Made by a program: the position numbers and the translations under genes. A stretch of 30,822 nucleotides of DNA from a virus. Of the stretch, positions 1 to 30,822 are shown one piece after another. Positions within the stretch are counted from its first letter, which is position 1; each line of letters begins with the position of its first letter. The notes under the pieces are model-generated. The model saw only the letters and a program-made list of their open reading frames with translations, made no database searches and had not been told where the DNA came from. The stretch spans positions 1-30,822 of IMG/VR virus record IMGVR_UViG_3300025118_004666, one strand, 5' to 3'.

Positions 1-160
1 GTACCTGAACTACCCGAGGTACCTGAAGTACTACTGTCCTGAGAAGCACCAGAGCTACCTGAAGTACCCGAAATACCTGCGCTACCTGAAGTACCTGAGC
101 TACCTGAAGTACCTGAAGTACCTGTAGTACCCGAACTGCCTGAAGTGCCCCCACCACCTC
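1..160 (-). repeat. Tandem 9-bp-like repeat coding (G-T/S-S)n
   Basis: The plus strand shows repeated blocks such as acctgaagt, acctgagct and acccgaact. On the minus strand these read as GGT ACT TCA and GGT AGC TCA codons, that is Gly-Thr-Ser and Gly-Ser-Ser. The array is imperfect, is interrupted once by a codon block reading Ala-Ser-Gln-Asp-Ser-Ser, and continues beyond base 1. Confidence 0.9.
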
Positions 161-323
161 CACCGCCACTAATCTGCTGCCAAGCTTCGTTCTCTTTTAT
201 GTATACATTGTAGGGATCGTCAGTTGCATAAAAATTTGCGCCGTCAGATACAGTGTGTAAAACACCCTCTTTTTCGCTATCTAAGCCTACAAGCTTATCT
301 CCAACGTACCTTTTGACCGCCAT
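1..323 (-). CDS. Thr/Ser-Gly repeat virion protein, N-terminal part (runs off left edge)
   Basis: The reading frame opens at the ATG at 323-321 and stays open to base 1, so only about 107 residues are visible. The first ~58 residues (MAVKRYVGDKLVGLDSEKEG and following, then ATDDPYNVYIKENEAWQQIS) look like a small folded head. A run of seven Gly follows, then a collagen-like or silk-like tract of Gly-Thr-Ser / Gly-Ser-Ser triplets. Such tracts are common in phage fibre and surface proteins, so a virion surface role is likely, but this is inferred from composition and from the neighbouring fibre and glycosylation genes. No Shine-Dalgarno is seen; a GTGTAAT motif lies 11 bases upstream of the ATG. 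It is the gene immediately after the glycosyltransferase/DUF6165 cluster and is an obvious candidate acceptor for those enzymes. Confidence 0.8.
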   Translation of the reverse strand, partial: MAVKRYVGDKLVGLDSEKEGVLHTVSDGANFYATDDPYNVYIKENEAWQQISGGGGGGGTSGSSGTTGTSGTSGSSGTSGSAGISGTSGSSGASQDSSTSGTSGSSG

Positions 324-334
324 ATACTACTTAA

Positions 335-341
335 ATTACAC
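335..341 (-). promoter_or_regulatory. GTGTAAT motif before the Thr/Ser-Gly repeat gene
   Basis: One of eleven sense-strand GTGTA(A/T) motifs found in front of gene starts in this window. Here it reads AATGTGTAATTTAAG, 11 bases before the ATG at 323. Read as a candidate phage promoter element; this is inference. Confidence 0.4.
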
Positions 342-345
342 ATTA

Positions 346-735
346 TTAGCTATAATCTTCATAAGATTTTTCTTCTAATAACTCTGAGCCTGTGTGTATG
401 TTGATTTCTTTTTTAATTTCGGCTCTTTTATCGTTTGTTTGATAGACTTGGCGGGCTAACTGTATAAAGACAGCATCAAACTCTTGACTCTTCTCTTTTA
501 GTCTTATTGCGTCCTCTATCTCCCATAACTCTTCATTTATTTCTTTCAACTGCTCGTAAAAACCGTATTCTCTAAATACATGCCTGTACCAAGCTGGCTC
601 TCCAACGGTTCGCTTAATCGTGTCGTGCTCTTTTTGAATATTGACTAATTTCGATTCGTCTGTAATATTGTTAAGCTTAATTTCTAATATAGACAACTTA
701 TCTAATATTTCTCCATCTGATATTTCTACTTTCAT
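346..735 (-). CDS. DUF6165-like protein of glycosylation cluster
   Basis: 129 residues. The N-terminus VEISDGEILDKLSILEIKL and the following helical, charged sequence match the pattern I know for DUF6165, a small family of unknown function often found beside glycosyltransferases and LPS or glycan genes. The rest is predicted helical with Trp and Tyr in the centre (EPAWYRHVFREYGFYEQL) and no membrane segment or signal peptide. Its ATG overlaps the stop of the large glycosyltransferase gene by four bases (ATGA), implying translational coupling and a shared pathway. It may be an accessory or scaffold protein for glycan transfer. The family assignment is from memory; the function is inferred from context only. 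Confidence 0.65.
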   Translation of the reverse strand: MKVEISDGEILDKLSILEIKLNNITDESKLVNIQKEHDTIKRTVGEPAWYRHVFREYGFYEQLKEINEELWEIEDAIRLKEKSQEFDAVFIQLARQVYQTNDKRAEIKKEINIHTGSELLEEKSYEDYS

Positions 736-3700
736 AAAATCTCTCCGTGTATTAACACTTCTTTATAGTAATCATGGTGATCGTCTTTAGCTCCCGCCCA
801 GAACTCATCTGTTATATCGAACCCCAATACATCTGTAATTTTTAAATTTACTCTATCGTCTGATTTCAGTTTAACAATAAGTTTTATAGCTTTGGAATTT
901 TTGAGTTGGGCTTTGCTGGATTTTAAGCAATGAACTTCTCCGGAGAATTTTCTTACATTTGATAAAATAGTTTCATAATGTTTATCAAAAAGATCTATCT
1001 CGTAATCCTCTGCGTCAAATTTTAAAAAATCTATTTTCCTGTCTTTGTCCTCTTCTTTGACAAGGCGCAGTATATCTTCGAAATTAGCTGTTTTAATATG
1101 TACATCCTTTAGACTAGAGAAGCACATTTCTTTAATGATAACCTTTTTCTCATTCTCAACAGAAAACACACCCGGCAGCGAGCTTTCCTTTCCTTCTTGG
1201 AGGAAATAGTTATGGAGTTTCGTAACATCTCTTTCTTCTGGTAAAGTTGAGTAAAACAAATCTATATTATCGCTAAACGCCTCTACCCCTAAATATTTTA
1301 TATTTTTATGCCTATTTTTAAAATAAAAAACACCTCTCGAGCAACCAAGATCAACAACATAGTCACCATCTTCAACTTTGAAGAATTTTTGATATATATC
1401 TTCATCCCAAACTTCCCTTAAAACATGTCGCCAATCCATGTTGTCCTCCTTCCTGTATAGCTTCTCAACTAAGGCTCTATTTTCTATTTTGTTAATTTGC
1501 CTTTTGACCATTTCAAAAGTTATATGCTTCGAGCATTCGAAATGCCTTTCTGTTCCTTCGTGATCTGGGCACCAAAGCCAATTAGATCCATCGAGCTCGG
1601 ATCTATTCCAGCATGAGTTACAGACATCTTTATTGATTACCCTGTAGGGAGTATAAAATTCTGTGTTCTCGTTGCTGAAACCGCTGATTAAAACTACGTC
1701 TTTCCCTAAGCCCCAAGCTAGCCAAGACAACCCTGAGCCCAAACCTATAAAAAACTCACAATTATATAAATCAGTTATTCTTTCATGTAAAGAGTAGTCT
1801 CCTGTTTTATCTATTGCTCCTTTAGGCACGTGGTTCCTATGGTCGCCGTTACCGAAAGAAGGATGCTGATCTATGCAAACAACTTTATACCCTTTTGAGT
1901 TTAAATATTCAATTACCTGATCCCAGCCAGTAGGGTTATTCCAGTATTTACATTGGGAGGTTGACTGAACCCCTATGCAAACGTACTTACCTTCTATTGC
2001 TCTTTCTTTATTTAATACGTCTACTTTAGGTTTTAGTTCCTTATGTTTTAGGCCAAGGTAGTAAGAGCCTGCTCTTTGTTGTTCGTTTTGTTTTACCCAA
2101 AGTGGGGTATCTTCTTCCGACTCGCTACCCTTAAACCAGCCAACCTTAAGCTTCTTATCGAAGTCTATATGCTCCGCTTCCTGAAGGTTGTCTAAAAAAT
2201 GAACGTTTGGATAACTGTTTCTGTAAAGCTCATTTTTGTGGGTAAATAAATAAACGTCACAATCGTTTTGTTTTCTATATTCCTCCACGTAAGGAATCCA
2301 AGACAAGCAATCACCCAGCGCTGAGCTGCAAAATTCTATAAGAACTTTCTTTTTATCTCTCCTTTGATCTAGACTAAAATTAAAAACTAAATTCTTACAA
2401 AAGATATTGTATGAAAAAGGCATCCCCCCGGAAGCCCTCCTTATTAATTCTACTTCTTTTTTAGAGTCAGTTTGGTTCTCTGAGTCCATTAAGCAATAAA
2501 CATTTATTTCGAACTTATTATTTAACTCTTTAAGCTTATTGAAAACCTCAACTAGTTCTTTTTCTTTAAAACTCTTCATGTCAAAGAAAAAATAGTCCAC
2601 CTCATCTGAGAATTCGTTTTCGCAAAAGTCATGGTCAAAATACAGATCTTGAATCTTTTCTTTTTCAGAGTCTGGGAAAGGTCTATTTGTTATTAGACAA
2701 AGCCTTTTTCTGTCTTTTTCAAAATGTATATTCGACCTAGCTAATGCGCAGAGCTCATTAAAAAAATCATAATAAGTATGTAATATCTTATTATGTTGAT
2801 ATTGCTCCCCGGACTCTATGGCTTTAAATAGATTATTTTTAGAGACTCTATGTTGCTCTTCATCCATATTACCCGGAGTTGCGTGTGACCCGCCATGATT
2901 CAAGACTTTGTACATTGGGCGAGGAAATAAAACATAGTGCCCGTATTTCTGCAACAAGGACATTCTAATTGAATCCTCGGACACCGTCTTCTCGGGATTG
3001 TCAATTTCTATTTCAATTCCTTTTATATTTTTATGACCCCTTAATGCCCCAAAAAACCTAAAAGTCCTTAAATAATCCCAGTCAAATTTTCCAGCTTTCA
3101 AATCTTCTTCATGCTTATTCATATAACTATACCAATCCCCCTGAGGAAAGCTAAAATCTATATTAGTTATATTGCTAACATCTTTAACATTATCTTGGTA
3201 CTGATGGAACCATGTTGAAAAGGTAAATGCTTCCGGATTTTTCTTAAGCATATGATTTAAAAATTCTAACGACTTTGGATAAATTCCGTCATCCGCATCG
3301 ACTAGGGCTAGGTAGTCGCAGTCCTTTGTGACAAAATGCTGAGCATTCCAAAACATCTCCTTTTTGCTTTTCTGCTCACAAAAGATTACTCTGCTATCAC
3401 GGGAAGCTAAATCCAAAAGAGCTTTCCTGACTGCATCATCTTGACTAAAATCGTCAGTAACAAACCATTTCCAATCTTGATAAGTCTGGTCTTGTATTTG
3501 TTTGTACAGCCCCGGTACATACTTGACGTTATTATAAAAGCTTGTGTACAGGGCTATTCTAAAGTTGTCTTTTTTAACAGGTTCTTTTAGTTTACTTTCT
3601 ATGTACTTTTTGGTATCTACATCATCAATGAAAGTTACGCCGGGGTTATTTTCATATTTTTTATACAAATCGCAACTTTCTATCCTATTCATAAACACAG

Positions 3701-4556
3701 GCATGTCCCAAGACAAAGCCTCTTTAACGCTTAAAGGGTTAAGCTCCCTAAGAGAAGGAAACAAAAACAAGTCCATACATGAGTAAAACCTATCAACATC
3801 GTTCCTCTCTCCCCACACTTTACAATTAACAAGATCTGTATCTTCTATCCCACAATTACATAAGTAGCAGTCATTACCTATAAAATGAAACTGAACTTCT
3901 TCTTCAGTCATTTGCTCGGCTATATCATAAATAAACTTTTGGTTCTTATTGCCGTGAAAAAGCCCAACGTTTAAAACATGAAATTTTCCCGGATCTAAAT
4001 CTAGTTCCCTAAGAGCCTGTTCTCTGTTCGGTCTTTCTTTCTTGGGTATTTCGTAATCCCAGACATGACATTCAGCATCAGGGAAAGTCTCTTTTATTTT
4101 TCTTGGGTGATAGTCCGACACACAAACGTACGCATCAGGAATATGAATTTTACGGCTGAAATCAAAACTATTGTCGTGGCAAGTTTCAAATATTTTATAT
4201 TTCCTATCCTTGCTGTATATTTTTTCTAACAGTTCTTTGGGGAACCCATTATATTCAAAATTTTCAGGTATTTCGTTAAAATGTATTACGTCAGGCTCAA
4301 ACTCTTCTATAACTCCCCATAACCTATCTTTCTCTTCTCTCCAATTATCTGAAAAGCAAGGGCCAATACATTCATGATTCTTCTTACCTATTAAGTCGAT
4401 TATTTTATCTTTTTGAATATCGTAGCTGCCGTAATTGTTGAACTCAGCAACAAATACTTCATTATCGAGCATGCTCACTTTAAGCATCTCGTATAACCAC
4501 TGGGGAGATCCGCCAGTAGATAAATGCATGGGTACATATAATATTTTTCTTTTCAT
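732..4556 (-). CDS. Four-domain glycosyltransferase: GT-B, GT2, TibC-like heptosyltransferase, FkbM methyltransferase
   Basis: 1274 residues from the ATG at 4556, which overlaps the previous stop as TAATG. The frame is open to an ATG at 4616, but the earlier part overlaps the upstream gene and lacks homology character. Domains: residues 1-330, GT-B fold transferase (ILYVPMHLSTGGSPQW start; late FLFPSLRELNPLSVKEAL motif). Residues 332-560, GT2 GT-A transferase with DADD near 420. Residues 735-1025, GT9/BAHT-type heptosyltransferase with ALGDCLSWIPY, CKYWNNPTGWDQV, GLGSGLSWLAWG and a four-Cys finger (C979, C982, C996, C1008) ending WCPDHEGTERHFECSKHIT. This is strikingly like the iron-finger autotransporter heptosyltransferases TibC and Aah. 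Residues 1065-1200, FkbM-type SAM methyltransferase (VVDLGCSRG; IDFLKFDAEDYE). The GT9 part probably uses ADP-heptose and modifies Ser/Thr. The acceptor is inferred to be the phage's own repeat proteins. Confidence 0.88.
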   Translation of the reverse strand: MKRKILYVPMHLSTGGSPQWLYEMLKVSMLDNEVFVAEFNNYGSYDIQKDKIIDLIGKKNHECIGPCFSDNWREEKDRLWGVIEEFEPDVIHFNEIPENFEYNGFPKELLEKIYSKDRKYKIFETCHDNSFDFSRKIHIPDAYVCVSDYHPRKIKETFPDAECHVWDYEIPKKERPNREQALRELDLDPGKFHVLNVGLFHGNKNQKFIYDIAEQMTEEEVQFHFIGNDCYLCNCGIEDTDLVNCKVWGERNDVDRFYSCMDLFLFPSLRELNPLSVKEALSWDMPVFMNRIESCDLYKKYENNPGVTFIDDVDTKKYIESKLKEPVKKDNFRIALYTSFYNNVKYVPGLYKQIQDQTYQDWKWFVTDDFSQDDAVRKALLDLASRDSRVIFCEQKSKKEMFWNAQHFVTKDCDYLALVDADDGIYPKSLEFLNHMLKKNPEAFTFSTWFHQYQDNVKDVSNITNIDFSFPQGDWYSYMNKHEEDLKAGKFDWDYLRTFRFFGALRGHKNIKGIEIEIDNPEKTVSEDSIRMSLLQKYGHYVLFPRPMYKVLNHGGSHATPGNMDEEQHRVSKNNLFKAIESGEQYQHNKILHTYYDFFNELCALARSNIHFEKDRKRLCLITNRPFPDSEKEKIQDLYFDHDFCENEFSDEVDYFFFDMKSFKEKELVEVFNKLKELNNKFEINVYCLMDSENQTDSKKEVELIRRASGGMPFSYNIFCKNLVFNFSLDQRRDKKKVLIEFCSSALGDCLSWIPYVEEYRKQNDCDVYLFTHKNELYRNSYPNVHFLDNLQEAEHIDFDKKLKVGWFKGSESEEDTPLWVKQNEQQRAGSYYLGLKHKELKPKVDVLNKERAIEGKYVCIGVQSTSQCKYWNNPTGWDQVIEYLNSKGYKVVCIDQHPSFGNGDHRNHVPKGAIDKTGDYSLHERITDLYNCEFFIGLGSGLSWLAWGLGKDVVLISGFSNENTEFYTPYRVINKDVCNSCWNRSELDGSNWLWCPDHEGTERHFECSKHITFEMVKRQINKIENRALVEKLYRKEDNMDWRHVLREVWDEDIYQKFFKVEDGDYVVDLGCSRGVFYFKNRHKNIKYLGVEAFSDNIDLFYSTLPEERDVTKLHNYFLQEGKESSLPGVFSVENEKKVIIKEMCFSSLKDVHIKTANFEDILRLVKEEDKDRKIDFLKFDAEDYEIDLFDKHYETILSNVRKFSGEVHCLKSSKAQLKNSKAIKLIVKLKSDDRVNLKITDVLGFDITDEFWAGAKDDHHDYYKEVLIHGEIL

Positions 4557-5596
4557 TATTCTTTTGCTAAAATTTCTTGAGCTGCTTTGTAAACTTGGCC
4601 CCATTCTGGCTGACATTCATAAGAAGGTCTATTCTCTAAGCAGAACGGCAAAGGGGGTACGCTGTTTATCGTCCTATGCTCTATGACTGAGTGCTTCGGG
4701 TCTGACGCGCAAAAAGCAGTACAGGTCCCCCCTACAAATGTCATCTTGTAGTCCTGAGACCCATTCCTGAAGGGGGCTCTCCATAATGGGTTTACTGAGG
4801 CTCCTATATACAAAATTTCAGTATCTGTACAACCTGCTAAGTGAAGCTGCCCAGTGTCCATAGTTATGCATAGTTGAGCATTTTTTGTTATATAAAAATC
4901 TTGATCCAAGGTTGTCCTATTCATAAAACTAACCCCATTAAAATTAAAATTCTCAAAGTCGTAACAAGATTTGTTATGGCTATATTGTCCCGGTTCTATC
5001 CCCACATCAAACCCTACTAAAGCTACGTCATACCCTAAATCATTAAGCCTTTTTATAAGATTTTCATAACTGTCTTTTGGCCAAGTTCGACTAGGCCAAT
5101 TTTGTCCTATGTGTATGACAACGTAGTCTTTTGTGTTTAAAAATTCTCTATCTTCCTTCTCGAACTCTATCTTACCCGGAAAATAATCACAGTGTAATTC
5201 ATCTGGTCTTAAGTCGAACCCTATTTCGGTGCAATGTATTTTTCGTATGTCGAAAGCTCCATATTTTTTCTCTATTCCTGTTTTATCGTTTTGGCCTATT
5301 GAGTTGAAAGTATTGAAAACCTCATATTCTTCGTAATATGTATCTTTGAAATCATCAGCATTGATATGAAACTTGACATACGGATTATTTTCAAAAATAA
5401 AAGGCTTAGAAGAACACACGATAATCTCCTTAGCATAAGACTGCGCCAGCTTCCTGAGCGTAGGGGTTGCGCTAAGGGTATCTCCAAAAGAACCGGAGTT
5501 TATCTTTAAGACTACGTCTTTGGCTTGTAACTGGCCTCCACTTTTACTCTTGTCTAGGGTTAAGTGCGAACCCCCATAAAAAGAAACTTCGTTCAT
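4556..5596 (-). CDS. GT9 (heptosyltransferase) family protein, copy B
   Basis: 346 residues with the GT9/ADP-heptose transferase pattern. The N-terminal Rossmann half carries VVLKINSGSFGDTLSATPTL and the C-terminal half carries CITMDTGQLHLAGCTDTEIL, the usual donor-binding and acidic region of the GT-B fold. The C-terminus has cysteines in pairs (GGTCTAFCAS, then PFCLENRPSYECQP), suggesting a metal finger like that of autotransporter heptosyltransferases. It is a tandem paralogue of the next gene upstream, with long stretches alike, for example INSGSFGDTLSATPTLRKLA against INAFSFGDILCATPTLRKLA. AAGGAAA lies just before the ATG at 5596. The 3' end overlaps the large multidomain gene as TAATG. 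It lacks the extra transferase and methyltransferase domains, so it may extend or vary the glycan or serve a different acceptor. Confidence 0.85.
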   Translation of the reverse strand: MNEVSFYGGSHLTLDKSKSGGQLQAKDVVLKINSGSFGDTLSATPTLRKLAQSYAKEIIVCSSKPFIFENNPYVKFHINADDFKDTYYEEYEVFNTFNSIGQNDKTGIEKKYGAFDIRKIHCTEIGFDLRPDELHCDYFPGKIEFEKEDREFLNTKDYVVIHIGQNWPSRTWPKDSYENLIKRLNDLGYDVALVGFDVGIEPGQYSHNKSCYDFENFNFNGVSFMNRTTLDQDFYITKNAQLCITMDTGQLHLAGCTDTEILYIGASVNPLWRAPFRNGSQDYKMTFVGGTCTAFCASDPKHSVIEHRTINSVPPLPFCLENRPSYECQPEWGQVYKAAQEILAKE

Positions 5597-5597
5597 A

Positions 5598-6635
5598 TTA
5601 TTTCCTTAAAATTCTTAATGCAGTATCTATGACCTTTTCTGAGCTAGGTTGGCACTCGAATGTAGGTTTTTCTTCAAGGCAGAAAGGCATGGGTGGTATG
5701 CTATTAACTGTTCCGTGTACCATAACAGAGTATTTTGGATCAGAAGCGCAAAACAATTCACAGTCCCCTCCCACAAAGTCAACTTTGTATTCCTGTGAAC
5801 CATGTCTATACGGAATCCTAAATTTTGGGCGTATTGAAGAACCAATATTTATTATATGTGTGTCCGTGCATCCAGCAAGGTGAAGTAGTCCTGTATCTAA
5901 TGTTATAAAGACTTCTGAATTTTTAATCACATAATGAACTTCGTCTAATGAAGTTCTATTCATAAAGCTTAGTCCTTTGAAATTTAATTTAGTAAAATCA
6001 TAACAAGACCTATCAGACTCCCAAAGTCCGGGCTCAGGTGGAAGGTCGACACCTACCAAAGCAACAGGATATCCAGCTTCATTTAAAGATTTGATTAGTT
6101 TTTCGTATTTCTCTTGGGGCCAAGTCCTACTGGGCCAAGTTTTTGTTACATGAATAGCAACATACTTTTCTTCTTTTATGAATTTAGAGCTAGTGTCGTC
6201 GAACTTTACTGGCCCCGGATAATAGTCGCAGTGCATCTCCTCTGGGCATAAATCTAAACCTATATCTGAGGAATGCACTCTTCTTAGATCAAATCTAGCA
6301 TAGTTGCACTCTATGCCGTTTTTGTCAGGGGATCCTACGCAATTATAACTATCGAATACCTCGTATTGGTCGTAATACTCTTCTTTGAAGTCGTTCTTTT
6401 CTATGTGGAATTTTACATAAGGATTATGTTTAAAAATGTCACGTTTATTAGAACAAACTATTATCTCTTTAGCGTAAGCTTCAGCTAATTTTCGAAGTGT
6501 CGGCGTTGCGCATAATATGTCCCCAAACGAAAAAGCGTTTATTTTTAGAACTACGTCTTTAGATTTTAGCTGGCCTCTGATTTTTTTTGCACTAAACAGG
6601 GGCGACGCTTCCTTGTAGAAAGAGGCCTTATTCAT
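5598..6635 (-). CDS. GT9 (heptosyltransferase) family protein, copy A
   Basis: 345 residues, paralogue of the gene that follows. GT9 features: VVLKINAFSFGDILCATPTL at the N-terminus, VAIHVTKTWPSRTWPQEKYE at the start of the second half, and VFITLDTGLLHLAGCTDTHI near the donor site. The C-terminal Cys pattern (GGDCELFCAS and PFCLEEKPTFECQP) is conserved between the two copies, so it is probably structural, perhaps binding metal. No signal peptide or membrane segment, consistent with a cytoplasmic enzyme acting before virion assembly or lysis. No strong Shine-Dalgarno precedes the ATG. The 38-base gap to the lectin-like gene suggests co-transcription with the fibre module. Divergence between the copies means this is an old duplication and not a recent one. 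Confidence 0.85.
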   Translation of the reverse strand: MNKASFYKEASPLFSAKKIRGQLKSKDVVLKINAFSFGDILCATPTLRKLAEAYAKEIIVCSNKRDIFKHNPYVKFHIEKNDFKEEYYDQYEVFDSYNCVGSPDKNGIECNYARFDLRRVHSSDIGLDLCPEEMHCDYYPGPVKFDDTSSKFIKEEKYVAIHVTKTWPSRTWPQEKYEKLIKSLNEAGYPVALVGVDLPPEPGLWESDRSCYDFTKLNFKGLSFMNRTSLDEVHYVIKNSEVFITLDTGLLHLAGCTDTHIINIGSSIRPKFRIPYRHGSQEYKVDFVGGDCELFCASDPKYSVMVHGTVNSIPPMPFCLEEKPTFECQPSSEKVIDTALRILRK

Positions 6636-6673
6636 TTAAAGGTTTTAAAGAATATAGCCCTAATTTTCAAAAA

Positions 6674-7522
6674 TTAGTAGCCATCTCCGTACCTATGCTT
6701 AACAGCCATGCAATTCCCAAAAACTTCCCCGCTGGACAATGCCCTATTATAAGCCGAAGCCATCCCTACGTTTACATTTAAGCCATAGGTTGCGTTTCCT
6801 CCTATGTAAAACTGTTGGTAAGACCCAACTTCTGTTCCAGTATGAAATCCTGAAGTATTTGCGACTGGAAAGGAACCTGTTCCTTTTACTTTTCCATCTA
6901 AATAACCTATCATCTTACTTGTCGACCCGTCATATGTCATAGCAATATGTCTAAACTCTGTTCCAGAAATAGAAGGGTAGGTCCTGTCAGATAAAACAAC
7001 ATCCATTCCAGTCCAAGGATGGTTGACCCCTAGATCAACTTTATTAGTTGAAATCGTAGCGTTTATTCCGCTTATTTCTCCCCCTTGGCCCGTGATGCAC
7101 ACAAAACCATAGTTGTAGCCACTTAGGTTAACAGGATTCACTGCTGAGTTTGTGTTACCAAATAAAACAGCTCCGTTATCGGGTGGCGAATTTAAACCAG
7201 AGTCTTTGATTTCAAAAAACATTTCTAACGTAAAACTTGACTCCTCGTCTTTTAAGATACCTAAAGACCTGAGTCCTGTAAAATTACTCCCAGATACAGC
7301 TCCGTGGGTATTTTCTGAGCTGTCGGGGTTTCTGAATTTATAATAGCCACTTGTACTATCGTATAGCCCGGTATTTTGTAATTTTACATCAAAACCGCTG
7401 GGAGTTAAATCTCTCCAGAATTCCGTATTGTGGTCGTAGCTTCTAGAGCTATAACCGTCTACTCTAAATACCAAACCGTCTGTGTTTACTCTATATTTTC
7501 CGTAATTTACTTTACTTGACAT
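6674..7522 (-). CDS. LamG/concanavalin-like virion lectin domain protein
   Basis: 282 residues. The ATG at 7522 is chosen over one six codons upstream because GGAGGAGG stands eight bases before it and the reading then begins MSSKVNYGKYRVN. The body is a laminin-G/concanavalin-like jelly roll: an opening strand GLVFRVDGY, ESSFTLEMFFEI, EFRHIAMTYDGSTSKMIGYL (the strand-turn-strand signature of this fold) and QQFYIGGNATYGLNVNVGMA followed by YNRALSSGEV. This fold commonly binds glycans, and in phages it is frequent in fibre or tail-tip proteins that touch host polysaccharide. The position directly after another LamG-containing protein, with TAA and ATG almost touching, supports a shared adsorption structure. 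Specificity cannot be read from sequence. Confidence 0.8.
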   Translation of the reverse strand: MSSKVNYGKYRVNTDGLVFRVDGYSSRSYDHNTEFWRDLTPSGFDVKLQNTGLYDSTSGYYKFRNPDSSENTHGAVSGSNFTGLRSLGILKDEESSFTLEMFFEIKDSGLNSPPDNGAVLFGNTNSAVNPVNLSGYNYGFVCITGQGGEISGINATISTNKVDLGVNHPWTGMDVVLSDRTYPSISGTEFRHIAMTYDGSTSKMIGYLDGKVKGTGSFPVANTSGFHTGTEVGSYQQFYIGGNATYGLNVNVGMASAYNRALSSGEVFGNCMAVKHRYGDGY

Positions 7523-7523
7523 T

Positions 7524-9554
7524 TTAATATCCTCCTCCAAATCCTCCTATGGATTCTCCAGCCGAAACAGAAAACTCATAAGAGGCGACGTTGTTAACTA
7601 GATCAAAATCCCTAGAACCTTCTATGTAAGAATACAAAGCATCATTCCTACTGAAAGTTTTGGAGTATAGCGCAGTTTTATATATTTTCCCTTCTAAGTT
7701 TGTGTTAGTGGTTGTTTTATCGAGTTGAGGAAAATCCCCAATAGACCCTTTAAGGTCGCTACCGTCAAAAAAATCAGTATTATTAATTTTGTATTTTGAA
7801 AAAGTCGATATAGACTTAGGAGAGCCTTCTTTTAAAATTATTGAATTGTCGTCTTTAAAAGAGATTAAGTCGGTAGAATCTTCCCCATAGAAAGGGTTCA
7901 TTGTTTTTATCAATAAAGACCCTTCGCTAAATTCAGATATACTACTCAAAGATTTGTATACATAAAAACCTTTAGCCTCTTTAATATTTGACCAAGAAAC
8001 AGAAATAGCAGAATTTTGCTTATTTGTAATAACTTTTTTAAGCCCTGACGCTGCAGACTCTCCGTTTTCGTTATATGCACTTACTTTATAATTTACCGTA
8101 TTGCCCTTACTGAAACCTCCTTGATTGACCGCTTTTTCGACCTCTAGTCCTCCATCAGATAATAGATATGTCGATCTAGACGAGGCGAACTCTAACGTAC
8201 TTCCAACATTGGGAAAAGAATATAAACTTATATTAGTAGGGGGCAAAAGATTAGAAACAGCTTTACAATCCCGTATGTTTCCATTTATAAAAAACTTAAC
8301 CTTATTAGAAGACTTTGTCATATCAACAGAAACAACCAAATGGGTAATTTTAGAATCTTCAATGACGGAATCAGTTGTGAAAACAGTAGAAGAAAAACCA
8401 AACTCATTATAAAAATCACAATAAACTTTGCCGTTATCTATGTATATATGCTGCTTTCTTGATTTATTGCTATTGTTCGTAAAACTAGATCCCTCCGACT
8501 TATCTGAATACAATAAAGTAGATATACCCTCACTCAAGGAGGACGCCTTAAACCAAAACTCGTAAGTCTTTTTGTTTGACGATCCAGCCGTAAGACTTGA
8601 GCTAGATCCAGACTTTGTAGCGCTAAGACCTAAATTCGCGTAGCTATCTTTTGTGTATAATGGCAAGGCTTCGTCCGAAAAAGACATCCCATATACACTG
8701 AAAGAATTCTTGTTGCCACTTATATCTTTTAGACTGGCTGCGTTATCTCTGGGGCTGTCAAATCTAGTAAACTGAGTCCTGAGCGAGCCTTTCTCTAACT
8801 GCGGGTTTTTATATAAGGCCCATCCCCTCAGACGTTCGCCTTTTCCGGATGCTCCATTAGTCGTTCCTTCGTGTGCCCAAAAATAAGCAGTATGAGGCAT
8901 CGTGCTTTGTATTTTTCCGCTTACTCCCGAAGTACCAGACGTCCCAGTCCCAGAGGAACCAGAAGACCCAGAGGAGCCCGCAGTGCCTGCAGTAGCCACG
9001 ATTAAGCTCTCTAACTTTGGAGTAAATGGAATCGTAACCACTTGCCAAGTTCCAGTTTTAGAAAAGTCGTAGAAGCCATAATATTTGCCATCTTGACCTG
9101 TCGCTTTTATAGAGATTACTGAGCCTAAACCTGACGTTCTACTGTGTCTCTTGGAGATAAATACTTCGCATGAGAAAATGTATTCTTGGCCAATTCTTAA
9201 TTTAAGAGAATCATGAGGACCAGAGCCACTTGAAGAAGAAGCAGAAAAAGTATGCATCCCCATTAATCTATTAGATGGTCCAGTAAAATTATACTTATAT
9301 ACCACATCATTTTCAGACATATGACCCGTAGCTAAAGATTTATACATTCCTTGTAAATTAGGATCTTTGTCTTTGTATATTCTATAAAATCCGTTTGTTG
9401 AGCCACCTAGTCTCACAGAAAAATCTGAGTTCGTTTCTGCTGTCGGCAGCAAGTTAGTGGTAGGTTGCCCCGGGTAGCTTTTGTAGTAGAGTTCATTAGT
9501 GTACAGTTTAATACCGTCCACCTTCTTCCTAATATGTCCATTGCTAGCAGACAT
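7524..9554 (-). CDS. Large adhesin-like virion protein with CBM-like, Thr/Ser-Gly, LamG and Fn3-like parts
   Basis: 676 residues. Residues ~32-260 look like a carbohydrate-binding jelly roll of the type found in phage tail proteins (NLLPTAETNSDF start, GQEYIFSCEVFIS, TGTWQVVTIPFTP, then GWALYKNPQLEKGSLRTQF at the end). A Gly-Ser/Thr repeat (residues 190-213) is inserted between two of its strands. Residues ~320-450 form a LamG-like domain (KTYEFWFKASSL; ITHLVVSVDMTKSSNKVKFF). Residues ~470-580 resemble a fibronectin III module (VNYKVSAYNENGESAASGLK; ISVSWSNIKEAKGFYVYKSL). The C-terminus ends in a Gly-rich GGFGGGY. The start overlaps the upstream stop as TAATG. It is probably a receptor-binding or decoration fibre, and the inserted repeat is a candidate O-glycosylation site. 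Confidence 0.8.
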   Translation of the reverse strand: MSASNGHIRKKVDGIKLYTNELYYKSYPGQPTTNLLPTAETNSDFSVRLGGSTNGFYRIYKDKDPNLQGMYKSLATGHMSENDVVYKYNFTGPSNRLMGMHTFSASSSSGSGPHDSLKLRIGQEYIFSCEVFISKRHSRTSGLGSVISIKATGQDGKYYGFYDFSKTGTWQVVTIPFTPKLESLIVATAGTAGSSGSSGSSGTGTSGTSGVSGKIQSTMPHTAYFWAHEGTTNGASGKGERLRGWALYKNPQLEKGSLRTQFTRFDSPRDNAASLKDISGNKNSFSVYGMSFSDEALPLYTKDSYANLGLSATKSGSSSSLTAGSSNKKTYEFWFKASSLSEGISTLLYSDKSEGSSFTNNSNKSRKQHIYIDNGKVYCDFYNEFGFSSTVFTTDSVIEDSKITHLVVSVDMTKSSNKVKFFINGNIRDCKAVSNLLPPTNISLYSFPNVGSTLEFASSRSTYLLSDGGLEVEKAVNQGGFSKGNTVNYKVSAYNENGESAASGLKKVITNKQNSAISVSWSNIKEAKGFYVYKSLSSISEFSEGSLLIKTMNPFYGEDSTDLISFKDDNSIILKEGSPKSISTFSKYKINNTDFFDGSDLKGSIGDFPQLDKTTTNTNLEGKIYKTALYSKTFSRNDALYSYIEGSRDFDLVNNVASYEFSVSAGESIGGFGGGY
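7531..7538 (-). promoter_or_regulatory. Strong Shine-Dalgarno GGAGGAGG
   Basis: On the minus strand GGAGGAGG lies eight bases before the ATG at 7522, inside the 3' end of the upstream gene. It decides the start of the LamG-like protein and suggests high expression; most other genes in the window have much weaker sites. Confidence 0.75.
8916..8987 (-). repeat. Gly-Ser/Thr repeat insert in jelly-roll domain
   Basis: Codes for TAGSSGSSGSSGTGTSGTSG plus VSG (residues 190-213 of the adhesin-like protein). It uses the same triplet vocabulary as the repeat at the left edge of the window. Confidence 0.85.
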
Positions 9555-10405
9555 TATGATGATATTCCTCCGCTGTATTGAAACGTGCTTACTATTACGT
9601 CTTGTCGAGCATTATCTCCGCTTTGTGGGTAACGTAGTAATGTGGACATGACGTCATAATGTTCACTAAGTATCTCTTTACCACTAATATAAGTATATAA
9701 ATTGGTTCCACTTTGGAAAGTTGATACTTCATCCCTGTCCCCAACTCTCTCTAACTCAAGTCCTCTTTTTAGGTTTATTTTCTTGTCGAAGTCAACTGCG
9801 CCAGAAACAAACTGTGGACTTTGCGCTGGGGACTCTCTTTTAGATAAGTAGTCTTCGCTGACATGACTTCTTAGCTTGTTATCCTTCGCAGTTATCTTAG
9901 CGTCTAGAATCCCACTAGCGTCCCATATTGCGCCCGTCACGTAACCACTTAGGCCATCTCCGGTGTGACCGGTTATTAGTACGCTAAGCTTCTCCCCGGT
10001 TTCTATTAAGAAACCACTTATCTCGTCTATATCCGATTGCTGCTCATCTGTTAGCGCTGAAACCGTTGAAAGGACCCCGCTTACGTATCTTACGTCTCCG
10101 CTGACTTCCTGTACGTCAGTTCTAAGCTCAGTATATAATGAGTTTGAATAGCCACTTAAGTCAAGACCTGTCTTTTCTAGATCTGCTCTTATTACTCCGC
10201 TAACAGAATCTTCAACCCAGCCAGATATATCCCCACTTACGTTCTGAACGTAACCTGAATGAGCGAACTCAGAAGGGTTGCCTGTATAAGGATAAAAACC
10301 GGTAGCGTTTAGTTTGCTACCAGATATACTATCAACATCTGGCCGTAAGAAAAATTCTTTTAAGCTGCCGAGATCTATCTGGCCTGTAGCAATACGTGAA
10401 GGCAT
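9554..10405 (-). CDS. Fibre protein with MPxRIxTGQID head
   Basis: 283 residues. The N-terminus MPSRIATGQIDLGSLKEFF is shared with the 377-residue fibre protein at 19060-20193, so the two probably dock on the virion in the same way. The middle is rich in V-S-G and L-S-G spaced at roughly regular intervals (VSGDISGWVEDSVSGVIRAD; VSGDVRYVSGVLSTVSALT), the look of a trimeric rod. The C-terminal ~70 residues (SPQFVSGAVDFDKKINLKRG and on) look like a small globular tip. No enzymatic domain is seen. The ATG is preceded by a GTGTAATTAGG motif and no clear Shine-Dalgarno. The next gene starts inside its stop codon, linking it to the adhesin-like protein. Confidence 0.75.
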   Translation of the reverse strand: MPSRIATGQIDLGSLKEFFLRPDVDSISGSKLNATGFYPYTGNPSEFAHSGYVQNVSGDISGWVEDSVSGVIRADLEKTGLDLSGYSNSLYTELRTDVQEVSGDVRYVSGVLSTVSALTDEQQSDIDEISGFLIETGEKLSVLITGHTGDGLSGYVTGAIWDASGILDAKITAKDNKLRSHVSEDYLSKRESPAQSPQFVSGAVDFDKKINLKRGLELERVGDRDEVSTFQSGTNLYTYISGKEILSEHYDVMSTLLRYPQSGDNARQDVIVSTFQYSGGISS

Positions 10406-10414
10406 ATAGACCTA

Positions 10415-10421
10415 ATTACAC
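10415..10421 (-). promoter_or_regulatory. GTGTAAT motif before fibre gene
   Basis: Minus strand reads AAAAGGTGTAATTAGG, nine bases before the ATG at 10405. Same motif class as ten other sites in the window; candidate promoter element. Confidence 0.4.
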
Positions 10422-10424
10422 CTT

Positions 10425-10829
10425 TTACCTGCCTTCAGCTAGAATAGACTTAATATCGTCAGATACTTTTGTTTTTCTCTTAGGCTCAGATTTAGGTTTC
10501 CTGAAGCCTAGAACGTACTTCTTGAACTCCCTTGTCAATCTAGAAGTTAAGAGCTGCCTATTGTCAACGGGTAAAATTCCGATCTTGACAGCGTGAGCGT
10601 GGAGATCTGTTTTATTTAACCCTCGAATCGAAGAGGTGTATTCCTCTTCGTCTAGAGTCCCGTACTTGGAGTACCCTTCGTCCCCCCAAACCTGATCCAA
10701 AGTCGTTTTTTCGAAAGATTCTTTCTCCTCCATCGCGTGAGTCTGAATCATTTTTTCTCTCTTTGGCTTGGTAGCCTTAGCCTTAGACCTTTTCTTACTT
10801 TTTGAAGTTGTTTTCCTTTTTACTGCCAT
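10425..10829 (-). CDS. Basic protein with SAP/HeH-like segment
   Basis: 134 residues. The first ~28 are strongly basic (KRKTTSKSKKRSKAKATKPK), like a nucleic-acid-binding tail. Residues ~70-105 (LNKTDLHAHAVKIGILPVDN, then RQLLTSRLTREF) fit the helix-extended-helix pattern of SAP or Rho-N-like domains, which bind DNA or RNA or serve as small adaptor modules in phage structural proteins. The C-terminus is again basic and ends VSDDIKSILAEGR. It stands between the capsid terminator and the fibre module. AAAGGA stands before the ATG. Possible roles are a head-completion or DNA-packaging-associated protein; the function is unknown and the domain call is tentative. Confidence 0.6.
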   Translation of the reverse strand: MAVKRKTTSKSKKRSKAKATKPKREKMIQTHAMEEKESFEKTTLDQVWGDEGYSKYGTLDEEEYTSSIRGLNKTDLHAHAVKIGILPVDNRQLLTSRLTREFKKYVLGFRKPKSEPKRKTKVSDDIKSILAEGR

Positions 10830-10857
10830 AACTTATCCTTTCTCCGTTATAAGTACT

Positions 10858-10864
10858 TTTACAC
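10858..10864 (-). promoter_or_regulatory. GTGTAAA motif before basic-protein gene
   Basis: Minus strand reads TTCGTGTAAAAGTACTTATA, 28 bases before the ATG at 10829 and just downstream of the capsid terminator. This is where a new transcript would have to begin. Candidate promoter element. Confidence 0.4.
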
Positions 10865-10880
10865 GAAATGCCTTAAAAAA

Positions 10881-10914
10881 AGAATAAAAAAAGCCCCCTC
10901 CGAAAAGGGGACTT
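10881..10914 (-). terminator. Rho-independent terminator after major capsid gene
   Basis: Minus strand: stem AAGTCCCC (10914-10907) pairs with GGGGGCTT (10898-10891) around the loop TTTTCGGA, with one G-T wobble. It is followed by TTTTTATTCTTT. It lies 31 bases after the capsid stop codon and should end the head transcript. Confidence 0.9.
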
Positions 10915-10944
10915 TGTTAAGATTGCAGTTAGTTTTCTTGTCTA

Positions 10945-12114
10945 TTAGACCGCCAAACCAACAATTGCACGAGCATCGATACAGACTCTTCCCTCTTCCA
11001 AAGAACCATAGAAACCAATTCTCTCATTTCTCTGAGTGAACTGATCATCTGGAACCGTAGTGAAGGTAGCGCCAGCAGCCGCATCATCCTGAGCAATAGC
11101 ACGGACAAATGCGCCCTTACTATTATCAACACCAACAGCGATCTCATGAAGGCTAGTACCAGAAAACGCAATCGCCGTGTTAGCTGTGCTAGCATGAGGA
11201 GCAATGTTGCCACCGTCAAAACTATCAAACAAGGTGTTGTATTTCTGTCCAGTTCCGAACTCGTTAAGTTCAACGATATTCACGCCGTAGATCTCCTGCA
11301 TACCTGCCTGATTAAACACATCAGTACGAATGCTATCCGGCAATGGAATAGAGCTTGTCCCTGAATCGGACTGTCTTGTATTCATTGGCTGATAAGCAAA
11401 TGCACGGATCTGCTCCTTGATCTCAGGGCTGACATACAAGTCAGTAATACCTGAGCTATAAGGGGCATCAGCAGTACCACCCGCCCAAGATTGATTGATT
11501 CTCTTATTGAGAGTCATCAACTTGTTGAGGTCAGCAAGCTGGAATACGCCGGTGTTATACGCCGGAATAACATGCGAACCAGTAGTCAAACTATCAACGC
11601 CAACAGAGGCGGCAGTAACATGACTTGTGCTCGCTTTAGCCAAAGCGAAGAGAGCCACTGCCCAAGCATTTCTTTCCTGCTTGAGGAGCACTTCCTGAGC
11701 CATACGCTCGATAAGCTTGCTGACAACATCCAGCCTGCCTTGTCTTGCGTACTTTTTGGTGATCGAAACAGCTGTATCTAAACGATAAGTAGCGATCTTC
11801 AACTCTTGAATCGCAGAGACGTCCTGTGAGGTCGGAAGACCACCAGCAACATTCTGTGACCATACGCTAACGTAACCATCATTGGTTTCGTTATAGTACA
11901 AGTCGAGAGGATAGCTTGCGCTCTCGTCCTGATTGAACGGAGCATCGGTATAAATAGCACCTGCCGTAGCGGCCTGCTGCAAAACCTTCTGGACCACAGG
12001 GCCTAGAAAAGCCGCAAATGCCTCAGAGGCTTCACGTGCAACAAGCTGATTTTTCGAACCCATCGATTTGATGAGTTCAACCTGTTCTGGGGTATTTTTC
12101 AATTTAAGTCTCAT
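10945..12114 (-). CDS. Major capsid protein (HK97-fold type)
   Basis: 389 residues. The features fit a phage major capsid protein: an N-terminal helical arm (NTPEQVELIKSMGSKNQLVA), a long helix with KLIERMAQEVLLKQERNAWA, the P-domain segment ITDLYVSPEIKEQIRAFAYQ, and a C-terminal region with FTQRNERIGFYGSLEEGRVC before IDARAIVGLAV. Base composition is more GC-rich and codon choice cleaner than in neighbouring genes, as expected for the most abundant protein. AAAGGAG lies ahead of the ATG, and a strong terminator follows the stop. It comes after the protease-scaffold and the decoration candidate, the standard head-gene order. Fold family is inferred from pattern and context, not by search. Confidence 0.9.
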   Translation of the reverse strand: MRLKLKNTPEQVELIKSMGSKNQLVAREASEAFAAFLGPVVQKVLQQAATAGAIYTDAPFNQDESASYPLDLYYNETNDGYVSVWSQNVAGGLPTSQDVSAIQELKIATYRLDTAVSITKKYARQGRLDVVSKLIERMAQEVLLKQERNAWAVALFALAKASTSHVTAASVGVDSLTTGSHVIPAYNTGVFQLADLNKLMTLNKRINQSWAGGTADAPYSSGITDLYVSPEIKEQIRAFAYQPMNTRQSDSGTSSIPLPDSIRTDVFNQAGMQEIYGVNIVELNEFGTGQKYNTLFDSFDGGNIAPHASTANTAIAFSGTSLHEIAVGVDNSKGAFVRAIAQDDAAAGATFTTVPDDQFTQRNERIGFYGSLEEGRVCIDARAIVGLAV

Positions 12115-12139
12115 TTTATTAAATCTCCTTTCCTAAATC

Positions 12140-12784
12140 TTAGAGGTCAATCTTCAAAAGAATGAAACCGTTCGCATCCACAGAACCTAAGGCTGTTCCA
12201 ACCTGCGTCTGAGCTGCACCACCGGTGCTCTCAGTAGCAGAGGAACTCAGATCACCCTGACGCAATGCATCAGCATAAACTTTAGCTCCAGCAGTAACCG
12301 AATTAGCGCCACCGCTAGTAAGGTTTCCACTATAGAGGACGATACCCTTGGTCAAGACAGGAACTGCCTGACCGCTTACCACAGCCTGCATCTCTGCAGC
12401 CTTGCGCGGGTGATAGATCAACTTCTCGCCATTTTCGTCGACTTCTGCGACGTCCCAAATGGTCATACCGAGAGGTGATGCACCCGAAGCACAAGGCTCC
12501 ACATTAGCAGCTGCGCCGTAGCGAAACGAAGTCGTATTCGCGTATGCAGCACCGGGAAGCCCGATGCCCGTAACATTAACGGTGTCGTCAGTGTTCTTCC
12601 AGCCATTAGATTTAACAGAAACTAATAGACCCTTATTGACCTTACCGCCATCGGCTTTAAGGGCTGCATAAGAGGCTACGACATCTCCGTCGTCATCTTT
12701 TAGACTAAAAAGGTTCACTACGTCCGTCTCGGCGTGTTGCCTGAAAGGCTTCAGCCGTTGTGTGTTTTTTACAAACGTTGCCAT
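12140..12784 (-). CDS. Probable head decoration/cement protein
   Basis: 214 residues lying directly between the scaffold and the major capsid genes, a usual place for a capsid decoration protein. The sequence is small, Gly/Ala/Thr-rich and probably all beta, with short strands (GLLVSVKSNGWKNTDDTVNV; AVPVLTKGIVLYSGNL) and a tail of LGSVDANGFILLKIDL. No catalytic motif, signal or membrane segment. AGGAG stands before the ATG at 12784 (AGGAGATAAAAAATT), so it is well translated, and codon use resembles the capsid gene. I do not recognise a named family; the role is inferred from position and composition. Confidence 0.7.
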   Translation of the reverse strand: MATFVKNTQRLKPFRQHAETDVVNLFSLKDDDGDVVASYAALKADGGKVNKGLLVSVKSNGWKNTDDTVNVTGIGLPGAAYANTTSFRYGAAANVEPCASGASPLGMTIWDVAEVDENGEKLIYHPRKAAEMQAVVSGQAVPVLTKGIVLYSGNLTSGGANSVTAGAKVYADALRQGDLSSSATESTGGAAQTQVGTALGSVDANGFILLKIDL

Positions 12785-12811
12785 AATTTTTTATCTCCTA
12801 ATTTTTGTATA

Positions 12812-13456
12812 TTAATATTTAATATCAAATTGTTCTACGCTAAAAGCGCTTTTGTATTTATCATAAGTGGAGTCTTCAGAAGCCTGAGTTGACGCAGGAA
12901 CTACCTCGCTGTCCTCTTCTCCTCTGTCGATGGCGTTTTCTACAACGTCGTCATCAGAAGCTTTGGACTCTTCAACGGGTTTCTCCTCTGTCTCTGCACT
13001 CTTCTGCTCTTCCTCTTTCTTAGCCAAGACTTCTCTTGACTTGTCTCTAAGCAAAACATTCATTCTCTTCGAGAAAGACTCCCATCCTTCTTCGTCAAGA
13101 GATTTCACCTGCTCAGCGAGGACTTGTCGGTCGTTATCTTCTAAAACAAAAGATTCGTCCAAGGAGGCCATTCTTTGATTAAATAGCTCCTCAGCTTGTC
13201 TCTTTGCTTCATCAGCTTCAAGGCCGCTCAACTTCTCTGTAACAGACTCTAGTTCAGCTTTGATTCTATCGTGCTCTGCATTGACAGATTCGATCTTCTC
13301 CTGTGCATCTTTGAGACTTGCTTCCACCTTACTTTTTTCGGCTGAGAATCTCTCGGATGCTTCCTTGAGTTCCGATTCTATATAGTCAGAAACAGCCGAG
13401 GCAGAAAGCTCCTTCAATGACTCGTTAGTGATGTCTTTGATACTTTCTATTTTCAT
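12812..13456 (-). CDS. Nested in-frame scaffold protein (internal start)
   Basis: Inside the protease-scaffold gene, Met284 (ATG at 13456-13454) is preceded on the minus strand by GAGGA with about eight bases of spacing, a better ribosome site than the one in front of the full gene. Initiation here would give a 214-residue protein, MKIESIKDITNESLKEL and on, that contains only the coiled coil and acidic tail. The boundary coincides with the end of the protease and its flexible linker (QIQDNNVIIQNEEKI). This is the arrangement of lambda Nu3, where free scaffold is made in excess over protease. It is seen only as a site and a domain boundary; expression is inferred. Confidence 0.6.
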   Translation of the reverse strand: MKIESIKDITNESLKELSASAVSDYIESELKEASERFSAEKSKVEASLKDAQEKIESVNAEHDRIKAELESVTEKLSGLEADEAKRQAEELFNQRMASLDESFVLEDNDRQVLAEQVKSLDEEGWESFSKRMNVLLRDKSREVLAKKEEEQKSAETEEKPVEESKASDDDVVENAIDRGEEDSEVVPASTQASEDSTYDKYKSAFSVEQFDIKY

Positions 13457-14305
13457 AATTTTTTCCTCGTTTTGGATTATTACATTATTATCTTGTATTT
13501 GTGAAGTTTTATCGACCTCAGCAAAATTGTTTTTCTTTTCTTTTTCTGGTAGTTTCTCGGCGGTATCCGTAGTAGATATGCCTTTAACATCTGCAGCAGG
13601 GCTTTCTGTCAGGCCAATACCTAGTGGCACGACCTCTCCGATTACCTGCCTATAGACGAACTTCCCATCCTTAGTTTTACCTTCTCCCCCTAGGGCTTTT
13701 AGGTTATCTTCTAAGGCTTTAATCTCTACTTCACTATCTATAATAGTTCCGTTTTCGATGTTTTTATCGCTTCCATCTAGGAGAACTAAGTTATAGTCAG
13801 CGAAACCTAACTCCCAGCTCGCGCTGATTTTCATATAGTCTTCGCTGCTAGGATCAGCTGAATCCTCTATCAGGCCAGCTACTCTTTCGTTTACGATTCT
13901 CCAAATAACTCCCCCTAATGTCACATTAAAGGGACCTTCAAGCTCTTTTGCTTCTTCCTCCGTTATGGGCTTATCTGTTCCGAATTCAGAAAAACCAGCA
14001 GTTAAAATAGTTCCAATAACCTTATCTCTATTGTGTTCGATATTAATAGGTTTATTTTTAAAATCTTTATAAAAAGCTAAAGCTGTATCTGTGTCAACAA
14101 CATCACCATTCCTGTTTACCCTGTTAGCAACAAAAGCATTAAAAGCTATTGGCAATAAATCAACTTGCTTTTCTGTGTCTATTTCTGGCACAAATTGAGC
14201 AACCTCGATAGCGGAAGCCAAGGCTAAATACTTGTCTCTTTCCTCAGAGACTATAGGCTTTACATTAGAACTAAAAATTGTAGTATATTTCATTTTACTT
14301 GACAT
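12812..14305 (-). CDS. Prohead protease-scaffold fusion
   Basis: 497 residues. Residues ~1-235 form a prohead-protease-like domain. A His in INIEHNRDKVIGTI (H91) and a Ser in MKISASWELGF (S161 or S163), spaced about 70 residues apart, fit the His/Ser catalytic layout of the herpesvirus-assemblin-like prohead proteases. Residues ~284-420 are a long charged coiled coil (KEASERFSAEKSKVEASLKD and on). The last ~80 are acidic, ending KYKSAFSVEQFDIKY. Protease and scaffold in one reading frame is known in several phages, for example lambda C with nested Nu3. Two starts are possible: ATG at 14305, overlapping the previous gene by 11 bases, or ATG at 14293, just after its stop. Neither has a good Shine-Dalgarno. 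Confidence 0.85.
   Translation of the reverse strand: MSSKMKYTTIFSSNVKPIVSEERDKYLALASAIEVAQFVPEIDTEKQVDLLPIAFNAFVANRVNRNGDVVDTDTALAFYKDFKNKPINIEHNRDKVIGTILTAGFSEFGTDKPITEEEAKELEGPFNVTLGGVIWRIVNERVAGLIEDSADPSSEDYMKISASWELGFADYNLVLLDGSDKNIENGTIIDSEVEIKALEDNLKALGGEGKTKDGKFVYRQVIGEVVPLGIGLTESPAADVKGISTTDTAEKLPEKEKKNNFAEVDKTSQIQDNNVIIQNEEKIMKIESIKDITNESLKELSASAVSDYIESELKEASERFSAEKSKVEASLKDAQEKIESVNAEHDRIKAELESVTEKLSGLEADEAKRQAEELFNQRMASLDESFVLEDNDRQVLAEQVKSLDEEGWESFSKRMNVLLRDKSREVLAKKEEEQKSAETEEKPVEESKASDDDVVENAIDRGEEDSEVVPASTQASEDSTYDKYKSAFSVEQFDIKY
13464..13468 (-). promoter_or_regulatory. Internal Shine-Dalgarno for scaffold
   Basis: Minus strand GAGGAAAAAATTATG. The GAGGA core has near-ideal spacing to the in-frame ATG at 13456 and an A-rich spacer that would keep the site unstructured. 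Confidence 0.6.
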
Positions 14306-14576
14306 AATAATTTATAGTAACATTTCCGGCTGAGCTAAAAACGCCTGCACTAGTAGCTACAGGAAGACCAGAGGTAAAATTGCTTGCACCAGCGGGCATG
14401 TAAGCTAGAACAGTTCCGCTTCCCCCCGTTAATGTGCTTATGGTTGTTGCAGCAGAAGCGAGTATGTCAGTTATTACGATAGTGTCGCCTGTTACAGCTG
14501 TTATCACTTCGCCTGACCCTGTTTTGCTGGCTGTTTGGTTTGCGGGAGTTTGCCCTTTTGAGTTTGGAAATTTCAT
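14295..14576 (-). CDS. Small beta-rich virion protein
   Basis: 93 residues, Thr/Ser/Ala/Gly-rich, with alternating short strands (EVITAVTGDTIVITDILASA; NVTINYYVK at the end) and no charged catalytic motif. It sits just upstream of the protease-scaffold in the head operon and overlaps or abuts its start. Size, composition and location fit a small head-decoration, fibre-base or minor structural protein. I do not recognise the family. Confidence 0.6.
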   Translation of the reverse strand: MKFPNSKGQTPANQTASKTGSGEVITAVTGDTIVITDILASAATTISTLTGGSGTVLAYMPAGASNFTSGLPVATSAGVFSSAGNVTINYYVK

Positions 14577-14585
14577 TTTATTATA

Positions 14586-15185
14586 TTAATTAATCATATT
14601 GTCGAGCCAATTAGACGAACTTGCCCTTAACTCTTCTTCTGTCTCTAGATATAAATCTTCTACATTTGTGAAATTGTAATCATTGAATTTATACTCCTTG
14701 CTTTCGTGTTCTGCTTTAAGTATATCTTCTTCGCTCGGATAAAAGTTATCTGAAATGTCTAGTTGAGAAGAGCCTATGCTCGCGCATGAATAGCTGTAGT
14801 CTTCCATTATGAGTTCGTTCAGATTTTCTTTTACTAAAGCTTCTTCATTTTTAGTAGGCTTCACTCCCTCTTCCTTCATCATATTTAAAAACATATTAAC
14901 TCTAGCTAAAGCCCAGACAGCCTTAGATGTTGTTACGCAAGGTTCAGGTGCCCCTTCCTCGGACCCTCTCTTAAAAACATGTTTGAGTTGATTAAGGGTT
15001 ACTAGTCTCTCGTTTTCTAGGTTGTGTTTTTCGGTTTTACCCTCGAGGATCTCTATGACCTTGGAGGAGAATTCGATAGCCTCTGACTCCCTTTCTTCTG
15101 AACCGACAGAAAGGGTTTCAATTCCAGATTGGCTTCCAGAACAGTAGTCTAATTCTAGCCCTTGCATTTTTTTATACGAAGACAT
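14586..15185 (-). CDS. Acidic protein of unknown function in head operon
   Basis: 199 residues, largely helical and acidic. The middle has an Ala/Asn/Met-rich helix (SKAVWALARVNMFLNMMKEE). The C-terminal third is dense in Glu and Asp (PSEEDILKAEHESKEYKFND) and ends SSNWLDNMIN. No signal, membrane segment or recognisable motif. It starts 19 bases after a GTGTATA motif and follows a Rho-independent terminator, so it probably opens the transcript that carries the small beta protein, protease-scaffold, decoration and capsid genes. A chaperone or assembly-factor role is possible but unsupported. Confidence 0.6.
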   Translation of the reverse strand: MSSYKKMQGLELDYCSGSQSGIETLSVGSEERESEAIEFSSKVIEILEGKTEKHNLENERLVTLNQLKHVFKRGSEEGAPEPCVTTSKAVWALARVNMFLNMMKEEGVKPTKNEEALVKENLNELIMEDYSYSCASIGSSQLDISDNFYPSEEDILKAEHESKEYKFNDYNFTNVEDLYLETEEELRASSSNWLDNMIN

Positions 15186-15204
15186 ATTAAGCTGCCTAAA
15201 AGTT

Positions 15205-15211
15205 TATACAC
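15205..15211 (-). promoter_or_regulatory. GTGTATA motif before head operon
   Basis: Minus strand AATAAGTGTATAAAC, 19 bases ahead of the ATG at 15185 and right after the terminator at 15229-15267. A promoter is needed here for the head operon, which makes this one of the better placed copies of the motif. Confidence 0.45.
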
Positions 15212-15228
15212 TTATTTTTAAAAAACTT

Positions 15229-15267
15229 ATAAAAAAAATAAAAAAACCCCTCAAAAAATGAGGGGTT
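15229..15267 (-). terminator. Rho-independent terminator
   Basis: Minus strand: perfect nine-base stem AACCCCTCA (15267-15259) / TGAGGGGTT (15253-15245) around a short T-rich loop, followed by TTTTTATTTTTTT. It ends the transcript of the gene at 15299-15910. Confidence 0.92.
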
Positions 15268-15298
15268 CTTAAATAGGGAAACTTATGTTTTAGTCATA

Positions 15299-15910
15299 TT
15301 AGAACGGGACACCACCAGAATTATCGTTAGCAATATCAGGATTAGCTGGGGTAAGTTCCCCAGAAACGTTAATAGTTCCTGATTGATAATACTTAAAATT
15401 CACTGTGTAAGATCTGGTATAAGTATTCACAATACCTGTTCCATCATTGACGGCGGTACTAGCCAAACTAAGGTCGCCTCTGGTTACGGTCATACTATTC
15501 AAACCGCTAGCCTGAGCCACACCCGAGGTATAAGCTCTATATGCACCATCAAGAACAGCATTAACAAACTTCTGAGCTCCACCGTCTTTCTCGACACCAG
15601 CCTCTGTGAATAAATCTCCGGAAGTCAGAGCATATTGTGACACAGCCGGATCTCCAATGATGTTTTTCGGCTCGTGAGTAAGAGTAACGTTGTTCTCTAT
15701 CGAACCAATTGTTGCTCCATGTAACGGAATAACGATTCCCGTTACTCCACCTCCGTCGACCTCTGATACGCTCTTTATGGTCGACGCTCCGTGTTTTATA
15801 AACTTTATCTTGCCTGCGCCGAGCGCTCCGACAGCGTGAGTTCCACTAGTTAACTGTGAAAGTTTACTTCCATTCGTACTTACGATATATGCATGATCCT
15901 TGTTTGCCAT
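15299..15910 (-). CDS. Abundant-looking structural protein, possibly tail tube or decoration
   Basis: 203 residues with a clean codon pattern like the capsid gene, a good Shine-Dalgarno (AGGAGAAATTTAAAATG) and its own terminator, all signs of high expression. The sequence is Gly/Ser/Thr/Val-rich and probably beta (GKIKFIKHGASTIKSVSEVD; GTGIVNTYTRSYTVNFKYYQ). It has one helical stretch with GAQKFVNAVLDGAYRAYTSG and a flexible tail ending DNSGGVPF. No catalytic motif. Between the tubulin-like gene and the head operon, it could be a major tail, tube or decoration protein. The family is not recognised. Confidence 0.65.
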   Translation of the reverse strand: MANKDHAYIVSTNGSKLSQLTSGTHAVGALGAGKIKFIKHGASTIKSVSEVDGGGVTGIVIPLHGATIGSIENNVTLTHEPKNIIGDPAVSQYALTSGDLFTEAGVEKDGGAQKFVNAVLDGAYRAYTSGVAQASGLNSMTVTRGDLSLASTAVNDGTGIVNTYTRSYTVNFKYYQSGTINVSGELTPANPDIANDNSGGVPF

Positions 15911-15973
15911 TTTAAATTTCTCCTATTATATACAATCAATTACATTGTTTTTTCTATTTTTGGAAATATTTTT

Positions 15974-17137
15974 TTAGGGGGCCTTATCCAAATCCCCGAG
16001 TTTCATTAATTCGTCAAGTTTTTCCTCAGGAGTCGCTATACCGCCAATAATAGTAAAGACAGTCAGGTTCTCCTTGTCTCCGCTATATATGCCCCTATGT
16101 ACTACACTTCCAGAACTTAAAATTCTAGTTAACTGATCAAAAGCTTGATCAAGATTAGATTGAGGTACGTTATCCAGAACCTCTTTTCCTCCGATTAAAA
16201 TAGCCCCAGCTGTATTAGCTGTTGTGATATCTATTCCTCCAGACATACTCCCTGCTTGAGCTATGCCTCTAACTGCTCTAGATATACTAATGGAATCCTT
16301 CCAGTCCGGAACTGGGGTAGCCCCAAAAACAACTATGCCAGAATCCAAGACACTCTTATAGTCGCTAGAATCAAAAGATGAATAAGAACTATCTTTCGAA
16401 GCTGTCATATTAAATAGGTGAAAAACTCCAGCCATACTCATGTTAGCTGTCTGCCAAAAATTAGAAACAGAAACATTGGAATATATCTTACTGGTTTTTT
16501 CGTTATCTATGATTATTAAAGGAGAGACAGTGCCCTTCTTTACTAAATCACATGCCTCTTTGAGTGTTTCATGAGCGTTAGCATTAACCTTCCTACCTTC
16601 TGAATATTTTGGCAGAGCTAAGATGACGCCAACTTTCTTACTGTCAGCACCAATAGCTTCGTGAAGCTCCTGACAGGTTTCGACTAAAGGAACCAAAGTT
16701 CCTGCTCCAGAACCTCCTCCAGCGCCAGCACAAACAAACACCCTATCTACATCGTCACCAAAAGATCGACGCATGAAATCTAAAACGTCATCTCTTTTTT
16801 CAGAGAAACATTTTCTAGCTACAGATTTATCTTTGCCCGCTCCTCCAGAACCTATGCAAAGTTTATTGTCTACATTGACGCTGTTTAAGTCCTGCTGGGC
16901 TGTATTGATGATGCCTATTTTTCTATAACCCAATTTATGGAAAGTCTCCGCTATTCTAGATCCGCCTTGACCAGCCCCGATGAAAGCGAACTTAAAGGCT
17001 CCATCAATTGTATCTTCTACTTCTTCTTTTTTCTCCGGTTCTTCTGGGGGAAGTGGGATGTCCGGAACGATGATATCTATAGAATCTGATCCCATGTACT
17101 GATTAACGTCTTGTATATTTTCTGTATTTTCACTCAT
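15974..17137 (-). CDS. FtsZ/tubulin-superfamily GTPase
   Basis: 387 residues. An acidic Pro-rich N-terminal extension (residues 1-46) is followed by an FtsZ/TubZ-like GTPase. Loops visible: T1 at 52-60 (FIGAGQGGS), T3 at 96-102 (GSGGAGK), the tubulin signature T4 at 138-147 (GAGGGSGAGT), LPKYSEGRK near 175, and IIIDNEK near 209. After a helix comes SSFDSSDYKSVL (254-262), which aligns with the FtsZ T7 loop NVDFADV: both Asp (D256, D259) are kept and Asn is replaced by Ser. The activation domain follows, ending in an acidic tail. A polymerising GTPase is therefore likely; in jumbo phages PhuZ centres the phage nucleus and moves capsids. Here the gene lies four bases from the portal gene, inside the head module, unlike typical stand-alone phage tubulins. 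Confidence 0.85.
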   Translation of the reverse strand: MSENTENIQDVNQYMGSDSIDIIVPDIPLPPEEPEKKEEVEDTIDGAFKFAFIGAGQGGSRIAETFHKLGYRKIGIINTAQQDLNSVNVDNKLCIGSGGAGKDKSVARKCFSEKRDDVLDFMRRSFGDDVDRVFVCAGAGGGSGAGTLVPLVETCQELHEAIGADSKKVGVILALPKYSEGRKVNANAHETLKEACDLVKKGTVSPLIIIDNEKTSKIYSNVSVSNFWQTANMSMAGVFHLFNMTASKDSSYSSFDSSDYKSVLDSGIVVFGATPVPDWKDSISISRAVRGIAQAGSMSGGIDITTANTAGAILIGGKEVLDNVPQSNLDQAFDQLTRILSSGSVVHRGIYSGDKENLTVFTIIGGIATPEEKLDELMKLGDLDKAP

Positions 17138-17141
17138 TTTT

Positions 17142-19058
17142 TTAAACCTTGCTTGCGTATAATAGACTTGCTAAGTATTCATCAACTTGATGCTCTAGGG
17201 CTATAGCCTGTATTTCTCGTAATACTCCTGAGTTTGCATCTACCGGGTTATCAACATATCCAGCGGCTTTCTCTAACCATTTATCAGAAGATTCGTTGGC
17301 CATAACTATCTTGCACACCTGAGATGCAATATTTCTAATTTTATTAGTTACTCTTTTGTTCTCGTATTTAAGCTTAAGCTGCTCTTGAATTTCAGCTTCT
17401 AACTTCTCTGTTAAAGCTAAATTCTGTTTTATCTTTTCTATACTAAACTTCTGAGAGCCGCTAGTATTCTCTCCGATAGGAGTCACCTTCTTTGTCGTTT
17501 GAGGCGAAGGAGTTCCGTCTGGCCTACCGGCAGACTTCTGCGGCTTGCTGGAAGACTCCTCGTTATCTCCACCTCCACCTAAAAGGGGAGCATAGAACCC
17601 TTGATCTTTTAGCTCTCTAAATCTCTTTTGAGAATCTATAGACTCATCTGGTTCGGGAAGTCTACCAGAATTAATCGCCTCTAAGCCTTCCTCAGCAGTA
17701 AGAACACCGTACTGAATGAGCTGAGCAACAACCCTATTCCAAGTAGTTTTATCTTTCAGTTCTATTTCTTCAAAATTAGCTTTTGGATAATTTTTAAAAC
17801 CTAGGGACTTGCAAATTCTCTTTACTTCATGGCAGAGAAACTGATTAATGAAAGCGTCTCTACCTTGCTTGAGTCTTTCTATAAACACTTGGATCTTAAT
17901 GCTTGTGTTAGCAAACTTATCTTCGCCAACTAAAATATTATTAAGCCCCATTTGTATATCTTGATTCACTACGTTATACTTTTTAGGATCGAGGATGCCA
18001 GCTATATCTGGAATAACAAATTTAGCCTGAGTCGTATAATCAGAGACGAGAACCTTACCTATGGATTGATTCTCAAAAAGTTTCTGCATGGTTTCAATAC
18101 TTCTTTGATTAATATTGAGACTCCCGTCTTTCAACTCCGAACCCATTGTGATAAGCAAGATAGCCTGACTAGTTGTGCGAGTAAGAGCCATGTCCATCTT
18201 CTTCATTTCAGATTTCCAGTTTATGTCTTCCAGAACGGGGTAACCCATGGGAACAGCAAACGGTTCGTAGTCTTGTTTTTTGTAAAATACTGGAGTTACT
18301 TTGTCTGGAGGAAGGCTCAATGATATCACGGACGGGTTCCTCCCTTTTAGGGCTTTTTTAGTTTCAGAATCCAATGAATCATAGACTTGCTGGTCTTCTT
18401 CTGTTCTGGGGTTCTTGAGCCTCTCTAATTCGTAGTCAGTTAGTATCTTATAGTATGCGCCAGAGGAGAAAGATATATTGCCTCCCATTTGAATATCAGC
18501 GGGGTTTAGGATTACATATCTAGAAGGCAGCTTACCTTCTTCTGCTAAAGAGGTTATTTTGCTGCCGCCATAAGTCTGAGTAATTCTTTTTAAATCTTCT
18601 GGTTGTATTTTAGTATCAAACCTATGCACAAAAACATTTCCCGATCTATAATACTCCCTGAAAAATCTATCCAGAAAACTTGGCATATCTATCTTCTTAA
18701 ACAAAGCTTCTAAGAAATCTCTTGATTTCTGACTACCACCAGTAAAGTAAAGATTAGTAGAAGAAAACTCAGTCATCAAATCAATGATGTTTCTGAATAC
18801 AGCAAAATTATAGTATGCCTTTTGACAAAGAATGACTACGTCTTTAACATCAAGAGAGCTTTTATTATTTACTCCCTTTGAATACTTGTAAGGAATTAAA
18901 CCGTTATCAATATTTTCAAACCTATTGGTCCTCTCTATTTGGCCTCCTACGTTCCTCCGCGACCTCGTTGATTGGTTAGTAGTAGTATACGGTGAAGCCG
19001 CGAAGCTTGTCATCATCGGCTGAACTTCTGTTTGAGCTTTATTTGTCTTCTTTGTCAT
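17142..19058 (-). CDS. Portal protein
   Basis: 638 residues with a portal-like layout. An early helical wing (VVILCQKAYYNFAVFRNIID) leads to a segment around RFFREYYRSGNVFVHRFDTK that is typical of phage portals. This is followed by a beta clip (RYVILNPADIQMGG), a long stem helix near residues 375-430 (NVVNQDIQMGLNNILVGEDK through RLKQGRDAFINQFLCHEVKR), and a disordered Gly/Ser/Pro crown-like stretch. The C-terminus is coiled coil. It would form the dodecameric DNA gate at the capsid vertex and bind the terminase. GGTGG precedes the ATG, which nearly touches the upstream fibre stop. Position close to the large terminase supports the call. Confidence 0.88.
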   Translation of the reverse strand: MTKKTNKAQTEVQPMMTSFAASPYTTTNQSTRSRRNVGGQIERTNRFENIDNGLIPYKYSKGVNNKSSLDVKDVVILCQKAYYNFAVFRNIIDLMTEFSSTNLYFTGGSQKSRDFLEALFKKIDMPSFLDRFFREYYRSGNVFVHRFDTKIQPEDLKRITQTYGGSKITSLAEEGKLPSRYVILNPADIQMGGNISFSSGAYYKILTDYELERLKNPRTEEDQQVYDSLDSETKKALKGRNPSVISLSLPPDKVTPVFYKKQDYEPFAVPMGYPVLEDINWKSEMKKMDMALTRTTSQAILLITMGSELKDGSLNINQRSIETMQKLFENQSIGKVLVSDYTTQAKFVIPDIAGILDPKKYNVVNQDIQMGLNNILVGEDKFANTSIKIQVFIERLKQGRDAFINQFLCHEVKRICKSLGFKNYPKANFEEIELKDKTTWNRVVAQLIQYGVLTAEEGLEAINSGRLPEPDESIDSQKRFRELKDQGFYAPLLGGGGDNEESSSKPQKSAGRPDGTPSPQTTKKVTPIGENTSGSQKFSIEKIKQNLALTEKLEAEIQEQLKLKYENKRVTNKIRNIASQVCKIVMANESSDKWLEKAAGYVDNPVDANSGVLREIQAIALEHQVDEYLASLLYASKV

Positions 19059-19059
19059 T

Positions 19060-20193
19060 TTAAACCACCATTAAATGTTTTCCACGTAACGCGGAGCCAT
19101 CGCCTCCACTAGTGAATAGCGTGCCATCTGCTAAGCCACCCGTATTAGGGTGTTGAGGTAAATTATTAAATATAGCATATCCTCCGGATAAACCGCTCAC
19201 GGTTAGTAAATCGTTAATTGTTATGTCTCCGCTTAAATGAACGTTTGAGCCACTAAAGTAAGATCTGTAATTAGCTAAGCAAACTTTCTCCCCGCTTATG
19301 TTGAACGGGTTAGTTCCATAGGGTCCAATGTTTACGCGATCATCATCATAGACATCTACAATCGGTAGACCGGCTTTATCAGTTACAGAAAAGACAGGGG
19401 CGTCTGCTCCGTATCCGGGAACCATAGTCACTAGAGCTCCGCTAGCATCGTCGAAGCTAAGCGACTTATTTGCATTTGCCCTAGCGGTAACCCCATTAAA
19501 ATCTACCAAGCTCGCTTTTATGCCAGCGTCAAAAGATTTTTTAGCGGAAAATTTGGTTGAACTATCTGTTAAAACATTAGTTACTGAACTGCTTAAGTTT
19601 GCTCCTGTTGCCTGCAAGCTGCTTCTTATATCACCACTGCTAGCTGCCACTATGCCCGTGACTTCTGGGTGGCCGGGAAGTTTCATCCATCCTCTTTTGC
19701 TTGTCGTATCTCCCGTTGCTACAAAAAATCCGAAAGTGTCGTTATAGCCAGATGAGAACGCTAGAGCCCCAGTCGGAGCAGTAACAGAAAAATCTCCACT
19801 TCCAGTGTGGTGTAAACTACCGGATTTCAAAAACTCTCCACTAGTACCAGTAAACTGAGCAGACACCGCACTAATTTCACCTGAAAGAGCCCCACTTGCT
19901 CCAGTAGTAAAACTCTCTGCATGTCCAGAAACATCCTCAGCCTTAGTACGCAAAAACAAACCTGAAACATCTAAAGCTCCAGAAACACTCGAGGTCAGCC
20001 CAGAAACTCGACTCATTATGTTTCCACTATGACCTGTCATAGAGTTCACTGCGCCCGATAGAGGAACAAAACCCGATGCATTGTCGTGTGTATAAAAACC
20101 TGAGAGATTGGTGGAGCTTCCAGAAAGCTTTGTGTTAAAGAGCTTAAGGAACGAGCTCTCGTCTATTTGACCGGTTGTTATTCTGTTTGGCAT
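19060..20193 (-). CDS. Fibre protein with MPxRIxTGQID head, inserted between terminase and portal
   Basis: 377 residues. The N-terminus MPNRITTGQIDESSFLKLFN is shared with the 283-residue fibre at 9554-10405, suggesting a common docking site. A Ser-Gly rich rod follows with regularly spaced S-G pairs (VSGLTSSVSGALDVSGLFLR; GASGALSGEISAVSAQFTGT). After residue ~200 a beta-rich region carries SVTDKAGLPIVDVYDDDRVN, and the end is GGDGSALRGKHLMVV. No chaperone (intramolecular) protease motif is seen. It stands between the large terminase and portal, an odd place for a fibre, and it opens with a GTGTAAT motif. A receptor-binding or whisker-like role is likely; specificity is unknown. Confidence 0.72.
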   Translation of the reverse strand: MPNRITTGQIDESSFLKLFNTKLSGSSTNLSGFYTHDNASGFVPLSGAVNSMTGHSGNIMSRVSGLTSSVSGALDVSGLFLRTKAEDVSGHAESFTTGASGALSGEISAVSAQFTGTSGEFLKSGSLHHTGSGDFSVTAPTGALAFSSGYNDTFGFFVATGDTTSKRGWMKLPGHPEVTGIVAASSGDIRSSLQATGANLSSSVTNVLTDSSTKFSAKKSFDAGIKASLVDFNGVTARANANKSLSFDDASGALVTMVPGYGADAPVFSVTDKAGLPIVDVYDDDRVNIGPYGTNPFNISGEKVCLANYRSYFSGSNVHLSGDITINDLLTVSGLSGGYAIFNNLPQHPNTGGLADGTLFTSGGDGSALRGKHLMVV

Positions 20194-20213
20194 AAGAGCT
20201 TATTTCGACTTTA

Positions 20214-20220
20214 ATTACAC
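20214..20220 (-). promoter_or_regulatory. GTGTAAT motif before fibre-portal unit
   Basis: Minus strand TTTAAGTGTAATTAAAG, 20 bases before the ATG at 20193. Candidate promoter element of the shared class. Confidence 0.4.
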
Positions 20221-22074
20221 TTAAAAAAGCATGATAGGCTCGAAAGTTTCCTTATTAGTATTAATTTCGACCTTATTTATGTCGTTATAGAGCTTAAGCC
20301 CCCAATTTGCCAACATTAATGCGGAATAATTATCTTTTCTAGCTTTATTGGGAGATGTGGACCTCTTAAGGTGCTGAGGTAGGTCAAAATTCTGAGCTCC
20401 TCGTGCTGTAGCCTTGTGCTCCACTAAACTACACTGTTTCTTAGTTTGATGGATCATATCGTCCTGATGTTCAATAAAATCAAGCATAGACCAAGATTTT
20501 CGGTCTTCAATGAAAAGAAGCTTTCTGGGATATGGCAATCTTATAGAACTAGTTCTGTTGAAAAACACCTCGTTGGACGCAGTCCTAGAAGCGAACCAAA
20601 TCTTTTTATAATCTATGCAAGCTTGAAGATGCTCATTAGCTCTACGAATAAAAGTAGTTGTAAAAACTTGATTAAAACAAATTTGATTATTCTCTAAATT
20701 ATATTTTATCTTTGCCTGTTTTAAGGACTTTTCATAATCTTCCCCTTCTGCATCAGCATTCAAAGGGATCATTTTTAAATTTACGCGAGCGTCTTTAAAA
20801 AATTGAGACTCATTACAGCTATCTAAAAAAGTATCAGATCCAGCATTATCAAGACATATAAAAACGATATTGAAAGCTTGAAGTAAATAAGCTAAATATT
20901 TTACATGTTTATTTAAACTCCCTAGACCTGCATAACTATGCACCAAGGTTCCTTGGCCAGTACTATCGTCTATCTCCATCACGGCCATAGCGAAATAGTC
21001 AGCAGAAGGACTATCACTCATATTAGGGTCTATTCCCAAAACATACCTTTTCCCCCCTCTTCCTACCATTAGAGTGCTCGGTTCCTCGTCTCCTTTTAGG
21101 GTACATAGATCCATTTTCTTTGCACTAAAATAGCTATCGCTCCCATCCGTAAACTGAGCACAGTACTCTCGCTGAAAAGAATAATGAGACGAACCGCCCT
21201 CTGAGGCTTCGTCGATGATAGTACTGTCTATCATTTCTTCAGGTATGCCCTGATAGCCCAACTGGGATACAAAATATTTAGCGTCCCACTCTTCCTCTTT
21301 GTTCTGTATCTTGTTTATCCATTCTTGGTACGTTTTATAAAGGTTTTCAAAAGTATAGCTAGCGGAGGAAAGAGCTATCATCTTGGAGGTGTTTTCGAAC
21401 TTAGTCCTGTCTTCTTCTTTTAATGCTCCCTGCTTTATTAGGTCGTCCTCCACCTCTCTTATTTGCATTCTTCTTGTCATGTCCTGAGGAGCAACCAAGA
21501 ACGGCATTAAGACGTTTTTAATAATATCCTCGGGTAGTAGAAGGTACTCGTCAAGTACAAGTACGTTGGCACGAAAGCCACGAATTTTTTCACCACTTAG
21601 GGGAATGGCGGTTATAGTTCCACCATTTATCTTCCATTCGTATTGATCGTTTCTTTTGGTCTTCGCTCCAAAAGCTTGAGCAAGCAGCGCCGCCTCTTTT
21701 GTTTCAACTATTTTTTCTATATTGTTGAAAATAAAACGAGCAGTACGAAAAGTTGGCCCAGCAATTAAGATTTTAGTGTTGGGCTCGAAAATACACTGAA
21801 GAAAACAGTATATAGAAGCTATAAAAGACTTCCCGCAACCACGACCCCAAACACACATACTAAAGTTACGATTAAACATTCCTCGTAATGTTATCTCTTG
21901 GTATGGAGCCAGCTTAATGCCGGTTAAGAGGTATGTTGTGAAGTATAGATTATTTCTCAGAAATTGAGCTAAAGTGGTTCTAGCTTTTTTTCCCTCAAGG
22001 AAACCTTCAAGCTTGGCTAGCCTAGCGTTTACATCTTCAACTTCTACTTCGTATTTTTCTGGACTCGACCACAT
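20221..22074 (-). CDS. Terminase large subunit
   Basis: 617 residues, the DNA-packaging motor ATPase and nuclease. Walker A is WGRGCGKS (residues 76-83), preceded by an adenine-binding-like IKLAPYQEITLRGMF. Walker B is VLVLDEY (171-177), and a coupling segment MIALSSASYTFENLY follows. The C-terminal RNase-H-like nuclease begins at RYVLGIDPNMSDSPSADYFA, with its first Asp in GIDP, and continues with IVFICLDNAGSDTF; further acidic residues lie beyond. Length is usual for a full ATPase-nuclease terminase. The start follows the stop of the ERCC4-type nuclease by four bases and is translationally coupled, with no Shine-Dalgarno. Confidence 0.93.
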   Translation of the reverse strand: MWSSPEKYEVEVEDVNARLAKLEGFLEGKKARTTLAQFLRNNLYFTTYLLTGIKLAPYQEITLRGMFNRNFSMCVWGRGCGKSFIASIYCFLQCIFEPNTKILIAGPTFRTARFIFNNIEKIVETKEAALLAQAFGAKTKRNDQYEWKINGGTITAIPLSGEKIRGFRANVLVLDEYLLLPEDIIKNVLMPFLVAPQDMTRRMQIREVEDDLIKQGALKEEDRTKFENTSKMIALSSASYTFENLYKTYQEWINKIQNKEEEWDAKYFVSQLGYQGIPEEMIDSTIIDEASEGGSSHYSFQREYCAQFTDGSDSYFSAKKMDLCTLKGDEEPSTLMVGRGGKRYVLGIDPNMSDSPSADYFAMAVMEIDDSTGQGTLVHSYAGLGSLNKHVKYLAYLLQAFNIVFICLDNAGSDTFLDSCNESQFFKDARVNLKMIPLNADAEGEDYEKSLKQAKIKYNLENNQICFNQVFTTTFIRRANEHLQACIDYKKIWFASRTASNEVFFNRTSSIRLPYPRKLLFIEDRKSWSMLDFIEHQDDMIHQTKKQCSLVEHKATARGAQNFDLPQHLKRSTSPNKARKDNYSALMLANWGLKLYNDINKVEINTNKETFEPIMLF

Positions 22075-22078
22075 TTGT

Positions 22079-23035
22079 TCATAAAAGTTTTAAGTCATAA
22101 GCTAACTGGAGGTCCACATCCCTATAGTTAGTGCCAGAGAAAAACAACTTCCTTGTAAGCCTAGTTGCCTCAGTTCTTCCTTTGGCAAACAGGAACTGAA
22201 CGTTATCGTGCTTTTGGATTATGTCTCTTACGTTTCTCATTACAAACTCTGGGGTAACTTGAATTTTTTTTGTTATGTATTTGAGGTAGTTGAATTTCAT
22301 CATATTGTCCAAAGAATTTTCGACCACAACCACAACGTAAGCTTCTTGCTCCTTGGCTCTCTCTAATTCTCTCGAGAATCTCTCGCATCCTCCTGTGAAG
22401 GTACCTATAAAATCTTTCGTTTCTTTTCTCTCAACGTAGCATTTATTATCTTCTTTGTCTAGCCAATAATCGGCAAACTTCAGTCCCTCTCTTCTTGTCT
22501 CGTAATTTATATTAAGGGGTTTCTGCTCTCTGGTGTCAACTATTATTTCGTAACCTTCTTCTATGCTCTCTTTTATCTCTTCATTGGGCACCTTAGAGAA
22601 TCTAGGATTAAGTCCTATAGTCGAGCATAAGTTATAAAAATTACCAAATAACTTTTCGTAATAAAATATAGGAGGCATCATTGACGTCCTCATTTCTACT
22701 TGAGTTGGCGAATACTTTATCCGCCTTCTCTGTATTCTTTCTTTCAGAATCTTAACACAAAACTCTCCCGCCTCTTTCTTGGGGGCAGACTCCAACCATT
22801 TGCGCATATTTACTCTAGAATTAAAATGATTAGAAAAATAGTGACTCTTATTTTTAAATTTAATAAAGTCTCCTGTCAGCAAATCTCTACGGGGGTAATA
22901 CTTCTGATAATATTCCGCCATACGCATTTTATGTTTACGGAGATGCATATGAAGCTGCTTCTCTGTATCGAACTTTTCTCCATCTACCTTGCAGGTAAAC
23001 TCCATCTTAATACATTCACTTAGGGGTTTATCCAT
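22079..23035 (-). CDS. ERCC4-type nuclease with degenerate zinc-finger-like N-terminus
   Basis: 318 residues. The C-terminal half has the XPF/ERCC4 nuclease core: YEIIVDTREQKPL (D167), KFADYWL (187-192), CYVERKETKDFIGTF (E202, K204, D208) and an Arg/Glu-rich helix with CERFSRELERAKE. VERKxxxD is the metal-binding motif of that family. The N-terminus (FTCKVDGEKFDTEKQLHMHL, then RKHKM) is shaped like a C2H2 finger but lacks the second Cys. It overlaps the upstream gene by eight bases and immediately precedes the large terminase, so it may act in packaging-linked cleavage or in processing branched replication intermediates. ERCC4 nucleases in phages are otherwise linked to recombination and repair. 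Confidence 0.8.
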   Translation of the reverse strand: MDKPLSECIKMEFTCKVDGEKFDTEKQLHMHLRKHKMRMAEYYQKYYPRRDLLTGDFIKFKNKSHYFSNHFNSRVNMRKWLESAPKKEAGEFCVKILKERIQRRRIKYSPTQVEMRTSMMPPIFYYEKLFGNFYNLCSTIGLNPRFSKVPNEEIKESIEEGYEIIVDTREQKPLNINYETRREGLKFADYWLDKEDNKCYVERKETKDFIGTFTGGCERFSRELERAKEQEAYVVVVVENSLDNMMKFNYLKYITKKIQVTPEFVMRNVRDIIQKHDNVQFLFAKGRTEATRLTRKLFFSGTNYRDVDLQLAYDLKLL

Positions 23036-24143
23036 TTAGAGCCTCCTCATCTGATAGGCCAAATATTCTAGCTTTGACATCGTCCATGGTTGATAAATTA
23101 TTGATCTCCTCTTTTATTACTTTCTTTCTTAGTTCCGCTACCCTGATTAGCTCTTTTCTTCCTTCTTCTTCTTTCCAAGTCTCAACTAAATTTAAAATAC
23201 TTGCATTTTCGTGAACCTGCTTGCTCAACCTATCGCTCCTTTTCTGCTTTAGGTCGCTTAGGAGTTTATGCTGCCTGTTGACGCATGAGTTATATTCGTT
23301 TTGAGCTGTACTTATAGCCTCAACCAAACTCATAGAAATCCTTCTTCCTTCATTGTCAGAAGCGGTATCGTCCAGAAGTCTCTGAAGTCTTCCTACCCTT
23401 CTTTGTATATTAGATGCTATCACTACTTCGCCAGAAAGCACGATGTACTGATCGACCTCTTCTTGAGTCAAGTCTGACTTGTCATGCGTGTATCTAACAA
23501 ATGAAGACTCGAAAAGATCTCTGTTTGTCTGGGTGTCGTAATTGCTCATTTGATGGACAAACCGAAAAGTATGAAGATAGCCCATTAGCTTATCTATGTT
23601 CTTTTTTTGCCTAGGGTTTATTTTATCCTTATCTATACCGCTGTCTAGAATAAACTTGTTAATTCTACTTAACACTCTATCTGGATGCTTAGGTGGCTTA
23701 TACTCGAGCATCTCCTCCTCTTCGGACTCTTCGAAGCCCTCTCCATCTAGGCTCTTGCAGTAATCCGTGACCATTCTGGTTTCGGCGCTTAGGCTAGTCA
23801 ACTGGTCATTGCTAAATAGTATACGAGACATCTCAACATATTTCATTGTGCCTCTATTATTTCCAATAAACTCTTTTTGTTCTTCTGATAACTCAGGCTT
23901 CTCTACTTTTTGGTACTCACTAGCAGGTATCGCATTGAAGTCTATTTCACTTAAGTACGCCTTCACGGCTCTGCCTTCTTTGCTTCTTCCGTCTTTCCCT
24001 TTGAAACCAGCAACGTCTTGTATTAGATGCATTAAAGATATATCTACGTCCTGCTCAGCAAGGAAGCTATCCCTTACAGAAGTAAGCGCAAACTTTTGCT
24101 CGTTAGTTAGTACTTCTGGTTTTGGTATATCAATCATATCCAA
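23028..24143 (-). CDS. Repeated-HTH protein, candidate small terminase
   Basis: 371 residues, no family recognised with certainty. Two similar helical units lie at residues ~14-66 (NEQKFALTSVRDSFLAE onward, ending RAVKAYLSE) and ~87-133 (EEQKEFIGNNRGTMKYVEMS onward, ending TRMVTDYCKSL). They share an LxxEQKxF start and a conserved-looking end, as in tandem helix-turn-helix modules. An acidic linker (EESEEEEM) follows. The rest is helical and ends in a charged coiled coil (HKLLSDLKQKRSDRLSKQVH). Placement two genes before the large terminase, with overlaps on both sides, fits a small terminase subunit that recognises DNA. This is inference from layout. Alternatives are a transcription regulator or sigma-associated factor, since the sigma gene is directly upstream. 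Confidence 0.55.
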   Translation of the reverse strand: MDMIDIPKPEVLTNEQKFALTSVRDSFLAEQDVDISLMHLIQDVAGFKGKDGRSKEGRAVKAYLSEIDFNAIPASEYQKVEKPELSEEQKEFIGNNRGTMKYVEMSRILFSNDQLTSLSAETRMVTDYCKSLDGEGFEESEEEEMLEYKPPKHPDRVLSRINKFILDSGIDKDKINPRQKKNIDKLMGYLHTFRFVHQMSNYDTQTNRDLFESSFVRYTHDKSDLTQEEVDQYIVLSGEVVIASNIQRRVGRLQRLLDDTASDNEGRRISMSLVEAISTAQNEYNSCVNRQHKLLSDLKQKRSDRLSKQVHENASILNLVETWKEEEGRKELIRVAELRKKVIKEEINNLSTMDDVKARIFGLSDEEALNG

Positions 24144-24832
24144 TCTAACCCATCCTTACTTAAAATCTTTCTGGCTTTTGTTATAATAGATTTTTGTATA
24201 TTTTTAATTTGTTTGTATCCGGGAGTCCTGTTCTTCTCCGTTGTTTTAAAATTTAATACCTCCGCTATCTCTTGTTCTGTTTTGTTGTTTATATAATACC
24301 CTTCGTAAACCACCCATTCATTAGGCTTTAAAACTTCTTTTAATTTTTGATTTAGTTTTCGTATACCTAACTCTATATCGGCAGAAGAGACCTCAACTTC
24401 GTTTATTTGCTCTTTATGGTTCTCCAGAGGTAATGCCATTTTGACATCATAGGCAGATTTCTTTTTCAGAAGCCAAGATCTATAAAGAGGACACCTATTG
24501 TCTTGGGTTCCATATATGGAGCATGCAGAGTCAGGCTCCGCAGCCGCACACTTAAGGCAGGGTTTACAATAATTACTATAATTATTTCTAATTAAATTTT
24601 TAAGTTGATTAGATATAATTCTATTTAACCAAGGGGCAAGGGGTTTGCTTGGGTCATAAAGATGCCACTTTTTAAAAATATGAATCTTTAGAATTTGAGA
24701 TATATCGTCGTAATCCATCCAAGCTATAGAAGTAAGGGTCCATTTACTTCTTCTCTTGGCTATCTCTTGACTAATTACATCCGAACAATCTTCAAAACTT
24801 ACTGTTTTGTTTTTTGCAGCTTTCTTAGGCAT
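24134..24832 (-). CDS. Phage sigma-70-family factor with Cys-rich insertion
   Basis: 232 residues. Residues ~25-87 match sigma region 2 of small sigma factors (YDDISQILKIHIFKKWHLYD, then APWLNRIISNQLKNLIRN). Residues ~170-225 match region 4 (NEWVVYEGYYINNKTEQEIA with a helix-turn-helix, ending KNIQKSIITKARKIL). Between them is an unusual insertion with cysteines C89, C92, C95, C104 and C114, which could bind zinc. No region 1.1 or 3. This is the size and design of phage late sigma factors such as T4 gp55, so it probably redirects host RNA polymerase to phage promoters, perhaps the GTGTA(A/T) motif seen in this window. It overlaps the HTH-repeat gene by ten bases and follows a zinc-ribbon gene. 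Confidence 0.82.
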   Translation of the reverse strand: MPKKAAKNKTVSFEDCSDVISQEIAKRRSKWTLTSIAWMDYDDISQILKIHIFKKWHLYDPSKPLAPWLNRIISNQLKNLIRNNYSNYCKPCLKCAAAEPDSACSIYGTQDNRCPLYRSWLLKKKSAYDVKMALPLENHKEQINEVEVSSADIELGIRKLNQKLKEVLKPNEWVVYEGYYINNKTEQEIAEVLNFKTTEKNRTPGYKQIKNIQKSIITKARKILSKDGLDWI

Positions 24833-24837
24833 CTGGT

Positions 24838-25152
24838 CTAGGCATCTTCATTTTTCTGTTCTGGGACAGGTTTCATTAAGCTACCTAGCGACTGGGAATC
24901 TCTTGTGGGAAAATAGCATGCATTTAGGTCTAGTTCTAGGGGAGATATATCCGTGGATATGTGGACATCCTCATCTTCCTCTACTTCAATAACATCTGGC
25001 TGTCGTTTAGCAGGCTTTTTCCCTGTTAACAGATTCGTGCCGCAGGAACTGCAGAAAGTTGGTTTTTGCAGTAGACCTTTTTTAGCTTCCAACGCCCAAG
25101 AGTTAGATTGGCCGCAATTTTTACAATAAGTAACTTTGTTGAACTTAGACAT
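24838..25152 (-). CDS. Zinc-ribbon protein upstream of sigma factor
   Basis: 104 residues. The N-terminus is a zinc ribbon: C10-x2-C13 (YCKNCGQSN) and a second pair FCSSCG around residues 34-37. The rest is acidic and probably disordered (EVEEDEDVHISTDISPLELD) with a short hydrophobic patch NACYFPT. It starts the left-going transcript and is separated from the sigma gene by five bases. Such pairs may act together on RNA polymerase, in the way T4 gp33 works with gp55; that is inference from adjacency, not from sequence similarity. No Shine-Dalgarno is seen; the ATG at 25152 is the only sensible start. Confidence 0.65.
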   Translation of the reverse strand: MSKFNKVTYCKNCGQSNSWALEAKKGLLQKPTFCSSCGTNLLTGKKPAKRQPDVIEVEEDEDVHISTDISPLELDLNACYFPTRDSQSLGSLMKPVPEQKNEDA

Positions 25153-25195
25153 ATTTTTTATAACTAAGCAAGTAGTTATTACAACTAGGCACTAT

Positions 25196-25202
25196 TTTAC
25201 AC
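25196..25202 (-). promoter_or_regulatory. GTGTAAA motif in the divergent spacer
   Basis: Minus strand ATTGTGTAAAATAGTG, 43 bases ahead of the ATG at 25152, in the 60-base gap between the divergent genes. The largest distance in the set, so the weakest member; no matching motif reads toward the plus-strand gene at 25213. Confidence 0.3.
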
Positions 25203-25212
25203 AATAAATGTT

Positions 25213-25536
25213 ATGGCAAATTACACTTTTACAAATAACGATGGAAAAAAATACAAGATCCTAAAGAAGAAGCCCCACTACAGCTACAATGCTGACGGGC
25301 TATGTGACCCCCCTGACTACCGTGGACCTAAGATTCATATATCACCAGATTTAACACCCAAGAGAGAGATGGCGGTTATGATAGAAGAAATAATGCATGC
25401 GTTTTTCTGGGACATCCCAGAAAAGGAAGTTAGGAGATTCTGCGGCACAGTCACTAATATTCTACATAAAGACGGCTGGAGACAGACAGTAACCACAGAG
25501 CCATCGGCAGAGTGGAGCGGTCATATTAAGAAATAG
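25213..25536 (+). CDS. SprT/ImmA-like putative metallopeptidase, first His replaced
   Basis: 107 residues. The stretch MIEEIMHAFFWDIPEKEVRR and the following helix resemble the family of small phage proteins with HExxHAxxWD, then a helix and GWR (here HKDGWRQTV). The expected HExxH reads EEIMH (residues 57-61): the second Glu and the final His are present, but the first His is Glu. Zinc ligation and catalysis may therefore be lost or altered. The N-terminus is a basic beta hairpin-like region (YTFTNNDGKKYKILKKK). It starts without Shine-Dalgarno on the plus strand and its end overlaps the PhoH gene tail-to-tail by 11 bases. Function in phages is unknown; it could be a non-enzymatic relative. 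Confidence 0.5.
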   Translation: MANYTFTNNDGKKYKILKKKPHYSYNADGLCDPPDYRGPKIHISPDLTPKREMAVMIEEIMHAFFWDIPEKEVRRFCGTVTNILHKDGWRQTVTTEPSAEWSGHIKK

Positions 25537-26293
25537 TAGTTAGGTCTTTGAATTTAGTTACTAAAAATCTGACTAACTCTGATCTTACTACATCTTCTTC
25601 CGTGAATTCGAAAGTGTTTATTCCAAATTTCGCGCTTTCTTTATCTGTGAATAAATTCTCTATTCTTTCGAATCCTCCTCTATGCCCATTTTTTAAGTCT
25701 GTCTGAGCTGGGTCAGCTAAGACGAAGCATTTAGAGCCCATACCTAATCTAGTTAACACCGTTACAATCTCCTTAATGGTGCTATTCTGGCATTCATCGA
25801 ATATTAGGCACTTAGAATTCCAACTCATACCTCGACAAAAATTGACAGGGTAAGTAGATACTCTTTCATCTTTTTGTAGTTTCTTTATTACGTTAGGGCA
25901 AACCAGCTCTTCCATTTTATGAAGAAAGGGAAGATTGTAAAAATGAAGCTTTTGGTCCGCGTCTCCCGGTAAAAAACCCATTCTAGAATCAGAGCTTTCT
26001 ACCGCAGACCTAATATAAACTATCTCGGAAACCTTTCCTTCGCTGAGTAAGTGCAGCGCGCAATAAACACTAAGGAGGGTTTTAGAAGATCCCGCCGGAC
26101 CTTTACCGAAAAGAATTTTAGACTCCTTACTTAGGGCTATTCTAATAAAATCTTTCTGTTTTTTTGTCCATTTAAAATCTTCTATATGAAATCTTTCCCG
26201 AGGTCGCATAGGCTCTCTTTGGAGAGCTCTTCCTTGGGGATTTTCCAATTCATCTAGAGAATTGGCCAACTGGTCAAGTCTAACTTTAGGCAT
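25526..26293 (-). CDS. phoH: PhoH-family P-loop ATPase
   Basis: 255 residues, usual length for phage PhoH. After a basic N-terminus come KWTKKQKDFIRIAL, Walker A FGKGPAGSSKT (G65-T72), IVYIRSAVESSDSRMGFLPG (the typical PhoH R-P-like segment), Walker B CLIFDECQN (162-170), and VLADPAQTDL with NGHRGGFERI near the end. The activity is ATP binding and probably RNA-associated; the exact role in phages is unsettled although the gene is very common in marine phages. It follows the minus-strand mini-MscS gene by 14 bases and is probably in the same transcript. Confidence 0.92.
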   Translation of the reverse strand: MPKVRLDQLANSLDELENPQGRALQREPMRPRERFHIEDFKWTKKQKDFIRIALSKESKILFGKGPAGSSKTLLSVYCALHLLSEGKVSEIVYIRSAVESSDSRMGFLPGDADQKLHFYNLPFLHKMEELVCPNVIKKLQKDERVSTYPVNFCRGMSWNSKCLIFDECQNSTIKEIVTVLTRLGMGSKCFVLADPAQTDLKNGHRGGFERIENLFTDKESAKFGINTFEFTEEDVVRSELVRFLVTKFKDLTTIS

Positions 26294-26307
26294 GATGTAT
26301 AACTAGT

Positions 26308-26628
26308 TTACGCTTTCTCGTCTTCCATTGGTGCTATCTTCTTTTCGAGTCTTAAACCCTTGATGTCTTCATTTGGTATATCTACTCTGGTTTTAGCGTC
26401 TGCAAAATAGAAAGTTGTGGATCTTACTCCAACTCTTACTACCCTACAGGCTCTTCCTCCCATACTGTAGACGTCATCAGTTTTTATTCCTCCGAAAAGA
26501 GACATGGATATTGCAGCTGCGAAGCTAGTTATAGTCTCTTTGAAAATTAAACCCACCGCTCCCGCGATAAGTAACCAACCGTGCTCGCCGATAAAATTCT
26601 GACCGGCATTTGCGATTTGATCTTCCAT
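26308..26628 (-). CDS. Minimal MscS-like channel module, copy A
   Basis: 106 residues from the ATG at 26628; a GTG at 26646 would add six residues but has no spaced ribosome site. Residues ~17-45 resemble MscS TM3, the pore-lining helix (AVGLIFKETITSFAAAISMS). Residues 51-95 resemble the MscS beta domain (DDVYSMGGRACRVVRVGVRS, then IPNEDIKGLRL), including the conserved R-S/T-T-x-F and IPN pattern. TM1, TM2 and the C-terminal alpha-beta vestibule are missing; bacterial MscS has about 286 residues. It could make a small pore or act on host MscS by mixed assembly. Product sits in the inner membrane. It is divergent from its paralogue 58 bases away and precedes phoH. Confidence 0.75.
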   Translation of the reverse strand: MEDQIANAGQNFIGEHGWLLIAGAVGLIFKETITSFAAAISMSLFGGIKTDDVYSMGGRACRVVRVGVRSTTFYFADAKTRVDIPNEDIKGLRLEKKIAPMEDEKA

Positions 26629-26640
26629 ATTAATATATAT

Positions 26641-26670
26641 ATACACCTTTTTCTTAATTAGAAGTGTAAT
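26641..26670. promoter_or_regulatory. Divergent GTGTA(A/T) pair between the two mini-MscS genes
   Basis: Minus strand GGTGTATATATA at 26646-26640 points to the left gene. Plus strand AGAAGTGTAATTATTT with GTGTAAT at 26664-26670 points to the right gene, 16 bases before its ATG. Both occur in a spacer of only about 58 bases, as a compact divergent promoter pair would. Confidence 0.5.
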
Positions 26671-26686
26671 TATTTATTACTTAAGC

Positions 26687-27118
26687 ATGGAGATCCTTGG
26701 TGTAGCCCACAATGACCCCGAAATACAGCAAGCCGCAGAGCAATTAATAGGCTCGTACGGCTGGTTGGTTCTTTTAGCCTTTCTAGGCATCCTTTTCAAA
26801 GACGCCATACATAAGGCCGCGGAGGGACTATTGGTATGTGTTGGAAAAGACTTTTGTAACGATGATGTTTTATACATAAGTGGACGACAGGCTAGAATAG
26901 TAAGGGTAGGATTTTTAAAAACAATTTTCTACATGACAGACCGCGGAACTAAAATGATAGTCCCAAATGATAGATTAAAATTGTTAGTTATAGAAAAGAA
27001 GCTCCCATTGAATGGAGGCTTTCATTATTTGTACAAAGGTGGAGAGGAAGGCTACGAAGATCAAAAAGCCATAAGAGAAAAGATGAAGGAGCTCCCAAAA
27101 TTACCTGATGGCAAATAA
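26687..27118 (+). CDS. Minimal MscS-like channel module, copy B
   Basis: 143 residues. Same layout as copy A: residues ~24-51 are the TM3-like helix (GWLVLLAFLGILFKDAIHKA), residues 59-105 the MscS-like beta domain (DDVLYISGRQARIVRVGFLK, then IVPNDRLKLLVIEKK). It has a longer, charged C-terminal tail (~38 residues, ending MKELPKLPDGK) that copy A lacks. Paralogy with A is visible in the order DDV-x-S-GRxxRxVRVG...FY...D...IPN/VPN. TM1, TM2 and the vestibule are missing. Inner membrane; possible roles are osmotic protection, ion leak during lysis timing, or interference with host mechanosensitive channels. The neighbouring genes are membrane-associated small proteins. Confidence 0.75.
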   Translation: MEILGVAHNDPEIQQAAEQLIGSYGWLVLLAFLGILFKDAIHKAAEGLLVCVGKDFCNDDVLYISGRQARIVRVGFLKTIFYMTDRGTKMIVPNDRLKLLVIEKKLPLNGGFHYLYKGGEEGYEDQKAIREKMKELPKLPDGK

Positions 27119-27125
27119 AAAAAAT

Positions 27126-27132
27126 GTGTATT
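27126..27132 (+). promoter_or_regulatory. GTGTATT motif before small membrane gene
   Basis: Plus strand AAAAAATGTGTATTAAC, 20 bases ahead of the ATG at 27153. Candidate promoter element of the shared class. Confidence 0.35.
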
Positions 27133-27152
27133 AACTAAACTCAGACGTTAAG

Positions 27153-27437
27153 ATGGAAATTCATTATATTATAGAAGCAATACTTGCCGTAGGGGGCTTC
27201 CTTGTCGGCTTAATAGTTAAGAGGGCCTACCACAGCATAGACGACCTATGGGATAAGCATGACGAAATGACAAAAAGTATAACTGAGATGGCAATAGAAT
27301 TGCCTAAGAATTACGTTACAAAAGGCGATTTATCACATGCTATCGATATTATACATGATAGATTTGATAAGTTAGAAAATAAGTTAGATAAAATTTCTGA
27401 CCACCAAAAAAGAACCAGAAAGACAAGCGATACTTAA
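27153..27437 (+). CDS. Small membrane protein with coiled coil
   Basis: 94 residues. One N-terminal membrane segment (residues ~5-24, AILAVGGFLVGLIV) is followed by a charged helical region that ends in a coiled coil (HDRFDKLENKLDKISDHQKR). The Pro-Lys-Asn-Tyr-Val stretch between them (LPKNYVTKGDLSHAIDI) is common in small phage proteins near lysis or membrane genes. Topology resembles an inner-membrane spanin subunit or a holin-like accessory. It overlaps the convergent 77-residue gene by four bases. Function not established. Confidence 0.6.
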   Translation: MEIHYIIEAILAVGGFLVGLIVKRAYHSIDDLWDKHDEMTKSITEMAIELPKNYVTKGDLSHAIDIIHDRFDKLENKLDKISDHQKRTRKTSDT

Positions 27438-27667
27438 AGTTCTCTTACTTTAAAATCTTTAAGACGTACGTTTGCCATATTTTGGAAATCTACCTTATTA
27501 TCTCTGGTCATTTGATCTATTTTTGCTAAAGCACCGTCAGGATCCGTAGCTTCTGTATTGTCATTTAAGCTGTTTTCGAACTGTTTGATATCGACATCCT
27601 CATCAAATGTCAGACCAACTACGGCTTCATGAGAAGCGCTCCATGTAATAATAACCTTTTTAGCCAT
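27434..27667 (-). CDS. Hypothetical small acidic protein
   Basis: 77 residues, acidic, no membrane segment. It begins MAKKVIITWSASHEAVVGL and continues with a charged helix (DPDGALAKIDQMTRDNKV) and a strand-like end (VRLKDFKVREL). It lies on the minus strand among plus-strand genes, overlapping the membrane gene tail-to-tail and sharing a spacer with the Gly/Ser-repeat gene. No Shine-Dalgarno and no recognised family; called as coding because of its size, AT-rich flanks and lack of any competing ORF. Confidence 0.5.
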   Translation of the reverse strand: MAKKVIITWSASHEAVVGLTFDEDVDIKQFENSLNDNTEATDPDGALAKIDQMTRDNKVDFQNMANVRLKDFKVREL

Positions 27668-27728
27668 TTGATAGTTATATTAATTAGTTTTGTTTTCTCT
27701 AAAAAAAATGGTATAAAGAGGAAAGGCT

Positions 27729-28214
27729 ATGTTTAATATGTTTAGAAGACTATTCGGCAAAAGGGTTTCCACTGTTAGAGAATGCCCCAAGTGTGGTTTC
27801 CAAGGTAATCCTAGGCAATTCAAGAAAGTAAAAGCAAAAATGACAACTGACTATTCATACAGTTCTAACGGTAGCGACGGATCTGCTGGATCCGCTGGTG
27901 ACTCTGGTGTTTCTTCTAGTGGGAGCTCTGGAAGCTCTGGCGTTCCAACCCCACCTGTGACTTCAGACCCAACGTCGTCTGGTAGTGATGGTTCTGGTGG
28001 TTCTGATGGCTCTGGCGGGTCAACTGGCGCTCCGACTCCCGATCCAGCCCCACCTGTAACTTCAGACCCAACGTCGTCTGGTAGTGATGGCTCTGGCGGG
28101 TCAACTGGTGCTCCGACTCCAACCCCGACTCCAGATCCAGCCCCACCTGTAACTTCAGACCCAACGTCGTCTGGTAGTGGTGGATCCGATGGCTCTGCTG
28201 GGTCCGGGGCTTAA
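27729..28214 (+). CDS. Zinc-knuckle plus Gly/Ser/Pro repeat protein
   Basis: 161 residues. The N-terminus is basic with one CxxC pair (ECPKCGFQG); no second pair follows, so metal binding is uncertain. From residue ~37 on it is low complexity: SG/SD/GS strings and a repeated block APPVTSDPTSSGSDGSGGS, present three times with long in-frame spacing. The block also carries PTPDP stretches. Such Gly/Ser/Pro tracts resemble flexible linkers or surface decoration, and they share the Ser/Gly/Thr richness of the virion repeat proteins. GAGGAAAGG stands before the ATG. Role unknown. Confidence 0.65.
   Translation: MFNMFRRLFGKRVSTVRECPKCGFQGNPRQFKKVKAKMTTDYSYSSNGSDGSAGSAGDSGVSSSGSSGSSGVPTPPVTSDPTSSGSDGSGGSDGSGGSTGAPTPDPAPPVTSDPTSSGSDGSGGSTGAPTPTPTPDPAPPVTSDPTSSGSGGSDGSAGSGA
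27951..28183 (+). repeat. Three long direct repeats in frame
   Basis: The sequence ccacctgtgacttcagaccc and its continuation aacgtcgtctggtagtg starts at 27951, 28050 and 28143. Spacings are 99 and 93 bases, both multiples of three, so the reading frame is kept. Copies two and three have gta for gtg in the first part. Confidence 0.85.
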
Positions 28215-28232
28215 TACCTGCTGACTCGTTTC

Positions 28233-28281
28233 GACAGATAGCTTATTCTTATAATTACTTATAAGAAAACGGAAAGCTGTC
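28233..28281 (+). other. Nested hairpin in 113-base intergenic gap
   Basis: An inner perfect stem CTTATAA (28248-28254) / TTATAAG (28259-28265) with loop TTAC is enclosed by AGCTT (28240-28244) / AAGCT (28274-28278) and GAC/GTC at the outer ends. No run of T follows directly, so it is not a clear terminator. It could be an RNA processing site, a weak terminator or a small structured RNA. The rest of the gap to 28310 shows nothing else. Confidence 0.4.
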
Positions 28282-28310
28282 TCTTCACGCCGCCCGCTCC
28301 CTTTTTTAAG

Positions 28311-28317
28311 GTGTAAC
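28311..28317 (+). promoter_or_regulatory. GTGTAAC motif before lysis-like group
   Basis: Plus strand TTAAGGTGTAACTAGATA, ten bases before the ATG at 28328. Shared motif class; would drive the 28328-29518 group. Confidence 0.4.
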
Positions 28318-28327
28318 TAGATATACT

Positions 28328-28726
28328 ATGGAACATCCTAAATTAAACGACCAAACAAGCTTGGGCATTAATATTAAGTGGCTAATGCAAATTATAATCC
28401 TAGCTTCAATGGCGGTCTGGGGGTATTTTGGACTAACGTCTAAAATCTCTCAATTAGAAATTGACGTAATGAGAATGAAAGACAGCGTCACAATGAATTC
28501 AGATTTTCGGGTTAAGTGGCCCTTGGGGCAACTCGGTGCTTTACCTGATGATGCTGAACAGAATATGCGTTTAAGGTTTATCGAAAAAGATATGGAAGTT
28601 ATGGAGGCTCATGTTGATACCCTTAGAATTAAATCCGTACAACAAGAAGAGCTTCATAATCCACCTCACCCCTTCCTTCCTGATGTGGGGTATCCCCAGA
28701 AAAAAGAGACAGGAGGAACAAGGTAA
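28328..28726 (+). CDS. Single-pass membrane protein, candidate inner-membrane spanin
   Basis: 132 residues. A membrane segment at ~16-36 (IKWLMQIIILASMAVWGYFG) is followed by an outer-facing, Leu/Met-rich helix (KISQLEIDVMRMKDSVTMNS) and a second helical stretch (RFIEKDMEVMEAHVDTLRIK). The C-terminus is Pro-rich. The topology, an N-terminal anchor with a periplasmic coiled coil, is that of i-spanins, which link the two membranes for outer-membrane disruption. Three genes on is a lipoprotein-like product, which fits an i-/o-spanin pair. SD-like AAGG lies farther upstream than usual. No family confirmed; a structural or transport role is also possible. Confidence 0.55.
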   Translation: MEHPKLNDQTSLGINIKWLMQIIILASMAVWGYFGLTSKISQLEIDVMRMKDSVTMNSDFRVKWPLGQLGALPDDAEQNMRLRFIEKDMEVMEAHVDTLRIKSVQQEELHNPPHPFLPDVGYPQKKETGGTR

Positions 28727-28948
28727 ATGAAGATAACGGTTATCTCATGGAAAGACGAAAGATGGAGTGCGGACAAAGAATCTTTAAAAAGTATTAATAA
28801 ATTAATAAACAGGAATACTAATAGAATGAAATATCCAATAGGAGAGAAAATTTTTTTAGCGATAGGATGGATAGCTATATCGCCCTTCCTACTTTCTGAC
28901 CTTATTGTAAGGGGGTTCAAATGGCTGGTAAGAAAAAGAAAAAATTAA
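28727..28948 (+). CDS. Small membrane protein in lysis-like group
   Basis: 73 residues. A membrane segment at ~43-60 (IFLAIGWIAISPFLLSDLIV) is flanked by basic residues (GFKWLVRKRKN at the end), so the C-terminus probably faces the cytoplasm. AGGAGG lies ahead of the ATG. The start follows the previous stop directly (TAAATG), and the 3' end overlaps the lipoprotein gene by 28 bases. Holin or spanin-accessory are possible; a small size and one hydrophobic segment are compatible with a class III-type holin but no family is recognised. Confidence 0.5.
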   Translation: MKITVISWKDERWSADKESLKSINKLINRNTNRMKYPIGEKIFLAIGWIAISPFLLSDLIVRGFKWLVRKRKN

Positions 28949-29277
28949 TTCGGCCTTTAAATTTAAAAGGCTTTCCGGGCTATGATTTTTATTTCATGCT
29001 GCTTATAGTACTGTTTATGGTGGTTCTTGCTACTTGCTCTGGCTGCTATTCGCCCGACACAGTATACGTCAGAGAGTACTACCAACCTCGTCCTTTCGGA
29101 ACATCGTTCTACATACATCATGATCACCATTATGATCACCACAACCATTATCGCCATAGCAATAGGAGTAGTAGTCCTACTCGTAAGGTCGTCACCCCTA
29201 CCCGTACTCCACCACCATCTAGGCCTATAAGTAAAGGAGTGCCGGAGCCCCCAAGTAATCCACGAGATAGGAGATAG
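28921..29277 (+). CDS. His/Pro-rich lipoprotein-like protein, candidate outer-membrane spanin
   Basis: 118 residues. A basic N-terminus and a hydrophobic stretch (~22-38, FYFMLLIVLFMVVLA) lead into TCSGCYS, where C39 or C42 could be the lipidated Cys. The lipobox is not classical, with Thr or Gly before the Cys. A His-rich tract follows at residues 65-79 (HHDHHYDHHNHYRH), then Ser/Pro/Thr-rich sequence that looks disordered (TPTRTPPPSRPISKGVPEPP). Small, Pro-rich lipoproteins after an i-spanin are typical o-spanins. AAGGGGG stands before the ATG. The His cluster suggests metal binding and is unusual for spanins. Confidence 0.55.
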   Translation: MAGKKKKKLIRPLNLKGFPGYDFYFMLLIVLFMVVLATCSGCYSPDTVYVREYYQPRPFGTSFYIHHDHHYDHHNHYRHSNRSSSPTRKVVTPTRTPPPSRPISKGVPEPPSNPRDRR

Positions 29278-29278
29278 T

Positions 29279-29518
29279 ATGCTAACCAGACAAGAAGCTT
29301 CAAAAGAACTCAAAAAAAGAGGATATAAAGAAGATGATGAACCCGGTATTTGGCTATCTCCCAAAGGTAGTAAGCTAGCATGGTTTATTGCGCTACAAAG
29401 AGAAAACATAAAATTTGATAGTAAAACTTGGGGAGCTGAAATTACCCGATCCAAATACGAATGGGAAGAGAAGAAGCGCTTAGCAAAATTAAAATTAAAA
29501 AACAGCGCAGCCAAATAA
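29279..29518 (+). CDS. Small basic hypothetical protein
   Basis: 79 residues, charged and helical. It begins MLTRQEASKELKKRGYKEDD, has GIWLSPKGSKLAWFIAL in the middle and ends EWEEKKRLAKLKLKNSAAK. No membrane segment or Cys. TAGGAG lies ahead of the ATG, one base after the previous stop, so it is coupled to the lipoprotein gene. No recognised family. Confidence 0.55.
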   Translation: MLTRQEASKELKKRGYKEDDEPGIWLSPKGSKLAWFIALQRENIKFDSKTWGAEITRSKYEWEEKKRLAKLKLKNSAAK

Positions 29519-29522
29519 GCAT

Positions 29523-29594
29523 ATGACAGGACTTTGGGTAATATCTATATTGTTATTTCTACTTGTTCTAATAAACTGCATAAAAGATGAATAA
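29523..29594 (+). CDS. Tiny membrane peptide ORF (23 residues)
   Basis: MTGLWVISILLFLLVLINCI and KDE to the stop at 29592-29594. It is one hydrophobic helix with a charged tail, starting four bases after the upstream stop. No convincing ribosome site. It could be a holin-like or regulatory micropeptide, or an accident of AT-rich DNA; given for completeness. Confidence 0.3.
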   Translation: MTGLWVISILLFLLVLINCIKDE

Positions 29595-29601
29595 AAAAGT
29601 C

Positions 29602-29629
29602 TTGACATCCAAGGAGATTCTTATATTAT
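29602..29629 (+). promoter_or_regulatory. Sigma70-like promoter before FkbM gene
   Basis: TTGACA at 29602-29607, a 16-base spacer, then TATTAT at 29624-29629. The match to the host sigma70 consensus is close, and it lies about 35 bases before the ATG at 29665. It is the only such promoter I noticed; most other genes have the GTGTA(A/T) motif. Confidence 0.65.
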
Positions 29630-29664
29630 TATAGAATAAAGGCGCATTAAACCTTATAATAAGT

Positions 29665-30645
29665 ATGGTCTCAACTAATTGGATAGACTCTACTTTCTGG
29701 GTTAAACTAGACGCAGATAAGTACAACTTCCCAAATGCATACGGAATCTCTTTAAGAGACATGGATTGCGGTACGGTATTCTCAAGTTTCACATCAAAAA
29801 AATACGGTCTTAAAAGAGGACAAGTTCCCGAAGGATTTATCTTCCTAAAAGCAGACGGAGAACCCCCTGACACCTTTGATCGTTTTAGAGGCTTTGAGCT
29901 TTCTATTTACGATTTAAGTGTCGATGACGACAATTCTCGAAAAGAATTTTATAATGAAAAGTATATTGTTAACGGTAATGCTTCTCCAGTAGATAATTTT
30001 AAATTTAATTGTTGGCCTTTGTCGTATCATACGTGGGCTTATACTCATGGAGATATATTTTATAGAGAGTTCTATAAAGGGATGATCGAGGAAGGGGATA
30101 TCGTCGTAGATGCTGGTGCACATATAGGTGTTTTTTCTCGTTACGCTTTAACCCAGAAATGTTCTCGAGTTTACTCGTTTGAGCCAAACCCTGAAAACTT
30201 AGAATACTTAAATTTAAATATAAGAGAATTTAAAAAGGCAACTATTTTTCCGTACGCAATATCTTCGAAGTCTAATCTAGAAATTCCATTCGAAATTAAT
30301 GCAGATGAAAATTCTCAGATTAATTTAGGTGAAAGTCGCTATGCAGGAGCAGTCCCCTTGTGGGCTTCTGTGCCGGGAATTTCTATAGACGACTTTGTAA
30401 AAATTTTTAATATTGACCATATAGATTTCTTAAAATTAGACATAGAGGGGGAAGAGTACCCATTAATAGAAAACTCTTCTTTTAATAATGTTAGAAAAAT
30501 AGCAATTGAGTATCACCCCAGAAATATTGCCCCAACTATGGGACCATTAGAGCATTATGATAATATTTTAAAAAAATTGGGATTTAGCAACACCAGAGGT
30601 TCTGAATTAAAATATAATTCTGTAATATTATACGAAAGAGCATAA
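29665..30645 (+). CDS. FkbM-family SAM-dependent methyltransferase
   Basis: 326 residues. SAM-binding motif I is IVVDAGAHIGVFSRYA (~146-161), followed by YSFEPNPENLEYLNLNI and, late, IDFLKLDIEGEEYPLIENSS, the hallmark of FkbM methyltransferases. These modify sugar hydroxyls or other small groups and are common in glycan clusters. The N-terminal ~115 residues are unlike the core and may recognise the substrate. A second FkbM domain is fused to the large glycosyltransferase at the other end of the window, so both may O-methylate the same glycan. It sits behind a sigma70-like promoter, apart from the other cluster members. No signal peptide. Confidence 0.88.
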   Translation: MVSTNWIDSTFWVKLDADKYNFPNAYGISLRDMDCGTVFSSFTSKKYGLKRGQVPEGFIFLKADGEPPDTFDRFRGFELSIYDLSVDDDNSRKEFYNEKYIVNGNASPVDNFKFNCWPLSYHTWAYTHGDIFYREFYKGMIEEGDIVVDAGAHIGVFSRYALTQKCSRVYSFEPNPENLEYLNLNIREFKKATIFPYAISSKSNLEIPFEINADENSQINLGESRYAGAVPLWASVPGISIDDFVKIFNIDHIDFLKLDIEGEEYPLIENSSFNNVRKIAIEYHPRNIAPTMGPLEHYDNILKKLGFSNTRGSELKYNSVILYERA

Positions 30646-30648
30646 TAG

Positions 30649-30738
30649 ATGAAGTTTCATTTGTATTTAAAAGAGCTTAGATCCGCACGATTCAAGGAAG
30701 AAATAGAAGAAAACTTAGCTTATTGCGAAGATTCTTGA
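30649..30738 (+). CDS. Small ORF after FkbM gene (29 residues)
   Basis: MKFHLYLKELRSARFKEEIE plus ENLAYCEDS, stop TGA at 30736-30738. The ATG lies three bases after the FkbM stop, with GAAAGAG as weak ribosome site, which favours coupling. The peptide looks like an amphipathic helix. It could be a real small protein or a remnant; low certainty. Confidence 0.35.
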   Translation: MKFHLYLKELRSARFKEEIEENLAYCEDS

Positions 30739-30745
30739 GTGTAAT
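30739..30745 (+). promoter_or_regulatory. GTGTAAT motif before right-edge gene
   Basis: Plus strand CTTGAGTGTAATCAATAG, nine bases before the ATG at 30755. It repeats the spacing seen at several other starts, and supports the partial gene as real. Confidence 0.45.
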
Positions 30746-30754
30746 CAATAGAGT

Positions 30755-30822
30755 ATGGGAGAACTGCACATACTCGCTCAAAACGGCAATATAAAGGGGA
30801 TAAGAGCTGCCCTAAAAAATAA
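30755..30822 (+). CDS. Partial gene, ankyrin-repeat-like start (runs off right edge)
   Basis: From ATG at 30755 the frame stays open to the end: MGELHILAQNGNIKGIRAAL, then KN. The pattern ELHxLAxNGNxxxIxxAL is that of an ankyrin-repeat first helix pair. Only 22 residues are visible, so the call is tentative. A GTGTAAT motif just upstream supports a gene start. If ankyrin, it would be a protein-binding domain. Confidence 0.5.
   Translation, partial: MGELHILAQNGNIKGIRAALKN

What the first reader, a model, noticed from the sequence alone, without database searches (positions are those of the whole stretch)
1..6635. A possible phage self-glycosylation system: TibC-like heptosyltransferases beside Thr/Ser-Gly repeat virion proteins
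Three GT9-type units lie in one cluster: a tandem pair at 4556-6635 and a domain at residues 735-1025 of the 1274-residue protein. The latter carries the four-Cys finger and the NPTGWDQV, SGLSWLAWG and WCPDHEGTERHFECSKHIT stretches known from bacterial autotransporter heptosyltransferases, which O-heptosylate Ser in repetitive passenger domains. The adjoining genes code for virion-like proteins with (G-T/S-S)n tracts, ideal acceptors. FkbM and GT2 domains could elaborate the sugar. A phage using this enzyme class on its own fibres would be a new twist; shielding from host defence or receptor tuning are possible benefits.
Basis: partly seen in the sequence, partly recalled or inferred. Interest (0 to 1): 0.9.

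Follow-up and report, generated by a model that had tools for sequence, protein, structure and literature searches.

The report
Phage enzymes that likely sugar-coat fibres
This viral DNA encodes a close relative of the bacterial enzymes that attach heptose sugars to serines of surface proteins, sitting beside a collagen-like tail protein made of Gly-Thr-Ser repeats, and the same pairing recurs in many other phages, which suggests that these phages sugar-coat their own fibres.

Summary
Observation confirmed, interpretation strengthened but not proven. The 1294-aa ORF (732-4616, minus) carries a bacterial autotransporter heptosyltransferase (BAHT/TibC) catalytic domain: TIGR04414 337 bits against a cut-off of 200, 42% identity to TibC, catalytic Asp, all four sugar-binding residues and the four iron-finger Cys conserved. 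TibC's N-terminal beta-barrel and thumb tip are not. The tandem pair (4556-6635) are WaaF/WaaC-like GT9 enzymes with a Cys4 cluster of their own, not BAHTs. The neighbour 3-323 is the start of a collagen-like fibre, cut by the contig end. BAHT-like domains occur in at least 594 IMG/VR stretches and in cultured Microcystis phage Mel-JY01. They co-occur with Ser-rich, proline-free Gly-X-Y collagens: collagen in 34/45 BAHT records against 4/40 random ones. Reciprocally, BAHT is in 15/30 Ser-collagen phages, 0/20 Pro-collagen ones and 0/40 random ones. Three phages add HldC- and HldA-like ADP-heptose genes directly between BAHT and the Ser-collagen. Best reading: a phage O-heptosylation system acting on its own collagen-like fibres. 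Acceptor, sugar and benefit are inferred. Modification of host LPS remains the main rival. Half of the Ser-collagen contigs show no BAHT, though all are fragments.

The parts
732..4616 (-). Multidomain glycosyltransferase, 1294 aa (1274 aa if it starts at 4556): GT4 + GT2 + BAHT/TibC-like heptosyltransferase + weak methyltransferase-like C-terminus
1485..2396 (-). BAHT/TibC-like catalytic domain (residues 741-1044)
   Evidence: TIGR04414 337.2 bits, cut-off 200; TibC 4rap E 1e-67; Foldseek best matches all TibC chains
1533..1622 (-). Four-Cys iron finger (C999, C1002, C1016, C1028)
   Evidence: Aligned with TibC C339/C342/C358/C370; invariant in 10 phage homologues
3651..4025 (-). GT4 domain (residues 198-322)
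   Evidence: PF13692/PF00534
3132..3560 (-). GT2 domain (residues 353-495)
   Evidence: PF00535 E 2e-10
966..1421 (-). Weak FkbM/methyltransferase-like C-terminus (residues 1066-1217)
   Evidence: Sub-threshold Pfam hits, phrog_8156 E 7e-4
4556..5596 (-). GT9 enzyme, WaaF/WaaC-like, second of the tandem pair, with its own Cys4 cluster
   Evidence: PF01075 41 bits; TIGR04414 only 19.6 bits; A2 alignment
5598..6635 (-). GT9 enzyme, first of the tandem pair, with its own Cys4 cluster
   Evidence: PF01075 57.5 bits; AlphaFold pLDDT 75 with WaaF 1psw and TibC as top folds
346..735 (-). DUF6165 protein, 129 aa, between the BAHT gene and the collagen-like gene
   Evidence: PF19662 E 6e-16; conserved there in L006-L009, L019 and L020
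3..323 (-). Start of a collagen-like (G-T/S-S)n fibre protein, cut by the contig end
   Evidence: 82% identical over 51 residues to the N-terminus of the 1006-aa L019 collagen + Peptidase_S74 protein
7524..9554 (-). Virion-like protein with a short TAGTAGSSGSSGSSGTGTSGTSG tract; second possible acceptor
   Evidence: Weak Laminin_G_3; tract
6674..7540 (-). Lectin-like virion protein
   Evidence: Weak Laminin_G_3, phrog_8510 virion structural protein

Best explanation
The cluster is a phage-encoded protein O-glycosylation module. The BAHT-like domain transfers heptose from ADP-heptose to serines, most likely the Y-position Ser of G-(T/S)-S triplets in the phage's own collagen-like fibre, whose gene lies 409 bp downstream. 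The fused GT4 and GT2 domains and the tandem GT9 enzymes extend the sugar, and FkbM-like methyltransferases may cap it. Shown by sequence: enzyme family, catalytic and metal-site residues, gene neighbourhood, two-way co-occurrence with Ser-rich proline-free collagens, and HldC/HldA-like genes beside BAHT in some relatives. Inferred: activity, identity of the sugar, acceptor, and benefit (stabilising a proline-free triple helix, shielding, or tuning of binding).
For: TIGR04414 337 bits over a 200 cut-off. TibC 42% identity with D110, T226, K230, R286, W305 and all four iron-finger Cys conserved. At least 594 viral stretches encode relatives, including cultured Mel-JY01, where a 1016-aa S/T-collagen ORF lies upstream of the BAHT gene. 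Collagen PF01391 in 34/45 BAHT records against 4/40 random ones, p 8e-10. Reciprocal: BAHT in 15/30 records picked by a GTSGSSGTSG DNA pattern, 0/20 by a GPQGPQGP pattern, 0/40 random. Collagens in BAHT loci are S/T-type in 45/49, in BAHT-negative loci 10/30. In BAHT loci Ser is favoured at Y and Thr at X, and TibC modifies Ser, not Thr (PMC4358343). In 13 loci at most one gene separates BAHT from the S/T-collagen. In L037, L077 and L088, HldC- and HldA-like genes lie between BAHT and the collagen. HldA-like hits: 5/45 BAHT records against 1/50 borderline in controls.
Against: No direct proof of sugar on any virion. 15 of 30 S/T-collagen records of at least 44 kb show no BAHT, although all are fragments. 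Some relatives by capsid protein have S/T-collagen and no BAHT on short contigs that end inside the repeats. 11/45 BAHT records show no collagen, and in one group the collagen lies tens of kb away. The window domain lacks TibC's beta-barrel, whose deletion abolishes TibC activity, and the thumb tip residues. The known acceptors are beta-helix loops, not collagen triplets. The tests do not correct for phage relatedness.
Confidence: 0.62

Rival explanations
1. The cluster modifies the host's LPS or other surface glycan, to exclude other phages or change receptors. The GT9 pair act as core heptosyltransferases, and the BAHT-like domain has drifted to a glycan acceptor.
For: The tandem GT9 enzymes resemble WaaF/WaaC. 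Glycosyltransferases in host-recognition regions of marine phages are usually read this way, for example in pelagimyophages (PMC7029224).
Against: The BAHT-specific iron finger and sugar-binding residues are kept. BAHT associates with Ser-type but not Pro-type collagens and lies inside the virion gene block.
Confidence: 0.2
2. The BAHT domain glycosylates another virion protein (lectin-like 6674-7540 or 7524-9554, or the head), and the link to collagens reflects shared tail-fibre gene blocks.
For: These genes adjoin the cluster in all close relatives, and 7524-9554 has its own short S/T tract. Mycobacteriophage capsid proteins are known to be glycosylated (Freeman 2023, cited in PMC11256854).
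Against: Across distant BAHT phages the feature that recurs near the enzyme is the S/T-collagen; the window's lectin-like genes were found only in its close relatives among the loci compared.
Confidence: 0.13
3. The enzyme heptosylates a host autotransporter during infection, as bacterial BAHTs do.
For: It belongs to the BAHT sequence family.
Against: No autotransporter gene was recognised nearby. Phage BAHTs form a branch separate from the sampled bacterial ones. It co-occurs with phage structural genes.
Confidence: 0.05

Closest known systems
BAHT family (TibC, AAH; TIGR04414)
   Same: Catalytic core, Asp base, sugar-binding residues, Cys4 iron finger, Ser-Gly-rich candidate acceptor
   Different: Found in phages, fused to GT4/GT2 domains, no TibC-type beta-barrel or thumb tip in the window protein, collagen-like candidate acceptor
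LPS heptosyltransferases WaaF/WaaC (GT9)
   Same: Fold and family of the tandem pair
   Different: Extra invariant Cys4 cluster; phage gene block; far below the curated cut-offs
Mycobacteriophage virion glycosylation (Che8 and relatives; Freeman 2023)
   Same: Phage-encoded glycosyltransferases thought to modify virion proteins
   Different: To my knowledge different glycosyltransferases and acceptors; no BAHT or collagen reported
Mimivirus L230 collagen hydroxylase/glucosyltransferase (PMC9614988)
   Same: A virus that glycosylates its own collagen-like protein
   Different: Glucose on hydroxylysine by unrelated domains; eukaryotic virus
BclA glycosylated collagen-like spore protein
   Same: Bacterial collagen-like triplets carrying O-glycans
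   Different: Other sugars and enzymes; not viral

Membership tests
BAHT (TIGR04414) | Score above the curated cut-off (200 bits) | tested here: met
   337.2 bits for the long ORF
BAHT (TIGR04414) | Catalytic D110 and sugar-binding T226, K230, R286, W305 | tested here: met
   D769, T886, K890, R946, W965
BAHT (TIGR04414) | Cys4 iron finger | tested here: met
   C999, C1002, C1016, C1028
BAHT (TIGR04414) | N-terminal beta-barrel | tested here: not met
   Model matched only from position 70; AlphaFold shows an alpha/beta region there with pLDDT 50-80. Mel-JY01 matches from model position 9, including a weak PF21129 hit
BAHT (TIGR04414) | Hydrophobic beta-hairpin thumb tip for ring assembly | tested here: not met
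   F265/V266 are D925/H926; F368 kept as F1026
BAHT (TIGR04414) | Autotransporter substrate gene nearby | tested here: not met
   No autotransporter recognised among the neighbours; a collagen-like fibre gene instead
BAHT (TIGR04414) | Dodecamer; ADP-heptose transfer to Ser | not testable with these tools
   Needs biochemistry
BAHT (tandem pair 4556-6635) | Score above the curated cut-off | tested here: not met
   19.6 and 37.0 bits against 200
Collagen-like fibre (PF01391), gene at 3-323 | Gly-X-Y repeat | tested here: inconclusive
   Only 107 codons visible; 42-residue Gly-X-Y run; homologues L006 and L019 are collagen + Peptidase_S74

The most novel reading that the evidence does not exclude
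Many tailed phages build long, proline-free collagen-like fibres whose Y-position serines are O-heptosylated by their own BAHT-type enzymes. The sugar takes the stabilising place of hydroxyproline, and some phages supply ADP-heptose themselves.
Probability: 0.3. Interest if true: 0.92.

Novelty: new variant of a known kind. Interest (0 to 1): 0.78.

Why it matters
If true, it names an enzyme class, a sugar and an acceptor for protein glycosylation in a wide set of uncultured phages, explains what the puzzling Gly-Thr-Ser repeat proteins are, and gives a phage example of sugar-decorated collagen. It would also change the reading of many phage glycosyltransferases now assumed to act on host LPS or DNA. 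It can be tested with the cultured Microcystis phage Mel-JY01 and with co-expression in E. coli laboratory strains.

Tried and rejected
The tandem pair as BAHTs: rejected on TIGR04414 score. Mel-JY01's 'cytidylyltransferase like protein' as an HldE: rejected, only a weak generic match. Recent transfer of the BAHT gene from bacteria: the tree keeps phage and sampled bacterial BAHTs apart, but support falls with an outgroup and the bacterial sample is only the best 80 hits, so direction is unresolved. Presence/absence across capsid relatives: inconclusive because contigs end inside the repeats; L316 and L317 lack both. GT4 in S/T-collagen records without BAHT: in 3 of 15. PHROGs gave no BAHT-type or GT9 family for these proteins, only a weak methyltransferase hit. 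Single-sequence scan of bacterial genomes found nothing; the profile scan found 327. No paper linking BAHT to phages was found in the open library, which lacks many journals.

Full report
What the window is. It is a 30.8-kb IMG/VR virus record with terminase, PhoH and other phage genes and a predicted capsid and portal block. The finding's region lies on the minus strand, downstream of the head genes, in the order: lectin-like virion genes, GT9, GT9, multidomain GT, DUF6165, start of a collagen-like gene cut by the contig end.

The enzyme. The long ORF holds GT4, GT2 and a domain that matches TIGR04414 (autotransporter strand-loop-strand O-heptosyltransferase) at 337 bits against a cut-off of 200. 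The best solved relatives are TibC 4rap and 4rb4 (E 1e-67), 42% identical over 293 aligned positions. From the TibC paper (PMC4358343) the key residues are D110, T226, K230, R286 and W305, and the iron ligands are C339, C342, C358 and C370. All nine are conserved, and in ten phage homologues D, T, K, W and the four Cys are invariant. An AlphaFold model of residues 610-1060 (pLDDT 79) finds TibC first. Two TibC features are missing: the N-terminal beta-barrel and the F265/V266 thumb tip. Other phage members, such as Mel-JY01, match the model almost from its start. It is therefore a BAHT catalytic core in a new architecture.

The tandem pair. They are 57% identical GT9 enzymes with weak TIGR04414 scores (19.6 and 37 bits) and, for the one modelled, a fold like WaaF and TibC. 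They carry an invariant Cys4 set with different spacing. That region is poorly predicted (pLDDT under 50 in part), so a metal finger there is a guess.

Spread. Four GenBank phage records match, among them cultured Microcystis phage Mel-JY01 and huge phages. In a quick tree of 84 viral and 35 bacterial domains the two sets fall on opposite sides of one branch. With a distant outgroup the support is only 69-78, so origin is open.

Link to Ser-collagens. Forward: 34 of 45 BAHT records carry PF01391 collagen, against 4 of 40 random viral records (Fisher p 8e-10). Among records of at least 40 kb it is 29/34 against 2/15. Reciprocal: records were chosen only by a DNA pattern for GTSGSSGTSG or for GPQGPQGP. 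BAHT was found in 15 of 30 of the first kind and 0 of 20 of the second (p 8e-5), and in 0 of 40 random ones. Composition: of loci with collagen tracts, 45/49 with BAHT are S/T-type (median S+T 0.78 of X/Y positions, proline 0) against 10/30 without (median 0.32). In BAHT loci the Y position is Ser (mean 0.66) and the X position Thr (0.42) or Ser (0.32); in the others Y holds less Ser (0.30) and more Thr (0.25). TibC modifies Ser and not Thr, so Y-Ser is the natural candidate site. Neighbourhood: 26 of 104 BAHT loci show an S/T-collagen within the fetched flank, 13 of them with at most one gene between.

Donor supply. In L037, L077 and L088 the BAHT gene is followed by a protein whose best curated match is TIGR02199 (heptose-1-phosphate adenylyltransferase) and one whose best match is TIGR02198 (heptose-7-phosphate kinase). 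Both are below the equivalog cut-offs, so they are divergent relatives whose function is inferred. The convergent (GSS)n collagen gene follows. HldA-like hits occur in 5/45 BAHT records against one borderline hit in 50 controls. GmhA above cut-off occurs in one huge phage. The window fragment shows none, so this phage would rely on its host or on genes outside the fragment.

Limits. Contigs are fragments that often break inside the repeats, so absence proves little. The tests treat contigs as independent although many are related. No activity, sugar or modified virion has been seen. Literature: phage virion glycosylation (Freeman 2023, cited in PMC11256854) and a virus that glucosylates its own collagen (mimivirus L230, PMC9614988) are known. 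I found no report of BAHT enzymes in phages, but the library holds only openly licensed papers.

Noticed in passing
15974-17137 (-): A 387-aa tubulin/FtsZ-family GTPase (PF00091, above cut-off) lies next to the predicted portal gene.
   Followed up: partly
26308-26646 (-) and 26687-27118 (+): Two divergent paralogues (E 2e-19) face away from each other.
   Followed up: no
27729-28214 (+): A 161-aa protein with a CPKCGF motif and GSDGSGGSDGSGG repeats, another Ser-Gly-rich tract far from the cluster.
   Followed up: no
29665-30645 (+): A separate FkbM methyltransferase gene (PF05050).
   Followed up: partly
L016 (PP395634.1) 2-3052: In Mel-JY01 a 1016-aa Gly-Thr-Ser collagen-like ORF is open on the plus strand, while the record annotates mostly hypothetical proteins on the opposite strand there.
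   Followed up: partly
L019 10894-11778; L303; L312; L314: Some relatives carry two BAHT domains; in L019, L303 and L312 one is fused and the other is a shorter diverged copy.
   Followed up: partly
L096: A contig titled 'uncultured bacterium' has BAHT beside an S/T-collagen and is probably a phage fragment.
   Followed up: no
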